A stretch of 62,616 bases of DNA from Clostridiales bacterium. Its GTDB lineage: Bacteria; Bacillota; Clostridia; Christensenellales; Borkfalkiaceae. Of this stretch, positions 1-62,616 are shown piece after piece; position 1 is the stretch's first letter, and each line of letters starts with the position of its first letter. The stretch covers positions 1 to 62,616 of the forward strand of contig SVIJ01000003.1 of the NCBI GenBank assembly GCA_015069565.1, written 5' to 3'. Made by a program: the position numbers and the translations under genes. Below the pieces are notes generated by a model. It was not told the origin of the DNA. It did not search any database and saw only the letters and a list, made by a program, of their open reading frames with translations.

Positions 1-1
1 C

Positions 2-262
2 ACGGGCAGCGACAGCGCAATTACGCTTAACTGGTGTTTGTATAACTTGGACACGAAAGCGGTTGTAGAACAGAGCAGCATGACCACGTGGAACTTCTTT
101 ACGGGCTCGAATGCGCAAGTCGGCAATATGACCATCAACGACCTTAGCGGTTCTATCGTGCTTTACGGTAAGTTCGGCGCGACCTGTACGATCGACAAGC
201 TTCACGGCGTAGAAAGCGGCGCGTTCGCAGACGTTGTAGCAAAGCATACCAGCGCGAACTAA
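2..262 (+). CDS. C-terminal fragment of a repeat-containing secreted protein
   Basis: Only the last ~86 residues lie in the window; the frame is open to the left edge from base 2, so the real start is outside and the internal TTG at 38 should not be read as a start. The sequence (SAITLNWCLYNLDT, MTTWNFFTGSNAQVGNM, DLSGSIVLYGKFG) is nearly identical to the end of the ~220-residue repeat found three to four times in the 1,989-residue protein encoded at 2231-8200, at both protein and DNA level. It then ends in a short tail without a catalytic domain or anchor. The parent is therefore a paralogue of that protein. Function unknown; a beta-sandwich, possibly carbohydrate-binding, is a guess. Confidence 0.75.
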   Translation, partial: TGSDSAITLNWCLYNLDTKAVVEQSSMTTWNFFTGSNAQVGNMTINDLSGSIVLYGKFGATCTIDKLHGVESGAFADVVAKHTSAN

Positions 263-357
263 AAACATCTAAAATTAAGCAAAAAACACACTTAAATAAG
301 CTTAAAAAGCGCCCAAAAATGGGCAAATTTCCCCTTAAATTTTAATAAAAACCTGTT

Positions 358-384
358 GGCAACCCCCGCAAAATGGGGGTTGCC
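358..384. other. GC-rich perfect hairpin upstream of lipoprotein gene
   Basis: Ten-base-pair perfect inverted repeat (GGCAACCCCC / GGGGGTTGCC) with a seven-base loop, 23 bp before the start of the next gene. On the plus strand no T-run follows, so it is not a canonical terminator for the upstream gene; on the minus strand a T-rich stretch follows. It may stabilise an mRNA end or slow read-through between the two genes. Confidence 0.5.
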
Positions 385-407
385 GATGGGGAAAGGTTGG
401 AGCTATT

Positions 408-2030
408 ATGAAAAAACTCACACATATTCTTCTCTCGGTTATGATGCTTTCATCCGCGCTTTTGGCGACGGGCTGTCAACAGGGCTTGTCTGCGGATGAG
501 CTGCCTGATTATTCGGCATACAACCATCAATTTGAATTCTACGGCTACCATTCGGCTCACGATGGGTATCATTATACCGATTTGGTGCCGACTTACGTAG
601 GCGAGTCGTTTTTGACGACGGAACAATATCAAATGTATAAGGACGCAGGGATGACCATTTTCTATCCGCAGTCCATTTTCAAAATTCCCGACGAAGCGGA
701 CGCTGCCAGCAAGGGTACGACCCGTGAAGACGAGTGGAATAGGGTCAAGCCTGAAATCGACAAGCTCGTTTCGATCGGCATGGATAGAACGATCTTGTAC
801 GACGAAGGTCTTTCGTGGCTGGGCTTGAACGAGCCTGTCCGCGTTAAAGGTGACGGCCTTACGGACGGTCAGCGCGAAGCAGAAGGCTTGATCGGGGAAG
901 CGGATGATCAATTCGATACGATCGAAGAGCTGGACGCAGAAGTAGAGCGCCATCTTGCGCTCTATGCCGATTATCTTGGCGTTGGCGGCATCTGCTTGGC
1001 GGACGAGCCGAAAAACGTTTGGTATAAGTCGTACGGTGATCTGTACAATTCCATCAAGCGCGTATCCGAAAAGAACGGTTGGGATTTGTATATTTCCTTC
1101 AACTTAAACCCTTTGAATAGAAACGAATACGTTTATCAGGAGTTTTATCCGTACGTAGAAGGGACGTTGCAGAAAAACCCGAACGGTACTAGCAACCTGC
1201 CTTTTGAAGACGCGATGACCCGCTATAAGCAGTACATCGAAAACTTTATGAGTTCGATGCAGCCCGACTATATCCGTTACGACGATTATCCTTTGCGCAA
1301 CGGTTATCTTTCGGCTACCTACATTCCCTGTATGCAGTACATTGCAGGGGTTGCAAGGGATAGAGATATCGAATTCCGTATGGTCACGCAGTCGTTCGGG
1401 ATGATTTCCGAAGGCAGTTTGTCCACGCGTAAGCTGACGGAAGAAGGGGCGCGTTGGCTCAACAACATGATTGTGGGCTTTGGCGCGACGGAAATTTCCT
1501 ACTTCACGTACTATACGAGAACGGAAAGCATGACGGATGGGGAATCGTTCATCGACGACGAATCCTTCGTCACTCTGTACGGCAAGCCGACGAATATCTA
1601 TCATTTCATGAAAGAAATCATGTCGGAAAACCAAGCCTTTGCGCCGACGGTATTGCAGTTCAAGTATCAAAAGAGCGGCGTATTTGTAAAATCGCCTACG
1701 CTTCATCCCACGCCTTATCTCGATTACGTAGAGGACGTCAATGAAACGACCTATGCGAAATTGAAGAAGGTAAGCTTGAACAAGGAATGCGCGATGGTCA
1801 ACGAGCTGTACGATAAGGAAAACAACCGTTATATGTATATGGCAATGAACATTGTTGACCCTGCATATAAGGGAAGCGGCGTGTATCAGACGATCACGTT
1901 AGAGTTTGCGTCTGAATATAAATACGCGCTTGTGTATAGAGACGGCGAACGCAAGCTGCACAAGCTGGACGACGGCAAATTGCAAGTAAAGGCAGCACCT
2001 GGGGAAGCGTCGTTTGTAATTCCCTTCTAA
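408..2030 (+). CDS. Putative TIM-barrel (glycosidase-like) lipoprotein
   Basis: 540 residues. A signal peptide ends in the lipobox LATGC at about residues 20-24, so the protein is predicted to be lipid-anchored on the outer face of the membrane. RBS GGAG five bases upstream supports the ATG. The body resembles a (beta/alpha)8 barrel: GMTIFYPQS, then GGICLADEPKNVWY with an Asp-Glu-Pro motif, then PDYIRYDDYPLR with paired Asp, then GFGATEISYFTYYTR, and a beta-sandwich end. The same motifs in the same order recur in the last ~480 residues of the protein encoded at 2231-8200 (GVQLGDEPKY, SIMYDDYPIR, MGFGAKQLAYYTYYTR), so the two share one domain. The DEP Glu and YDD Asp are plausible catalytic acids by analogy with clan GH-A enzymes; this is inference. 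I do not recognise the exact family. Confidence 0.6.
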   Translation: MKKLTHILLSVMMLSSALLATGCQQGLSADELPDYSAYNHQFEFYGYHSAHDGYHYTDLVPTYVGESFLTTEQYQMYKDAGMTIFYPQSIFKIPDEADAASKGTTREDEWNRVKPEIDKLVSIGMDRTILYDEGLSWLGLNEPVRVKGDGLTDGQREAEGLIGEADDQFDTIEELDAEVERHLALYADYLGVGGICLADEPKNVWYKSYGDLYNSIKRVSEKNGWDLYISFNLNPLNRNEYVYQEFYPYVEGTLQKNPNGTSNLPFEDAMTRYKQYIENFMSSMQPDYIRYDDYPLRNGYLSATYIPCMQYIAGVARDRDIEFRMVTQSFGMISEGSLSTRKLTEEGARWLNNMIVGFGATEISYFTYYTRTESMTDGESFIDDESFVTLYGKPTNIYHFMKEIMSENQAFAPTVLQFKYQKSGVFVKSPTLHPTPYLDYVEDVNETTYAKLKKVSLNKECAMVNELYDKENNRYMYMAMNIVDPAYKGSGVYQTITLEFASEYKYALVYRDGERKLHKLDDGKLQVKAAPGEASFVIPF

Positions 2031-2059
2031 TTTTAGACACATCTTGGAGGTAAAATAAT

Positions 2060-2218
2060 ATGGTAGAAACTATGGAGTGGATCGTAGAGAAAAAGGAGTA
2101 CGTTATTCCTACGGTTGAGTTGTATCGACTGAATACGTCGGACATCGTTCGCACGTCACTTGGCGCGGAGGAAAAAAACGACAACGAGTTTGACGCTGGG
2201 GAAATGGGTGATTCTTAA
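2060..2218 (+). CDS. Small acidic protein, 52 residues
   Basis: Short ORF with a strong ribosome binding site (TTGGAGG, nine bases upstream) placed between the TIM-barrel lipoprotein and the giant repeat protein; its stop is 12 bases from the next start, so all three are probably one operon. The middle part (YVIPTVELYRLNTSDIVRTS) followed by a Glu/Asp/Asn-rich end looks like the short peptides common in gut Clostridia that carry a PxxExxxxxxxDVxxTS core and an acidic tail. No signal peptide, transmembrane segment or cysteine. The role of these peptides is not established to my knowledge. Codon use and the strong RBS argue that it is real. Confidence 0.6.
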   Translation: MVETMEWIVEKKEYVIPTVELYRLNTSDIVRTSLGAEEKNDNEFDAGEMGDS

Positions 2219-2230
2219 GGAGGAAGAAAA

Positions 2231-5200
2231 ATGAGAAAAAGTATAAGATTGACTACAATTTGCACTTGTGTGGTTGCATTTTTTGCTTCCTTGATTTTAT
2301 CTATTTCTTTTTCCATCATGCCCGCAAAAGCGGAAACCAGCCCTGTGTTGTTCCAAATGGAAAGCGGGGCAAGCATAAAGCTGAGTGGAAACGGGCTTCG
2401 TTTTAAGGCAAAGATGAGCCAAGATTATTATGATATGCTCGTCACGAACGATCCCGACGATAACGTTAAGCTTTACGGCTATATCGCGCCTATCGAAGTT
2501 TTGGATTCTATGACGGAATATAGTGATTTCATCAATGGCGGCAAAAGAGTCGGCGGTGAATTAGACCAAGATAAGATTTATCAAGACGAAGACGGATATT
2601 ATTATGCGAATATCGTTATGACGAATCTTGATAAGCATAGCTATCAAGACGATTCTTTCTCTGCTATTATCTTTATTAAGGATAACAGTGGGTCTTCGCC
2701 TATATATATTTATCCCGAACTTGCTTTGGATGACGCGGGGCATATCAATATCGAAGCGCAAAACAGAACGCAATACGATATCGTCAATTCTGCATTCTTG
2801 GATGGTGAAGAAAGCTATGAAAGCAGAATCATTGCTACTTACGGAGAATGGTATGGCACGGAAGAATATCCTATCGTTATCAATACGGAAACAGAATATC
2901 AATCGTTTGTTTCCAAGCTTGAAGATGCTGAGTTTAAGGAGCAGATAAACAACAAAGAAAAACACGTATTTGTCAAAGAAGGCTTGGGGGATATTGAAAG
3001 CGTTGTTTCCGTAACGAAAACTAGCGGTCACACGGTAAGATTTTGGGACGGTAACAAATTGCTTGACACTTGCTACGTCGAAGATGGTGACTATGTCGCT
3101 AGTCCCGAGGACCCGACGCGTGACGGTTATGAAGTATCCCATTGGGTTTGCAATGGTCAAAGATGGGATTTTGCCTATCATACTGTAGAGGATGACTTAG
3201 ATCTTTGCGTACAATGGAAAATCGCTAAGAGCCAGGAAAAGGATACGGGTAATTTAACTGTATACGGTGTTACCAGAGCAGACGGCACGGATATCACAAA
3301 AGATTCGGACGTAATCGGTCAAAAAGTCGTTTTAGCAAGCGGTTCTTTGGCTGACGGCGCGTATTATCCAGGTGAAACGAATGGAAATCCCGATCCCACC
3401 GACGAAACTAATTCGGCGGACCAAGCGTATATTGCATATGACGGTGAGTATGGTTTTAACGATTATTTCGTAGCCGACTTTACGGGCAAGAATATGCCCA
3501 CGATGGCATTCTTTGCAAATCACTATAACGAATCGATTTTCTACGGCGACGGCACGAAGAACGGCGTTGTGGTTGCTACGGGCTTGACGTGGCCGAATGG
3601 TTTGCTGTTTACGGAACCTGAGGCTTATTGTACTTCCGTATTTAACGGCAAAGGGCTTTGTATGTGGGGTCCTTACATGATTTACTCCACGGCGAAGAAT
3701 GATAATTCAAAAGGTGTATTACTTCATGAAAACGTAGACAACGTTGCGCTGGGTAGAGAAAATCTTGTAAGCGGCAAGCATTACCGTGTAATTATGGGCT
3801 TCCAACCTGGTGACGATCCTTCGAATATGGCAATCAAGCTTGTATACGTATTGTATGATTTGGATAATGATTGCATCGTTGAAAGCAAGGAAATGAATAC
3901 GTATAATTTCTTTGCAGACGGTTGGGCGAAGGAAGGAAAGACGAAGGAAGGACAGACGAGAGATGAGTTCTGCTTGGGCTCTATCGTAGCGTACGGCTAT
4001 TTTGCTACGCCGACCGTTTTGGATAAAACCTACGCAATCTATGAAGATACGACCATTCAGGATATTAGCCTTGCGTTTGGTATGAGCTCGCAATCGAATA
4101 CAACCGAAAATGGTGATTCGATTGTTTTAGGAGCAAGCTCTATCGGTGACGGCGCAAACTACATAATCGGTCAAAATAACGGCGGTTACGTAAATCAATC
4201 GTATTATGCATTAAACGGCGATTATAATTTAGACGATTACGTAGCGTTTGATTTCACGGGTAAGAATATGCCCGAAATTGCATTCTTTGCAAAGAATTAT
4301 AACAATTCGATGTACGCAGAGGGCACTTCTAAACAAGGTATCGTAGTCGTCACGGGTATCACGACTTGGGACGGTCAGCTTGGCTCGGGCGTAAACGGCG
4401 ACGGCACGCAAATCAACTACGGTTTCCCGTATATGATTCAAAACACGGGCGACGGCGGTTTCGTAAACGGCTCGTTTGCAAACTCTGCGCTCGGCAGAGC
4501 GAACCTCGTGGACGGTACGCATTACCGCGTCATTATGGGCTTCACGGGCAGCGGTAGCGCAATCACGCTCAACTGGTGCTTGTATGACTTAGATAAGGAT
4601 ACTGTTGTAGAGCAGAGCAGTATGACCACGTGGAATTTCTTCACGGGCAGCAAGGCGGAAGTTGGCAATATGACGCTTAACGACCTTAGCGGTTCTATCG
4701 TGCTCTACGGTAAGTTCGGCGTTGCTTGTACGATTGATAAATTATACGGCGTTTACGAGGATACGAACATTTCCAAAATTATGCAGTCTTTCGTAATGTG
4801 CCCTAAAACGGTTACGTTCAAGAATTACGACGAAACGCTTTTGCAGGAAGAAGTCGTTGCAAGCGGCGTAATGCCTGAATATAAGGGCGAAACGCCGTAT
4901 AGACCTGGCGACGCGGTATTCTCTTCCTACGAGTTCGTAGGTTGGAATAAGGAGCTTTCTGCGGTGACGGACGACGTCACGTACACGGCAGTATTTACGG
5001 GTACGGCAAGAGAAGACGTGACGTTTAGCGGTGATTCTGGTCATACCTACGGCGTAGAGCAGAGTAACAATAAGATTGTTTTGAAGGCAAGCGGTATCGG
5101 TGGCGGTGCAAACTATACATTCGGTCAAAACAATGATGACGGCGATGCGACGCCTAGTTACGTACATCAGTCCTATTTGGCTTTGGACGGCAAATACGGC

Positions 5201-8200
5201 TTGAACGATTACGTAGCATTCGATTTCACGGGTAAAAACCTGCCTGAAATCGCATTCTTTGCGAAGAACTATAACGATTCGATGTACGCAGAAGGCACTA
5301 CTAAGCAAGGTATCGTCGTTGTAACGGGTATCACTACTTGGGACGGTCAGCTTGGCTCGGGCGTAAACAACAACGGCACGCAAATCAACTACGGCTTCCC
5401 GTATATGATCCAAGACGCAACCAGCGGCGGCTTCGTAAGCGGCGCATTTGCAAATTCCGCGCTTGGCAGAGCAAACCTTGTAGACGATACGCGTTATCGC
5501 GTTATCATGGGCTTCACGGGCAGCGGCAGCGCAATTACGCTTAACTGGTATTTGTACAACTTGGATACTAACGCAGTTGTGGAAGAAAGCTCAATGACCA
5601 CGTGGAATTTCTTCACGGGCTCGAATGCACAAGTCGGCAATATGACCACTAATGACCTTTTGGGTTCTATCGTGCTCTACGGTAAGTTCGGCGTTGCTTG
5701 TACGCTCGACAAGGTACACGGCGTATTTGAAGATACGGATATTGCGACGATTGCAAGCGGTTTGAAGGATGGCACTACGTACACAGTCACGTTTAAGGAC
5801 GCGGACGGGAACGTATTGCAGGAAGAAACTCTTGCGTACGGCGTAATGCCTGAATATAAGGGTGAAACGCCTATAAAATCGAGTGACCGACTCTTTGATT
5901 ATACGTTTACCAGTTGGGATAAACCCATTGTTTGCGTTGCGGGGAACGTCACGTATACGGCGGTTTTTGAAGCGACGGACAAAGAAGTTGTTACCACGTA
6001 TAATATGACTTTCAATGGTGAAAGTATTGTTTTAGGCACAGGTAGTATCACTAATGGCGCAAGCATTGAGACTGGCACAATCAACGGCGGTACTATAGAT
6101 CAAGCATATTTGGCTTTGGACGGCAGCTACGGCTTGAATGATTACGTAGCGTTGGACTTCACGGGCAAGAATATGCCTGAAATTGCGTTCTTTGCAAAGA
6201 ATTATAACAATTCTATGTACGCAGAGGGTACTTCCAAACAAGGTATCGTTGTGGTCACGGGTATTACGGCTTGGGACGGAACGACTTCCTGGGTAAACGG
6301 CAACAGCACGCAAATCAACTACGGCTTCCCGTATATGATTCAAAACACGGGCGACGGCGGTTTCGTAAACGGTGCGTTTGCAAATTCCGCGCTCGGCAGA
6401 GCGAACCTTGTAGATAACACGCATTATCGCGTGATTATGGGCTTCACGGGTAGCGACAGTACAATCACGCTGAATTGGTATCTGTATAACCTGGATACGA
6501 AAGCGGTTGAACAGGGCACTATGACGACGTGGGGCTTCTTCTCGGGTAGCAACGCGCAGGTCGGCAATATGACCATCAATGACCTTTCGGGCTCTATCGT
6601 GCTGTACGGTAAATTCGGTACGACGTGTACGATTGACAAGCTTTACGAAGTATTTGAAGATACGACGTTGGATGGCGTAATCGAAAGCATTATCGTAACG
6701 GAAGGCGAGGGAAGCGGTGAAGGTGAACCTTCCGAGCCTACCTCAACTGCGCCTGATTATTCGAAGTATACCGATCAATTTGATTTCTACGCATATAGCT
6801 GTTACAGCGACGGTACGTATGAAATTAACGGCGAAAAGTATTACATCGGTAAGAATCTTGCAAACTTGAAGCAGTACGCTATGTACGGCGACGTGGGGAT
6901 GACCATTTACTTCCCGCAAAACGATATGTTGATCAATGGGACGGCGGAGTCGATTGCAAACGCAAAAGCGCTGATTGACGACTTGGCAAAAGTGGGGATC
7001 AAAAAGACCATTTTGCAAGACAACAGAATTTTGAATTTGAGCATGACCGAAAAGGCGATCGTCGGTAGCGGCTGTCAATTTGCAGACAACGACGCTTTGG
7101 ACGCATATATCTATGATTGCGTCAAAGATTATGCAACCTATCCCGGCGTTTACGGCGTTCAGCTTGGCGACGAACCGAAGTACGCTTGCCTGAGCGCGTA
7201 CGCAGCCGTTTATAACTCTCTCAAGCGCGTCAACGCAAAATACGGTTTCAATCTGTTCATTCAATACAACTTGAACCCGCTCAACGTAACGCAAGACGTT
7301 TATGATAATTATTATCCTGCTACGTCTGGTACCTATGAATGGGAAAACTGGCGTTATACGCTTGGTTGGAATGACAGATTTACCGACGCGGTAAAGCGTT
7401 ATACGCAATACATTAACGATTTCTTGGACGCAATGAATCCCGATTCGATTATGTACGACGATTATCCTATCAGAGAGGATAAAGACGGCAATAAGATTAT
7501 ACTCGATTCGTATATTCCTTGTTTGCAAATCGTTTCAAAAGCGGCTACGGATAGAGGAATTAAGTTCTACCACATTACGCAGGCATTTGACAACAATGCG
7601 AATGGTAAGGGAGAATGCAGACGTGAAGTTACGGAAGCGGGCGCGAAGTGGCTCAACAATATTTTGATGGGCTTTGGCGCGAAGCAGCTTGCTTATTATA
7701 CCTACTATACGAGAGCGGAAAGCGATTCTACGGGATCTGAATCGTTTGCAGATGGAGCTTCGTTTGTGGATTACAACGGTAATCCGACGGCGCTTTACGG
7801 TTGGATGCAAGTTATTTTGGCGAACAACCAGAAATTCGCGCCTACGATTTTGCAGTTCGATTATAAGGGCAGCAAAACGTACGGTTCGGCGGCTCATTTG
7901 GCAGAGGTTACGGTTAGCAATTCGTTTGCAAAACTTTCTTCGTTTGCGGTAAGCACGGGCGCAGCGCTTGTAACCGAGCTTTACGACGACGAGAACGACA
8001 ACTATATGTATATGGCGATGAACGTTCTCGATCCTGACGCGGACGTCACGGAAGAAAAGGTGACGATGACCTTCAACGGTTATAACCACGTTTTGGTATA
8101 CGTAGACGGCGTTGCAACGAAAGTTGCGCTTGAAAACAGCGTATACACCGCAACCCTTACGAACGGCGAAGCAGTATACGTAATTCCTTATAACGAATGA
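2231..8200 (+). CDS. Giant secreted multidomain protein with tandem repeats and C-terminal TIM-barrel-like domain
   Basis: 1,989 residues. Signal peptide (hydrophobic core ~10-28, cleavage near AKA-ET at ~35). An N-terminal domain of the GASIKLSGNGLRFKA type is followed by an InlB/Listeria-Bacteroides-like beta repeat (~265-330, HTVRFWDGNKL to LCVQW). Then come four copies of a ~220-residue domain (YGLNDYVAFDFTGKN ... GRANLV..THYRVIMGF ... SGSIVLYGKFG): one divergent, three very alike. Two more InlB-like repeats separate copies 2/3 and 3/4. A Gly/Glu/Ser linker leads to a C-terminal domain homologous to the lipoprotein at 408-2030, with the DEP and YDDYP motifs kept. No sortase motif or membrane anchor is seen at the C-terminus, so release or non-covalent wall binding is likely. 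RBS AAGGAGGAA supports the start. Likely a polysaccharide-binding and -processing surface protein; substrate unknown. Confidence 0.7.
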   Translation: MRKSIRLTTICTCVVAFFASLILSISFSIMPAKAETSPVLFQMESGASIKLSGNGLRFKAKMSQDYYDMLVTNDPDDNVKLYGYIAPIEVLDSMTEYSDFINGGKRVGGELDQDKIYQDEDGYYYANIVMTNLDKHSYQDDSFSAIIFIKDNSGSSPIYIYPELALDDAGHINIEAQNRTQYDIVNSAFLDGEESYESRIIATYGEWYGTEEYPIVINTETEYQSFVSKLEDAEFKEQINNKEKHVFVKEGLGDIESVVSVTKTSGHTVRFWDGNKLLDTCYVEDGDYVASPEDPTRDGYEVSHWVCNGQRWDFAYHTVEDDLDLCVQWKIAKSQEKDTGNLTVYGVTRADGTDITKDSDVIGQKVVLASGSLADGAYYPGETNGNPDPTDETNSADQAYIAYDGEYGFNDYFVADFTGKNMPTMAFFANHYNESIFYGDGTKNGVVVATGLTWPNGLLFTEPEAYCTSVFNGKGLCMWGPYMIYSTAKNDNSKGVLLHENVDNVALGRENLVSGKHYRVIMGFQPGDDPSNMAIKLVYVLYDLDNDCIVESKEMNTYNFFADGWAKEGKTKEGQTRDEFCLGSIVAYGYFATPTVLDKTYAIYEDTTIQDISLAFGMSSQSNTTENGDSIVLGASSIGDGANYIIGQNNGGYVNQSYYALNGDYNLDDYVAFDFTGKNMPEIAFFAKNYNNSMYAEGTSKQGIVVVTGITTWDGQLGSGVNGDGTQINYGFPYMIQNTGDGGFVNGSFANSALGRANLVDGTHYRVIMGFTGSGSAITLNWCLYDLDKDTVVEQSSMTTWNFFTGSKAEVGNMTLNDLSGSIVLYGKFGVACTIDKLYGVYEDTNISKIMQSFVMCPKTVTFKNYDETLLQEEVVASGVMPEYKGETPYRPGDAVFSSYEFVGWNKELSAVTDDVTYTAVFTGTAREDVTFSGDSGHTYGVEQSNNKIVLKASGIGGGANYTFGQNNDDGDATPSYVHQSYLALDGKYGLNDYVAFDFTGKNLPEIAFFAKNYNDSMYAEGTTKQGIVVVTGITTWDGQLGSGVNNNGTQINYGFPYMIQDATSGGFVSGAFANSALGRANLVDDTRYRVIMGFTGSGSAITLNWYLYNLDTNAVVEESSMTTWNFFTGSNAQVGNMTTNDLLGSIVLYGKFGVACTLDKVHGVFEDTDIATIASGLKDGTTYTVTFKDADGNVLQEETLAYGVMPEYKGETPIKSSDRLFDYTFTSWDKPIVCVAGNVTYTAVFEATDKEVVTTYNMTFNGESIVLGTGSITNGASIETGTINGGTIDQAYLALDGSYGLNDYVALDFTGKNMPEIAFFAKNYNNSMYAEGTSKQGIVVVTGITAWDGTTSWVNGNSTQINYGFPYMIQNTGDGGFVNGAFANSALGRANLVDNTHYRVIMGFTGSDSTITLNWYLYNLDTKAVEQGTMTTWGFFSGSNAQVGNMTINDLSGSIVLYGKFGTTCTIDKLYEVFEDTTLDGVIESIIVTEGEGSGEGEPSEPTSTAPDYSKYTDQFDFYAYSCYSDGTYEINGEKYYIGKNLANLKQYAMYGDVGMTIYFPQNDMLINGTAESIANAKALIDDLAKVGIKKTILQDNRILNLSMTEKAIVGSGCQFADNDALDAYIYDCVKDYATYPGVYGVQLGDEPKYACLSAYAAVYNSLKRVNAKYGFNLFIQYNLNPLNVTQDVYDNYYPATSGTYEWENWRYTLGWNDRFTDAVKRYTQYINDFLDAMNPDSIMYDDYPIREDKDGNKIILDSYIPCLQIVSKAATDRGIKFYHITQAFDNNANGKGECRREVTEAGAKWLNNILMGFGAKQLAYYTYYTRAESDSTGSESFADGASFVDYNGNPTALYGWMQVILANNQKFAPTILQFDYKGSKTYGSAAHLAEVTVSNSFAKLSSFAVSTGAALVTELYDDENDNYMYMAMNVLDPDADVTEEKVTMTFNGYNHVLVYVDGVATKVALENSVYTATLTNGEAVYVIPYNE
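3325..6663 (+). repeat. Four tandem copies of a ~220-residue coding repeat
   Basis: Unit positions are about 3325-4050 (divergent), 4109-4764, 5066-5737 and 6014-6663. Copies 2-4 are close to identical over long DNA blocks, for example across the GFPYMIQ to LGRANLV segment, and the same block ends the partial gene at the left edge. Such similarity implies recent duplication or gene conversion. Confidence 0.8.
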
Positions 8201-8217
8201 TTTTATAGGCATACCAA

Positions 8218-8242
8218 AAGGAAACCCCTTTGGGGTTTCCTT
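8218..8242 (+). terminator. Hairpin after the giant secreted protein gene
   Basis: Eleven-base-pair stem (AAGGAAACCCC / GGGGTTTCCTT) with a three-base loop, 18 bases after the stop codon. The trailing T-run is weak (TTGTAT), so termination efficiency is uncertain. Confidence 0.55.
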
Positions 8243-8276
8243 GTATGCTATATAGGCGAAATTTCAAAAAACAGAC

Positions 8277-8295
8277 GGCGCTATATAATAACGCC
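8277..8295 (+). promoter_or_regulatory. Imperfect palindrome over a -10 element
   Basis: GGCGCTATATAATAACGCC is an imperfect palindrome (seven of nine pairs) that contains TATAAT at 8284-8289; a weak -35 (TTTCAA) lies at 8262-8267. Its position 24 bases before the oxidoreductase gene suits a repressor operator overlapping the promoter. The cognate regulator is unknown. Confidence 0.4.
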
Positions 8296-8318
8296 TTTCA
8301 ATAAAAAAGGGTACGATT

Positions 8319-9629
8319 ATGAAAAAGATATTTACGGTTTCTATTTTGGGCTGTGGCTCTCGCGGCCATTATACCTACGGCAAGGCGATGTTTGGAATGC
8401 AGGATAAGTTCCAAATCGTTTCCGTTTGTGATTCCAACCCGAAGCAAATCGAGCTTGCCAAGTCCGCTTGGGGCTTGACTGACGAGCAGTGCTTTTTATC
8501 CGATGAAGAGTTCTTGCAGGAAAAACGTTCGGACGCGCTCGTAATTGCCACGCAGGACCGCGATCACGTCAAGATGTGTATTCGCGCGTTGGAGCTTGGC
8601 TACGATATTCTGTTGGAGAAGCCCATTTCTCCCTTGGAAGACGAGCTGTACGAGCTGCTCGAAGCGAACAAAAAATACCAACGCAAGGTGATCGTTTGCC
8701 ACGTTTTGCGCTATGCGCCTGCATTCTTGAAAATCAAGGAGCTTTTGGATAGCGGCACGATCGGTAAAATTGTGTGCATCGACTGGCTGGAACAGGTCGC
8801 CTACTGGCACCAAGCGCATAGCTTTGTGCGCGGCAACTGGCGCAACGACGAAGAAACGTCCCCGATGATCATGCAAAAGTGCTGTCACGATCTCGATTTG
8901 TTGCAGTATTACGCCGATGCAAAAAGCAAGACGGTGTATTCGGTGGGGGATTTGTCCTTCTTCCATAAGGGGAATCAACCCGAAGGGGCGGCGGACCGTT
9001 GCGCGGACTGCAAGTATAAGTATGAATGCGCATACAGCGCGGAACGCCTGTACGTAGAAAAACGCCGTAAGGACTTCGACTGGGCGTTTGACAAGCCGCA
9101 CGTTGACGAAGAAGAGCGCCGCCAAGGGTGGCCGTTTAACGTCGTCGACCTTTCCCGTCCGATCACGGAAGAATCCATTCGCAAAGCCTATGAAGAAGGG
9201 CAGTACGGCAGATGCGTTTTCGCTTGCGACAACAACGTTGTGGATAACCAAACGGTGGTCGTGCAGTTTGAAAACGGTATCAAAGCCAACCTGACGATGA
9301 CCGCCTTCACCGCTCTGCCTGGGAGAAAAATGACCTTCCACGGTACGCTCGGCGAAGTGGAAATGGACGAAGAAAACGACTATATCCGTCTTTCTCGCTA
9401 CGGACATGGTACGCGCTTTTTCTCGATTCGAGAGCTGTTGAAGGAAACGATGGAAGATACCTTTGGGCATGGTGGCGGCGATTACATGATGGTGCTTGAC
9501 TTCTATAAGGCGCTTTGCGGCGAAGGGGAGCTTGGAACGACGCTTGATCGCTCGGTGGAAAGCCATTTGATGGCGCTCGCGGCGGAAAAGTCAAGAAAGA
9601 CGGGCAAGGTTTGCGTGGTGCACGAATAA
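8319..9629 (+). CDS. Gfo/Idh/MocA-family NAD(P)-dependent oxidoreductase
   Basis: 436 residues. The N-terminal Rossmann fold opens with GCGSRG at residues 11-16, and the family signature EKP is at 100-102 (Lys101 is the usual catalytic lysine). The C-terminal alpha/beta domain contains CHDLDLLQYY (His190, Asp191), typical of the substrate pocket. An uncommon insertion with three cysteines (C228, C231, C237: CADCKYKYEC) follows and might bind a metal. Family members oxidise or reduce sugars, sugar acids or inositols in the cytoplasm. It stands just ahead of the GH36/GH28 operon, so a sugar or uronate derivative released by those enzymes is the likely substrate; the exact reaction cannot be read from the sequence. 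Confidence 0.85.
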   Translation: MKKIFTVSILGCGSRGHYTYGKAMFGMQDKFQIVSVCDSNPKQIELAKSAWGLTDEQCFLSDEEFLQEKRSDALVIATQDRDHVKMCIRALELGYDILLEKPISPLEDELYELLEANKKYQRKVIVCHVLRYAPAFLKIKELLDSGTIGKIVCIDWLEQVAYWHQAHSFVRGNWRNDEETSPMIMQKCCHDLDLLQYYADAKSKTVYSVGDLSFFHKGNQPEGAADRCADCKYKYECAYSAERLYVEKRRKDFDWAFDKPHVDEEERRQGWPFNVVDLSRPITEESIRKAYEEGQYGRCVFACDNNVVDNQTVVVQFENGIKANLTMTAFTALPGRKMTFHGTLGEVEMDEENDYIRLSRYGHGTRFFSIRELLKETMEDTFGHGGGDYMMVLDFYKALCGEGELGTTLDRSVESHLMALAAEKSRKTGKVCVVHE

Positions 9630-9679
9630 TTTTTGCAAAATAATAGCCGAAAATACGAGAAAAATCGTCTAATTTGCTA

Positions 9680-9708
9680 TTGACATATTCGGTTTTTGGT
9701 GGTATCAT
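9680..9708 (+). promoter_or_regulatory. Sigma-A promoter of the alpha-galactosidase operon
   Basis: TTGACA (9680-9685), 17-base spacer, TATCAT (9703-9708), 60 bases before the alpha-galactosidase start. The following genes to 15393 have gaps of 2-51 bases and end in a strong hairpin, so they form one transcription unit. Confidence 0.8.
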
Positions 9709-9768
9709 TTCACATGGGAATAGGGGTAAACCTGTTTTTTCGGTTGTAAAAAAAGGAAAGTAAAAAGT

Positions 9769-11940
9769 ATGAGCGTTTATTTTTGTGAAGAAAATCAAAT
9801 TTTTCATTTGCAGACGAAGGATACGTCCTACGTCTTTTGCGTATCCGATTTTAACGCGTTGGAGCATTTGTATTACGGGAAGAAGATCCCGACGGACAAC
9901 GTAAAATATATCAGCAATCGGCAGATTTACAGCCACGTGGCGCACGAATCCCGCGATAAACGGGATTTTTGCGCTTCCGTGCAGGGCTTTGAAATTGCCC
10001 CCTTCAACGGTGGGGATATTCGCACGCCGTCCGTTGTTTACGACGTCGCGGGCGACGTACACGCAAACCGTTTGCGCTATCGTAGCCATAAAATCTATGC
10101 GGGAAGAGAGCCGATAGAAGGCTTGCCCTATTCCCGTGCGGACGAGAATACGCAGACGCTGGAAGTGGTGCTCAGCGACGATGATAACAACCTTTTCTTT
10201 ACGCTCTATTACGTTGTTTTCCCTGAAACAAATGTGATTGCGCGTTATCAAAAATTAGAAAACAAGGGTAGCGTGTCCGTGTTCATTCGTAGATTTTCCA
10301 GCTTTTGCTTGGATTTTTATACGATGGATTTCGACGCGGTCACTTTGGAAGGTATCTACTTATACGAAAAGGCGAGCGTGTCCCGTTCACCGATCAAGCG
10401 CGGTGTATTCAAGTGCAACAGCTTGACGGGTACTTCGTCGCACAACCGCAATCCCTTCCTTGCGCTTTGCAGACATAATGCCGATGAAGATATGGGCGAA
10501 GTGTACGGATTCAACCTGCTTTATAGCGGCAACTTTATGCAGGAAGTTTCCGTAGGCTGCTTGGGGGATATGCGCGTGGTTGGCGGTATTGACGATACAG
10601 GCTTTTCGTGGACGCTTGCAAAGGGTGAAAGCTTGGTTTCCCCCGAAGCGGTGATGACCTATTCCGATCAAGGGCTTGGCGGTATGAGCCGCAATTTCCA
10701 CGACCATATCCGCAGCCATATTATCGAACGGAAGTTTGCGTATGCGCCCCGTCCGATCGTAATCAATTCGTGGGAAGCGAGCTATTTTGCAGTATCGGAA
10801 GAGAAGGTTCTCACTTTGGCGGAAAGCGCGAGCTCCTGCGGCGCGGATACGGTGGTTTTGGACGACGGTTGGTTCCGTCCAAACGATCGCAAGGGCTTGG
10901 GCGACTGGCGTACCGATTTGGAAAGATTCCCTTCGGGTATCCACGGTCTTACGGAAAAGGTGCATGCGATGGGCTTAAAGTTCGGGCTTTGGTTAGAGCC
11001 TGAAATGGTGAACGAAGACAGCGATTTGTACCGCGAGCACCCCGAGTGGATTTTGTCCACGTCGAAGCTGCCGCTCATATCCCGTTATCAGTACGTGCTT
11101 GACTTGACGCGAGATGAAGTGGTGGAAAGGGTGGCAAGCCGTATTATTGAAGAGCTTGCAGGCGCGAAGATTGATTATATCAAATGGGATTTCAACCGTT
11201 ATGCGACGGAAGCGGGCTCGCACGCCACGCCGTCGGGGGAAGTTTACCACCGTCAAATGCTGGGTGGATATAAGCTTCTTTCGCGCATTAAGGCACAATT
11301 CCCTGACGTTTTGTTTGAAACCTGCTGTGGGGGCGGCGGCCGCTTCGATTTGGGGATGCTTTTCTACTCGCCGCAGATTTGGACGAGTGATAACACCGAC
11401 CCTTACGCGCGAACGTATATTCAGTACGGAACGAGCTACGGCTACCCCGTGTCTGCGATCAGTTGCCATTTCACGGAAGGGGATTGCACGTCGGGCAGGG
11501 AGTCTACCTATGCGTTCCGATACCGCGTGGCGTCGTTTGGCTCGTACGGCTACGAGCTTGACCTTAGCAAGTACACCGATGAAGACAAAGCGATTTTCAA
11601 GGGGTATTCGGAAGAATACAGGCGGGATGAAGCGCTGAACCTGCAAGGGGATCTTTACCGCTTGCTTTCTCCCGAAGAAACGGATTATTGTGCGTATATC
11701 AAGGTTTCCAAGGATAAAAAGCGCGCTCTGTTCACCTTCTTAGAGCTGTATGCTTCGGGGTTTGTGGAAAGCATGACCCTGCGCTTAAAGGGGCTCGATC
11801 CGAACGTGGCATACCGCAACGAAAGGACGGGGGAAGTATTGTACGGCGCAACGCTTATGAACGTAGGGATTCGCATCGGCGATTTGTATAGAAAGAAGCG
11901 CGAAGACGGCGATTCTATCCTGTTTGTCGCAGTGGAGTAA
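9769..11940 (+). CDS. Alpha-galactosidase, GH36 family
   Basis: 723 residues, the usual length for tetrameric GH36 enzymes of the RafA/AgaR type. An N-terminal beta-supersandwich (about 1-325) is followed by a (beta/alpha)8 barrel starting near NSWEASYF (333-340). Catalytic residues can be placed: Asp474 in KWDFNR (nucleophile) and Asp541 in WTSDNTD (acid/base); DDGWF (365-369) and WLEPEMV shape the pocket, and ETCCGGGGRFD matches the family CxxGGGRxD motif. It cleaves terminal alpha-1,6-galactose from raffinose-family sugars or galactomannan side chains. No signal peptide, so it acts on imported oligosaccharides. RBS AAAGGAAAG nine bases before the ATG. First gene of the operon. Confidence 0.93.
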   Translation: MSVYFCEENQIFHLQTKDTSYVFCVSDFNALEHLYYGKKIPTDNVKYISNRQIYSHVAHESRDKRDFCASVQGFEIAPFNGGDIRTPSVVYDVAGDVHANRLRYRSHKIYAGREPIEGLPYSRADENTQTLEVVLSDDDNNLFFTLYYVVFPETNVIARYQKLENKGSVSVFIRRFSSFCLDFYTMDFDAVTLEGIYLYEKASVSRSPIKRGVFKCNSLTGTSSHNRNPFLALCRHNADEDMGEVYGFNLLYSGNFMQEVSVGCLGDMRVVGGIDDTGFSWTLAKGESLVSPEAVMTYSDQGLGGMSRNFHDHIRSHIIERKFAYAPRPIVINSWEASYFAVSEEKVLTLAESASSCGADTVVLDDGWFRPNDRKGLGDWRTDLERFPSGIHGLTEKVHAMGLKFGLWLEPEMVNEDSDLYREHPEWILSTSKLPLISRYQYVLDLTRDEVVERVASRIIEELAGAKIDYIKWDFNRYATEAGSHATPSGEVYHRQMLGGYKLLSRIKAQFPDVLFETCCGGGGRFDLGMLFYSPQIWTSDNTDPYARTYIQYGTSYGYPVSAISCHFTEGDCTSGRESTYAFRYRVASFGSYGYELDLSKYTDEDKAIFKGYSEEYRRDEALNLQGDLYRLLSPEETDYCAYIKVSKDKKRALFTFLELYASGFVESMTLRLKGLDPNVAYRNERTGEVLYGATLMNVGIRIGDLYRKKREDGDSILFVAVE

Positions 11941-11991
11941 AGAACCTTCGAGAAATGATTATAAAAAGGATTAGCTTCTTGGGAGAATATT

Positions 11992-13203
11992 GTGGTGCAA
12001 ACGTTAAATGAGTTTATTAAAAATGGCTGGGGCAGGGCTAGAACGACGGCTAGTGAAACGGATTTGCCGTTGCCTTTTCCGTTCATACCGCCGTCGATTA
12101 CCGAAGACGGGATGCTTAGAACGCTCTACTACTGGGACACCTATTTTACGAACGTCGGCTTGATTGCGGACGGCTATACGGATTGGGCGAAAGAGAACGT
12201 AGACAATTTGCTTTTTGCGCTTGACCATTTTGGATGTGTTCCCAACTATACGCGTAAGGATGGCGCGGACTTTTGTTCGCAACCGCCGCTCTTGCACTTG
12301 ATGGTGCGGGATATCTATCAGCAAACGAAGGATGAAAAGTGGCTGGAAAGAGCGGTGCAAGGCTTGGAAAAAGAATACGCCTTTTGGATGCGGGAGCGTA
12401 TCACGGAGCTCGGCTTGAATCAATACGGCTGTAATGCTACCGACCGTAAGATTTTGCTCGGGTACTACGAGTACGTTTCCACGCGCTTAGAGCTGCCGCA
12501 GGATATTTCCGACGCGGAAAAGATGCGCATTGCAAAAAATTTCGTTGCAGAAGCGGAGAGCGGGGAAGACTATACGCCAAGATATGCTTCTCACAATGCG
12601 CTTGATTACGTGCAAATTGATTTGAACTCGCACCTGTATGGCTTGGAAAAATTCCTTTTCGAATATTTCACGGGCAAAGACGAGCAAAAAGCGGCGTATT
12701 ACCGCGCGCAGGCGGAGCGTCGCGTAGAGCTTATAGAACGCTATTGCTTTAATGAAAATACGGGCGCGTATTGCGATTACGACTTTGTTTCAGGGAAGAA
12801 GAACGAGATTGTTTGTTGCGCTTGTTTCTTGCCGTACTATTACGGCTTTGCTCGCAAGGGCGCGGGGGTAGCGTTCGTCTATGAAGCCTTAAAAACAAAG
12901 GGTGGCGTAGCGGCTTGTCAGGATACGGGCGATTACGTATATCAGTGGGGGTATCCGTATATTTGGGCGCCGTATCAATATTTTGCTTATAAGGCGCTCA
13001 TTCGCTACGGCTATACGTCGCAGGCGGCGGAGCTTAGAGAGCGGTATATGCGTCTACTTTCGGATACCTTCGATAAGACGGGAACGCTTTGGGAACGCTA
13101 CGATGAAAACGGAAATGCGGCGGATTTGGAATATCCCACACAGCCGATGCTTGGCTGGACGGCTGGCGTATATAATTATTTGTATTCAGTAAAAGGGAAG
13201 TGA
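11992..13203 (+). CDS. Trehalase-like (alpha/alpha)6 toroid glycosidase
   Basis: 403 residues, beginning at GTG with GGGAG six bases upstream. The motifs YYWDTYF (~residues 44-50) and QWGYPYIWAPYQYF (~316-329) correspond to the two trehalase/GH37 signatures, and LWERYDENG near the end fits the toroid fold. It is shorter than typical secreted trehalases (~500+), and no signal peptide is present. The neighbouring pectin and alpha-galactoside genes make trehalose an unlikely physiological substrate; related toroid families (GH15, GH37, GH63, GH78, GH105) share this architecture. I would call it a GH37-like glycosidase of unknown specificity. Confidence 0.7.
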   Translation: MVQTLNEFIKNGWGRARTTASETDLPLPFPFIPPSITEDGMLRTLYYWDTYFTNVGLIADGYTDWAKENVDNLLFALDHFGCVPNYTRKDGADFCSQPPLLHLMVRDIYQQTKDEKWLERAVQGLEKEYAFWMRERITELGLNQYGCNATDRKILLGYYEYVSTRLELPQDISDAEKMRIAKNFVAEAESGEDYTPRYASHNALDYVQIDLNSHLYGLEKFLFEYFTGKDEQKAAYYRAQAERRVELIERYCFNENTGAYCDYDFVSGKKNEIVCCACFLPYYYGFARKGAGVAFVYEALKTKGGVAACQDTGDYVYQWGYPYIWAPYQYFAYKALIRYGYTSQAAELRERYMRLLSDTFDKTGTLWERYDENGNAADLEYPTQPMLGWTAGVYNYLYSVKGK

Positions 13204-13205
13204 GA

Positions 13206-13310
13206 ATGAAAATCGATCCGCATGCCTGTCACGATTTGTTGCTGGAAACGGATAAGCCGCATTACTGGTGCGAAGACGTTGTTTGGAAAGAAATAGATAG
13301 GAGCATTTAA
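13206..13310 (+). CDS. Possible 34-residue small ORF
   Basis: The ATG lies two bases after the stop of the toroid-glycosidase gene, and the stop is five bases before the GH28 start. GGGAAG precedes the start, so it could be translated by coupling. The peptide has two Cys and two His (HACH, HYWC) and is not recognised. It may be a real small protein, the remnant of a larger gene, or merely a spacer. Confidence 0.35.
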   Translation: MKIDPHACHDLLLETDKPHYWCEDVVWKEIDRSI

Positions 13311-13315
13311 CACGT

Positions 13316-14689
13316 ATGAAGCGTTATTCAGTAGAAGCGTTCGGCGCGGTTGCCGACGGGAAAACTTTATGCACGCAAGCGGTGCAAAAGGCGGTGGATT
13401 TTTGCCACGAAAACGGCGGCGGTATTGTTGAATTTGGGGTGGGCAGGTACGTACTGAGTACTGTTTTTCTCAAAAACAACGTACATATTTATTTGTCGGA
13501 AGGAGCGGAGATACTCGGCAGCTTAAGCTTTTACGATTATGCCCAGCAGGAGCAGATTGATTATCCCATCTATCAGGACGCTTCGCATACCTATTTCGAC
13601 CTTTCCATGTTCGTGGGCAGAAACTGCGAAAACGTTTCGATTACGGGCAAGGGAAGGATTGATATGCGCTCGGTATGGGACGAAGACGGTGTGCGCGGCG
13701 AAGCTATCAAGCATCGCGGGCCGAAGTGTATCGCGCTCAAAGAGTGTAAAAACGTGGAAATTAGCGGTTTGGAAATCGTGAACGTGACCGACCTTGCGGT
13801 GTATTTTGCAGGCTGTGAAAACGTGGATATATACAATCTTACATTGAAGGTGTATATCGACGGTATTTCGCCCGATAATTCGAAGAACGTGCGCATTCAC
13901 GATTGCGACGTGGAAACGGGGGACGATGGGATTGTTTTCAAAAGCTCGTATACGCTCAACCGCTTGGATATTTGCAAGGACATTCACGTTTGGGATTGTA
14001 AAATCAAGAGCCGTTGTAATGCGCTGAAATTCGGCACGGAAACAAACGGCGGTTTTGAAAATATCTTGATTGAAAACGTAGAGATAAAAGATACTCGTAT
14101 TACAGGTATATCCATTGAAAGTGTGGACGGCGCAGTGATTGACGGCGTGACGATACGAAACGTAAAAATGCAAAACGTGAACGCGCCGATATTCGTACAC
14201 GTAGGCAAGCGTATGCGCGGACCTAGCGGGCGCGCCATCGGCAAGATAAAAAATATAACGCTTGAAAACATCACGGCGGCAGGTCCGTATGAAGAATACG
14301 AGATAATGCCGTGGAATTATTTCAGCTACAAGGCAAACGACACACGCCAAAACCCCAAGGTGTTTGGTGTTGCGGAAAGCTTTGACGGAACCAAGGAAGC
14401 GGAAGACTGGCAAATGACGAGCAATATTTGCGGCTTGCAGGAAAGTCCGCTTGAAAATATCACGCTCAGAAACGTGCATTTGAAGCTGGACGGCGGCGTG
14501 CAGGAATACAACCGCAACGTTCCCGAAGACGCGCAGGATTATCCCGAAGTGTACGTTTACGGGCGGATATTGCCCGCGAAAGGCATTTATTTTAGGCATA
14601 TCGACGGCTTGATACTCGAAAACGTGACGGTGGACACCTATCGTCCCGATGCAAGAGAAGATTTCGTCTTTGACGACGTAAGGAAATAA
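13316..14689 (+). CDS. GH28-family polygalacturonase-like enzyme
   Basis: 457 residues forming a right-handed parallel beta-helix, visible as many repeats of NVxIxxxxI type. The opening VEAFGAVADGKT...AVQKAVD is the standard GH28/pectate-lyase-like start. Acidic residues expected in GH28 are present: Asp182 in YIDGISPDNSKNV (equivalent to NTDG) and Asp203-Asp204 in TGDDGIVFKS. The usual GHG catalytic-histidine motif is not evident; SRCNALKFGTE stands where GxSxGS is expected, so substrate or mechanism may deviate. It lacks a signal peptide, which suggests cytoplasmic exo-cleavage of short galacturonides. The downstream uxaB/uxaA genes fit galacturonate as product. Two bases separate it from the deacetylase gene. 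Confidence 0.85.
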   Translation: MKRYSVEAFGAVADGKTLCTQAVQKAVDFCHENGGGIVEFGVGRYVLSTVFLKNNVHIYLSEGAEILGSLSFYDYAQQEQIDYPIYQDASHTYFDLSMFVGRNCENVSITGKGRIDMRSVWDEDGVRGEAIKHRGPKCIALKECKNVEISGLEIVNVTDLAVYFAGCENVDIYNLTLKVYIDGISPDNSKNVRIHDCDVETGDDGIVFKSSYTLNRLDICKDIHVWDCKIKSRCNALKFGTETNGGFENILIENVEIKDTRITGISIESVDGAVIDGVTIRNVKMQNVNAPIFVHVGKRMRGPSGRAIGKIKNITLENITAAGPYEEYEIMPWNYFSYKANDTRQNPKVFGVAESFDGTKEAEDWQMTSNICGLQESPLENITLRNVHLKLDGGVQEYNRNVPEDAQDYPEVYVYGRILPAKGIYFRHIDGLILENVTVDTYRPDAREDFVFDDVRK

Positions 14690-14691
14690 TC

Positions 14692-15393
14692 ATGATGTGG
14701 AATGGAAAGAAAAAGGCAATCACTTTTAGCTTTGACGATGGGGTTGAACAAGACATTAGAACAATCGAAATTTTGGATAAGTACGGATTAAAGGCAACGT
14801 TCAATTTGAATTCGGGAAAATTCGGGACGAAAAATCCGTACGAGCCGAACGGTCGTGTGGTTGAGAGAACCTTGATTGAGCCTACGCAAGTGAAGGAACT
14901 GTATAAAAATCACGAAGTTGCGGTACATACCGTAGGGCATTTCAATTTGACGACCTTGCCCGATTCGTGCGTGGCTTGGCAGGTGGAAGAAGACCGCAAA
15001 ATGCTGGAAAGGCTTACGGGAAAGCCCATTCGTTGTATGGCGTATCCTTGCGGCGGCGTCAACAACGACGCGCGCGTTGCGAGCGTTATCAAAAACGAAA
15101 CGAAGATTCGCTTTGCAAGAACGATTACCTCGTCTTATTCCTTCGATTTGCAGAAAAATCTGTTGCAATTCCAACCTACGGTGCATTTTATAGATGAGAA
15201 GCTTTTCGACCTTGCTCAGCAGTTCTTGGAGCTTGAAACGGACGAGCCGAAGCTCTTTTATATCTGGGGACATACGTATGAGCTGGATGCGGAAGACGGC
15301 GCGTGGGAGCGGTTTGAAAGGCTCTGCCAAATGCTTTCGGGGCATGAAGATATTTTTTACGCTACGAACGGGGAAGCTCTGTTAGAGGACTGA
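14692..15393 (+). CDS. NodB-like polysaccharide deacetylase family protein
   Basis: 233 residues, CE4/NodB fold. Motif 1 is SFDDG (13-17), with the first Asp as base and the second as metal ligand; motif 2 HTVGH (His79, His83) supplies the other two metal ligands. YPCGG (~residues 116-120) matches the motif-3 arginine/proline region only loosely. No signal peptide. Last gene of the operon, two bases after the GH28 gene; RBS AAGGAAAT is just upstream. Removal of O-acetyl groups from imported pectic oligosaccharides is the contextual guess; CE4 enzymes normally act on N-acetylated sugars, so this needs care. Confidence 0.8.
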   Translation: MMWNGKKKAITFSFDDGVEQDIRTIEILDKYGLKATFNLNSGKFGTKNPYEPNGRVVERTLIEPTQVKELYKNHEVAVHTVGHFNLTTLPDSCVAWQVEEDRKMLERLTGKPIRCMAYPCGGVNNDARVASVIKNETKIRFARTITSSYSFDLQKNLLQFQPTVHFIDEKLFDLAQQFLELETDEPKLFYIWGHTYELDAEDGAWERFERLCQMLSGHEDIFYATNGEALLED

Positions 15394-15414
15394 AACTATA
15401 AAACTTTGTAATAA

Positions 15415-15443
15415 AAAACGCCACGCGGCTTGCGTGGCGTTTT
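15415..15443. terminator. Bidirectional terminator between deacetylase and AraC genes
   Basis: Twelve-base-pair perfect stem (AAAACGCCACGC / GCGTGGCGTTTT) with a five-base loop, between the convergent genes ending at 15393 (+) and 15446 (-). A/T runs on both sides allow it to serve both strands. Confidence 0.85.
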
Positions 15444-15445
15444 GG

Positions 15446-16240
15446 TTAGCGTTTTGCTTGTTGATTTTTTTTGTACTGCATGGGGGAGAGCCCTTCCTTA
15501 TTTTTGAAGATAAGCCCAAAATAGTTCGCGGATGAAAAGCCGCAAGCTTCCGCAATCTCTTCCACTGATTTTTTGGTACTCACCAGCATCTCTTTGGCTT
15601 TGGTTAAGCGCACGTTTAGTAAAAAGTCGATGGGGGAACAGCTCGTGTGCTTTTTGAAGATATAGATGAGCGACGTTTTGGAAATGAAAAAATGCTCGGC
15701 AAGGCTTTGCAGAGTGATTTGCTCGGCGTAATGCGCGTGCAGGTATTCGATGATTTTCAAAACGAGCGGCGGAATTTCCTTTTGCGTGGCGGCGATGGGC
15801 GGCAGCGCGCTTTTTTCAAGCTCGTCTAAAAGGTAAACGGAGTAGGAAAAGAGCGCGTGTAAAACGTGCGTCGCGTGTTTTTCGCTTCGGTCGGTTTTGC
15901 TCGCTTTTTCAAAAAGATTCGTCAGCATTTCCGTTTGCGCGCGGTCGGGGTGTAGGATTTGCAACGCGTGCGCATGCAAAGTGTCCTTTTGATAGGGGTT
16001 TAGATAGTCGGCGGAAACGTTGACGTTGTACCGCTCGAAAGCCGCCCCTTCCGTCTTGTGCATCACGTGGGGCGGAATGACGACCACAACGGGCGCGCTC
16101 ACCTTATAGAGAGCGTTGGATAAAAAGAACGCTCGTTCCCCTTTGCTCAAAAAGTAGATTTCATAATGGGTATGCGAATGCAATTCGTGCATCGACCATT
16201 CCTGCTCACGCACGGATTTTTCAATTTCGATAAAAGCCAT
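15446..16240 (-). CDS. AraC-family transcriptional regulator
   Basis: 264 residues. An N-terminal cupin-like sensor (~1-140, with MHELHSHTHYEIYFLSKG and VVIPPHVMHKTEG) precedes a two-helix-turn-helix AraC DNA-binding domain (~160-260: AEHFFISKTSLIYIFKKHTS then IAEACGFSSANYFGLIFK). It is transcribed divergently from uxaB across 120 bases that hold the uxaB promoter. It therefore most likely senses galacturonate or an intermediate and activates the uronate genes; it could also act on the convergent pectin operon. Regulation and effector are inference; the family is clear. Confidence 0.9.
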   Translation of the reverse strand: MAFIEIEKSVREQEWSMHELHSHTHYEIYFLSKGERAFFLSNALYKVSAPVVVVIPPHVMHKTEGAAFERYNVNVSADYLNPYQKDTLHAHALQILHPDRAQTEMLTNLFEKASKTDRSEKHATHVLHALFSYSVYLLDELEKSALPPIAATQKEIPPLVLKIIEYLHAHYAEQITLQSLAEHFFISKTSLIYIFKKHTSCSPIDFLLNVRLTKAKEMLVSTKKSVEEIAEACGFSSANYFGLIFKNKEGLSPMQYKKNQQAKR

Positions 16241-16299
16241 AACTCACCAAAAAATTTCTAATATATATGTAATTTTATTAAATATTATCATTTTTTATA

Positions 16300-16328
16300 T
16301 TGAATTGTCAACGAAATTGTAGTATAAT
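16300..16328 (+). promoter_or_regulatory. Sigma-A promoter of uxaB
   Basis: TTGAAT (16300-16305), 17-base spacer, TATAAT (16323-16328), 32 bases before the uxaB ATG. The very A/T-rich stretch upstream (16258-16300) is shared with the divergent AraC gene and is a good place for activator sites. Confidence 0.7.
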
Positions 16329-16360
16329 CATAGTGCAATTATAGCAAAAGGAGCACAAAG

Positions 16361-17737
16361 ATGATTAAAATTTTGCAATACGGCGAAGGGAACTTTTTGC
16401 GTACGTTTGTGGACGTGTATTTTGATACGCTGAATAAGAGCGGCTTGGGGGAATATGCGGTGAGCATTGTGAAGCCCATTACGTTCGGTACGCTCGAACG
16501 CTTTGAAAAGCAAAACAACAAATACCACATTATCCTGCGCGGCATGGAAAACGGTAAGTCGGTGGAGAACGTCTACAAGGTAGACAGCTTGGAAAAGGTG
16601 ATGGATCCGTTTGCGGATTACGAAAGCTATATCGCCTTGGCAAGAGATCCCGAGCTTAAAATGATTGTTTCCAACACGACGGAAGCGGGGATTTGCTTTA
16701 ACGGCGAAGATAAGATGGACGGCTTCGACGGCATTACCTATCCTGCGAAGCTGACGAAATTCCTTTACGAAAGATACAGCGCTGGCTTGGGCGGTGTGTA
16801 CCTTCTTCCCGTCGAGCTCATCGACAACAACGCAGATGAACTCAAAAAATGCGTGGATAAGTATATGGAACTTTGGGGCTTGCCCGAAGCGTTCAAGACG
16901 TGGAACGACGAGCAAAACTTCTACTGCAATACCCTTGTAGACCGTATCGTATCGGGTTATCCCCGTGACGAAGAAACGAAGTCGCATTTGACTTCGCTCA
17001 TCGGCGAGGTGGACGAGCTGATGTCGATCGGGGAGCCGTTCGGGCTTTGGGCGGTTGAAAAGAAGAGGGATATTGCAAAGTATATCCACGAAGGGGTGCA
17101 CAACATTGAAGTGGTGCTGACGGACAACATCGGCTACTACAAAAAGAGAAAGGTACGCGTTTTGAACGGTAGCCATACGAACCTTGTTCCCGCAGGCTTA
17201 CTGCTTGGCGCGGTGACGGTGTACGATTGTATGGTGGACGAAAAGCTGTCCGCGTTTGTGGAAGAAACGCTGAAAGACGAAATTATCCCCTACGTATCGA
17301 GCGATATTGCCGCAACGACGGTGTTTGCTGGTAGCGTAAAAGACCGTTTCATGAACCCCTTCTTGAATCACCAGCTCATCAGCATTTCGCTGAACTCTAT
17401 CTCGAAGTGGAGAGCGAGAGTTTTGCCGAGCTTTAAGGACTATTACGCAGACCACGGCGAAATTGCACCCAAGCTGACGGTGGGCTTCTCTTATTTGATG
17501 GCGCTCTATTCGTTGATTGAAAAGGTGGGGGACAGGTATGAAGTGAAGCTGAAAAATCGCACGGTTGAGCTCAAAGACGACCTGCCGTATCTCGAATATT
17601 TTGCAAGCAAAAAGAGCGTTATTGACTTTATGGCGGACGAAAGCGTATGGGGCGAAGATTTGACGGCATACGCAGGCTTTGCGGAGAAAGTGCAAGAAAA
17701 CGTAGAGCTCATTAAGAAAGGTGTAGTTTTAATCTAA
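16361..17737 (+). CDS. uxaB: Tagaturonate reductase (altronate oxidoreductase)
   Basis: 458 residues of the long-chain mannitol dehydrogenase family. Diagnostic features: ILQYGEGNFLRTFVD at the N-terminus (the usual LQFGEGNFLRAF of UxaB) and KVRVLNGSHTNLVPAG (~residues 264-279), which carries the family Lys/Asn/His catalytic group. The enzyme reduces D-tagaturonate to D-altronate with NADH in the galacturonate branch. RBS AAAAGGAG nine bases upstream. uxaA, the next pathway step, lies one gene downstream, while uronate isomerase (uxaC) and KDG kinase/aldolase are not in this window. Confidence 0.92.
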   Translation: MIKILQYGEGNFLRTFVDVYFDTLNKSGLGEYAVSIVKPITFGTLERFEKQNNKYHIILRGMENGKSVENVYKVDSLEKVMDPFADYESYIALARDPELKMIVSNTTEAGICFNGEDKMDGFDGITYPAKLTKFLYERYSAGLGGVYLLPVELIDNNADELKKCVDKYMELWGLPEAFKTWNDEQNFYCNTLVDRIVSGYPRDEETKSHLTSLIGEVDELMSIGEPFGLWAVEKKRDIAKYIHEGVHNIEVVLTDNIGYYKKRKVRVLNGSHTNLVPAGLLLGAVTVYDCMVDEKLSAFVEETLKDEIIPYVSSDIAATTVFAGSVKDRFMNPFLNHQLISISLNSISKWRARVLPSFKDYYADHGEIAPKLTVGFSYLMALYSLIEKVGDRYEVKLKNRTVELKDDLPYLEYFASKKSVIDFMADESVWGEDLTAYAGFAEKVQENVELIKKGVVLI

Positions 17738-17741
17738 AAAC

Positions 17742-18608
17742 ATGGAAAAACAAAAGATTATTAATGAAGCAAAAGGCTATATTGGAATGGTTGTTGGCTG
17801 CGTATTTTATGCGCTGAGCATCGTTCTCTTTTTAGAGCCTTGTGGGATTGTTGCAGGGGGTGTAGCAGGACTTTCCACGCTCCTTCATTTGCTCAATGAA
17901 AAGATTCCTATTGGGTTAATTTCTATAGCCATCAATATTCCGATTTTTTTGCTCGGATTAAAATATACGGGTTGGAAATTTATTTTGCGCTGTTTATTGA
18001 CGGTTGTGACGTTAGGATTGTGTACAGATTTGCTTGCCTTTTTGCCTGCAATGACGGAAGAACCTTTGCTTGCATCGCTTTACGGTGGCGTTTTTCAAGG
18101 GATTGGGATCGGCTTGTTTATTCGTTTTGAGTTCAGTAGCGGCGGCACGGAACTGTTAGGGCGGGTTATTTCCAAGTGGGTAAAAATAATCAATATTCCT
18201 GTCTGCGTTGGGTTGTGCGATGCCATTATCGTTGCAACGGGCGCAATTGTTTTGAAAACGGCAGATAATATTTTGTATGCGTTGATTGTGGTATTTGTCA
18301 GCACGAAATTGAGCGAACTTATATTGGTGGGGTTAGAGAAATCTAAACTGTGTATTATAATTTGCAATAAAGGGAAAGAAGTTGCTGAGGCGCTTATTGA
18401 AAAGAGTCCGCGCGGTGTTACCATGTTAGATGGTGAAGGGATGTATAAGCACGAAAATCGGGATATACTCCTTACCTGTGTAAAGAATCGCCAGCTGACG
18501 CAGCTTCGACAAATTGTTCATTCTGTGGATGAATCTGCTTTTGTCATCATCAACGATTCCGTTGAAGTGCGAGGGAAAGGATTTACTGCATGGGAGAAGG
18601 GGCTATAA
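17742..18608 (+). CDS. YitT-family membrane protein (DUF161/DUF2179)
   Basis: 288 residues: about five to six membrane segments in the first ~190 residues (GYIGMVVGCVFYALSIVLFL, GLISIAINIPIFLLGL and others), then a cytoplasmic DUF2179-type domain (LCIIICNKGKEVAEALIE...GVTMLDGEGMY). The family motif with GGVAGLSTLL and EFSSGGTELLGR is present. Function of YitT proteins is not settled. It starts four bases after uxaB stops and ends one base before uxaA starts, so it is translationally embedded in the uronate operon. A role in uptake or efflux of uronates or altronate is possible but speculative. Its DNA is more A/T-rich than uxaB and uxaA, which may point to separate origin. Confidence 0.85.
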   Translation: MEKQKIINEAKGYIGMVVGCVFYALSIVLFLEPCGIVAGGVAGLSTLLHLLNEKIPIGLISIAINIPIFLLGLKYTGWKFILRCLLTVVTLGLCTDLLAFLPAMTEEPLLASLYGGVFQGIGIGLFIRFEFSSGGTELLGRVISKWVKIINIPVCVGLCDAIIVATGAIVLKTADNILYALIVVFVSTKLSELILVGLEKSKLCIIICNKGKEVAEALIEKSPRGVTMLDGEGMYKHENRDILLTCVKNRQLTQLRQIVHSVDESAFVIINDSVEVRGKGFTAWEKGL

Positions 18609-18609
18609 T

Positions 18610-20010
18610 ATGAAAACAGTAATTATCAACAAAAAGGACAACGTCGGCGTATGCTTGGACGGCAGCGATAAAATCCCTGCGGGGCACAAGTACGCCCTGC
18701 GGGCGATTGCGTGCGGCGAGTACGTTATAAAGTACGGCGAGATTATCGGGCGAGCAACGCAGGACATTGCGGAAGGGGAATGGGTGCATACCCACAACGT
18801 TCGTTCGCATTTGGATGAAAACGTGGCATACAGGTACGAGTTTAACGCCGCAACGCTCACAAAAGGCAAAGCCAGCTTTATGGGCTACAAACGTGAGTGG
18901 GGACGTGCGGGGATTCGCAATGAAATCTATATTATCCCGACGGTTGGCTGCGTGAACAACGTTTGTATTCGTTTGGCAAATGAAATCAAGCCCTATATCA
19001 CGGGCAGTATCGACGGGGTGTATGCGCTCACCCATCAGTTTGGCTGTTCACAGCTTGGCGAAGACAACGAAAATATCAAAAAGCTCCTTTGTTCGATTGC
19101 CTTAAACCCGAACGCAAGCTACGTTTTGTTCGTCGGCTTGGGCTGTGAAAACAACGGCATGGACGGCATCAAGGAAACGCTTGCGCCGTACAAACGGAAG
19201 AATATCGAGTATTTTAACTGTCAGGACGTGGAAGACGAGCACGCCTACGGTATGGAAATCTTAAAAGGCTTTATCGAAAAGGCGAAAGGCTTAGAGCGCG
19301 AAGAAGTGGATTTTTCCGAGCTTTGTATCGGCTTAAAATGCGGTGGCTCGGACGGGTATTCGGGCTTGACGGCAAATCCGCTTGTTGGAAAAATTACCGA
19401 CCGAGTGGTGGCTTTGGGCGGCAGCGCAATCTTGACGGAAGTGCCTGAAATGTTCGGCGCAGAGCAGCTTCTTATGAACAAGTGTAAAGATGCGCAGGTG
19501 TTCGAGAAATACAAGAAGATGATCGAAGACTTCAAGGCGTACTACACAAAACAAGGCTTCCCCGTCTACGAAAACCCCAGCCCTGGCAATAAGAAGGGGG
19601 GCATCACCACGCTTGAAGAGAAATCCTTGGGCTGTATTGAAAAGGCAGGCTCGACGGAAATCGTCGACGTGCTTGCGTATGGTGAACAGGTAAAGGAAGG
19701 GGGCGTGTCCGCGTTGAACGCGCCTGGCAACGACTTGATTGCGGCAACGGCTTTGGCTGCAAGCGGCTGTCAAATTGTTCTTTTCACGACGGGCAGGGGT
19801 ACGCCGTTTTCGACGTTTGTACCGACGATGAAGATCGGTACGAACAACAATATTTCGTCCTTTAAGGGGGGCTGGATCGACTTCAACGCCTATTCGATGG
19901 ATGAAGACGGGCTCTTTGACCTGCTGCAAAAAACGGTCAATGGCGAATATCTTTGCAAGAGCGAGGACGTCCGCGAAATCGCATTCTATAAAACGGGCGT
20001 GACCCTGTAA
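18610..20010 (+). CDS. uxaA: Altronate dehydratase
   Basis: 466 residues from the ATG at 18610, chosen because GAGAAGGGG lies six to seven bases upstream and the sequence MKTVIINKKDNVGVCLDG aligns with UxaA starts. The N-terminal SAF domain (~1-80) is followed by the UxaA catalytic part: GYKREWGRAGIRNEIYIIPTVGCVN, HQFGCSQLGED, GLGCENNG, LKCGGSDGYSGLTANP, and GRGTPFSTFVPTMKIGTN near the end. Conserved cysteines and histidine for the iron-dependent site are kept. It dehydrates D-altronate to 2-keto-3-deoxy-gluconate. The frame is open upstream into the YitT gene, but no RBS supports an earlier start. Confidence 0.93.
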   Translation: MKTVIINKKDNVGVCLDGSDKIPAGHKYALRAIACGEYVIKYGEIIGRATQDIAEGEWVHTHNVRSHLDENVAYRYEFNAATLTKGKASFMGYKREWGRAGIRNEIYIIPTVGCVNNVCIRLANEIKPYITGSIDGVYALTHQFGCSQLGEDNENIKKLLCSIALNPNASYVLFVGLGCENNGMDGIKETLAPYKRKNIEYFNCQDVEDEHAYGMEILKGFIEKAKGLEREEVDFSELCIGLKCGGSDGYSGLTANPLVGKITDRVVALGGSAILTEVPEMFGAEQLLMNKCKDAQVFEKYKKMIEDFKAYYTKQGFPVYENPSPGNKKGGITTLEEKSLGCIEKAGSTEIVDVLAYGEQVKEGGVSALNAPGNDLIAATALAASGCQIVLFTTGRGTPFSTFVPTMKIGTNNNISSFKGGWIDFNAYSMDEDGLFDLLQKTVNGEYLCKSEDVREIAFYKTGVTL

Positions 20011-20029
20011 ACGAATTAGGAGTTCTACG

Positions 20030-21028
20030 ATGGAAGAAAACAAAAAGCTGGCACTATTGCGCATCTTGCACATCTTGCTGTATCACAGTGACGAGCGGCA
20101 TCCCTTAAAGCAGGAAGAGATTGCCGAGTATTTGGAAAAGGACTACGGCATCGTCGTGGAGCGGAAGGCAATCGGCAGACAGCTTGCGCTTTTGCACGAA
20201 GCATACGACGCGCCCAACTCCCCCATTGTTTTAATATCCGATCGTCGCAGGGGTACGTATATTGAACAGCGTGAGTTTGAAGACACCGAGCTTCGCTTGC
20301 TCATCGACGGGGTGCTTTCCAGCCGTCACATCACGGCAAAGCATTCAAAGGATTTGATCGAAAAGCTGTGTAGGCAATCGAACAAGTATTTCCGCTCGCA
20401 CGTGAAAAACGTCTATTCGGTCAGCGACTGGAACAAGACGGACAACAGCGCGGTGTTTTTGAATATCGAGCTCATCGACGAAGCGATTGAGCGCGGCTTG
20501 CAGCTTCGGTTTGTATACAACAAGTACGGCGCGGATAAGAAGCTTCACCAAACGTCCCATCCGCGCGTTAGCCCGTATCAGCTTATATTGCACAACCAGC
20601 GCTATTATTTGATGGCGCGGCACGAGCGGTTTGAAGATATGCACTTTTACCGCTTAGACCGCATTACGGAAATGCAAATCGTGGAAGACCGCGCGCTGAC
20701 GCCCGTGCGCGAAGTAAAGGGGTACGAGAGCGGCATCGACTACAAAAAGCTTTCCACGTCCCTGCCGTATATGTTTGCGGATAACCCCGAATACGTAGAG
20801 TTTTGGGTGGAAGAGTGGGCAATCGACCACGTGATCGACTGGTTTGGTAAAGGCATCAAGATTGAAAAGGTGGACGAGCGGTACAAGGTCGGGGTGCTAG
20901 TCAGCCCGATGGCGATGGAGTACTGGGCATTGCAATACGTGCGCTCGGTGGAAATCATCTCCCCTGCGTCCTTGCGTGAACGGGTGCGTGACGCGCTGGA
21001 AAAGGGCGCGGATAAGTACCGTAAATAA
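20030..21028 (+). CDS. WYL-domain transcriptional regulator
   Basis: 332 residues. N-terminal winged helix (~1-65: LLRILHILLYHSDERHPLKQEEIAEYL), then a WYL sensor domain (~150-245: AIERGLQLRFVYNKYG, VSPYQLILHNQRYYLMARHE, YRLDRITEMQI) and a C-terminal WCX-like extension. WYL proteins bind ligands, often nucleotides or nucleic acid, and regulate metabolic or stress genes. It begins 19 bases after uxaA with AGGAG, so it is co-transcribed with the uronate genes, giving the pathway a possible second regulator besides AraC. A hairpin terminator follows. Confidence 0.88.
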   Translation: MEENKKLALLRILHILLYHSDERHPLKQEEIAEYLEKDYGIVVERKAIGRQLALLHEAYDAPNSPIVLISDRRRGTYIEQREFEDTELRLLIDGVLSSRHITAKHSKDLIEKLCRQSNKYFRSHVKNVYSVSDWNKTDNSAVFLNIELIDEAIERGLQLRFVYNKYGADKKLHQTSHPRVSPYQLILHNQRYYLMARHERFEDMHFYRLDRITEMQIVEDRALTPVREVKGYESGIDYKKLSTSLPYMFADNPEYVEFWVEEWAIDHVIDWFGKGIKIEKVDERYKVGVLVSPMAMEYWALQYVRSVEIISPASLRERVRDALEKGADKYRK

Positions 21029-21073
21029 GCACGCAGGCGTATATATTAGATAGTCGCGCGTATGAAAAAATTG

Positions 21074-21103
21074 AGAGCAACCTATGTGGGTTGCTCTTTT
21101 TTT
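21074..21103 (+). terminator. Rho-independent terminator of the uronate operon
   Basis: Nine-base-pair perfect stem (AGAGCAACC / GGTTGCTCT), six-base loop and an uninterrupted run of seven T. Confidence 0.9.
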
Positions 21104-21262
21104 GTTGGAATTTCACACAATTTTTAATTTTTTGTTATTTTCAAACACTTTTTAAGAATTTTTGAAAAGGGCGTTCAATTAGTTAGGTTTGTGCTATAAT
21201 GCGTTTCCCAACGACCTGCCCCCTTTTTATAATTTTTAGAAAATATTTTTGGCGTACCGTTT

Positions 21263-21291
21263 TTGGTGCATAGCTTCGTGTATAGTATAAT
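21263..21291 (+). promoter_or_regulatory. Likely sigma-A promoter
   Basis: TTGGTG (21263-21268), 17-base spacer, TATAAT (21286-21291), 26 bases before the next gene. Between the previous terminator and this promoter (21104-21262) I see only A/T-rich sequence. Confidence 0.6.
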
Positions 21292-21317
21292 TGTAAACAA
21301 CCGAAGGAGAAAAGAAA

Positions 21318-21977
21318 ATGTTGAACAATCGTATTTACACAACGCAATTTAATGAAGGGAAATTTTCTGTTTTGGCGCTTTTGCGCGGTGCGGCGCAGGC
21401 GTGCGATACGCTCTATGATGAAGATGCAATCGCTCCCTATGCTTATGAGGGAAAGGCGGAAGGGAACTTTACCGTCCCCGAAGGGGTACGCCACGTCGGA
21501 TATCGCGCGTTTGCTGCTTGTGAAAAGCTGTACAGCGTCTATATTCCTAAGAGCGTAGAAAGTATGGCTTCGCCGTTTGATGGGTGTGTAAACCTGACGC
21601 ATATTTATTTTGGCGGCAGCCGTAAGGCGTGGAATCGGCTTGTTTCGGGCTGGCGGCTTGCGGATACGGGCTCGGACGCGTTGACGGTGTATTGCGCGGA
21701 AGAAGACGAAGGCGGGCGTGCGTATGATATTCGCCGCCGCCATCTTTGTCCCGTGTGTGGAAAGACCCTTTTCCCCGATGAAAACTCGCTCGACCAGTGC
21801 ACGCATTGTGGCTGGGAAGACGATGGGTGTGCGGAAAGAGAACCGTTTAGCGCGGAAAATGCCAACGGTGTTTCCTTAGATATATACCGCGCGGCGTACG
21901 CGAAAAAGTGCGCAAAGGATAGGGAATATCACTGGTGGACGGAGCTGAAAAAGGGCTTTATGCAGGGAAGAATGTAA
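21318..21977 (+). CDS. BspA-like/CPCC cysteine-rich protein
   Basis: 219 residues, no signal peptide. The first half contains two to three degenerate BspA-type leucine-rich units (NFTVPEGVRHVGYRAFAACEK, VYIPKSVESM, GCVNLTHIYFGG). The second half has a cysteine cluster CPVCGK...DQCTHCGWEDDGC followed by NGVSLDIYRAAYAKKCAKD, which is the CPCC cysteine-rich domain found as stand-alone cytoplasmic proteins; four Cys could bind zinc. RBS AAGGAG is eight bases upstream. Function unknown; CPCC domains often sit near toxin-immunity or orphan loci, but no toxin is present here. Confidence 0.7.
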   Translation: MLNNRIYTTQFNEGKFSVLALLRGAAQACDTLYDEDAIAPYAYEGKAEGNFTVPEGVRHVGYRAFAACEKLYSVYIPKSVESMASPFDGCVNLTHIYFGGSRKAWNRLVSGWRLADTGSDALTVYCAEEDEGGRAYDIRRRHLCPVCGKTLFPDENSLDQCTHCGWEDDGCAEREPFSAENANGVSLDIYRAAYAKKCAKDREYHWWTELKKGFMQGRM

Positions 21978-22037
21978 AAAAAGCGATGAAAAAAATAGCA
22001 AAAAAACGCCAAAAAACAGGCAAAAAAGGGGGTAAAA

Positions 22038-22349
22038 ATGCGTAAAAAAGTGAAGGAATTTGCAGTGGCTATGACGGCGGAAACGACGCTCGATGAAATT
22101 TGGTCGGTGTGTAAAACGCCCGAAGAAATCCGCTACGTGTTGGGACAAGGGGAAAGATTGCTGGAAAGCGCGCCGAGAAAAAAGCTTTCGATTAGCTTGC
22201 GTGTAAGAGCGTTGTAGGCGTTTCAGGATACGCCCGCGCACGACATTACAACGCTGCTTGTGCAGAAGCGTTTGAGCATCGGCTACGGCTCGGCGGTGCA
22301 GGTCAAGCACTGGTTGCTGGAACGCCGTTTGGGAGGCTCCGCTAAGTGA
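22038..22349 (+). pseudogene. Small ORF interrupted by in-frame TAG; FtsK gamma-like C-terminus
   Basis: A 104-codon frame with a good RBS (GGGGG, six bases upstream) is broken by an amber codon at 22215-22217, after 59 residues. The frame stays open for another 43 codons to TGA at 22347. The second part (HDITTLLVQKRLSIGYGSAVQ followed by a short basic helix) resembles the winged-helix gamma domain of FtsK, where SxLQRxxxIGYxRAA is typical. The codon before mutation could have been CAG, a single transition away. TAG ends other genes in this window (23716, 25931, 26491), so systematic recoding is unlikely. It could yield a 59-residue product, be a decayed gene, or be read through at low level. 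Confidence 0.55.
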
Positions 22350-22432
22350 GAGCGGTTGAGAAAAAGTCGTCAAAAAGGGTAATTAGGGGCAGGCAGGTAC
22401 GAATTGAAAAAAATTAGTTGAGGTATATTGAT

Positions 22433-23716
22433 ATGGAAAAAGCAAAAGAAATGAAGGCATTTGACAAGATTATCGGTTATGGCTCGATCAAAAAAGAGCT
22501 GATGCGCATTTGCGATATTATGCGCAACGAAGAGCTTTATAAAAAGCTCGGGGTGTTTGTGCCCAGCGGCTTGCTTTTGTACGGCGCGCCCGGCGTGGGG
22601 AAAACCACTATGGCGAATTGCTTTATCGCGGCGAGTGGCAGAAAAGCCTTCGTTTGCCGTAAGGACAAGCCTGACGGGGATTTTGTCAACGCGATCAAGA
22701 AGACGTTTGAAAAAGCGGCGGAGAACGCTCCGTCTATCGTCTTCTTGGACGACATGGACAAGTTTGCAAATGGGGACGATCGGCATAGAAACTGTGAAGA
22801 GTTCGTCACCGTGCAATCTTGTATCGACAGCGTGAAGGGAAAGGGTGTATTCGTCTTTGCAACCATCAACGAAGAAGACGCGCTGCCGCAATCCCTGCTT
22901 CGCGCAGGGCGGTTTGATAACCGTATCTGCGTGAAAGCACCGCGCGGCGAAGACGCGGAAAAGATCGTCGGCTACTATATCGCGCAAAAGAAATTCGTTG
23001 CGGACGTGGACGTGCGTATGGTGACCCGTCTTCTCGACGGCGCGTCCTGCGCGGAGCTGGAAACGGTGATCAACGAAGCGGGCGTGTACGCAGGGTATAT
23101 GCGGAAAGAAAAGATTGAGATGGAAGATATCGTCAGCGCGTGTCTGCGCGTTATCCATTCGTCGCCCGAAGCGGAAAACCCCTATTCGCCCGTGATTTTG
23201 GAGCGACTTGCCTATCACGAAGCGGGGCATGCCGTGATTGCGGAGCTGTTAGAGCCTGGCTCGGTGAACTTCGTTTCCGTCCGTCCGCACGGCGGCAACG
23301 TGGGCGGCTTCACGAGCTACTTCCAGCCCGAAGAATACTGGTTCTGCGCGTCGATGATGGAAAACCGCGTTCGCTCGTTGCTTGGGGGCAGGGCGGCAAC
23401 CGAAATTAGATTTTCCGAGCTGGACGTGGGGGCAGGCAGCGATTTGAACCGCGCTTTCCGTATTGTCGGCCGACTTACGGACGATTACTGCGCGCAAGGG
23501 TTTGGCAACTATACGTCGGGGGAAAACTCGGATGGGTTGCTTGCTCGTCGCGACGTTTGCGTAGCTTCGGAAATCGACCGCTACTACAAAGAAACGAAGA
23601 AGCTCTTGACGGACAACCGTGCCTTTTTGGACGGCGTTGCGCACGCACTGATGAAAAAGGACGTCTTGACCGCCGCGGAAATTGAAGCGATCAAGGAAGA
23701 GAGCCTTGCCGCATAG
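22433..23716 (+). CDS. FtsH-like AAA+ zinc metalloprotease lacking membrane segments
   Basis: 427 residues. An AAA+ module carries Walker A GAPGVGKT (51-58), Walker B IVFLDDMDK (102-110) and a second-region-of-homology stretch ATINEEDALPQSLLRAGRFD (arginine fingers near 157-160). It is followed by an M41 peptidase domain with the zinc motif HEAGH (262-266) and the third ligand Asp337 in GAGSDLNRA. True FtsH is ~600-650 residues with two N-terminal transmembrane helices; here the protein begins right at the AAA+ linker, so it is soluble. The start at 22433 is preferred to an upstream TTG because TTGAGG precedes it by nine bases. Probably a cytosolic ATP-dependent protease; substrates unknown. 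An interrupted small ORF precedes it. Confidence 0.88.
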   Translation: MEKAKEMKAFDKIIGYGSIKKELMRICDIMRNEELYKKLGVFVPSGLLLYGAPGVGKTTMANCFIAASGRKAFVCRKDKPDGDFVNAIKKTFEKAAENAPSIVFLDDMDKFANGDDRHRNCEEFVTVQSCIDSVKGKGVFVFATINEEDALPQSLLRAGRFDNRICVKAPRGEDAEKIVGYYIAQKKFVADVDVRMVTRLLDGASCAELETVINEAGVYAGYMRKEKIEMEDIVSACLRVIHSSPEAENPYSPVILERLAYHEAGHAVIAELLEPGSVNFVSVRPHGGNVGGFTSYFQPEEYWFCASMMENRVRSLLGGRAATEIRFSELDVGAGSDLNRAFRIVGRLTDDYCAQGFGNYTSGENSDGLLARRDVCVASEIDRYYKETKKLLTDNRAFLDGVAHALMKKDVLTAAEIEAIKEESLAA

Positions 23717-23732
23717 GCGGTAGTCTAACTTG

Positions 23733-23762
23733 AAAAGCCTGGAAGAATTTCTGGGCTTTTTT
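23733..23762 (+). terminator. Terminator after the FtsH-like gene
   Basis: Ten-pair stem (AAAAGCCTGG / CTGGGCTTTT, two G-T pairs), eight-base loop and six T, 16 bases after the stop codon. Confidence 0.8.
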
Positions 23763-23831
23763 GTTGCGAAAAGAGAAGAAGGGGCAGGGTTGCAGAAGAA
23801 GGATAAGAAGATTTGGGCGGGTGTTTTTTTC

Positions 23832-23860
23832 TTGACATTTTTGCGCTCGGTAAGTATACT
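23832..23860 (+). promoter_or_regulatory. Sigma-A promoter abutting a start codon
   Basis: TTGACA (23832-23837), exactly 17 bases, TATACT (23855-23860). The ATG of the next gene begins only six bases after the -10 element, at or within a base or two of the expected transcription start. Confidence 0.75.
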
Positions 23861-23866
23861 ATACGT

Positions 23867-24883
23867 ATGGAAAACGTACAGGATAAAATCAAAGGCTGCC
23901 TGCTTGCAGGCGCCGCAGGGGATGCGCTTGGCTACGCCGTCGAGTTTTGCTCGGAAAAGGAAATCCTTTCTCGCTATGGCGAATCGGGGATTACCGAATA
24001 CCGAAAAATCAACGGCTTTGCCCGTATTTCCGACGATACGCAAATGACGATGTTCACCGCAAGCGGTTTGCTCGACGCTATCGCGCAGGGGAAAACGGAC
24101 GTGCAAGACTGCGCCGCCGTCGTTCACGTGCATTATTTGGACTGGTTGAAAACACAGTACTCGTCCTTTCCGCAGGAAGGGAGCTCGTACCTTATGGGGG
24201 TGCAAGAGCTCTATGCGGCGCGTGCGCCTGGCAACACCTGCCTTTCCGCGCTCGAAAGCGGCGGCAGGGGAACGACAGGGATGCCTATCAACCGTAGTAA
24301 AGGCTGTGGCGGTGTGATGCGCGTTGCCCCTGTTGGGCTGATTTATGATGGGCAGGTACGCGATGAAGCGTATATCGGCGCGCTTGCCGCAGAGATTGCC
24401 GCAATTACACACGGTCACCCCTTGGGGTATTTGCCTGCCGCAGTTTTGGCAATTATGGTGGCGCGGCTTGTCTACAAAGAGGACGACGTGGAGAGCGCAG
24501 CGTGCTTTGCCATGAATAAGACGGGAGAGCTGTTTGGAAACACCGACGAGATGCTTGCCTTGAAGGGCTTGCTTTTGGAAAGCCTTTGCTTAGCAAAAGG
24601 GGACGATCCCGATTTGGAAAGCATACACGAGCTCGGCGAAGGCTGGGTGGCGGAAGAAGCGCTAGCGATCGCTTTGTATGCGGCAAAGAGATATGAAACG
24701 GATTTGAAAAAAGCGCTGATTTGCTCCGTCAATCACCGTGGGGATAGCGATTCCACGGGCGCAATCTGCGGTAATATCTTGGGAGCAAAGCTTGGCTTGC
24801 ATGCGTTGCCCCTTTCCTATCGTGACGATTTGGAGCTCTATGGCACAATCGAAGAACTGGCGGAGAAAATGATTTATGGATAA
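23867..24883 (+). CDS. ADP-ribosylglycohydrolase family protein, probably leaderless
   Basis: 338 residues. MENVQDKIKGCLLAGAAGDALGYAVEF is the normal family start, followed by the metal-binding motif ISDDTQMT (Asp56, Asp57) and the C-terminal HRGDSDSTGAICGNILGA containing further Asp ligands for the two Mg ions. The enzymes remove ADP-ribose from proteins, nucleotides or DNA, or hydrolyse related crystallin-J1-type substrates. No Shine-Dalgarno precedes the ATG; instead the -10 box ends six bases before it, so the mRNA is predicted to start with the AUG. The frame is open upstream to 23813 but that part contains the promoter. Its end overlaps the RluA gene by eight bases. Confidence 0.88.
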   Translation: MENVQDKIKGCLLAGAAGDALGYAVEFCSEKEILSRYGESGITEYRKINGFARISDDTQMTMFTASGLLDAIAQGKTDVQDCAAVVHVHYLDWLKTQYSSFPQEGSSYLMGVQELYAARAPGNTCLSALESGGRGTTGMPINRSKGCGGVMRVAPVGLIYDGQVRDEAYIGALAAEIAAITHGHPLGYLPAAVLAIMVARLVYKEDDVESAACFAMNKTGELFGNTDEMLALKGLLLESLCLAKGDDPDLESIHELGEGWVAEEALAIALYAAKRYETDLKKALICSVNHRGDSDSTGAICGNILGAKLGLHALPLSYRDDLELYGTIEELAEKMIYG

Positions 24884-25931
24884 GAAAAAAGTTTCGCTTG
24901 GCGCAAAGGGCGCACAAAAGGCTGTGCCGCAAAAGGGAGCGCCAAAAACGGCAAAAAATGTAAAAAGTGGGGGGCATGGTCGCGTTGAAACGCGCGGCAA
25001 GAACAATAAAACCCCCTATCTTTCCACCCATAAGGTGCAACGCAGTGACGAGCTTTTGGAATTTCTGCTCAAAAAGCTCAACACGTCGAGAAACAACGTT
25101 AAGGCGCTTTTGTCAAGAAGGCAGGTGCTTGTAAACGGTTGCGTGGTCACGCAGTACAATTTTGCTCTTGCGAAGGACGACGAAGTGCGGATTGCGCGCG
25201 AGAGCGTAAAGGGCGCAGACGTAGAAAAAAAACAACCTGTCAAGACGGATAAGCGCGGAAAGTCGGAAGCCTTGCCTATTCCCAAGGTGACCGTTCTCTA
25301 CGAAGACGATGATTTGATTGCGGTGGATAAGCCCGTGGGCTTGCTTTCAGTGGAAAGCGATAAGGAAAAAGAGTGTGCGTATGCGCAAGTGCTCCGATAT
25401 TTACAGGAAAAGGATAAGAGCCTGCGCCCCTTCATTTTGCACCGCATCGACAAGGAAACGTCGGGGGTATTGCTCTTTGCGAAGAATATTAAGCTTCATT
25501 CGATGCTCCGTATGAATTGGAACGAGCTTGTGCAAACGCGCGAATACGTTGCCCTTTGCGAAGGGACGTTTGAGAAGAAGGAAGATACGGTGATTTCCTA
25601 TCTTCGTGAGAATGCGAACAACCTTATGTATTCCACGCAAGATCCGTCGGGGCAAAAAGCGGTGACGAGATATAAGGTGGAAAAGGAAGGGAATGGATAT
25701 AGCCTTCTTCGCGTAGAGATTGATACGGGTCGGAAGAACCAAATCCGTGTGCATATGCAGCTTTTGGGGCATCCGATCGTTGGCGACGATAAGTACGGAC
25801 ATACGAAAAATCCGCTTGGGCGGCTGGGGCTGCACGCAAGCTGTCTTTCGATTATCCACCCTGTGACGAAGGAGCTTTTGACCTTCCGTTCGTCCGTGCC
25901 TGCGGCATTCCGTAAATTTTTTGTAAAATAG
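24876..25931 (+). CDS. RluA-family 23S rRNA/tRNA pseudouridine synthase
   Basis: 351 residues. A Lys/Gly-rich unstructured N-terminus (~1-50) precedes an S4 RNA-binding domain (~53-108: RSDELLEFLLKKL...RRQVLVNG) and, after a basic linker, the catalytic domain. The signature HRIDKETSGVLLFAK places catalytic Asp192. GRKNQIRVHMQLLGHPIVGDDKYG is the second conserved block. It isomerises specific uridines in rRNA or tRNA. The start overlaps the ADP-ribosylglycohydrolase stop by eight bases, so the two are translationally coupled. The long basic N-terminal extension is unusual and may add RNA contacts. Confidence 0.92.
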   Translation: MDKKKVSLGAKGAQKAVPQKGAPKTAKNVKSGGHGRVETRGKNNKTPYLSTHKVQRSDELLEFLLKKLNTSRNNVKALLSRRQVLVNGCVVTQYNFALAKDDEVRIARESVKGADVEKKQPVKTDKRGKSEALPIPKVTVLYEDDDLIAVDKPVGLLSVESDKEKECAYAQVLRYLQEKDKSLRPFILHRIDKETSGVLLFAKNIKLHSMLRMNWNELVQTREYVALCEGTFEKKEDTVISYLRENANNLMYSTQDPSGQKAVTRYKVEKEGNGYSLLRVEIDTGRKNQIRVHMQLLGHPIVGDDKYGHTKNPLGRLGLHASCLSIIHPVTKELLTFRSSVPAAFRKFFVK

Positions 25932-25942
25932 AGGGTTCTTAT

Positions 25943-26491
25943 ATGAAAACGACGTCTAAACAAATAGCTATGACGGCGGTGATGACCGCCCTTTGCGCAG
26001 TAGCTACTTACGCGATTGCGGTTCCCTTTCCTTCGGGGATCGGGTACTTTAATCTCGGGGATGTGATCGTATTGCTCTCTGGATGGTTGCTTGGCCCTTT
26101 ATACGGCGGACTTGCGGCAGGGCTGGGAAGTATGCTTGCCGATTTATTTTTAGGGTTTACCGCATACATGCCTGCCACTTTTTTAATAAAAGGCGGTGTT
26201 TCGATTGCTGGTTGGGGCTTGTATTTGCTTTGCAAAAAGCTGATTCAAAAGGATAAGCTGGATATTCTTCCCCGTTTATTTTCGGGCGTTTTTGCTGAAA
26301 TGGTAATGGTGGGGGGATACCTGTTTTTTGAAGCGGTTTGTCTTGGCTTGGGGGCAGGGGCTTTGGCAAGCGTGCTTGGCAATGCGGTGCAGGCGCTTTG
26401 CGGTTGCGTTGGTGCGACGGCTGTAATTTTGGCATTATATCCGTTGCCAGCCATAAGGCGATTGTTTCCTTCGATTATACTATATAAATAG
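25943..26491 (+). CDS. ECF transporter S component
   Basis: 182 residues, about five to six hydrophobic helices. The start (KQIAMTAVMTALCAVATYAIAV) has the AxxxA-type helix by which S components dock on EcfT, and NLGDVIVLLSGWLLGPLYGGLAAGLGSMLADL is the common S-component core. It would bind a vitamin or similar micronutrient and work with a shared EcfAA'T module, which is not in this window. No riboswitch is visible in the 11-base gap upstream, so the substrate cannot be assigned. It follows the RluA gene directly and is probably in the same transcript. Confidence 0.85.
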   Translation: MKTTSKQIAMTAVMTALCAVATYAIAVPFPSGIGYFNLGDVIVLLSGWLLGPLYGGLAAGLGSMLADLFLGFTAYMPATFLIKGGVSIAGWGLYLLCKKLIQKDKLDILPRLFSGVFAEMVMVGGYLFFEAVCLGLGAGALASVLGNAVQALCGCVGATAVILALYPLPAIRRLFPSIILYK

Positions 26492-26541
26492 TGTTCATCG
26501 CTGACATGGGTGGCGAAAAATGATAAAAAAGGAGTATGCTT

Positions 26542-27939
26542 ATGACTGAAATGAAAGACGTAAAATCTGGGCGCGAGCGCTTGGGAAGCCGACTCGGCTT
26601 TATCCTTTTGAGCGCTGGCTGCGCAATCGGTATGGGGAACGTTTGGCGCTTTCCGTATATCACGGGTCAGTATGGCGGCGGCGCGTTCGTACTGCTCTAT
26701 TTAATCTTTTTGGCAATTATGGGAATTCCCGTAATGACGATGGAATTTTCCTTGGGCAGAGCGAGCCAAAAAAGTCCGCTTTGCGTATACGACGGCTTGC
26801 AAAAGCCCAAGCAAAAATGGCATATCCACGGCTGGGCGTCCTTTATCGGCATGATCGTTTTGATGATGTTCTACACCGTTGTGGCAGGGTGGATGCTCTA
26901 CTATTTCAAGGCGATGGCGTTCGGGGATTTTGAAGGAATGACGAATACCGAGATCGAAGGTCAGTTCGGCGTGATGCTCTCGAACCCTTGGGCGATGATG
27001 ATTTGCCTTGCCATCGTGGTTGTTGCGGGGTTTTTGATCAACTCCTTCGGTGTCCAAAAGGGTTTGGAACGGGTGACGAAGGTGATGATGATCGCGCTGT
27101 TTGCTTTGATGGTGGTGCTCGTTGGGCATAGCTTTACATTGGAAGGCGCGGGCGAAGGCTTGAAGTTCTATCTCATTCCCGATTTTGGGAAAATGATGGA
27201 CGCGGGCATCTTCAACGTAATTGCCGCGGCGATGCTACAAGCCTTGTTTACGTTGAGCTTGGGAATCGGCTCGATGGCGATTTTCGGCAGCTATATCGGC
27301 AAGGATAGAGCGCTCCTTGGGGAAGCGGTAAACGTGGCGGTACTCGATACCATGGTCGCGATCATGGCAGGTTTGATTATCTTCCCTGCGTGTTTTACCT
27401 ATAACAATGGGCAAACGGCAGGCGGCCCCGGGCTCATCTTCCAAGTGTTGCCGCAAATCTTTGCAAATATGCCGCTCGGCAGACTGTGGGGAAGCTTGTT
27501 CTTCGTCTTTATGACCTTTGCGGCGCTCTCGACCGTGCTTGCCGTGTTTGAAGCGATTTTGGCGTGCGTAATCGAAAAGTTCGGTTGGAGCAGAAAAAAG
27601 GCGTGTATCATCTGCGGCGTGGGAATGTTCCTTCTCTCTCTGCCGTGCCTGTTCGGCTACAACCTTCTAGCAGGCTTTGCGCCCTTGGGCAAGGATATTC
27701 AAAGCTGGGAAGACTTCTTGGTGAGCTACGTCTTGTTGCCGCTCGGCTCGCTTGTATACGTGCTCTTTTGTACAAATAAGCGCTTTGGCTGGGGCTTTGA
27801 CAATTTTGAAAACGAAGCCAACCAGGGCAAGGGCTTGAAGGTCAAAAAATGGATGAAGGGGTATATGCAGTACGTGCTGCCCGCTATCATGCTCGTCGTG
27901 TTTGTATTCGGCTTGAACGAGTTCTTCGGCTGGTGGTAA
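26542..27939 (+). CDS. Neurotransmitter:sodium symporter (NSS/SNF) family transporter
   Basis: 465 residues, about eleven to twelve membrane helices (LeuT fold). The family start is clear: LGSRLGFILLSAGCAIGMGNVWRFPYITGQYGGGAFVLLYL, with GxAIGxGNVWRFPY forming the sodium and substrate site in TM1. Bacterial members import amino acids (Leu, Trp, Tyr, Met) with sodium. Start at 26542 is favoured over ATG 26536 because GGAG (26531-26534) is then seven bases away. A strong terminator follows. Which amino acid is carried cannot be told. Confidence 0.93.
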   Translation: MTEMKDVKSGRERLGSRLGFILLSAGCAIGMGNVWRFPYITGQYGGGAFVLLYLIFLAIMGIPVMTMEFSLGRASQKSPLCVYDGLQKPKQKWHIHGWASFIGMIVLMMFYTVVAGWMLYYFKAMAFGDFEGMTNTEIEGQFGVMLSNPWAMMICLAIVVVAGFLINSFGVQKGLERVTKVMMIALFALMVVLVGHSFTLEGAGEGLKFYLIPDFGKMMDAGIFNVIAAAMLQALFTLSLGIGSMAIFGSYIGKDRALLGEAVNVAVLDTMVAIMAGLIIFPACFTYNNGQTAGGPGLIFQVLPQIFANMPLGRLWGSLFFVFMTFAALSTVLAVFEAILACVIEKFGWSRKKACIICGVGMFLLSLPCLFGYNLLAGFAPLGKDIQSWEDFLVSYVLLPLGSLVYVLFCTNKRFGWGFDNFENEANQGKGLKVKKWMKGYMQYVLPAIMLVVFVFGLNEFFGWW

Positions 27940-27957
27940 TGCTTAAAGTTGTTTTGG

Positions 27958-27986
27958 CGGCGTCGCGTTTAGCGGCGCCGTTTTTT
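27958..27986 (+). terminator. Terminator after the symporter gene
   Basis: Nine-pair stem (CGGCGTCGC / GCGGCGCCG with one G-T pair), five-base loop, six T and then further T-rich sequence. Confidence 0.88.
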
Positions 27987-28159
27987 ATTTTTCCAAAGGC
28001 AAAGATCGGGCAAAAATTGCCTATAACAATTTATATCTTTTGTATATGCACACACGCGTGCGTGCAATAAATTCGATTACAGTAATCGATTTTTTCGATT
28101 AAAATGTGAAAAAATATTGAAAAAAATGAAAAATATACGTTCATAAAAGGAAAAGGGGT

Positions 28160-28188
28160 TGACAAATAGACAAAATCCATTTATAATA
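28160..28188 (+). promoter_or_regulatory. Perfect-consensus sigma-A promoter of the protease/Opp operon
   Basis: TTGACA (28160-28165), 17-base spacer, TATAAT (28183-28188). This is the only strong promoter seen before the 16.8 kb run of genes ending at 45223. Confidence 0.85.
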
Positions 28189-28195
28189 CTATAAT

Positions 28196-28477
28196 GGAAA
28201 ATGGGGCGGAAATGGCAATTTTTCGAACGATTGACTGGTTGGAAAACCTTGAAAATACTATGTATTTTATAGGCTCTAAGCCCCCGTTTTTGCGGTTAAA
28301 AGGAATACTGGCAAAGCCGACGAAGATCGAAAAAAGGACTTCGTTTGGCTCTTTATGCGCTTATTAGACCTTGAAAAAATGGAAAAAAACCGCTAAAATG
28401 GGAAGTTTTACTATGTAAAAGATTCTATCTTGGCAGGGCTTTCGGGCATTGCTGAGAATTAGAACGAAGGAGAGAAT
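28196..28477 (+). other. Long untranslated leader of the subtilase gene
   Basis: About 280 bases separate the promoter from the subtilase ATG. It holds no convincing ORF; one 25-codon frame near its 5' end has no RBS. At about 28313-28353 a hairpin can form (AGCC, ACGAAG pairing with CTTCGT, GGCT) followed by CTTTATG. It does not match a riboswitch class I recognise. The rest of the 27987-28159 gap is A/T-rich, apart from a near-palindrome of alternating CA/CG near 28047-28066. Confidence 0.45.
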
Positions 28478-29566
28478 ATGACAAAGAGATGGAAGCGCAT
28501 CATTTGCACCGCGTTATCGCTTATGATGACGGGGTCGTTGGCGGCGGAAGGGCTTGTGCGGAAGCAGGCGGTCGGAGAAGCTCCGAGCGCGGCGGTATCC
28601 CAGCTTGCGAAAAACGGAAGCATTGACTTCACCAACGTCACGGGGCAATTTGATACAACCAAAATCACGACGGCGAATTTCAATTCTTCCGTGATGGAAA
28701 ACGTGGACGTGGGCTCGACCCAAAAGCACGGGGAGCATACGCTCATCGTCAGCTTGAACGGCGACGGCTTGGTGTCCAAGGCGGGCGGACAGGACGTGGA
28801 CGCGTACTTACATACTAAGAAAGGCGCGGAAGCGGCGAAAAACATCAAGGCGCGTCAGGATCAGTTCCTTGCGGCGCTTGAAGGGAAGAACATTCCCTAT
28901 ACGCTCGTCGACCGTTATAGCGCGGTGGATAACGCGGTGGCAATCCGAGTGAATACTCGCTACGTGTCCAAAATCAAGGATATGTCGGGCGTTCGCAGCG
29001 CGGTGCTTTCGCAAACGTATAGCCGCCCTGAATCGGTGGTCAGCTATGCGGCGACGGAAGGCGGCGTAGCCACCAACGAAACGACCGTTTATAAGACGGG
29101 TATTTACGATTCTTCCGAGTTTGCTGGCAGATATGCAGGCGAAGGCATGGTGGTGGCGATTCTCGATACGGGCTTGGACTATACCCACGAAGCCTATCAA
29201 ACGCCCCCGTCCGATTTGACGAAGCTCGGCTTGCCCTTGGATGATTCCTACGGGACGCCGTCGGATACGCAATCGCTTACTTCGCTCTTTGCGAAAAAGA
29301 GCTTGCGCGCGGAAGAACGTACCAAGCTTTCGGGTGGGAACTTGACTGCGAAAGACGTTTACGTTAGCGATAAGGTGCCGTTCGCATACGACTATGCGGA
29401 CGACGATGCCGACGTATATCCTTCCTATTCTAACCACGGTACGCACGTTGCGGGTATTATCGGCGGCAGCGCGGACAGCTATACGAACAAGGATGGTGAA
29501 ATCGCTACCGACGAAAACGGCAACGTTCTGCCCTTTATCGGCGTTGCGCCGAAGCGCAGCTTGTGA
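28478..29566 (+). CDS. Subtilase (S8) N-terminal part, ended by frameshift
   Basis: 362 codons: signal peptide (core ICTALSLMMTGSLA, ~8-22), an inhibitor-I9-like propeptide (~85-190), then the start of the peptidase domain with catalytic Asp230 (VVAILDTGLDYTHEA) and His320 (SNHGTHVAGIIGG). After GVAP the frame runs into KRSL and a stop, whereas the -1 frame continues with the expected EAQLVICKVFTDD. A single missing G in GCGCC-GAA near 29549-29551 explains this. Without the second part the product lacks the catalytic Ser and is inactive. RBS AAGGAG is eight bases upstream. Either a real mutation or a sequencing/assembly error. Confidence 0.85.
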   Translation: MTKRWKRIICTALSLMMTGSLAAEGLVRKQAVGEAPSAAVSQLAKNGSIDFTNVTGQFDTTKITTANFNSSVMENVDVGSTQKHGEHTLIVSLNGDGLVSKAGGQDVDAYLHTKKGAEAAKNIKARQDQFLAALEGKNIPYTLVDRYSAVDNAVAIRVNTRYVSKIKDMSGVRSAVLSQTYSRPESVVSYAATEGGVATNETTVYKTGIYDSSEFAGRYAGEGMVVAILDTGLDYTHEAYQTPPSDLTKLGLPLDDSYGTPSDTQSLTSLFAKKSLRAEERTKLSGGNLTAKDVYVSDKVPFAYDYADDDADVYPSYSNHGTHVAGIIGGSADSYTNKDGEIATDENGNVLPFIGVAPKRSL

Positions 29567-32500
29567 TCTGTAAGGTGTTCACCGACGACCTTGATTCGAA
29601 GGACCTTGGCGGCGCAATCAGTGAAGATATTTTGGCGGCGCTTGAAGACTGCGTAATGCTCGGCGTGGACATCATTAACATGAGCTTGGGTACGACCGCA
29701 GGCTTTACCTTGACCAACGACGGCGACGACGAAGGGGAATATTTGAGCCGCGTTTACGAAAGCATTCAGGACGCAGGTATTTCCCTGATGGCGGCGGCTT
29801 CCAACGACTATTCGGCAGGCTACGGCGGTACGTTCGGTACGAACAAGGCATCTAACCCTGATTCGGGGGTTATCGGCTCGCCCAGTACCTATCCTGCGGC
29901 GATTTCCGTGGCAAGTATTAGCGGTCAGAAGTCCGAATACTTAGTGGCAAATCAGGGCACGGAAAACGAAAAAGCGGTCTTCTACTATGAATCGAGCGAC
30001 GAAAACAGCGTTCTCTACGACTTCTTAGACCAAGTGCTGGGCAAGCCCGGTACGGACGGGGCTGTGGCGAACAAGACGCTCGAATACGTCGTTGTTCCCA
30101 ACTTCGGGACGGCGGCGGACTATACGGCAATCAAGAGCTTGTTCAGCTCCAAGCCCGGTCAACGCTATGCGTTGGTTTCCCGTGGTGACAACACCTTCCA
30201 AGAAAAGGTGGACATCGCGGCGGAAATGGGCGCGGCGGGGATCATCGTCTACAACAACGTTGCAGGTATGATCCGAATGAACCTTGGTGAAGTCAAGAGA
30301 GTAATCCCTGCCATTTCCATCAACTTGGAAGCAGGTAGATCCATGCGTAATGCGGCAGGTACGTCCCGCGTCGGTACGTTCACCTTGGACCGCGAAAACC
30401 TTGCAGGGCCGTTCATGAGCGACTTCTCGTCTTGGGGCGCTACCCCCGACTTGCGCTTGAAGCCTGAAATCACCGCGCACGGCGGCGAAATCACGTCCAC
30501 CGTTCCCGGCGGCTACGACGAGCAGAGCGGTACGAGTATGGCAACGCCGAACATGGCGGGCTTTATGGCGCTGGCAAGAAGCTACGTTGAAAGAGAAATG
30601 AACGCGGAAATCCAACGCGTGATGGCGATGGGCGAAGGTTGCAGCCGCGCGCAAGCGGTCACTCGACTTGTCAACCAGCTGACGATGAGTACGGCGGTGA
30701 CGGCGCGCGACCAAAAGAGCTTGCCTTATTCGCCCAGAAAACAGGGCGCAGGGCTTGCAAGCCTGACGAACGTAATCGGCGGCACGAGCGCTTACCTTTG
30801 GACGAGCGACGAGTTCAACGATTACCGCCCGAAGATTGAATTGTATGATACCCATTTCACGGATGAAAAGGTGAGCTTTGCGCTCAACTTCAACCTGACC
30901 AACTTCGGCGACAAGGCGCTGAGCTTCACGACGGAAACGATTGCAATGACGGAAACGCTTGCGTTGGACGGATTTGCGGTTGCGGAAGAAGCGTATATTT
31001 TGGAAAAATGCCAAGAGAGCGCGGTTTGGAAGGTTGCAGGGGAAAAGGTCGTAGACGGTACGATTTCGGTCGGCGTTGGCGAAACCAAGAGCATTGAAGT
31101 GGTGATCACCTTGGACGAAAGCGAAAAGGATTACATCGAAACCACCTTTAAGAACGGTATGTACGTAGAAGGGTTCTTGCGCTTGAACTCGACGACGGCA
31201 GGGCAGTGCGCACTGGCAATTCCCTATATGGGCTTCTACGGCGACTGGTCGGCTGCGCCGATGCTCGATTACTCGGTATTCGAGATTGATGCGGCGGAAC
31301 AGGATACGTCCATTGACGACGCGGATAAGCCGCAGGCAAGCGTATACGAAACGCAACCGTTCACTTCCTACTACAACGATAAATACATCCTGCCTATGGG
31401 CGGCTATATGTACCTTCTTCCCGACGATGCGGAAGAAATGTACGCAGACGTCGATAAGTGCTCGGTATCCCGCTATAACGAATATTTTGGGGAAGCAGGT
31501 ACGGATGCAAGTGAAAATAACTACCTGACGTCCACCCGTATCCAAGCGGTGTACGCAGGGCTTTTGAGAAACGCAAAATACGTCAACTATCAGCTTGTGG
31601 ACGAATACACGGGCGAAATTATCCACACGGACGTAATCAACCGCGTCGGCAAGGCGTATAACAGCGGTAGAGCATCGGGCGTTCCTGGGAACGTGAAGCT
31701 GGAACTCTATCCCGAAGATTATAACCTTGCGGCAAACGGCAAGTACCGTATGGACTTCGAGTTCTTCTTGGACTACGGCGACGGCTCGGCAAACGAGAAC
31801 AGGTTCTCGTTCACCTTCTACGTGGACTACGAAGCACCCCAGCTTGAACAGGCGCGTATCCGCTACCAAAACTACAAGCAGAACAACGTTGAAAAACAAA
31901 AAATCTATCTCGATTTGGACGTTTACGACAACCATTATCCGCAGTCGATAATGCTTTGCTATCGCACCACGGACGGTGTGATGGAAGACGGCGTGACGCC
32001 CAGAACGGTGCTCAACCTTGCCACCGAATATATCACGCCCGTTCGTGACGCGGTGCGCGCAGGTAAGACGACCGTTTCCTTGGAAATCACCGACATCTAC
32101 GAAAAATACGGCGATAAGCTGTACGTGCAGGTGGACGACTACTCGCTGAACAACAGCTTGTATTATCTTGATTTGCAAAAGGCAAACAGCGCGGTGCTTC
32201 CCGATGACTTCTCTCTTGTGCTGGACAATCGCTTGACGGCGACGGAAGATAGAATGGCGCAGGCGGAATTGACGCTCAGCGTCTACGAAGCGTACAAGGT
32301 GAAGCTTGCCTACGAAGGCAATGCAAACCTTTCCAACTTCGTTTGGAACTCCGTTTCTAGCTCCATCGTCGGCGTGAAGAACGGCGAAATCGTCGGTTTG
32401 AAGGCTGGCACGAGCTACGTGAAGGTTTCCAACGGCGCGCATAAAAACATGATGATCAAGGTGACGGTCACGGATGCTGTGAAGAAGTTGCCGACGCCGA

Positions 32501-35500
32501 GCATTTCGTTTGGTACGGTGGAAGAAACCCGTTATAAAGCCGTCTTGAAGGCGAAGGGCTTGCTGGAAGTGTTCGCAGGGAAAGAGTTCCAGCTCACGGT
32601 CGACGTCGAGCCTTGGTACTACCCGATGAAGGGCACGTCTATGGTTTGGGAATCGAAGAATCCCGACTATGCGACCGTGGACGAAAACGGCAACGTCAAG
32701 ACCTTGAAGGAAGGGCTTGCGACCATCCTTGGCTATCTCTACGATGCAAACGGCAAGAAGCTGGCGACGACGTCGGTGCTCTTGAACATTGAAGAAGAAT
32801 TCCTTGTATCCAACTTCACGCTCACCGAATACAACGGCGTGGGCTACAACGAAGTGATTAAGGACGAAAACGGCAACGATATTAACGCGCTCGTTCTGCC
32901 TACCGATATGAACATTATGTACATCGGGGAAGACGCGTTCAAGGACGATACGTCCGTGGAATACGTGGTGATCCCTGAAACGGTGGTGCAGATTCAGCAA
33001 AACGCGTTTGAAGGCTGTAAGAACCTGAAAAAGGTCTACTTCGTTTCGGCGCAAAAGAACGAAATTGCAACGTCCAAGCTCACGCTTATCCACGATCAGG
33101 CATTTTTGAACTGTACGTTGCTTGAACGCCTTGACCTTTCCAACGTCAAGAAGATCACGGTGGCGCGTCAGACGTTTATGAACTGTACGAGCCTGAAAAC
33201 AGTGGCGAAGATGACGGCAATCGGCACGATGCACTCGGAAGCCTTCCTTGGCTGTACGGCTTTGGAAGAAGTGGATTTGACGGGTATGCACATGGCAGGT
33301 AGCGCAGTCTTCTACGGCTGTACGAGCTTGAAGACGGTGCATACGGCGAAGTTCACCGACATCGGCGAAAGAATGTTTATGGGCTGCTCGGCGCTGCAAA
33401 GCATTGAGATCAATACCCCCAACGTCGGCGAATATGCTTTCTCGAATTGTAGAAACTTAACGTCCGTGACCTTCGCGTCCCCCGAAGGGGAAGCGTTGAA
33501 GTTCATGATCGGCGACGGCGCGTTCAACGGTTGTAGAAGCCTTTCGAGCGTAAGCTTCGGGGGGGAAACCGTTCGCAGCATCGGCGACGGCGCGTTTGCA
33601 AGCACGGCGCTTACGTCCTTCACTATCCCCGCAGGGCTGGAAAGCCTTGGCGGTGCGGTGCTTGAAGGCAGCGGGGTTGCGCAAATCGTAATCGGCGACG
33701 GCTTCGATATCGCGGCGGTAGAGCTTTCTGGCGCTCCCTTTGCAGGCAAGCAAATCACGCTTGCGGCGGGTACGCAAAAGTATAAGATTGAAAACGGCGC
33801 TTTGTACAGCGCTGACGGCAAGCAGCTCTTGCTTGCAACGGACGCTAAGGACGCGTTTGTCGTTCCCGAAGGCGTGGAAAGTATCGGCGAATACGCGTTT
33901 GCGGAATCGGCAATTACGTCCGTTAGCCTGCCTGCAACCTTGAAGGAGCTTGGCGAAGGCGCGTTTATGGGAAGCAGTCTTTCGGCTGTGGAATTTGCAG
34001 ACGGGATCGAGCTTAGCGAAATCAAGGCGTACACCTTCCGTGAATCGCAGCTTGCGAACGTAGCATTGCCTGCATCCGTACAAACCGTAGGGGATTACGC
34101 TTTTTCTAGCACCCCGATTACGGGCTTTGCGTTTACGGGTAAAGCGCTTGGCGACGGCGTGTTTGCGTACTGTCGGGCTTTGGATAGCATCGAGCTGTAC
34201 GACGGCATTGAAAAGATGGGCTCGAATACCTTCTATCAGTGTCAAAGCTTGAAAACGGTTCGCATGCCTTCCGTAAAGGAACTCGGCACGTACACCTTCA
34301 ACGGCGCGACGAACTTGGAGAGCGTAATCTTCGGGGAATATGCGACCACGATCGGTACGGCGACCTTTGCAACCTATTCCTTCGACCACGAAACGTACAC
34401 GAATAAGTACGTGGAAGTTCCTAAGCTGAAAACGGTGGTAATGCCCTTGGCTATTTCGGAAATCCCGATGAACACCTTCTACTGGTGTACGGGGCTTACG
34501 AGCATCGACCTTGGCGGCGCAACCCATATCGGCGAATATGCGTTTGCAAACTGTACTTCTCTTAGAGAAGTAAACGGCATTGAAAAGGTAGTTTCTACCG
34601 ATAAATACGCCTTCTACGGTTGTAGCGCGTTGACGAGCCTTTCCTTGAATGCGCTCGAAAGGGCAGGCGAATGGTCGTTTGCGCTCGAAAACACGACGGC
34701 AGGGTATACGGAGCTTTCCATTCCTAGTATTCAAGTGATTGAAGGCTATGCGTTCCTTGGCAACAAGGCAAGCGAAATTGCGTTGCCTGCAAGCTTGACG
34801 AAAATCGGCGACGGCGCGTTTGCGGCGGCTACCAGCCTTACGGCGTTCACGGTGGAAGGCAACCGCTACTTTGTAGAAAAGGGCGGCTTGTACCGCTATA
34901 TCACGGATACCACCTACGAGCTCGTTTGCTACCCCGCAGGTAGAAGCGGCGCTTCGGAAAACAGAACGCTCTCTATTAAGGAAGGCACGTTGCGCGTGCA
35001 GGCGTACGCGGTATCCTTCTTAAAGGACGGCGTATTGCAAAAGGTGGTGCTCCCGTACAGCGTAGCGGCGATCGGCGACGGCGCGTTCTATCGCTCGGGA
35101 ATCACCGAATACACCTTCGAAAGTGTAAACGCTCCTGCGCTTGAATACAGCTACGACCAGACGGTTGTGGATTATTTGACGGAAAACATGGTGCAAAACC
35201 GTACGAGATCGTACTTCAACGTGAACTTCGAAACGTGCGTTTTGGACTATTCGCAGTACGGCGAAAAGGCGGGCAAGAGCCCCTTAATCGCGAAGTTCCC
35301 CGTCAACGGCGTGGGCTATGATAACTTCCTGTACAAGACCTATTTCGGCACGCGTGAAACGACGGTGATCGTTATGACCGAGAAAACGAGAACAGCCACC
35401 GAGCTGATTGACGGCTTCCCGACGGCGGACGAGATTATGGCTTGGGCGGAAAATATCAACGATGGGAACAAGGCAAAGGTAGAAGCGCTTGCTACGGATG

Positions 35501-36084
35501 CGAAGACGGCGCGCGCTTACGCGAACACCGCTTTGTCGGACGAAGCGCAGGCGGAATACCTTGGCGCGGAAAGAGTGACCAAGCTCGAAAGCGTAGAAAC
35601 GGCGCTCCGCGCGGCGAAGAAGGCTTACGGCATCGAAGTAAAGATTGCAAGACTTTCCTACGACAAGAACTCTCCGTTCAAGCAGGAATACCTTGTGGGT
35701 GAAACCTTCGATATGAGCGGTTTGGTAATCACCGTGGAATACGACGACGGCTCGAAGGAAACCGCAGATCTTTCCAAGATGACCTTGGTGACGAACGGTC
35801 CTTTGAAAGAGACGGACGTCATTGTGAAACTGTCGGGCTATGGAAGAGAACTGAGTATTGTCATCAAAATCAGTCAGCGTCCTGCGGATGGCAGCGGCGA
35901 CGGCGGTAATACGGATAGCGGCGACAGTAGCACACCTTCAGATAGTTCTTCCTCGTCGGCGGATCAAGGCGGTAAGGCGGAAGAGGGCGGTTGCGGCTCG
36001 GCGATTGCGCCTGTCGGTGTAGTTGCGCTCATCAGCGCGGCGTTCGTAATGGTTTGTAAAAAGAAAAAGGAGAATCGAGCATGA
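29563..36084 (+). CDS. Subtilase (S8) C-terminal part: catalytic Ser, PA, Ig-like, BspA-LRR domains, membrane anchor
   Basis: 2,173 codons, the continuation in the -1 frame; no RBS precedes the nominal GTG. Order: rest of the S8 core with oxyanion Asn in AAASNDY (~81), an inserted PA domain (~175-270), catalytic Ser325 in SGTSMATPNMAG, then a Fn3_5-like domain as in lactocepin/C5a peptidase (DYRPKIELYDTHFTDEKVSF), two Big_2-like Ig domains (~870-1100), a long BspA/LRR_5 array (~1110-1860), a Big_3-like domain, and a Ser/Asp/Gly linker. The end carries GGCGS, a hydrophobic helix and a KKKKENR tail, so it is probably cell-surface anchored. A giant surface protease for host or dietary proteins or glycoproteins, upstream of a peptide importer. 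Confidence 0.88.
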   Translation: MICKVFTDDLDSKDLGGAISEDILAALEDCVMLGVDIINMSLGTTAGFTLTNDGDDEGEYLSRVYESIQDAGISLMAAASNDYSAGYGGTFGTNKASNPDSGVIGSPSTYPAAISVASISGQKSEYLVANQGTENEKAVFYYESSDENSVLYDFLDQVLGKPGTDGAVANKTLEYVVVPNFGTAADYTAIKSLFSSKPGQRYALVSRGDNTFQEKVDIAAEMGAAGIIVYNNVAGMIRMNLGEVKRVIPAISINLEAGRSMRNAAGTSRVGTFTLDRENLAGPFMSDFSSWGATPDLRLKPEITAHGGEITSTVPGGYDEQSGTSMATPNMAGFMALARSYVEREMNAEIQRVMAMGEGCSRAQAVTRLVNQLTMSTAVTARDQKSLPYSPRKQGAGLASLTNVIGGTSAYLWTSDEFNDYRPKIELYDTHFTDEKVSFALNFNLTNFGDKALSFTTETIAMTETLALDGFAVAEEAYILEKCQESAVWKVAGEKVVDGTISVGVGETKSIEVVITLDESEKDYIETTFKNGMYVEGFLRLNSTTAGQCALAIPYMGFYGDWSAAPMLDYSVFEIDAAEQDTSIDDADKPQASVYETQPFTSYYNDKYILPMGGYMYLLPDDAEEMYADVDKCSVSRYNEYFGEAGTDASENNYLTSTRIQAVYAGLLRNAKYVNYQLVDEYTGEIIHTDVINRVGKAYNSGRASGVPGNVKLELYPEDYNLAANGKYRMDFEFFLDYGDGSANENRFSFTFYVDYEAPQLEQARIRYQNYKQNNVEKQKIYLDLDVYDNHYPQSIMLCYRTTDGVMEDGVTPRTVLNLATEYITPVRDAVRAGKTTVSLEITDIYEKYGDKLYVQVDDYSLNNSLYYLDLQKANSAVLPDDFSLVLDNRLTATEDRMAQAELTLSVYEAYKVKLAYEGNANLSNFVWNSVSSSIVGVKNGEIVGLKAGTSYVKVSNGAHKNMMIKVTVTDAVKKLPTPSISFGTVEETRYKAVLKAKGLLEVFAGKEFQLTVDVEPWYYPMKGTSMVWESKNPDYATVDENGNVKTLKEGLATILGYLYDANGKKLATTSVLLNIEEEFLVSNFTLTEYNGVGYNEVIKDENGNDINALVLPTDMNIMYIGEDAFKDDTSVEYVVIPETVVQIQQNAFEGCKNLKKVYFVSAQKNEIATSKLTLIHDQAFLNCTLLERLDLSNVKKITVARQTFMNCTSLKTVAKMTAIGTMHSEAFLGCTALEEVDLTGMHMAGSAVFYGCTSLKTVHTAKFTDIGERMFMGCSALQSIEINTPNVGEYAFSNCRNLTSVTFASPEGEALKFMIGDGAFNGCRSLSSVSFGGETVRSIGDGAFASTALTSFTIPAGLESLGGAVLEGSGVAQIVIGDGFDIAAVELSGAPFAGKQITLAAGTQKYKIENGALYSADGKQLLLATDAKDAFVVPEGVESIGEYAFAESAITSVSLPATLKELGEGAFMGSSLSAVEFADGIELSEIKAYTFRESQLANVALPASVQTVGDYAFSSTPITGFAFTGKALGDGVFAYCRALDSIELYDGIEKMGSNTFYQCQSLKTVRMPSVKELGTYTFNGATNLESVIFGEYATTIGTATFATYSFDHETYTNKYVEVPKLKTVVMPLAISEIPMNTFYWCTGLTSIDLGGATHIGEYAFANCTSLREVNGIEKVVSTDKYAFYGCSALTSLSLNALERAGEWSFALENTTAGYTELSIPSIQVIEGYAFLGNKASEIALPASLTKIGDGAFAAATSLTAFTVEGNRYFVEKGGLYRYITDTTYELVCYPAGRSGASENRTLSIKEGTLRVQAYAVSFLKDGVLQKVVLPYSVAAIGDGAFYRSGITEYTFESVNAPALEYSYDQTVVDYLTENMVQNRTRSYFNVNFETCVLDYSQYGEKAGKSPLIAKFPVNGVGYDNFLYKTYFGTRETTVIVMTEKTRTATELIDGFPTADEIMAWAENINDGNKAKVEALATDAKTARAYANTALSDEAQAEYLGAERVTKLESVETALRAAKKAYGIEVKIARLSYDKNSPFKQEYLVGETFDMSGLVITVEYDDGSKETADLSKMTLVTNGPLKETDVIVKLSGYGRELSIVIKISQRPADGSGDGGNTDSGDSSTPSDSSSSSADQGGKAEEGGCGSAIAPVGVVALISAAFVMVCKKKKENRA

Positions 36085-37469
36085 AAAAGCGGCTAAAGCT
36101 TGGTTTGCTTGGAGGATTGCTTGCGTTAGCGTCCCTGCTTGTGATGGCAGGATGCTCTCTAAACAAGACGGCAGATCAAATCAAAACAGAAAACAACTTA
36201 AACGCCAGCGTTACCTATTACGCGAACGGCGGTATGTTCAACAACGTGCCTTTGAAAAAGGAAGTCACGCTGTGGATGGACGCATCTGTGGAAGCGTATC
36301 CCTTCGATATCCCTTCGGATAACGATGAAGACAACGCCGATTCCTTGCACCAAATCGACAAAGGCTCGATGCAGGTTTCCCGTAAGCAGTTTATTTTTGA
36401 TGGTTGGTATCATGCGGTCATCGACGAGAACACGGGAAAGCCTGCTGTCAGTCAGGCGACGGGAAGCATGGTCACACTGGAAGAAAATCTGGTGGACTTT
36501 TCCGTACCCCTTGCAGTCGGCGACAGGCTGCACTTGGTGGCAAAATGGACGACGGTACAAAAGGTGGAAATTCACTTGGTTGCAGATGTAGCATTCACCG
36601 CAACGGTCGAAAGCATCAGCGATAAAATGGAGCACAACAAGGACTCCAACGGTACGATTATTAAAGAAGAAAAGACAGTGCAAAACGGGGACGTTATCGG
36701 GCTGAAAACGTATAGCACACGTGACAATACGGTGAAGCTGGACGGTGCGAGATCCCCTGCGGAGAACGCAAACGGTGCAACATTCTTGGCGTATTATTTC
36801 GACGAAGCGTGCACCCAGCCCGTTTTGGGGGAAGATTTGACGATTCGTCCCACCGATGGGGAAGGCAATCGTATCATCTACGCAAAGTTTATCACGGGCG
36901 ACTGGACAGTAATTCGCGATAAATACGGGGTGAGCGATATGTTCCAAAAGGCGACGGGGAATTATTACCTATTCGCAGATGTCGACATGGGCTCGACATC
37001 GGTCAATCCAAGGACGGAATTTGGGGCAACGCTGCAAGGCAACGGCTATTCGATTAAGAACTTAAAGGTCGCAATCGGTAGCACGCAGGTGCAGGTCAAC
37101 GGCGTGTATGCGGTATTCGGTAAGTTGACGGCAACGGCAAAGATCAGCAATTTGACATTGGAAAATATGTCGTTCAACGTAGAGAGTAACCCCAGTAAAA
37201 TTAAGGCATTTTCGGCGTACTTCTTCTGTACGGGGGTAGAGAGCGGCGCTGTTTTGAAAGGTGTTACGATCAAGGGTGGCAGTATGAGCGTGCTCAAAGC
37301 AGTGGATGCTACCATCGCGAACATCTCGTGGATCGAAAACGGCGAAGGCGGTAGCTGGGAAGCGTCGAATTACCTCTTCGGCGGCACTACGTCCGATGAA
37401 GCGTTCCTTTCGACAAACACAGGCGTTAGGGTGGAAACTGCGCCTACGCTTACCATTGAAGAAAAATAA
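36081..37469 (+). CDS. Lipoprotein with InlB-like and GLUG/beta-helix-like regions
   Basis: 462 residues. Signal peptide with lipobox LVMAGC (~19-24). The first half has VTYYANGGMFNN and FIFDGWYHAVIDENTGKP, resembling an InlB/Listeria-Bacteroides beta repeat; the second half (YYLFADVDMGSTSVNPRTEFGATLQGNGYSIKNLKVA, GKLTATAKISNLTLENMSF) matches the start of GLUG-type beta-helix domains also found in the lipoprotein at 46384-50814. The ATG overlaps the subtilase stop (ATGA), with AAGGAG in the protease's last codons, so the two are translationally coupled. Perhaps an accessory surface factor for the protease or OppA; function unknown. Confidence 0.65.
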   Translation: MKKRLKLGLLGGLLALASLLVMAGCSLNKTADQIKTENNLNASVTYYANGGMFNNVPLKKEVTLWMDASVEAYPFDIPSDNDEDNADSLHQIDKGSMQVSRKQFIFDGWYHAVIDENTGKPAVSQATGSMVTLEENLVDFSVPLAVGDRLHLVAKWTTVQKVEIHLVADVAFTATVESISDKMEHNKDSNGTIIKEEKTVQNGDVIGLKTYSTRDNTVKLDGARSPAENANGATFLAYYFDEACTQPVLGEDLTIRPTDGEGNRIIYAKFITGDWTVIRDKYGVSDMFQKATGNYYLFADVDMGSTSVNPRTEFGATLQGNGYSIKNLKVAIGSTQVQVNGVYAVFGKLTATAKISNLTLENMSFNVESNPSKIKAFSAYFFCTGVESGAVLKGVTIKGGSMSVLKAVDATIANISWIENGEGGSWEASNYLFGGTTSDEAFLSTNTGVRVETAPTLTIEEK

Positions 37470-37497
37470 TTATGCAAAAAACATTGGAGGATAGATT

Positions 37498-40260
37498 ATG
37501 AAAAAATGGCAGAAAGCGCTCAGCGTTGCGCTCAGCGTGATGATGTTGAGCTCGACCCTGCTTATCTCCGCTTGCGGCGATAAGGGGGACAACAGTAGCA
37601 CGGGCGGCGATAGCACGGGCGGCAACACGAACGTTGGCGGTACGCCCGACGCTACGCAATACGATGCGGAAAACCGTCCCTTGGTTTTGGCTTCACAGGC
37701 GCTTGACGGGAATTTTAACCCTTTCTTCGCTACGTCTGGTCCTGATACCGAAATCGCAGGACAAACTCAGCTTTCGCTGATGACCATCGACGAAGATGCA
37801 AAGTCTATTTGCGGACCTGACGAAGCAACGGTTGCTCTTGATTGGAAGACGATTTATAAAGATGAAAGCGGTGCGGTGGTTTACGACGACGCTTCGGCAA
37901 AGTTTACTACCTATGAGTTCGTTATCAAAAATGGTATCCGTTACAGCAACGGCTCGCCGCTTACGATCGACGACGTGCTTTTCAACCTGTACGTTTACCT
38001 TGACCCTATGTACGCAGGCTCGGCTACTATGTACTCGACGGACATTGTAGGCTTGCAAAAATACCGTACGCAAAATCCTGACGTAAGTGACGGCACGGGC
38101 GGCAGCTACGACGACGAATTCGTTGCGGAAGCAACCACTCGTATCCTTAACCTGACTGAATGGTTGGATATGGATGACACCGAAAAGATGATTTGGGAAG
38201 CGTCCAACCCCGAAGCGTACGAACAAGTCTTGCTCGATTTGGATAAGACGGAAGAACTGTTCATGGAAGAAATCACTTCCGACTGGGCGGAATGCGAAAC
38301 GAGCTTGTCGAGTTACAAAGAAGAATACAACTTCACGAATGCTTGGGAAGTGTACTTTTTGAACATGGGCGTTGTTTCGATTAGAACGACGAAGAATGAG
38401 AATGGTAAAACGGAGCTGATGAAGGATTATGAAGATCCTACCGATCCTGAAAACAGTCCCTTCAAGTATGTAACGACGCTTGATCCAAACCCCGAAGATC
38501 CCGATGCGTTGCCTTCCGAGCATATTGGCATGATCGCGGATTTGACGACGGAAGAAAAGCTCAACGCTTGGATCGAGGAAAACAACGACGCAAATGTTAC
38601 CTATTCGCAAGAAGACGCGTATAGAGAAATTACCAAAGCGTATGCGATTGACGTTGTTTACGACACCTATATGTCGACGGCAAGCGGTTATCTCGGCGTG
38701 CTCTCTTGGTGGGAAACGGCTTCCAATCTTCGTACCTATATCGAAAATGAAGCGCGTACGGAGTATTATAGCAATCCCGAAAATAGAAAGGTCGGCAAGA
38801 TCGACGGTATCACTACTTATCAAACGTCTTCCTTCAATGGTGTGAACAAGATCCAGCTTGGCGACGTGCACGACGTTCTTTCCATTACAATCAACGACGT
38901 TGACCCGAAGGCGGTATATAATTTCTCGTTTGCAGTTGCGCCTATGTATTACTACTCGGATGAAGCAACAATCGCTGACAAGACGAACTATCCCTTCGGC
39001 GTGAAGATGGGTAACCAAAGCTTCTTCGATAACGAACTTAAAGCAAGCGATAAGAACGGCTTGCCCAAGGGCGCAGGCCCTTATATGGCATCTAATGCTA
39101 CGGGCAATCAGTCCACGGTGGATAGATATTCTTTCTACGCAAACAACATCGTTTACTTTGAACGCAACCCTTACTTCTACACGGTTGGCCTTGACGGTGC
39201 AGGCGTGACGAAGGATCAAATCGAAGCGAAGATCGCAAACGGTACGGGGAATGATACCTCAAAGCAAATCCACAACGCGCGTATCAAGTATATGAACTAC
39301 AAGGTTGTCGGCGATGAGAGAATCGTACAGAACTTGGAAGCTGGCAATATTGACTACGGTCAGCCGAACGCGGAATCGGAGAACGTAAGAAAGGTGGGCG
39401 CAGCAAGCCACTTAAACTACCGTTTGATCGATACGAATGGTTATGGTTACGTAGGTATTAACCCTAAGTTCGTTCCCGACGTGGAAGTGCGTCAAGCGAT
39501 TATGCGGGCGATGAATACGCAAATGACGGTTGACTACTACGAAGGTAATGCGTCCGCAATCTATCGTCCCATCTCGAAGACATCTTGGGCGGATCCTGGC
39601 GTTACCGAACCCTTCTATACCTTGACGAGAACGCACGAAGATATTGAGAATCTTTGCCGCAGCGCAGGTTGGGAAAAGAATGCCGACGGTATCTTTGAAA
39701 AGAACGGCAAGAAGCTTGAGTTCAAGTTTACGATTGCAGGTGAATCGAAGAAGCACCCTGCGCTTGCTATGTTCGAAGACGCGGCGAAGTTCTTGAATGA
39801 ATGTGGTTTCGTTATTACCGTAGGTACGGACGTTTCGGCGCTTTCTAAGCTTGCAACGGGCGGCTTGGCGGTATGGGCGGCGGCATGGTCGACGGGCGTT
39901 GACCCCGACCCTTACCAGACCTATCACAAGGATAGTACCGCAACTTCGGTGAAAAACTGGAATTACTCGGAAATTTTGGATACGAATAAGACGGAATTTG
40001 ACTATGAACGCAGTATTGTTGAGCAGCTCTCTTTGAAGATTGAAGAAGCAAGAAAGAAATTGGATGAAAGCGAACGTAAGAATATTTATAGCGAAACACT
40101 TCGTCTTACTATGGAACTTGCTGTGGAACTTCCTACCTATCAAAGAAAAGATTTGATTGTTTGGAATGACCAAGTGATCAATCCCGATTCCTTGAATCTC
40201 AAGAAGAACACCCCCACGGCGGGCGTATTCTACAAGATTTGGCAGGTAAATTACAGATAA
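37498..40260 (+). CDS. oppA: Oligopeptide ABC transporter substrate-binding lipoprotein
   Basis: 920 residues, lipobox LISAC (~21-25) followed by a Gly/Ser/Thr tether. Family 5 (SBP_bac_5) features: PLVLASQALDGNFNPFF near the mature start, YEFVIKNGIRYSNGSPLTIDDVLFNLYVYLDP, and VRQAIMRAMNT in the second lobe. At 920 residues it is much longer than E. coli OppA (~540) because of a large insertion (~190-480) rich in Glu/Asp/Thr between the early motif and the second half. It delivers peptides to the OppB/OppC channel. RBS GGAGG is seven bases upstream, 28 bases after the lipoprotein gene. Length suggests long or unusual peptides as ligands, fitting products of the neighbouring protease. Confidence 0.88.
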   Translation: MKKWQKALSVALSVMMLSSTLLISACGDKGDNSSTGGDSTGGNTNVGGTPDATQYDAENRPLVLASQALDGNFNPFFATSGPDTEIAGQTQLSLMTIDEDAKSICGPDEATVALDWKTIYKDESGAVVYDDASAKFTTYEFVIKNGIRYSNGSPLTIDDVLFNLYVYLDPMYAGSATMYSTDIVGLQKYRTQNPDVSDGTGGSYDDEFVAEATTRILNLTEWLDMDDTEKMIWEASNPEAYEQVLLDLDKTEELFMEEITSDWAECETSLSSYKEEYNFTNAWEVYFLNMGVVSIRTTKNENGKTELMKDYEDPTDPENSPFKYVTTLDPNPEDPDALPSEHIGMIADLTTEEKLNAWIEENNDANVTYSQEDAYREITKAYAIDVVYDTYMSTASGYLGVLSWWETASNLRTYIENEARTEYYSNPENRKVGKIDGITTYQTSSFNGVNKIQLGDVHDVLSITINDVDPKAVYNFSFAVAPMYYYSDEATIADKTNYPFGVKMGNQSFFDNELKASDKNGLPKGAGPYMASNATGNQSTVDRYSFYANNIVYFERNPYFYTVGLDGAGVTKDQIEAKIANGTGNDTSKQIHNARIKYMNYKVVGDERIVQNLEAGNIDYGQPNAESENVRKVGAASHLNYRLIDTNGYGYVGINPKFVPDVEVRQAIMRAMNTQMTVDYYEGNASAIYRPISKTSWADPGVTEPFYTLTRTHEDIENLCRSAGWEKNADGIFEKNGKKLEFKFTIAGESKKHPALAMFEDAAKFLNECGFVITVGTDVSALSKLATGGLAVWAAAWSTGVDPDPYQTYHKDSTATSVKNWNYSEILDTNKTEFDYERSIVEQLSLKIEEARKKLDESERKNIYSETLRLTMELAVELPTYQRKDLIVWNDQVINPDSLNLKKNTPTAGVFYKIWQVNYR

Positions 40261-40295
40261 TCAACGCTTTATAAAAAAGCAAACACATTTCGAAT

Positions 40296-40345
40296 CGGAC
40301 AGGAAATTTTTTCCTGTCCGAGCACCATGCGTGTGTACGCGCATG
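40296..40345 (+). other. Two consecutive hairpins between oppA and oppB
   Basis: A ten-pair stem (CGGACAGGAA / TTCCTGTCCG, 40296-40320) is followed by a second (CATGCGT / ACGCgCATG, 40326-40345). No T-run follows either. Such structures commonly protect the upstream mRNA or attenuate transcription, giving more binding protein than permease. Confidence 0.55.
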
Positions 40346-40377
40346 AGTGCGGACAATATATACAATAGGGCAATATT

Positions 40378-41376
40378 ATGGTAAAATACATAATTAAAAG
40401 AATATTGATTTCCTTGCTCATTCTTCTGGGGGTATCCATCTTTTTGTACTTCCTGGTAAGATTGATGCCAGTAAACTATATTCGCGATCAATATTACGCA
40501 ACGCACGGACAATCGGATTCGAGCGAAGAAGAATTGTATAGATTCCTGCAGATGTACGGCTTGCACGACAACTCCTTCGGCGGGATCATCAGCGGCTACT
40601 GGGGCTGGCTGACAAAGGTATTTCATGGGGATTTCGGAAAGTCGTTCATCGACAACCAGCCAGTGGGACAGAAAATCTTCAACAACATGGGCGTATCCTT
40701 CTCGATTTCCTTCGTGTCCTTGATTTTGCAGATGATTATTGCAATCCCCTTGGGGATCAAGAGCGCGTGCAACCAGTACGGGAAGCTCGATTACACCGTC
40801 ACTGTTTTGACGATGATCGGTATGTCCTTCCCCACCTTCTTCTTCGGCAGTATCGTCATCAAGATATTCGCTGTGGATCTTGGCTGGTTTGAAGTTGGCG
40901 GCTTGCATACGGCAACTCTGCCCAAAAACGCAACCTGGTTTGAAAGCACGGTCGACCTTTTGTGGCATATGGTAATGCCTATGTTCGTTTTGGTTATCTT
41001 GTCCATCGGCTCGTTGATGCGTTATACGCGTACCAACACTTTGGAAGTGCTCAATGCGGACTATATCCGTACCGCGCGCGCAAAGGGGTTGTCCGAAAAG
41101 ACGGTTGTCTATAAGCACGTGTTCCGCAACACGCTCATTCCGCTCGTCACGACCTTGGCGGGTACGCTGCCCGGGCTCTTTGGCGGTGCAATGATCACGG
41201 AAACGATGTTTGACTTACCTGGCATCGGTTCGCTTGCATATACGGCGCTCACAAAGGGCGATATTCCCTTCATCATGGCGTACAATATGTTCTTGGCGGT
41301 GCTCACCGTTATCGGCGTATTGCTCTCCGACTTGATGTATGCGGTGGTTGACCCGCGTGTAAAACTTGGGAAATAA
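40378..41376 (+). CDS. oppB: Oligopeptide ABC transporter permease OppB
   Basis: 332 residues, six membrane helices. Typical start MVKYIIKRILISLLILLGVSIFLYFLVRLMP and the cytoplasmic coupling (EAA) loop YIRTARAKGLSEKTVVYKHVFRNTLIPLVT, then PGLFGGAMITETMFDLPGIGSL. Forms the membrane channel with OppC. The RBS is weak (AGGGC), which fits reduced expression relative to OppA. Confidence 0.94.
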   Translation: MVKYIIKRILISLLILLGVSIFLYFLVRLMPVNYIRDQYYATHGQSDSSEEELYRFLQMYGLHDNSFGGIISGYWGWLTKVFHGDFGKSFIDNQPVGQKIFNNMGVSFSISFVSLILQMIIAIPLGIKSACNQYGKLDYTVTVLTMIGMSFPTFFFGSIVIKIFAVDLGWFEVGGLHTATLPKNATWFESTVDLLWHMVMPMFVLVILSIGSLMRYTRTNTLEVLNADYIRTARAKGLSEKTVVYKHVFRNTLIPLVTTLAGTLPGLFGGAMITETMFDLPGIGSLAYTALTKGDIPFIMAYNMFLAVLTVIGVLLSDLMYAVVDPRVKLGK

Positions 41377-41389
41377 GGAGGGGAGTACA

Positions 41390-42508
41390 ATGGAAGAAAA
41401 GAAAATTTCTGAAATGGAAGAAGAAGTTGTCGCTACTGCCCAAACGCTTGAAGGGGCGGAAACGGAAGTTTCCCAGCCCACCGAAGAAGATTTGCACGGG
41501 GAAAACCTGACCGACCGCGTGAAGGTGCTTTCGCCTATGGCGACGGTTATGAAGCGGTTTTTCCGATCTAAGCTCTCCATTGTCGGGTTGGTGGTCATCA
41601 TTGCGCTGTTCCTCTTCTCGTTCGTAGGGCCTTGGTTCTCGCAGTGGTATGATGGTGGTGGGCGATCGTTGGTGGATCAAACCCCCCGTGTTTCCGTAGA
41701 CGAAGTGGCGATAACGTATATCGTGGAAAACGCTGATGGTACGAAGGAAAAATTTACCACCTACGAGATTGTTATGACGGAAAACAGCCATTTTGTGAAA
41801 GGTGATATTTCGTGGAAACATTTGCTCGGTACGAATGAACGCGGCGAAGATATTTTCACGAACCTGATGCTCGGCGGTAGAGTTTCCTTGACGATCGGGT
41901 TTGTCGTCGTTATTTTACAGACCTTGCTGGGGGTTCTCCTTGGCGGCTTAGCGGGTTATTTTGGCGGTTGGGTCGATCAGCTGATTATGCGTATATGCGA
42001 TATCTTATATTGTATCCCGACGCTACCGATTATGTTGATTTTGTCGGCGATCTTTAACGAGGTGAATACCGTTTGGAAGCTCTACTATATGATGGGCATA
42101 CTTTGCTTGATCGGCTGGGCAGGCACAGCGCGGCTTGTGCGCGGTCAAATCCTTTCCTTGCGTGAACAGGATTTCATGCTTGCCGCAAAGGCGTCGGGGC
42201 TTTCGACGTTCAGCAAGATTTTCAAGCACTTGATGCCCAACGTTATGCCGCAACTCATCGTCACGATGACCCTTGGCTTAGGGCAAATCATTTTGACGGA
42301 AGCCACCCTTGGTTTCTTGGGGATCGGCGCGCCCTTGGGTACGCCTACGTGGGGTGCGATGATTGAATATGCAAACGATACTGCATATTTGGAAGGCTAT
42401 CCAAACTTCTGGTTACCCGCAGGTGTTTGTATCACGGCGGCAATCTTGGCGTTCAACTTTGTCGGTGACGGCTTGCGTGACGCATTCGACCCGAAAATGA
42501 AGAGGTAA
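41390..42508 (+). CDS. oppC: Oligopeptide ABC transporter permease OppC
   Basis: 372 residues from the ATG at 41390, which has AGGAGGGGA five bases upstream; the open frame upstream to 41366 has no RBS. A long acidic cytoplasmic N-terminus (~1-60) precedes TM1 (KLSIVGLVVIIALFLFSFVGPW). An extracytoplasmic loop leads to the permease domain with WKHLLGTNERGEDIFTNLMLGGRVSL and the coupling loop QDFMLAAKASGLSTFSKIFKHLMPNVMP. Partner of OppB. The acidic N-terminal extension is longer than usual. Confidence 0.94.
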   Translation: MEEKKISEMEEEVVATAQTLEGAETEVSQPTEEDLHGENLTDRVKVLSPMATVMKRFFRSKLSIVGLVVIIALFLFSFVGPWFSQWYDGGGRSLVDQTPRVSVDEVAITYIVENADGTKEKFTTYEIVMTENSHFVKGDISWKHLLGTNERGEDIFTNLMLGGRVSLTIGFVVVILQTLLGVLLGGLAGYFGGWVDQLIMRICDILYCIPTLPIMLILSAIFNEVNTVWKLYYMMGILCLIGWAGTARLVRGQILSLREQDFMLAAKASGLSTFSKIFKHLMPNVMPQLIVTMTLGLGQIILTEATLGFLGIGAPLGTPTWGAMIEYANDTAYLEGYPNFWLPAGVCITAAILAFNFVGDGLRDAFDPKMKR

Positions 42509-42513
42509 TGTGT

Positions 42514-43815
42514 ATGAGCATCTTGGATATTTTTAAGAAGAAAAAGGAAGGCAATTCGCATTACATCACTTCGTCTGAATCGAAAAAGATTATGCGTGAG
42601 AATGCGAAAGCCATCAAATACTACGAAAAGCGTAAGAAGAGAAAGGTGGTAGAAGCGGAATTTTTGACCGAGATGAAGGACGAAAAGAACGTTATCGAGT
42701 TCGAGAACCTGCACACCTATTTCTTCTCGGACGCAGGCGTTGTAAAGGCGGTCAACGGCGTCACCTTCTCGATTCCTGCTGGCTCGACGGTGGGCGTCGT
42801 AGGGGAATCGGGCTGCGGTAAGTCGGTCACGTCCCTTTCGCTTATGCAGCTTGTGCAAGGGCCTTCGGGGCAGATCGTAGACGGCTCGATCCGTTTCAAG
42901 ACGAACGCGTTTAAGCTGGACGAAAATGGAAAGAAGATACCCGTGTACGAGTTGAACGAAGACGGCTCGGTGAAAACGGACGAAAAAGGCAAGCCTGTGT
43001 TTGCGAAAAACGAGCTGGGCGGCAACCTTTACGAAATGGAAGAAAAGGTGGTGGATATCGCCAAGATGCCCGTCGAAGCGATGCGTTCCATTCGCGGACG
43101 CGAGCTCTCGATGATCTTCCAAGAACCGATGACTTCCTTGAACCCTGTCTTTACCATCGGCAACCAGCTCGATGAAGTGGCGTTCTTGCACATCGAAGGG
43201 ATTTCCAAGGAAAAGGCAAAGGCGCGCAGCATCGAAATGCTGAACCTTGTCGGGATTGCGGACGCGGAAAGCGTGTACGGAAAGTTCCCGCACGAGCTTT
43301 CGGGCGGTATGCGTCAGCGTGTAATGATCGCGATGGCGTTGCTTTGCAATCCGAAGCTCATCATCGCGGACGAGCCGACAACGGCGCTCGACGTGACCAT
43401 TCAGGCGCAAATTCTTGACCTGCTTCGTGAAATCAAGAAAAAGATCAACGGCAGTATCATGCTCATCACGCACGACCTTGGCGTCGTTGCGGAAATGGCG
43501 GATTACGTCGTGGTTATGTACGCAGGTAAGGTAATCGAAATGGGTACGGCGGAAGACATTTTTGACAATCCCTTGCATCCGTACACGATCGGCTTGCAAA
43601 AGAGTAAACCGACCGTAGACGGCGACGTGGATAAGCTGTACTGTATTCCTGGGTTCGTTCCCAACCCCGTCAATATGCCCAACTATTGCTATTTTAGAGA
43701 TCGTTGCGAGCGTTGCAAGGCGGAATGTGCAGGCGAATATCCTGCGTACGTGCAGGTATCTCCCACCCATAAGGTGGCTTGCTATCTGTATAAAGACGAA
43801 AATAAGGAGAATTGA
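42514..43815 (+). CDS. oppD: Oligopeptide ABC transporter ATP-binding protein OppD
   Basis: 433 residues from the ATG at 42514 (AGAGG eight bases upstream); another ATG at 42508 is only two bases from that RBS. Walker A GESGCGKS (~95-102), ABC signature ELSGGMRQR, Walker B LIIADEPTTALD, and the C-terminal OppD/F Cys region YCYFRDRCERCKAEC, which in related proteins holds an iron-sulfur cluster. Compared with E. coli OppD (~337) it has a basic N-terminal extension of ~45 residues (FKKKKEG...YYEKRKKRKV) and a ~45-residue insertion after Walker A. Energises peptide import with OppF. Overlaps or nearly abuts oppC and oppF. Confidence 0.94.
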   Translation: MSILDIFKKKKEGNSHYITSSESKKIMRENAKAIKYYEKRKKRKVVEAEFLTEMKDEKNVIEFENLHTYFFSDAGVVKAVNGVTFSIPAGSTVGVVGESGCGKSVTSLSLMQLVQGPSGQIVDGSIRFKTNAFKLDENGKKIPVYELNEDGSVKTDEKGKPVFAKNELGGNLYEMEEKVVDIAKMPVEAMRSIRGRELSMIFQEPMTSLNPVFTIGNQLDEVAFLHIEGISKEKAKARSIEMLNLVGIADAESVYGKFPHELSGGMRQRVMIAMALLCNPKLIIADEPTTALDVTIQAQILDLLREIKKKINGSIMLITHDLGVVAEMADYVVVMYAGKVIEMGTAEDIFDNPLHPYTIGLQKSKPTVDGDVDKLYCIPGFVPNPVNMPNYCYFRDRCERCKAECAGEYPAYVQVSPTHKVACYLYKDENKEN

Positions 43816-43817
43816 TC

Positions 43818-44966
43818 ATGGCGAAGGAAGAGCAAAACATGAAATTTTGCACGGAATGTGGACAAAAAGTGCCTGAAACGGCGTGGGTTTGTCCCCATTG
43901 CGGTTGCCAAATTGCAGAGCTTGAAGCAGAAGCAACGAATGATGATACTCCTTTATTGGAAGTAAAAGACCTGAAAAAATACTTCGTCGTAGGCACGAAC
44001 TTTTTCGGCAAGCCCACCAAGTATTTGCACGCGGTAGACAACGTTTCCTTTTCGCTCAAAAAGGGGCAGACCTTGGGGATCGTAGGGGAATCGGGCTGCG
44101 GCAAGACGACCATGGGCCGTACCATTTTGCGCCTTCACGACGTGACGGGCGGTGAAGTTTGGTTCAAGGGGCAAAAAATCAGCGATTTGTCGGATAGAGA
44201 GTTTGATAAGCTCCGTCCGCAAATGCAGATGATTTTCCAAGACCCGTATGCCAGCCTTTCGCCCAGACTTACCGTTGGGGAAATCATCGGTGAAGCGGCA
44301 AGAGAACACGGCATCGTGTCCCCTGAAAACTACAAGGAATACATTTTGAGCGTGATGAAGATGTGCGGCTTACAGCCCCATTACTTCGAGCGTTATCCGC
44401 ACGAGTTCTCGGGCGGTCAACGTCAGCGTATCTGTATTGCGCGCGCGCTTGCCTTGAAGCCCGACCTTGTTGTTTGCGACGAGCCCGTATCTGCGCTTGA
44501 CGTATCCATTCAGGCGCAGATCATCAATATGCTGAAAGAATTGCAGGCGGAGCTTGGCTTGACCTACGTCTTCATTTCGCACGACCTTTCCGTCGTCAAG
44601 CATATTTCCGATCAAGTGGGCGTTATGTACTTGGGCAGTATGGTAGAGTTTGGCGCGAAAGAGCAAATCTTCGGCAACACCTTGCACCCTTACACCAAGG
44701 CGCTGTTCTCGGCAGTTCCCGTGCCCAACCCGCACGTGAAGATGAACCGTATCATTTTGAAGGGGGATATTCCTTCCCCTGTCAATCCGCCGAGCGGATG
44801 TAAATTCCATACCCGTTGCGAAAGCTGTATGGAAATTTGTAAAAAGTTTGCGCCGACGTATAGAGAAGTGGAAGAAGGGCATTTCTGCGCTTGCCACCTG
44901 TATGCGTCCGAAGAAGAACTTGCAAGTATGAAGGCAGAGCTTGAAAAGCCTGCGGAGAGTGAATAA
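43818..44966 (+). CDS. oppF: Oligopeptide ABC transporter ATP-binding protein OppF with N-terminal zinc ribbon
   Basis: 382 residues from the ATG at 43818 (AAGGAG eight bases upstream, two bases after oppD). Residues 8-31 form a zinc ribbon (Cys11, Cys14, Cys25, Cys28), absent from ordinary OppF, joined by an acidic linker to a complete ABC domain: Walker A GESGCGKT (~91-98), signature EFSGGQRQR, Walker B LVVCDEPVSALD, and the C-terminal CKFHTRCESCMEIC cluster region. The ribbon is almost the same, in protein and DNA, as that of the small protein encoded at 45770-46156. The start inside the ribbon is well supported, so the fusion is real rather than an annotation artefact. Confidence 0.93.
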   Translation: MAKEEQNMKFCTECGQKVPETAWVCPHCGCQIAELEAEATNDDTPLLEVKDLKKYFVVGTNFFGKPTKYLHAVDNVSFSLKKGQTLGIVGESGCGKTTMGRTILRLHDVTGGEVWFKGQKISDLSDREFDKLRPQMQMIFQDPYASLSPRLTVGEIIGEAAREHGIVSPENYKEYILSVMKMCGLQPHYFERYPHEFSGGQRQRICIARALALKPDLVVCDEPVSALDVSIQAQIINMLKELQAELGLTYVFISHDLSVVKHISDQVGVMYLGSMVEFGAKEQIFGNTLHPYTKALFSAVPVPNPHVKMNRIILKGDIPSPVNPPSGCKFHTRCESCMEICKKFAPTYREVEEGHFCACHLYASEEELASMKAELEKPAESE

Positions 44967-44971
44967 CAAGC

Positions 44972-45223
44972 ATGAGTGAAAAAAGATCCAAAAAACCTGA
45001 CGATTTAGACACGGAAACGACCTTTGCGAATATGAACGTAGAAGGTATGCCTTGGTACGATCCTTCGAGAAAGGACAACCGCAAGAAAGAAGGCATACGC
45101 TTGACGCGCGCGGAAAAGTGGGCGATGTTCAAGGCGGGCTTTGTGGCGGTTATTCCGTTCGTTTTGGGCTTTGCAGGGATTTTCCTGCTGCTCTTTGCGA
45201 TCATGGCATTGTGGATCAAATAA
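44972..45223 (+). CDS. Small single-pass membrane protein of the opp operon
   Basis: 83 residues: a charged cytoplasmic N-terminus (~1-52) with MPWYDPSRKDNRKKEG and one hydrophobic helix (AGFVAVIPFVLGFAGIFLLLFAIMALWI). It begins five bases after oppF and ends at the operon terminator. Not recognised; by position it might be an accessory subunit or stabiliser of the Opp complex. Confidence 0.7.
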   Translation: MSEKRSKKPDDLDTETTFANMNVEGMPWYDPSRKDNRKKEGIRLTRAEKWAMFKAGFVAVIPFVLGFAGIFLLLFAIMALWIK

Positions 45224-45236
45224 GCGTGCTTCGGCC

Positions 45237-45283
45237 CTAATATAGCAAAAGAAAAACTCGGCTTAAAGCCGAGTTTTTTGCTT
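45237..45283. repeat. 47-bp direct repeat, copy 1 (contains a bidirectional terminator)
   Basis: Identical over 47 bases to 46205-46251. The core is an 11-bp stem (AAAAACTCGGC / GCCGAGTTTTT, 45252-45278) with flanking A and T runs, so it ends both the opp operon (+) and the XRE gene (-). Confidence 0.92.
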
Positions 45284-45290
45284 GTAAAGT

Positions 45291-45605
45291 TTAGTTGGAT
45301 TTTTGAACAATGGTTCGTAATAAGGAAAGAATAGCCGCTTTGGTTTCGTCGGGCACAGCGTGATACAATTTTAATAATTCCTGCTCGGACGGCGGATAAT
45401 TCGTTGCATCGTGATCGTTAAAAAATTCCGCTAAGGTAATACCAAATGCACTGCATAAACATTCTAACGTGGTAATAGAAGGCAAGGTTTCACGATTGAA
45501 CATATTGGTAAGAGTGGACTGCGAAATGTTTGATTCCACCGAAAGACGATATATAGACCAGTTTCGTTCAAGTCGCAACTGATTGATTCTTTTCAATACA
45601 TCCAT
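45291..45605 (-). CDS. XRE-family helix-turn-helix repressor
   Basis: 104 residues. HTH_3 domain at ~5-62 (RINQLRLERNWSIYRLS, then SQSTLTNMFNRETLPSITTLECLCSAFGITLAEFF), then a short helical tail that may mediate dimerisation. No sensor or peptidase domain. It is divergent from the zinc-ribbon gene, and the 164-base space between them contains three CATATG-centred symmetric sites, one between the -35 and -10 boxes, so it probably represses that gene and itself. Confidence 0.9.
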   Translation of the reverse strand: MDVLKRINQLRLERNWSIYRLSVESNISQSTLTNMFNRETLPSITTLECLCSAFGITLAEFFNDHDATNYPPSEQELLKLYHAVPDETKAAILSLLRTIVQKSN

Positions 45606-45633
45606 AACGCATTTTCCTTAGATGAAGTAATTC

Positions 45634-45729
45634 CCATATGTATATATAATATCACAAATTATAAAAATTATAATATCCAAATGGGTTGACATTATAACCC
45701 ATATGTGTTATAATGTGGTATACATATGG
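45634..45729. promoter_or_regulatory. Putative XRE operators: three CATATG-centred sites
   Basis: Site O2 (45694-45711, ATAACCCATATGTGTTAT) is a near-perfect 18-bp palindrome. O1 (CCATATGTATA, 45634-45644) and O3 (TATACATATGG, 45719-45729) are exact reverse complements of each other. O1 lies just upstream of the repressor gene, O3 at the expected start of the divergent transcript. Confidence 0.65.
45686..45714 (+). promoter_or_regulatory. Perfect-consensus sigma-A promoter of the zinc-ribbon gene
   Basis: TTGACA (45686-45691), 17 bases, TATAAT (45709-45714). An 18-bp palindrome fills the spacer and reaches into the -10 box, so a bound repressor would block polymerase. Confidence 0.85.
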
Positions 45730-45769
45730 AAATATGTGCAAAAAAACAGAAAAGGTGGATGCAAAAACA

Positions 45770-46156
45770 ATGGAAGAAAACGTGAACGTACAGCAAGAAA
45801 TGAAATTTTGCTCGGAATGTGGACAAAAAATCATGAAAAAAGCGGTGATTTGTCCGCATTGTGGCTGTCAAATCGGTGCACCAACAGTGAAAAGCCAGCC
45901 GCAGATTATCAATAATGATCACAAAGAAGAAGGGAGTAAAAAATTTGTTCGTTTTTTGCTTACTTTTTTCTTGGGGTGGATCGGAAGTATGATTATTAAC
46001 CACACCAGCTTGAAACCAAAGGGATTTACATCTAGAACTCTTGCCTATTTTTTCCTTGCATTTTTTACATTTGGAATTTATCCCATTGTAGCGTCTGTAT
46101 GTAATTTGAGTTTCGATCCTTCGATAAGTAGCAATATCGGTTATATAAAAGATTAG
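45770..46156 (+). CDS. Zinc-ribbon, TM2-like membrane protein
   Basis: 128 residues from the ATG at 45770, with AGGTGG 11 bases upstream; upstream in-frame ATGs lie at or before the predicted transcript start or lack an RBS. Zinc ribbon at ~11-33 (Cys14, Cys17, Cys28, Cys31) followed by a hydrophobic half with two to three helices (FVRFLLTFFLGWIGSMIIN, TLAYFFLAFFTFGIYPIVASV), resembling the TM2-domain arrangement. Function unknown. Its ribbon MKFCSECGQK and CPHCGCQI matches that on OppF. Controlled, by inference, by the adjacent XRE repressor. Confidence 0.75.
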   Translation: MEENVNVQQEMKFCSECGQKIMKKAVICPHCGCQIGAPTVKSQPQIINNDHKEEGSKKFVRFLLTFFLGWIGSMIINHTSLKPKGFTSRTLAYFFLAFFTFGIYPIVASVCNLSFDPSISSNIGYIKD

Positions 46157-46204
46157 TAATTGCTTTCGCTAGTGCGTGAAATCAGAAATATTTTAGATTT
46201 TAAT

Positions 46205-46251
46205 CTAATATAGCAAAAGAAAAACTCGGCTTAAAGCCGAGTTTTTTGCTT
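46205..46251. repeat. 47-bp direct repeat, copy 2 (terminator)
   Basis: Exact copy of 45237-45283, 968 bases further on. Here it terminates the zinc-ribbon gene (stem 46220-46246 followed by T-run). Confidence 0.92.
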
Positions 46252-46328
46252 CTAAAACGAGTGATTTTCCAGCGCGAGTATTTCTTTGCGTCGCAGAATA
46301 ACGTGGCAATTATGAGCGATTTTTCGCT

Positions 46329-46361
46329 TAAAAAAGCTCCCTTTGAGAGAAGGGAGCTTTT
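46329..46361 (-). terminator. Terminator of the 1,476-residue lipoprotein gene
   Basis: Twelve-base-pair perfect stem (AAAAGCTCCCTT / AAGGGAGCTTTT), six-base loop, with a T-run on the minus strand 23 bases after the stop; usable on both strands. Confidence 0.88.
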
Positions 46362-46383
46362 CGTTTTGTTTTTAAGCGGGTTG

Positions 46384-49300
46384 TTAGCCGATCAGCGTCA
46401 GAGTGATGCTGAAAGGATTATCAAACATATTGAATACCGCCGTGTATTGCTTGCCATCATCGTCGTTTGTCAGCGTCATTTCGATTTTGCCGAGCGTCAT
46501 CGAGATGTTCGTGAGAACGTACTTGTAGGTCGTGACAACCGCGCCGTCCTTATCCGTGACGGTGATCGTACCAGGGTTGCTTGCGGACGTGTATCTTCCG
46601 TCGAAGGTGAAGGTGTTGCCTGACGTCTTTTCAACCGCTTGGATCATGTAGAGTTCGTCGATCGAAGTGAGCGTGAATGCGCGCGTTCCTTCGTCGTTGA
46701 CGTATGCGCCCTTGGCGGAAACGTCCGTCCATTCAAGCAGGTAGATACGCGTTCTATCGCCAACCGTTGCATACAAACGGTATACGTCGTGTTCCGCCAT
46801 GTATTCGTAGGTGAAGATGGTTGCCGCCGAAACGCCTTGTACTTGACGAGCCGTTGAGTACACAGAGTTCGTTTGGTTTTCGCTCTTACCCGTACCGTCG
46901 AACAGGAAGGTCGTGGTGGTGAAGCTCTTATACGTCCACGTCGTGCCAACCAAGTCGTCCATCTTCGTGCAAAGCTGATAGAGTTCGCCGAGCGTAGCCG
47001 TCGAAGAGATTGCAAAGTCGCCGCCGCTCAAAGGAATGAGATAGCTTGCACCGTAGGTGCAGGTGCCTGTTTCCGCATCGTAGGTTGCGGAGATGCTTCT
47101 GCCGTCGAACGTGCCGAGCATCTTGCCCGTCAAATCCATGGGAAGCAGGGTCAAACGAGTGGTGTAAGCGCCGCTCACCGCCCAAGTGCCCACGAACGGG
47201 TTGTTCAAGTACAGGAGCGTTTTACCAGTAGCCGTCGTCCAAACGTAGTTGTTGTTTTCTACGCGGATGGTTGCCACCGTTTCACTGCCGAGCAGAACCG
47301 CCGTTTCGTCGTTTGCGTTCTTGTAGTTATAGACCGTTTCACCGCCGTTTGCGTCCTTTACCGTGAGCTTGCCGCCTGCGGAAAGGTTGCCGCGACCGTC
47401 AAAGGCGTAGGAATTGCCGTTCAAATCTACGATTTCAAGGCTTGCGAAGTCGTCCTTGCGTTCGTAGGTTTCCTCATTCGAGCCGTCTTTAATTACCATC
47501 GAGCCGTCCGCCGTCGTATAACGGATCGTGTAGGTTTTACCGTTGTAAGTAAACGCGCCCGACAAAATATCTCCGTTTGTTGCCAGCGTGTAGGGGGTGG
47601 TTTTGTCGTCGATCGTCACGTAGCCCGTGAAGCCTTCCGCGGTGTATACGCCGAAGCCGTTGAAGATTACTTCGCCAAGTTCTTCGTGTTCGCCTACCCA
47701 TTCGCCTATGAATACGTCGTAGTGGTAGAAGACGTAAGCGTTCGTTTCGTCGATCATCGACTGGTTGCTATCGTACAGGTATGCAACCAAAGTACCGTTT
47801 TGCTTGTCGTAGCTCATGTAGCCGAATACGATTGCGCCGTTGTACAGGGTGATTCTGCCGTATTCCATCGCGTAGAACAGCTCGTAGGTGTTGCCGTCCC
47901 AGTATTCGATCGAGCCCATACCGCTACCGTCTACGGTGATACCGTTCAGGGTGAGTTTGGCACTGCCGTTCTTGTGGGCGGCAGACCATGTACCCTTGTA
48001 GCTGTTTTGGTCGGCAAAGGTGATGCTGATGCCGTTACCTTCCAAAGAAAGGAAGCCGTTCGAATCCATCACAACGTAGCCGAACAGCTCGCTACCTGCC
48101 GTCAATACGGCTCTGCCGTGTTCGTCAATGGTGTAAGTGCCAGTAGACGTATTGATGGGCGCGTGGTTGCCGCCGTTGCGGTCGTAGTAAAGCTGTTCCA
48201 GCTTCCACGTACCCAAGCCGTCCATCGTCAACTGATAGCTTTCAGAAACGGAAACCGTCCAAACGCCGTGGAAAGAATCCAACGCGGTAGCCGCAGTGCC
48301 GTTCAAGGTGAGTACGCCGTTTTCGTACGTACCTGCATCACCGTTGCTTATAGTGATTGTGCCGTTATTCAGCGTATACGTATAGGAGCTGTTGCCGATT
48401 TCCACCGTCCAGTCCTTCGCGAAGGAATAGCTGTTGCCGTTGTAGGAATATTCCTGCTCGAAGCCAAAGCTGGAAAGGGCGGTCAAGGGGTTAGCCTTGG
48501 TGAAATAGGTGCCGTCGTAGATGCGAAGCCCGTCTGCAACAATATCCGCTTGGAAGGTGTAGAAGTCGAGCTGGTAGATATCCGAGATCGTGCCGCCGTT
48601 TGCGTAGCGAGCAAATCTTGCGCTGTTGAATACGATCGAATTGCCGTCGTAGCGGTAGAGCCCGCCCGAAACGATGCCGCCGTCTTCGTATTCGTAGCTG
48701 CCGTCTTCGTTCAGCGTCAGGGATGCCGTATCACCTGCGCGCACAACCATTTCATACGTACCTGCCACCGCCGAGTAATCGATGAAGCCGACGTAGATCG
48801 TCTGTTCGAGCTGCATGAACAGGTAGGCATAGGGCGCGCGTTGGGTGCACGCTTCGTCCAAGAAGAAGCCGTAGGAAATCGCGCCGTTGTCGCCGGTCAT
48901 GTATTCGCTGACGAGCACTTCCGTGCTGATGATTGCAAAGGAAAGACTGCCGTATTCGGTGATGTTGACGGTGTAGCTTGTTTGTCCGCCGCGCGTTGCG
49001 CCCTTGTAAACAAACGTGGTGTTGAAGCCGTCTTCGTATTTGTCATCGTAGTTGAGATAGAAGGAAGGATAGGATTCCCCATCTTCGTAGATCCAGTCGA
49101 AGGCATACCAGCCGAGCGTGTTATACAGGAATTCTTCGGTGGAGAAATCCATCGAGCCGTCCACGCCGCCTTCCGCATAGTAGTTGTCAGCCGTATAAGC
49201 TACGATTGCTTCGGGGGAGAGCGTGCCTGCATCGTCCATCTTTGCAACAACGCCGTCCGTAAAGGCGTATCCGTCTACCGCTGAGCTTGCGTCCAAGGTG

Positions 49301-50814
49301 GATGCCGAGAAGCAGCGCACGATTGCGGTTTCATTTTCCGCATAAGCGACTACGCCACCAGCATAAGCGGTGCAGTATTCGGGCATCGAAGTATCGTCGA
49401 TTTCAGCAATCGCGGAAACCGTACCCGTTGCATACGAGTTAAAGACGGAAGCATACGCCGCAAGATGCCCGACAACGCCGCCCGTTTGGATTGCGCCGTA
49501 AACCAAGACGTCGCGCGCATAAGAAGTATGCAAAATGGTGGTCGCGAGATAATCGGCAGCGAACACGTAGCCTGCGATCCCGCCTGCGCTAGGAATGATA
49601 CCGTCGTTTGCAAAGACCGTAGTATCGGTCACGCTTACGTAAGCGATTTCCGTCGTGACGCGGCTTTGGTAAGAGCCAAAGTCGAGAAACGCCGATTGCA
49701 CAACGCCGATTGCGCCGCCGACGTAGGAAAGGTACATTTCGTTCCCCGTTGCGGAAACCTGACCGCCGTTAATCGAGCAGTTGATTATTCTAATACCGAT
49801 ACCGTAGCCAACCAAGCCGCCGACCGCAAGCATTTTGTTTGCATCACCTTCCATAACGCCGCTGACGGTGAAGTTTTCAATATGCACGTTGTTGAGCGTA
49901 CCTAAACTCGGATCGTTCAAGCTCCCCATCATGTAGCCGAAGAGCCCGACGTAGGGGGTGTTCGTTTCTTCAATTTTGAAGTTTTTGATGGTGTGACCCA
50001 TACCGTTGAAGTAGCCGCCGAAGTAGGTTTCTACGTTGTCCGCGCCAACGGTGGTCGCGTCGCCGATTACGGGAATCGTTTCTCCCTTAAAGTCAAGATC
50101 CGCTTCTAGCTGATAGTAGCCTTCAACGTAGTTGACGTTCCCGATCTTGACCTGTTCCGCAATGAACAGCCAGTCCGCAGGGGTATAGATAAGGAAGGGG
50201 TTTTCGCTGTCCGTCCCGCCCGTCGTACAGGTAGCTTCATCCTTGACAACGTCCAAAACGGAAATTACCGTATCCGACGTTGCGTAGACGGTATAGACGC
50301 CCTGAGCGTCTGCCGCTTGAATGCTTGCGCCCGCGCGAACAACGGCGTTCTTCGCCGTGTAGAAGGGGTTCACGTCCAACGAGAAGGAAATAGGGGTGTT
50401 GAAGGGAACGGTCACGGTGTCTTGATACTCGCAAACGTAGCTTACGCCTTCCGCTTCGTTGAAGGAAACGGTCACGTCCGCAAAGCGCAAGGTGAGCGCT
50501 TCATTCACCGTCACGGTGTATGTACCCTGTTCGTTGGGGGTGATCGGCTGATCGCCTGCAAGCAAGGTGAAGTTCTTCGAGCCCTTCCAAGCGGAAAGAT
50601 CGAGCGTAAAGGTAAGGGTCGAGCCCTTTTCGATCTGACCGTTCACAAGGTCGTCGGTGACGAACACGATGCCGTCCACTTCGGGGAAGGAAACTTCCAC
50701 GCCGTTTTGCAGGGTGCTCGACGAGTCGCCAGTTTTATCACCGCAAGCCGCGAAGCCAAAAGCCGCAAAGCCTGCCATGATTGCCAGCAACATAGAAAGG
50801 ATAATTTTTTTCAT
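46384..50814 (-). CDS. Very large lipoprotein with GLUG-type beta-helix and repeated beta domains
   Basis: 1,476 residues. Signal peptide with lipobox FAAC (~21-24) then GDKTGDSSS. Two Ig-like modules (~40-200) precede a GLUG-containing beta-helix (~205-590: FLIYTPADWLFIAEQV, YYQLEADLDFKGETIPVIGD, GGYFNGMGHTIKNFKIEE, GGLVGYGIGIRIINCSI). From ~600 to the end there are many short beta units of the type GTWxxxxxxxxLTLNxxGxxxY with Gly/Tyr/Asn, reminiscent of lipocalin-like or choline-binding-type sheet repeats. No enzymatic motif seen. Probably a surface adhesin or glycan-binding protein. RBS GGAGAG is seven bases before the ATG. Confidence 0.65.
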   Translation of the reverse strand: MKKIILSMLLAIMAGFAAFGFAACGDKTGDSSSTLQNGVEVSFPEVDGIVFVTDDLVNGQIEKGSTLTFTLDLSAWKGSKNFTLLAGDQPITPNEQGTYTVTVNEALTLRFADVTVSFNEAEGVSYVCEYQDTVTVPFNTPISFSLDVNPFYTAKNAVVRAGASIQAADAQGVYTVYATSDTVISVLDVVKDEATCTTGGTDSENPFLIYTPADWLFIAEQVKIGNVNYVEGYYQLEADLDFKGETIPVIGDATTVGADNVETYFGGYFNGMGHTIKNFKIEETNTPYVGLFGYMMGSLNDPSLGTLNNVHIENFTVSGVMEGDANKMLAVGGLVGYGIGIRIINCSINGGQVSATGNEMYLSYVGGAIGVVQSAFLDFGSYQSRVTTEIAYVSVTDTTVFANDGIIPSAGGIAGYVFAADYLATTILHTSYARDVLVYGAIQTGGVVGHLAAYASVFNSYATGTVSAIAEIDDTSMPEYCTAYAGGVVAYAENETAIVRCFSASTLDASSAVDGYAFTDGVVAKMDDAGTLSPEAIVAYTADNYYAEGGVDGSMDFSTEEFLYNTLGWYAFDWIYEDGESYPSFYLNYDDKYEDGFNTTFVYKGATRGGQTSYTVNITEYGSLSFAIISTEVLVSEYMTGDNGAISYGFFLDEACTQRAPYAYLFMQLEQTIYVGFIDYSAVAGTYEMVVRAGDTASLTLNEDGSYEYEDGGIVSGGLYRYDGNSIVFNSARFARYANGGTISDIYQLDFYTFQADIVADGLRIYDGTYFTKANPLTALSSFGFEQEYSYNGNSYSFAKDWTVEIGNSSYTYTLNNGTITISNGDAGTYENGVLTLNGTAATALDSFHGVWTVSVSESYQLTMDGLGTWKLEQLYYDRNGGNHAPINTSTGTYTIDEHGRAVLTAGSELFGYVVMDSNGFLSLEGNGISITFADQNSYKGTWSAAHKNGSAKLTLNGITVDGSGMGSIEYWDGNTYELFYAMEYGRITLYNGAIVFGYMSYDKQNGTLVAYLYDSNQSMIDETNAYVFYHYDVFIGEWVGEHEELGEVIFNGFGVYTAEGFTGYVTIDDKTTPYTLATNGDILSGAFTYNGKTYTIRYTTADGSMVIKDGSNEETYERKDDFASLEIVDLNGNSYAFDGRGNLSAGGKLTVKDANGGETVYNYKNANDETAVLLGSETVATIRVENNNYVWTTATGKTLLYLNNPFVGTWAVSGAYTTRLTLLPMDLTGKMLGTFDGRSISATYDAETGTCTYGASYLIPLSGGDFAISSTATLGELYQLCTKMDDLVGTTWTYKSFTTTTFLFDGTGKSENQTNSVYSTARQVQGVSAATIFTYEYMAEHDVYRLYATVGDRTRIYLLEWTDVSAKGAYVNDEGTRAFTLTSIDELYMIQAVEKTSGNTFTFDGRYTSASNPGTITVTDKDGAVVTTYKYVLTNISMTLGKIEMTLTNDDDGKQYTAVFNMFDNPFSITLTLIG

Positions 50815-50847
50815 ATAAACTCTCCGTAGATATAGTTTTTCGATTGA

Positions 50848-50960
50848 TCAAGAACTTTCCATATAAAAAAGGCATAGTTCTACGGATATATTATACTATA
50901 TATCCGTAAAAAACACAACGATTTTTATATTCTCAGATGCAATTTTCAAGAACTTTCCAT
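50848..50960. repeat. 15-bp direct repeat pair flanking a divergent promoter
   Basis: TCAAGAACTTTCCAT occurs exactly at 50848-50862 and 50946-50960. On the minus strand each copy reads ATGGAAAGTTCTTGA, an accidental or real five-codon frame. The pair brackets the promoter/palindrome at 50881-50918 and may mark regulator sites. Confidence 0.5.
50881..50918 (-). promoter_or_regulatory. Minus-strand promoter embedded in a 28-bp palindrome
   Basis: An inverted repeat with 11-bp perfect arms (TACGGATATAT / ATATATCCGTA, 50881-50908) encloses a minus-strand -10 box TATAAT (50895-50890); TTGTGT at 50918-50913 gives a -35 with 17-base spacing. It lies ~70 bases before the large lipoprotein gene and looks like an operator over a promoter. 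A stretch complementary to the RBS region (GTAGA with TCTAC) begins the predicted transcript. Confidence 0.6.
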
Positions 50961-50982
50961 CATTTTGCGCAGGAATTTTTAC

Positions 50983-51011
50983 TTGACAGGAAGGCGTATA
51001 TGATATATAAT
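50983..51011 (+). promoter_or_regulatory. Perfect-consensus sigma-A promoter of the redox operon
   Basis: TTGACA (50983-50988), 17 bases, TATAAT (51006-51011), 75 bases before the membrane protein gene. Confidence 0.85.
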
Positions 51012-51085
51012 AAAGTCGGGTGTATGCGCGGTTGCGTATATGCGCGTGCGCGAGCTATTGATGCGCGAAATAAAAGGATATGAAA

Positions 51086-51862
51086 ATGAAAAATAAGACA
51101 ATTCGTACAATTTATGGAGTTGCGTTCTTGGCGTATACGGCGCTTGTAGGCGTGCTGAGCGTACTCAAAGCGCTCAACCTGCATTTGGGGGGCGGCTACA
51201 CCAAGGACGGAGTGGAAACGGCTCTGACGGAGCTGCTTCCCTTCCTGCTTGGCTTTGCGGCTTGGGTAGTCGTCGGCGTGATTGTATACGCAATTTTCCC
51301 CGTGGAACAGGAAAAGCTTCGCGTGAAGCCGAATACTGCTACGCAGATTGCAAAGTTCGCGCAAAGGCTGCCCGAAGGCGCTTGGTCGGAAGGCAAACGC
51401 GCCTTGAAGAAAAAAACGTTGTTGCTTTGGGGAATTACGGGCGGCGTGCTTGCCGTGCTGTTCTTCTTCCCCCTTTGCTATCTTTTGAACGGCAAGAACT
51501 TCAATTATACGGATACGAACACGGAAATGGTGCAGGCGGCGGCGCATACGTTGCCCTTTGTGGCGGTGGCGTTCGCTGTGGTGATCGTCGCGTATCTTAT
51601 GTATACGTTTATGCTGAAAAAGGCGCTTGCGGAAGTCAAGGCGCTTACGGCGCAGGCGGCGAAGGACGGAACGATGGTAAAAGGCGGCGTGGCGGGCGTC
51701 AAGGAAGGTTGGCTGGACGATCCCAAGAAGCTTTGGATCGTGCGCGGGATCTTGATTGCGTTAGCGCTGGTGCTGACGATTTTCGGGATCGTAAACGGCG
51801 GTATGAACGAAGTGTTCAAGAAAGCCGCAGAGCTGTGTACGGAATGTGTGGGGTTGGCGTGA
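51086..51862 (+). CDS. Membrane protein with CD1871A-like CXXC C-terminus
   Basis: 258 residues from the ATG at 51086 (AAGGA seven bases upstream; another ATG at 51080 is too close to it). About five membrane helices. The last ~45 residues (IVRGILIALALVLTIFGIVN, then GGMNEVFKKAAELCTECVGLA with Cys251 and Cys254) match the small CD1871A-type proteins of Clostridia, which end in a ICxECIGxG-like CXXC and lie beside 4Fe-4S membrane proteins, as here. The rest, N-terminal to this unit, looks like an extra transmembrane domain fused on. Two bases separate it from the polyferredoxin gene. Role in electron transfer is inferred from the partner. Confidence 0.75.
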   Translation: MKNKTIRTIYGVAFLAYTALVGVLSVLKALNLHLGGGYTKDGVETALTELLPFLLGFAAWVVVGVIVYAIFPVEQEKLRVKPNTATQIAKFAQRLPEGAWSEGKRALKKKTLLLWGITGGVLAVLFFFPLCYLLNGKNFNYTDTNTEMVQAAAHTLPFVAVAFAVVIVAYLMYTFMLKKALAEVKALTAQAAKDGTMVKGGVAGVKEGWLDDPKKLWIVRGILIALALVLTIFGIVNGGMNEVFKKAAELCTECVGLA

Positions 51863-51863
51863 T

Positions 51864-54017
51864 ATGAAGAAGGTAAAGAATTTTTTCCGCAAGATAGGCG
51901 GATGGCTGAAAAATCACGCGCCGAGCAAACGAAGGCTCATACAGCTCTACACGGCGCTGCTGTATAATGCAAACCTAAAAGGCTACATAGATGGACAACT
52001 GTTCAATGGCGCAACCAAGAAAATGTGCTTGCCTGGGTTCAACTGCTATTCCTGCCCTGGGGCGATCGGCGCGTGTCCGCTTGGCTCTTTGCAGGGTGCG
52101 CTGACAAACTCCGATCATAAATGGACGGCGTACGTCTTCGGGATCTTGGCGATTTTCGGGATCATGCTTGGCAGGACGATTTGCGGCTTCTTCTGTCCCG
52201 TCGGGCTGTGCCAAGAGCTCTTGTATAAAATCCCGTCCCCGAAGGTGAAAAAAGGGTGGCTGACAAGGCTGTTTTCCTATTTCAAGTACGTGATTTTGGG
52301 CTTGATGGTCGTGATCCTGCCGCTCATGTATATGGACGGAAGCCCTGTTCCTTCTTTTTGTAAGTACATTTGCCCCGCAGGGCTGTTTGAAGGCGCGTTT
52401 GGGCTGTTGCCCAACAACCCGAGTTATTACGGAATGCTCGGCGTCGTCTTCTCTTGGAAGTTCCTGCTTTTGGTGGCATTCATCGTACTGAGTATTGTAT
52501 TTTTCCGTTTCTTCTGCCGATTCATCTGCCCCTTGGGCGCGATTTACGGCTTCTTCTGCAAAGTGGCACTGCTGGGCGTGAAGGTGGATAAGAAGAAGTG
52601 TACCGATTGCGGTATGTGTATTGCGGTTTGTAAGATGGATACCAAGACGGTGGGCGACCACGAATGTATCCATTGCGGCGAATGTATCCGCGTTTGCCCG
52701 ACGAAAGCGATTTCTTGGAAGGGCGCGTCGCTGTTTGTGCGTACCAACGATTTGGATGCGCCAACCCCCGAAGGCAAACCCTTGACCGAGTTCGTAGTCC
52801 CGAAAGCGGCGGAAACGGTTGCCGTAGCGGCGGAAACGCAAAACGAGCCTACCATGGTCGGGTTAAAAATGGTGGATAGCCAGCCGCAAACGATGCAAGA
52901 AACGCTGAACGCGCGCGCAAAAGAACGGTATAGGAACAAGATTTTAGAGATTGTAGCGTGGTGCTTGGCAGGGATTATGCTTCTGGGTGCGTACCTGTAC
53001 GCGAACGTTTTTGTGAAGTCTAAACCTAAGACGGATCCCCCTGCGGGCGTGATTAGTAAAAACTTTACTTTGCAGGTGTACGGTGGAGAAAGCTATACGC
53101 TGTATGATCACGCGAAGGAAGGAAAAATCGGCGTGGGCGGCGGTAGAGCGTCGCTGGTACTCTTTTGGCAAGCGGACAAGAAAGAATGTGAAGATTTTAT
53201 GCCCGTTTATGGCGAAGTGGCAAAGCGCTTCGGTGACAGCGTGAATATGCTGGCGGTACACTCGGAAGAAACGTACGGCAAGGATATCGGCAAATGGGTG
53301 GAAAAGTGGGAAGATACTTCGATTATTTTCGCACAGGATAGCGTGCAGGAAGGCTTAGGCGGTAGCTTATACGATTATTTGGTGGGTGGTACGGCAGTGT
53401 ATCCGACGCTTGCAATCATCGATAGCGAAGGCAGAATTCGTCACGTGACCAACAACGGTTTCTTTGAGGAAGACGAGTTGTTTAATGTGGTAATTGAGAA
53501 CTTGACGGGGGATGCAGAATATACCGTAGAAGGCAAGTTCTTTAAGCGTGATATTCAATTAAAAGAACTGATTGCAGGAACGGAAGTTTATTACGATTTA
53601 TCGGCGATAAGCAAACCGATTATACTTAATTTCTGGTATACGGATTGTTTGCCTTGCCAAGAAGAAATGCCTGAAATTAACGCTTTCCATGAAGCGTATG
53701 CAGGCGCGATTGATACGGTAACGGTGCATCAGCACAAAGAAGGGCTTTATAAAGAAAGCGGCGTTATTGATTTTATCAATAAGAAAGACGATATTCATGG
53801 TAAAATGTGGCGTGATTATTCGATCGGATTTACGATGGATAGAGTGTTTGGTGGGGCGGAAGAAACCTTACATTACTATTTAGGTGGAACGTCTGCTTGG
53901 CCCATGACGGTTGTGCTGGATACGAACGGATGTATTATTTACCGCAAGAACGGCAAGCTGGTGGAAAGCGATTTTGCACGGCTCAAGATTGTGTTGGATG
54001 AAGCATTGACAAGATAA
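51864..54017 (+). CDS. NapH-type membrane polyferredoxin fused to two thioredoxin-like domains
   Basis: 717 residues from the ATG at 51864. The membrane part (~25-240) has the Cys motifs CLPGFNCYSCPGAIGACPLG, CGFFCPVGLC, CKYICPAG and CRFICPLG. A cytoplasmic two-cluster ferredoxin follows (Cys246/249/252/256 and Cys268/271/274/278). After a linker and another helix (IVAWCLAGIMLLGAYLYANVFV, ~363-384) come two TlpA/thioredoxin-like domains placed outside: the first (~395-545) keeps only Cys442 of the active pair, the second (~555-717) has a full CxxC (Cys595-Leu-Pro-Cys598). The design suggests electrons pass from cytoplasmic ferredoxin/NAD(P)H to an extracytoplasmic disulfide. The membrane module is a known clostridial family; the fusion is less usual. 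Confidence 0.88.
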   Translation: MKKVKNFFRKIGGWLKNHAPSKRRLIQLYTALLYNANLKGYIDGQLFNGATKKMCLPGFNCYSCPGAIGACPLGSLQGALTNSDHKWTAYVFGILAIFGIMLGRTICGFFCPVGLCQELLYKIPSPKVKKGWLTRLFSYFKYVILGLMVVILPLMYMDGSPVPSFCKYICPAGLFEGAFGLLPNNPSYYGMLGVVFSWKFLLLVAFIVLSIVFFRFFCRFICPLGAIYGFFCKVALLGVKVDKKKCTDCGMCIAVCKMDTKTVGDHECIHCGECIRVCPTKAISWKGASLFVRTNDLDAPTPEGKPLTEFVVPKAAETVAVAAETQNEPTMVGLKMVDSQPQTMQETLNARAKERYRNKILEIVAWCLAGIMLLGAYLYANVFVKSKPKTDPPAGVISKNFTLQVYGGESYTLYDHAKEGKIGVGGGRASLVLFWQADKKECEDFMPVYGEVAKRFGDSVNMLAVHSEETYGKDIGKWVEKWEDTSIIFAQDSVQEGLGGSLYDYLVGGTAVYPTLAIIDSEGRIRHVTNNGFFEEDELFNVVIENLTGDAEYTVEGKFFKRDIQLKELIAGTEVYYDLSAISKPIILNFWYTDCLPCQEEMPEINAFHEAYAGAIDTVTVHQHKEGLYKESGVIDFINKKDDIHGKMWRDYSIGFTMDRVFGGAEETLHYYLGGTSAWPMTVVLDTNGCIIYRKNGKLVESDFARLKIVLDEALTR

Positions 54018-54028
54018 GCAAAGAAAAG

Positions 54029-54052
54029 AGCGGCTACAAAGCCGCTTTTTTT
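54029..54052 (+). terminator. Terminator of the redox operon
   Basis: Seven-pair stem (AGCGGCT / AGCCGCT), four-base loop, then seven T, 11 bases after the stop codon. Confidence 0.88.
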
Positions 54053-54082
54053 GTGTTATTTTAGCCGTTTTGAGCCACTTTT

Positions 54083-54135
54083 TGTCATTCTGGAGCGAAG
54101 CGATAGAATCTCGGACGGCTCATTCCAGAATGACA
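54083..54135. repeat. Dispersed TGTCATTCTGGA...TCCAGAATGACA inverted repeat
   Basis: Perfect 12-bp arms around GCGAAGCGATAGAATCTC-type sequence. This is the well-known intergenic repeat type (TGTCATYCTGAGCGAAGCGAAGRATCTC) seen in many bacterial genomes; a related copy is at 57752-57783. Confidence 0.7.
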
Positions 54136-54163
54136 GGTGTGGGGCGATTCGAAACCAAATAAA

Positions 54164-54191
54164 AATGAGAGCATATTTCTATGCTCTCATT
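54164..54191 (-). terminator. Terminator of the 1,121-residue lipoprotein gene
   Basis: Eleven-pair stem (AATGAGAGCAT / ATGCTCTCATT), six-base loop; the minus-strand product continues into TTTTATTTGG. Confidence 0.85.
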
Positions 54192-54213
54192 CTTTTTGTT
54201 ATGCAAATAGTGA

Positions 54214-57200
54214 TTAGATTACTTCATACCAAGCATATTGCGTTGCGTAAGTTGTTACCCCAGTATTTGCAGCGCGCATACAGCCGTCGCTGGTATGATA
54301 ATACAAAGCACGATTGGTGTGCGTAGTATTTACAATACATTGCGTTGATTCATCGAACGTCCAAGTTTGCGCGGATGCTTTATCCGTTGCGGTTGCGATG
54401 GATGCAGACGAAGTAGCGCTACTCAAATACAAATATTGCGCTACCCCATCAGCCAAGAAATAAATGTAGTAATTGCCATCGCCAGCATCTTCCATATAGT
54501 AGGTGGTTGCGGATGCTGCGTCAGCAACAGTAGCGCATTTGCTTGCGCTGCTCCATTCGCCCGCATATTTTTCTTTACCAGGGAAAGTAATTCTGATTGC
54601 TACGCCAGCAGTGTCGCCGCCTACATCATCGCCACCTTCCGCTACTTTTTCCGTTACGGTCAAAGATAATGCGTCGTTGGGGACATCCCAGGATGCGATA
54701 CCCATTGTGTATTTACCTGCGGAAAGAGTGCCTTCAAATACAGCTTGGCTATAGCCGCTTACGACGACTTCACCAGATTCGCTCTTTACTCTAAACCAAG
54801 AGTCTGTATTATCAAAGGTGAAAACAAGTGTCTTGCCTTCCGTCAATGTGAAGGTGTACCAAACCATATCGGGATCGTTGATGCCAGTTTTGGTAACGAT
54901 AGGAGCAGCGAAAAGATCTTCGATAACAAAGGGAGCTTCTTCGGAGCCGTCAGCTTCAACTTCTTCGTTACCGCCTTCGCTGAGTACTTCTTTCAATTCA
55001 GCCGTAATGGTGTATTCACCAGGTTGGAAGACGTTAGGCATAAAGTTGTAAGCGATAATCCAATATTCTTTACCAGCTTGGAGCGTGTATTGACCGCTTG
55101 TTGCTGTAATTAAGTCGAGGGTATCGTTATCGTAAACAACAGTCTTTAAGTCGCCTTTGAATTGATACTTGCCGTACGTATCGGGCGTAAAGGTAAGGGA
55201 AACACCATGTTCTTCGTCGATGTTTTCAGCTGTGATTTGGAGCTTTTCTGCTACGCCTACTTCCAAAACGCCGTCCGTATCGGAGCCGCCGATAACGTCG
55301 TCGCCGCCTTCTTCGCCAGTGTCTTCAGGCGCGATGATCGTCAAGGTGTATTCACCAACAGCCATACCACCAACAAGTACCTTGTAGGTTTCGCCAGCCG
55401 TAAGGTTTACGATACCCATACCAACCTGCATATCGTTGGAGTCGTATACTATTGCGCGCAAGTCGTTGCTTGCAAAGGTGTATTGACCCGTCACGTAAGC
55501 GGTGAAGGTACATTCAACGCCAGTTTCAAGGACATCTTCCGTGATGGTGATCAAGTTTTCGCCTTCAACAAGTGCAAGGGGAGCAACGTATGCGCTTACC
55601 GAAAGGGTAGCGGTGGTTTCTGCGTTTGCGCTGATGATGAGATTCTGGTAGAACATGTTCATAGGGCTACCAACATAGATAACCGTTTCGCCAGCTTCAT
55701 AATATGCGCTCGGCATACCAAGCGTTTGAACGCTCATGCCTTCGGGCACTACGAACTGGAAGCCTGCGCCTACAAACTGAGCGTAGAAGTCAGCGCCAGC
55801 CAAAACGGTGATTTCATAATCGCCTGCCGCTTCAATTACCAAAGGATTTTCTTCCGTGTAGCCAGGGATGCTTTCATCAATTACGGTATCGCAGTTTTCG
55901 TCGTTGCTAAGCGTTGCGCCAAACGAGAACGTCCAAGCGGATTCGTTATCCAAGTAGCTATATGCCTTGAAGGAAACCGTTTCGCCTTCAGCAATGTCGA
56001 TAGCTACGCCACGGTTGAACATGTTGTATTCTGCGTCAAAGAATTTGAAGCTTTCAGCTTGCGTTGCCCAATCGCTAAGCGTCAATTTGTATTGACCTGC
56101 GGAAGGAGCAGTGAAGGTATACCAAAGACCTTCCCAACCACCTACGGTGTAGGTTTGACCGTCTGCTACGGTAATAGGAGCAAGCTCGCTACCGTCGGGT
56201 TCGTAAGTATTAGCGTCGAACGACAGGCTGAATACTGCGTCGAAATAGGTGGTTGCCCAAGTTTCGGGATCTTCTGCACTGGAGATTACCCATACATTGA
56301 CGGTAGCGTTTGCTTGTACGGCGAAGGACGAACCGTCCGTAAGCTCTGCAACAACGCCTTCAACGGTAACGACTACGGGGTTTTCATTTTCCGATTCAGG
56401 AATGTGAAGGGTGTAAGTACCGTTTACCGAAGATGTAAGGGTGTAGCCGATGCTGCTGCATGCAGCCGATTGTGCTTCCTTGCTTGCCTTATAGTACTTG
56501 CCAGTTTCGATTTGGAAATAATCGTATTCCAAAGTGATATCATCATACGCGCCCGTACCGCCGATGGGTTCGGAAATCGTGATGCTTTCTTCAACAACAA
56601 CTTCGGAGATGTTCGTTGCTACCGAGTAGAGATACTTGCCGCTGGTAACGTAAACCACATAGCCTTCTACCTTAACGGTTTTGCCGTTCAAATCAGCAAG
56701 GATTGCCTTGTCTGCATCGGTGGGGGTGACAAGGCTACCGACTACTTCCGTGCCGTCAATCGTGATGTTGTAATATTTGCCGCTAACCGCAAGCGTACCA
56801 ACGAAAGAAGCGTATTCGGGAACCATGTTTTCAGCCGCCTTGTAAGCGTCGCAGTCTGCCGCCGTGAGCTCCTTGATAGCGCCTGCTTGGATAGCCGTGC
56901 CTTCTGCTGCTTCAACAGCCGTAGGCTTCAACTGAACGCAGTTGCCGAAGGTTGCTCTGGTACCCGTCACCTTAACAATATCACCAACGGTTGCATCGGT
57001 CGTGCCGTAAACGAAGATGCTACCCGTTGCGTCTGCCAATACGTAGCCTTTGCCACTGTTTGCAAGAACGGTACCCGTAAGAACGAATTCTGCGTCGTTT
57101 TCACCTGCGATTACTTCTGCAACGGTGTTCGAAACAACAGCAGGCGCTTCTTTTTCAACAAGCTCCACTTCATACGTAAGCGTGCCAGGAACGGTGTCGA

Positions 57201-57579
57201 AATCAAACGCTTCGTAATCAGCGTAATCATCGCCGCCGCCGTTGAGTGTTTGAACGTGGTAAACGGTTGCATCTTCATCATACTTGAAGGTGCATACACC
57301 GTTTGCATCCGTCTGAATAGGCTGGCAGTTTGTGCCAGCGCACGCTTGAAGCCAGTAGCCTGCTGCGGGCGTGCCGTCGGGTTTCTTTACAGTGACAGTG
57401 TACTGCTTTTCTACGGGTGTAGAATCGTCAGGTGTCGAATCACCGGGGGTGCTTGCAGGGGGGGTGCTATCAACAGGAGTACTGCTGTCGCCCTTGTCGC
57501 CGCAAGCGGTTGCCAGACCAAGCGTCGCAACTGCCGTCAAAGACGCAAGCAGAGCGAGAAACTTTTTCATTTTGGTCAT
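54214..57579 (-). CDS. Large lipoprotein with OB-fold-like and repeated PPC-like domains
   Basis: 1,121 residues from the ATG at 57579, which has GGAGG eight bases upstream; the frame is open ten codons further but without an RBS. Lipobox LATAC (~25-29), then a Ser/Thr/Pro/Asp tether with repeated DSTP. A carboxypeptidase-regulatory-like module (~65-130: VTVKKPDGTPAAGYWLQ) precedes an OB-fold-like region (~160-330: VLTGTVLANSGKGYVLADATG, YVVYVTSGKYLYSVATN). Several pre-peptidase C-terminal-like beta domains follow (LWYTFTAPSAGQYKLTLSD, MVWYTFTLTEGKTLVFTFDN). The final ~115 residues are a distinct domain (YYMEDAGDGNYYIYFLADG). Surface ligand-binding protein; no catalytic motif recognised. Confidence 0.65.
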   Translation of the reverse strand: MTKMKKFLALLASLTAVATLGLATACGDKGDSSTPVDSTPPASTPGDSTPDDSTPVEKQYTVTVKKPDGTPAAGYWLQACAGTNCQPIQTDANGVCTFKYDEDATVYHVQTLNGGGDDYADYEAFDFDTVPGTLTYEVELVEKEAPAVVSNTVAEVIAGENDAEFVLTGTVLANSGKGYVLADATGSIFVYGTTDATVGDIVKVTGTRATFGNCVQLKPTAVEAAEGTAIQAGAIKELTAADCDAYKAAENMVPEYASFVGTLAVSGKYYNITIDGTEVVGSLVTPTDADKAILADLNGKTVKVEGYVVYVTSGKYLYSVATNISEVVVEESITISEPIGGTGAYDDITLEYDYFQIETGKYYKASKEAQSAACSSIGYTLTSSVNGTYTLHIPESENENPVVVTVEGVVAELTDGSSFAVQANATVNVWVISSAEDPETWATTYFDAVFSLSFDANTYEPDGSELAPITVADGQTYTVGGWEGLWYTFTAPSAGQYKLTLSDWATQAESFKFFDAEYNMFNRGVAIDIAEGETVSFKAYSYLDNESAWTFSFGATLSNDENCDTVIDESIPGYTEENPLVIEAAGDYEITVLAGADFYAQFVGAGFQFVVPEGMSVQTLGMPSAYYEAGETVIYVGSPMNMFYQNLIISANAETTATLSVSAYVAPLALVEGENLITITEDVLETGVECTFTAYVTGQYTFASNDLRAIVYDSNDMQVGMGIVNLTAGETYKVLVGGMAVGEYTLTIIAPEDTGEEGGDDVIGGSDTDGVLEVGVAEKLQITAENIDEEHGVSLTFTPDTYGKYQFKGDLKTVVYDNDTLDLITATSGQYTLQAGKEYWIIAYNFMPNVFQPGEYTITAELKEVLSEGGNEEVEADGSEEAPFVIEDLFAAPIVTKTGINDPDMVWYTFTLTEGKTLVFTFDNTDSWFRVKSESGEVVVSGYSQAVFEGTLSAGKYTMGIASWDVPNDALSLTVTEKVAEGGDDVGGDTAGVAIRITFPGKEKYAGEWSSASKCATVADAASATTYYMEDAGDGNYYIYFLADGVAQYLYLSSATSSASIATATDKASAQTWTFDESTQCIVNTTHTNRALYYHTSDGCMRAANTGVTTYATQYAWYEVI

Positions 57580-57656
57580 AAAAGTGTCCTCCAAAAATAA
57601 AATTTTCAAACCTTTTTTTCGATAGAAAACGCAAACAATATCGAAAACTTACATTT

Positions 57657-57685
57657 ATTATAGCACAGATTGTTTCATAATGCAA
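57657..57685 (-). promoter_or_regulatory. Sigma-A promoter of the 1,121-residue lipoprotein gene
   Basis: On the minus strand TTGCAT (57685-57680), 17 bases, TATAAT (57662-57657), about 78 bases before the ATG. Confidence 0.7.
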
Positions 57686-57751
57686 CTTTTTTTACGGCAA
57701 AAACGCAAAAAAGAGAAATTCCTTTTTTTATAAAAAAGGGGGGCTGAGGGT

Positions 57752-57783
57752 GATGAGATCCTTCGGCTACGCTCAGGATGACA
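57752..57783. repeat. Dispersed repeat, second copy (GATGAGATCC...GGATGACA)
   Basis: Its complement reads TGTCATCCTGAGCGTAGCCGAAGGATCTCATC, the same intergenic repeat family as 54083-54135 but in its more common form. The surrounding 57686-57860 region is otherwise non-coding. Confidence 0.65.
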
Positions 57784-57823
57784 AAATGGGGTATGCTATC
57801 GTAGGGCGGGGGCTTGCTCCCGT

Positions 57824-57856
57824 AAAAAAAGCCCTTCCCACAAAATGGGAAAGGGC
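57824..57856 (-). terminator. Terminator of the 669-residue lipoprotein gene
   Basis: Stem GCCCTTCCCA / TGGGAAAGGGC with one bulge and five-base loop; on the minus strand seven T follow. Confidence 0.85.
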
Positions 57857-57876
57857 AAATATGCGCATCTATGCAA

Positions 57877-59886
57877 TTATGCTTTTTGGAAATTGAACAA
57901 AATGCTAAAATACTCGTTTACCCCTTCGGAAACGGCAATATAATAGCTTTCGCCTGCCGTCAAATTAAACGAAATTTTTCCTTTTCCGAGAAGCTTTTTC
58001 ACAGTCGTGCCGTTTGTTGCGCCTTGGTATACGTACAGGAAAATATCGGGATGATCGGAAGAGATCGTGTACGTACCCGTTTCCGTCGGCGTAAAGACGT
58101 AGTAGAGTGTGGTTTTTCCTTCACTTACCGCCGTCGTTTCGCCGTAGGTCAAGGCGTACGGCTTATCCGCAGAGCCGAGAGATTCGTCCTTCGGCTTTTG
58201 TGCCGAATAGCGGATCGAGAAGGGAAGCTCTGCGCTCGTCCAGTCGCTGGTGCAAATTTGCAAAAGGATTTTGCCGCCCTTTACTACGTTATCGAACGTG
58301 TATGCGTTCGCGCCTGCGATATCGCCGCTGTCCGTTGTGGCGGTGAACTGGTCGCCGCTTGTCACCGAATATTCGTAAACCATAGCGATTGCCGCCTTTT
58401 CAGCATCAGTCGAAACGGTGATAAGGCCGTCCTGTTCCACCGTATAGGTGTAGTAGACCACGCCGAAGGTCGGCCCAAACGGAGCGCAGTAATCGCCAAG
58501 CCCGACGACGTAAGGGCTGTTTTGCGAGCCGTTGCCGCTCGTGGGCTGATTGCCCGTCCAGTCCGAAACGTCGGGCCTATCGTCTACGGGCGCGCCCGTT
58601 TCGTAATAATATAAGGGTGCTTTCCAACGCAAATTCGCAGGGATCAAGGCTACTTTTTCCGACGCATTTGCCGCTACGTACGCGGTCAAAAACTCGTGCA
58701 TTTCTTGCGTCAACGGATACATGCCATCCCCATTTACTGCCGAAGGGTAGATTTCGTTGATGAGCGTATTGTATTCCGTGATCGTCACCTTGCCCGTTGC
58801 TTCGTCCGTGGAAGTCAGGTGCAGGGTGGAAGGCAATGCGTTTTCGTTGAGCGTGGGATTGCCGATAACGTTGAACGCTACGTCTAAGAGTCGAGTGGGC
58901 GTGACCGTGAACGGCATCACAACGAGCGCGCCGTCCTTCGAGCCGTAGTGATAATAACGGTCTGTTTCGTTGTAGACGAGCGGCGCGTTATAGGGCAGGG
59001 GGGTAAGCGTACCTTCCTGCGCGCCAAAGGGAACAACGTTTCCTTCGCCATCGTACAACGCTTCGTCCGCCGTCGTCAGCGTGATAACGGTGGGCGTATC
59101 GTCTTCGGGGGGTGTTTCGACGTCGTAATCGTCGCTGATTTTATCGACGTAAAGTATTGTTTGCGCCGCCGAAAAATCGGTGGCTTTGTCAGCGTATTCC
59201 ATCGAGAAATAGAGCTGGTAATCCCCGTTGCCGTTGAGTGATGCAAGGTCGTCGGGGGTCACTTGGAATTCGTAGGAAAAGTTTACGCCGTCCGAATCGT
59301 CCACCGTCAGGGAAGGAGTAGGATTGATCCACACTTCCGAGCCGTCGTGGCGGTGGAGCTGTACGTCTGCGCTGCCGATCGAGCGAATGCGGTACGTACC
59401 TGCCTTTTTAGGGGTGAACGCGTAAAAAGCAGACGCGTTTTTCGCAAGGGAAGCAGCATAATAGCCGTTGTCGATTTGGTAGGGAACGCTGTCGTAGCCT
59501 TCGCCCGATGCAGGAGCTTCCAGATAGTAGAGAAGGACGTCCTTTTCCCCCGTCAAATCGGTCTTCGTTTCGTACACGGTATCCCCGTTTTCGTTTTGAA
59601 GGCGTACTACGTATTCGGCAGGCATGAGCGTTCTTTCTCGCTTCCCGCTGTTGTCCAAACGCATCGTTCCTGCCAAAGTACCGTCGGGGTTATAGACGGC
59701 AAGCTTTGCACCTACGTCCCCCAAAGCAACGTCGGACGCCGCAAGCACCTGAAAGGTGTATTGTACAGGCGTTGCGGGGATGATGCTGTCGGGCGTGGAT
59801 GAAGAATCGTCGTTGGTTTTTCCGCAGGCGGTAGCAACACAGCCAACCGCGCATACGGATAAGAAGGTGAGTAGTATTTTTTTCAT
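57877..59886 (-). CDS. Lipoprotein with PPC-like beta domains
   Basis: 669 residues. Lipobox VATAC (~17-21), tether GKTNDDSSSTPDS. Beta-rich modules: FYAFTPKKAGTYRIRSIGSADVQLH (~155-180), VYYTYTVEQDGLITVSTD, and a closing LYYVFTPTETGTYTISSDHPDIFLYVYQ ... SFNLTAGESYYIAVSEG, all of the pre-peptidase C-terminal (PPC) or emp24-like type. The middle (TLHLTSTDEATGKVTITEYNTLINEIYP and PLTQEMHEFLTAYV) resembles the second half of the protein encoded at 60180, so the two are partial paralogues. RBS AAGGAA lies seven bases upstream. Function unknown, probably ligand binding at the surface. Confidence 0.65.
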   Translation of the reverse strand: MKKILLTFLSVCAVGCVATACGKTNDDSSSTPDSIIPATPVQYTFQVLAASDVALGDVGAKLAVYNPDGTLAGTMRLDNSGKRERTLMPAEYVVRLQNENGDTVYETKTDLTGEKDVLLYYLEAPASGEGYDSVPYQIDNGYYAASLAKNASAFYAFTPKKAGTYRIRSIGSADVQLHRHDGSEVWINPTPSLTVDDSDGVNFSYEFQVTPDDLASLNGNGDYQLYFSMEYADKATDFSAAQTILYVDKISDDYDVETPPEDDTPTVITLTTADEALYDGEGNVVPFGAQEGTLTPLPYNAPLVYNETDRYYHYGSKDGALVVMPFTVTPTRLLDVAFNVIGNPTLNENALPSTLHLTSTDEATGKVTITEYNTLINEIYPSAVNGDGMYPLTQEMHEFLTAYVAANASEKVALIPANLRWKAPLYYYETGAPVDDRPDVSDWTGNQPTSGNGSQNSPYVVGLGDYCAPFGPTFGVVYYTYTVEQDGLITVSTDAEKAAIAMVYEYSVTSGDQFTATTDSGDIAGANAYTFDNVVKGGKILLQICTSDWTSAELPFSIRYSAQKPKDESLGSADKPYALTYGETTAVSEGKTTLYYVFTPTETGTYTISSDHPDIFLYVYQGATNGTTVKKLLGKGKISFNLTAGESYYIAVSEGVNEYFSILFNFQKA

Positions 59887-59915
59887 AGTAAGTTTCCTTA
59901 TATAGTTGACTAAAA

Positions 59916-60124
59916 GTGAATTGCACCCTAACGCGTGCGTGAATTGCTACTGCGTAGCGTGAATTGAAAACCGTAGGTTTTCGTGAATTGATTGCTTGTG
60001 CAATCGTTGCGGAAAAAATCCATTCTTCCATAACGCAAGGCAATGCCTTGCAATTCACGCATACGGAGTATGAAATTCACAAAACCATAGGTTTTAATGC
60101 ACGACGGCTTTGCCGTCAATTCAC
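59916..60124. repeat. Mirrored array of GTGAATTG boxes and mini-hairpins
   Basis: Direct boxes GTGAATTG at 59916, 59939, 59959 and 59983 alternate with short stems (GCTAC/GTAGC, AAAACC/GGTTTT, GATTGC/GCAATC). After a centre near 60010-60030 the boxes appear inverted as CAATTCAC or close variants (60051, 60073, 60095, 60117) with stems GCAAGGC/GCCTTGC, CATAC/GTATG, AAAACC/GGTTTT and GACGGC/GCCGTC. Non-coding; not a CRISPR because the spacers are hairpins of variable length. Confidence 0.75.
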
Positions 60125-60145
60125 TGAGCGTAAGCGTTTAGAATA

Positions 60146-60169
60146 ACTCCCGCGAAGATTCGCGGGAGT
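60146..60169 (-). terminator. Terminator-like hairpin after the TlpA-domain gene
   Basis: Eleven-base arms ACTCCCGCGAA / TTCGCGGGAGT, very GC-rich, ten bases after the minus-strand stop; the following T-run is weak (TTATTCT). Confidence 0.7.
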
Positions 60170-60179
60170 CGGTTTCAAA

Positions 60180-62616
60180 TTAGGTTTCCTTGTAGTAGTA
60201 GCACATACATTGCCACGAATCGTAGAATTCCTTGCCGTGAATCTTGATGGTGAGCAGGCGCAGAGCTTGATAGATGTCTTCCGTCACCTTTACCATACCG
60301 TAAAGTTCGCTGTCTTTATCCACCGCAAGCGCTTCTTCCAAAGCCGCCTTCATCAGGTCGGTGTAATCGGGGTAAGCGTTGCCGTTTTCGTCCTGCATAT
60401 CGCTCATGTTGAAGTTGATCACCAAGCCCGTTTCTTCGTCGCGCATATTGCTGGAAAGGAGCGCTTGAAGGGTGGTGGTGCTTTCAAAGAATCTTGTAGG
60501 AGCAATCAAATCGACGTAGATATACGAACCGAAGGTGGAATCGTGCTTCAATTCTCTTGCGAAGCCGTCGCTGTCAAAGCCAAAGGCAATCCCGTCCGCT
60601 CTTTCGCCGATAGAAGCGCCGTCGGGGCCAAGGATGGAAACGTAAGGAGGCGTTGCACATTCCGTAAGCGTTTTCACGGTTTCGCCGCCATGGTAGCGGA
60701 TAACAAGTTCATATTTATCCCCTGTAAACTGGGGGTTCCAGTCTGCCGCCGCAATATAGTAGGATTGACCTGCGGTCAAACGAACGGTGAACAGGAAATC
60801 GCCGATTTCTGCGTCCGATTCATGCTCGAAGATAACTGCGCCGCTTTCGTCGTATTTCAGGTCGGTGGAAGTAAAGAATGCGGAAGGATCCAGCTTGCTT
60901 GCGTCTTTCGAAATGGTACGATCGGAAAAGATGGTGTATACGCCCGATTTCGTCGGCGTGAAGAGATACTTGTAGCCACGGGGCATAATCGCCTTTTGGA
61001 TATCAACCACCGCTCTCACTTCGGGAACTTCCTGCGAGTAGTCCATTTCGGGAATTTCAATCGCAAAGTAGAAGTGAACGCCAACGCAAGGGTTGGGTAC
61101 GTGGTCGGTGTTGTACGCGTCGAAGTAGCAGCAAAGCTCCAACCATTCGTTTTCTTGACCAGAGCCGAATTGTTCGGTCATGAATTGCAGGATTTGCGCA
61201 AGCTCTTCGGTGACGGGCACGTAGCCGTTGTCGGAGTGGAGCTCCGCGTTCGCATATTGCGCCAAAATCGGTTCAAGGTCGCCGATTGCGCCGTTGTCTT
61301 CATAAATGAAGAAGTCGTTGACCGCCATATCGTAGATGGAGTAGGTACACCACTGCGTAGCGGTATCCGAAAGGTCGGTAAACAAAATCGGGCCGTCTAC
61401 GGTGTTGACGTGGTACAAGCCGTCCGTTTCGTTCAAAACAACCGTTGCGTACTTGCCAAAGCGGGGGGAAGTTTCAGGCACGTCGTTTTCCGTCTTGTAG
61501 CCTTCCTTGTTGCTCAATCGTTCGGTCGCCGCATAGCGGAGTACCGTCGTGGAGTTTTCACCCAAGGACTCGAAGCGCAGGTTGGAGATGTATACCGTGT
61601 CGTCCCCTTCGGAATCGGTAAGGTCTTTTGCGTAAGCAAGGGAGAGAACGTGTTCGCCGCCCTTGACGGGAACGTAGGCGTAGCAGGTCTTCCATTCCAG
61701 ATCTACGCCCGTGTACGTCTTCATGGGCACGCCGTCCACCAAAACGTGGAAGTAGTCGCCGCCGCCTTCGCAAGAAATTTTATAGTCAAAGGTGAATACG
61801 TAGTCTTCGTAGCCCGTTTCGGGAACGTCAACGTGTACGTTCAGGATGGAAGTCGTCATCGGTGCGTACAAGCCTGCAAGCTGACCGTTGGGAGCGTAGA
61901 TACAATCCCTGCCGTCTTTTTGCGTCGGGATGAACGGCCAAACGTATTCGTTTTCGTCAAACGAGAAGGTCAAATTGTCCGAGCCGAGCGCTGCGTTGAG
62001 CTCGTCGTCCGTAGGATCGGGAACGGTGGGCTCGATCCAAATAAGATCGTCTAAATCGCCCGTATCAACGTCGCCGCTGTTGCTGAAATCCTGTTTGTAG
62101 TCCGAGCCGAGATATTTATCGACGCGGAGCATAAACTCTTCCACGCTCGAGAATGCGCCCACGGCGATGTAGGCTACTACGCCGTAGCGGTCGATGATGT
62201 ACGTTGTGGGCCAGCCCTGGAAGGAACCCATATAGTTTTGGATGTCCGTCAAATCGAAATGGCTTACAGGGTAGTCGATGGAAAAATTCTTATCCTTCCA
62301 AAGTGCAGGATACAGCGGATGCCCCTTGGTGGGGTCTTGGGGGTTTTGGTTGGAAACAAAGCCGCGCACGTTGTCAAGCGAGTAGCCCATGTTGTGGTGA
62401 ATAGCAATCAGCTCGAATTGATCTGCAAATCTCGGATCGTTATACACTTCGCTAAAATCGGGCATTTCGCCAAGACAGGGGCTGCATTCCATATACCAGA
62501 AGTTGAGCATTACCATGTCCTTTTCTTCCAGCATTTCGGAAAGGGTCAATACTTCGCCGTTCAACGTTTCGATTTCAAAATCGTGCATAACGTCCCGATG
62601 GAGTAGATGTGACCTT
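60180..62616 (-). CDS. TlpA/thioredoxin-domain surface protein (5' end outside window)
   Basis: The frame is open to the right edge, so at least 811 codons are present and the start (with any signal peptide) is missing; the Met at 62588 is internal, because VMHDFEIETLNG matches the usual GDxxxDFxLxTLDG opening of TlpA domains. The thioredoxin-like domain (~1-160 from that Met) has FWYMECSPCLGEMPDF (Cys35, Cys38) and the cis-Pro loop FQGWPTTYIIDRYG. After an acidic linker come a carbohydrate-binding-like beta-sandwich (~200-350, PAPMTTSILNVHV-type region) and PPC-like modules (YKYLFTPTKSGVYTIFSD, TVRLTAGQSYYIAAAD). Partial paralogue of the neighbouring 669-residue lipoprotein. A likely extracytoplasmic thiol-disulfide protein that could accept electrons from the polyferredoxin-thioredoxin protein. 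Confidence 0.75.
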   Translation of the reverse strand, partial: RSHLLHRDVMHDFEIETLNGEVLTLSEMLEEKDMVMLNFWYMECSPCLGEMPDFSEVYNDPRFADQFELIAIHHNMGYSLDNVRGFVSNQNPQDPTKGHPLYPALWKDKNFSIDYPVSHFDLTDIQNYMGSFQGWPTTYIIDRYGVVAYIAVGAFSSVEEFMLRVDKYLGSDYKQDFSNSGDVDTGDLDDLIWIEPTVPDPTDDELNAALGSDNLTFSFDENEYVWPFIPTQKDGRDCIYAPNGQLAGLYAPMTTSILNVHVDVPETGYEDYVFTFDYKISCEGGGDYFHVLVDGVPMKTYTGVDLEWKTCYAYVPVKGGEHVLSLAYAKDLTDSEGDDTVYISNLRFESLGENSTTVLRYAATERLSNKEGYKTENDVPETSPRFGKYATVVLNETDGLYHVNTVDGPILFTDLSDTATQWCTYSIYDMAVNDFFIYEDNGAIGDLEPILAQYANAELHSDNGYVPVTEELAQILQFMTEQFGSGQENEWLELCCYFDAYNTDHVPNPCVGVHFYFAIEIPEMDYSQEVPEVRAVVDIQKAIMPRGYKYLFTPTKSGVYTIFSDRTISKDASKLDPSAFFTSTDLKYDESGAVIFEHESDAEIGDFLFTVRLTAGQSYYIAAADWNPQFTGDKYELVIRYHGGETVKTLTECATPPYVSILGPDGASIGERADGIAFGFDSDGFARELKHDSTFGSYIYVDLIAPTRFFESTTTLQALLSSNMRDEETGLVINFNMSDMQDENGNAYPDYTDLMKAALEEALAVDKDSELYGMVKVTEDIYQALRLLTIKIHGKEFYDSWQCMCYYYKET

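Follow-up and report, generated by a model that had tools for sequence, protein, structure and literature searches.

A gene pair between two host transcription units raises the question of how it arrived without breaking either of them. The window analysed here, 62,616 nucleotides of a Clostridiales bacterium from the gut (contig SVIJ01000003.1), holds such a pair at the 3' end of an opp operon, an XRE-type repressor gene and a divergent zinc-ribbon membrane gene, bracketed by two exact copies of a sequence that resembles a terminator. By analogy with other loci described below, we consider the pair to be a small accessory cassette that was probably inserted at the opp terminator, leaving one terminator copy on each side (probability about 0.62).

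The repeat and its terminators

The features of the region, numbered along the window, are as follows.

43812 to 44966, plus strand: OppF-type ABC ATPase of the host opp operon (ABC_tran 111 bits, oligo_HPY 67 bits)
44972 to 45223, plus strand: open reading frame of 83 aa, last gene of the opp operon and left host neighbour of the cassette
45237 to 45283: left terminator copy (copy 1), 13 bp past the opp stop, its right edge 7 bp short of the XRE gene's 3' end
45252 to 45278 and 46220 to 46246: the 27-nt terminator cores
45291 to 45605, minus strand: XRE-type repressor gene, 104 aa (PF01381 HTH_3 41 bits, cut-off 23; PF13443 39.4 bits, cut-off 22)
45630 to 45733: putative operator region, with inverted-repeat dyads 45630-45644/45719-45733 and 45689-45702/45703-45716
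45686 to 45714, plus strand: sigma-70-type promoter of the membrane gene, TTGACA - 17 - TATAAT (12/12 consensus match)
45770 to 46156, plus strand: zinc-ribbon membrane protein gene, 128 aa from the likely ATG at 45770 to the stop at 46156
46205 to 46251: right terminator copy (copy 2), 48 bp past the membrane gene stop
46332 to 46361: a further terminator-like hairpin, next to the host gene on the right (consensus scan)
46384 to 50814, minus strand: right-hand host gene, an open reading frame of 1476 aa convergent with the membrane gene (PF07581 Glug 31 bits)

The two 47-nt copies are exact direct repeats with a start-to-start spacing of 968 nt, as a sequence-only reading of this DNA had reported, and the match extends to 52 nt with one mismatch (98%). 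Each copy consists of an A-run, a 12-bp stem, a 3-base loop, and a T-run, the layout of an intrinsic-terminator hairpin. RNA folding on the plus strand gives z-scores of -5.7 and -5.4 for the two copies, and a consensus terminator scan calls both on the minus strand only; the earlier view that the repeat doubles as a terminator is thus confirmed. From the T-run on the plus strand, we read both copies as probably working in that direction as well. Copy 2 is probably not the sole terminator of the gene at 46384-50814, since that gene has its own terminator-like site near 46332-46361.

The repeat is confined almost entirely to this locus. No third site for the 27-nt core is found at up to three mismatches in the assembly (1.27 Mb, 56 contigs, 82.8% complete), and at up to two mismatches only 1 of 120 relatives has a match, itself with two mismatches. 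We therefore reject the 47-mer as a common genomic repeat, and the possibility, raised beforehand, that it is a common stand-alone terminator finds no support in the assembly or the 120 relatives. Among the seven direct-repeat families of at least 30 nt in the window it is the shortest and most alike, the remaining six being 67 to 300 nt long or gene-internal, and diverged. Because its copies are still identical, the repeat is likely to be recent.

Genes of the cassette

Between the repeat copies lie the XRE gene on the minus strand and the zinc-ribbon membrane gene on the plus strand, and nothing else by open reading frames and Pfam, so that the reported lack of a recombinase in the unit is borne out. 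The description of a divergent pair with its own promoter also stands; its zinc ribbon scores below the curated cut-off (Zn_ribbon_3, 22.8 vs 27), and its operators are putative, being proposed from dyads that overlap the membrane gene promoter. Weaker promoter-like sites in the region are no more numerous than in shuffled sequence. The XRE protein would repress its own promoter and the strong membrane gene promoter via these overlapping dyads.

The last ~75 residues of the membrane protein belong to a strongly conserved unnamed family, with 29 invariant columns in 13 members. None of the 13 members has an NCBIfam match, and the two members tried against Pfam have no match above cut-off. AlphaFold predicts two helices for this half at low confidence (mean pLDDT 65, pTM 0.39), too weak for a fold search, and "TM2-like" is our impression of the domain. 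In a first scan of genome contigs, the full-length membrane protein as query confirmed no relative; an alignment of the membrane half found 123 stretches encoding relatives, of which 80 were kept and read. The titles of these 80 point mostly to Clostridia MAGs, many from ruminant and deer gut. A divergent XRE gene is present in 16 of the 80 by an XRE profile that may miss some, a zinc ribbon is present in 2, and the XRE partners in the relatives' genomes look like different HTH subfamilies. In two loci that share gene context (L065 and L066; G047:C2 and G018:C42), the two-helix domain is fused to a larger membrane protein, with no adjoining XRE gene. As to a possible toxin-antitoxin pair, PADLOC returns HTH-type matches only for the XRE gene and one weak BrxC match for its partner (E 0.026). 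Overall, the genes of the cassette are of ordinary kinds.

The OppF-type ATPase also begins with a zinc ribbon, as a Zn_Ribbon_1 match below cut-off. Its DNA (within 43812-44966) is 79% identical over 90 bp to that of the cassette zinc ribbon (45784-45873), and the domain may have been exchanged between host operon and cassette.

The opp end in relatives

The 83-aa gene, with its DLDTETTFANMNVEGMPWY motif, recurs after oppF in relatives of the genus, and serves to identify the corresponding site. An XRE gene is present, within the stretch read, in 0 of the 13 relatives' opp-end loci matched by this gene, which are a part of the material, 42 of 121 genomes having DNA matches to some part of the query. 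The cassette is thus specific to the lineage of the window at the opp end, among the loci read. The sequence-only reading had named relatives that all carry the cassette here, with diverged repeats, as the pattern that would speak against insertion, and these loci display no such pattern. In seven relatives inspected, no copy of the window's terminator lies 3' of the 83-aa gene; in four of them another hairpin terminator is detected within 100 bp. A base-by-base alignment with an empty site at this locus would need a closer relative than any found.

Other loci with twin terminators

We identified five further XRE-containing divergent pairs that lie between two terminator copies, each with a different stem (G039:C6, G026:C121, G044:C16, G000:C52, and L326). 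The G039:C6 case, where the XRE gene is divergent from a small ORF of 74 aa, was found without looking for XRE genes, and the other four came from loci fetched for an XRE or membrane homologue; L316 and L372, second fetches of the G026 and G044 loci, were merged with them. The G000:C52 pair is a second twin locus in the window's own genome, and both of its genes are XRE-type. It is adjoined by a Y1 (IS200-like) transposase gene (L281, G000:C52:11300-12900, at 1023-1595).

In our own reading, both outer neighbours point towards the cassette in all six twin cases, and in 4 of 9 membrane/XRE pairs without twins. The twin layout implies that two convergent host genes with a single terminator in common become two convergent pairs, with one terminator copy for each pair.

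To score likeness, the two terminator copies with 40-bp flanks were aligned directly and locally. The direct scores are 52.0 for the window, 45.5 for G039, 38.5 for G026, 35.0 for G000:C52, 33.5 for L326, and 29.0 for G044, all higher than any of 2791 unrelated terminator pairs (median 10.5, maximum 26.5). Direct alignment exceeds inverted alignment in 6/6 twins, narrowly so in G044 (29.0 vs 27.0). An inverted duplication of one gene with its terminator is not favoured, given this orientation and the fact that the window's two genes are unrelated by domain. After merging of duplicates, scores above 26.5 occur in 6 of 58 XRE-spanning terminator pairs vs 2 of 162 non-spanning ones (p = 0.005), in sets that differ in taxonomic spread. 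The count is 5/57 without the window (p = 0.014) and 4/56 without both the window and G039, the two cases chosen for their twins (p = 0.04). The enrichment of twins around XRE pairs is therefore modest. That all cassettes carry twins is excluded by the 52 of 58 unique XRE-spanning pairs that lack them; likewise, a long flank repeat is absent at 12 of 14 other cassette loci tested, one of the 14 having been tested on the left side only.

Terminators surveyed without regard to cassettes place these numbers in context. Across 1.15 Mb from five genomes of the genus, at least 16 nt are shared in 11 of 593 hairpin terminator pairs within 10 kb vs 0 of 34123 others, and several of the 11 similar near pairs are tandem repeats. 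Across 2.34 Mb from 11 genomes (506 terminators), five pairs spaced 250 to 5000 bp apart share at least 12 nt: the window, G039:C6, a repeat-rich remnant in G035, a tandem array in G037, and a weak pair in G037. The G035 terminator is repeated inside longer direct repeats around a coding remnant (G035:C6:178210-179377). Of small XRE-like ORFs in the terminator survey, 2/45 lie between twins, the window's included. Twins without an XRE gene surround a gene adjoining the membrane gene in L064 (the same as L357) and L078, and weak twins surround the membrane gene alone, again without an XRE gene, in L331. In addition, small XRE genes are found in tandem a few hundred bases apart at G033:C19:46657-47702, G028:C8:7208-7765, G039:C7:101519-102189, and G052:C15:12126-12720.

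A second type of recurrence is seen on the 3' side of a gene that we take to be fba. Three different XRE/small-ORF divergent pairs occupy this position in 3 of 8 genomes (G044, G005, and G008; L372, L374, and L377), G044 alone having twin terminators, and no XRE-like ORF is found there in G009, G003, G012, G014, and G004. The search for an empty counterpart to the G044 locus via fba yielded no clean pair, the same left neighbour occurring in 0 of 7 relatives; for the G026 locus, homologues of the left gene in G011 and G004 are followed by other downstream sequence and are uninformative.

An occupied and an empty site

An occupied and a cassette-free version of one site are available in G039 and its sister species G052. 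In G052 the order is an esterase-like gene, an HD gene, one terminator, and purC (presumed labels), and G039 has the same gene order with the XRE/74-aa pair lying between the HD gene and purC. Identity between the two genomes is 99% for purC and 90% for the HD protein. By blastn, G039 1-875 corresponds to G052 596-1474 and G039 1497-3679 to G052 1497-3626, and at the second junction G039 1435-1477 again matches G052 1429-1474. The 46 bp at G052 1429-1474, which span the final codons of the HD gene and the terminator, thus occur twice in G039, the second copy at 76% identity to G052.

The HD orthologues of G052, G027, G003, and G034 end in KDE, KDE, IDE, and DDE before the stop, with the more distant G083 differing. 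The left part of the G039 repeat is therefore native to the host HD gene. Homologues of the small ORF end in TVDE (G056), NNCE (G038), and ESRI (G054), and the G039 ORF has the host's KDE at its end. As microhomology, GACGAATAA is common to the HD end and the small-ORF homologue of G056. Since GACGAATAA also ends the G056 homologue, the joint could have been guided by a short similarity that was already there, and this would fit a microhomology mechanism.

Taken with the four further twin loci, the G039/G052 pair largely supports insertion at a terminator with duplication of that terminator, and for the window we extend this by analogy: its repeat presumably arose in the same way as at the other twin loci. 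The same evidence favours the earlier suggestion that such an insertion would leave the opp operon intact. The sequence-only reading had also offered site-specific recombination as the route, and this part is not supported: the six terminators have six different stems, so a shared att core is rejected, and the lack of a common att sequence argues against a fixed-site recombinase. Its passenger mobilized in trans is a conjecture.

Mechanism and alternative explanations

We prefer a microhomology or template-switch insertion, because what is duplicated is the hairpin with a few bases beside it, and because host codons close the small ORF of G039. In this scheme a repair or replication event would stall at the terminator hairpin and join, through a short stretch of homology, a divergent gene pair of foreign or distant origin; the pair would be copied and the strand rejoined upstream of the hairpin, so that the hairpin and a few flanking bases would be copied twice. 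The duplicated host sequence argues against terminators borne by the cassette and against plain IS200-type transposition. With a divergent cassette between convergent neighbours, the doubled terminator would keep each flanking transcript terminated, and the insertion would be nearly neutral. Later recombination between the twin copies could excise the cassette cleanly. More generally, homologous recombination between twins could spread or remove a resident cassette, and does not explain the origin of the first duplication. The copies would diverge first in flanks and loops and last in stems. In Bacillus cereus terminators, invariant columns make up 90.7% of stem columns vs 62.4% of loop columns (PMC5381666), and stems that stay alike longest fit selection on stems.

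A broader version of insertion, which we hold only tentatively and judge rather unlikely, is that intrinsic terminators between convergent genes form a class of targets recognized by hairpin form and not by sequence, into which machinery of the cell or of an element would insert small XRE-regulated pairs with a duplication of ~46 to 47 bp. Accessory genes would then be supplied in an integron-like way, with no set att site. That the duplications of the two freshest cases are so close in length (46 bp in G039, 47 bp in the window) would suit such dedicated machinery, and two cases are too few.

The direction of change could also be reversed. If cassettes are old residents, the empty G052 site would be derived by excision between twin terminators, and twins would mark excision sites. 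A related XRE/ORF pair, oriented alike and with a similar stem on its right, adjoins purC in G038, so that G052 could have lost the cassette instead of lacking it, and direct repeats of 46 to 47 bp could serve RecA-dependent excision. However, the G038 pair has a different gene on its left and lacks a twin, and its small ORF shares only 42% identity with the one in G039. The duplicated block moreover holds host-gene sequence and so still needs a duplicating insertion. We regard this reading as unlikely.

Twins would arise without any insertion at a terminator if gene conversion or a local segmental duplication had made two initially different terminators alike. The excess of alike terminator pairs at short range in the genus, which is partly due to tandem arrays, the longer local repeat in G035, and the twins at L064/L357 and L078 all lean this way, whereas G039 and G052 show one copy without the cassette and two with it, and we find this explanation improbable.

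Hairpins at both ends in all six cases, together with the Y1_Tnp gene (32.5 bits, cut-off 23) next to the G000:C52 pair, could instead indicate a transposase or recombinase, such as an IS200-like Y1 enzyme, that acts in trans and moves the pair by recognizing its end hairpins. IS200/IS605 elements carry hairpins at both ends, can have nonautonomous passengers, and insert without target duplication. The likeness to these and to REP-associated Y1 systems is in the paired hairpins and the Y1 gene beside one XRE cassette; in contrast, the hairpins differ from cassette to cassette over six different stems, and host sequence is duplicated (46 bp in the G039 case), as is not expected of an IS200/IS605 or RAYT passenger. 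The Y1 gene also lies beside one of the six loci, the sole locus searched for one. Movement by such an enzyme seems quite improbable.

Finally, a repeat or join made by the assembler is very improbable: all sequences are metagenome-assembled or draft genomes, yet the six loci are independent, unrelated pairs never reach the twin scores, and the copies differ at some bases in five of the six, so that they are not one sequence placed twice.

Relation to known systems and significance

Integron gene cassettes are small and bounded by hairpin-forming repeats, and the XRE cassettes resemble them in both respects. Unlike integron cassettes, they share no common attC-like recombination site, having six different perfect stems, and each divergent pair has its own promoter. 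Phage-type repressor units and morons are autonomous, with their own promoter, repressor, and terminators. The XRE cassettes are similarly autonomous, and their XRE genes match PHROGs repressor families, but their sites are chromosomal, and tblastn gives no match to the window's membrane protein among phage or plasmid records. Site-specific integrative elements are a poor fit, as the repeats differ between loci and a recombinase is absent from the window unit.

The closest concept is the minimal mobile element of Neisseria, in which flanking genes are conserved and incorporation takes place by homologous recombination in them (PMC3082526). The likeness to that description is in small whole-gene cassettes that vary by genome, lie between host genes, and carry no recombinase. 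The difference from it is that the present cassettes come with a duplicated terminator and often have just one conserved neighbour. Beside fba, the pairs vary among 3 of the 8 genomes and the other neighbour differs, the eight genomes being species representatives, not strains. In searches of open-licence PMC papers we found no report of duplicated terminators around gene cassettes.

In a compact bacterial genome, an accessory gene has to come in without disrupting any transcription unit. Twin terminators offer a signature simple enough to look for in any genome, and may also serve as a rough clock, with flanks and loops diverging first and stems last. If our reading is true, a cassette that enters at a terminator where two genes converge, and doubles that terminator, would leave almost no scar and depend on no conserved att site; this would go some way towards explaining the scatter of tiny repressor/ORF pairs between species.
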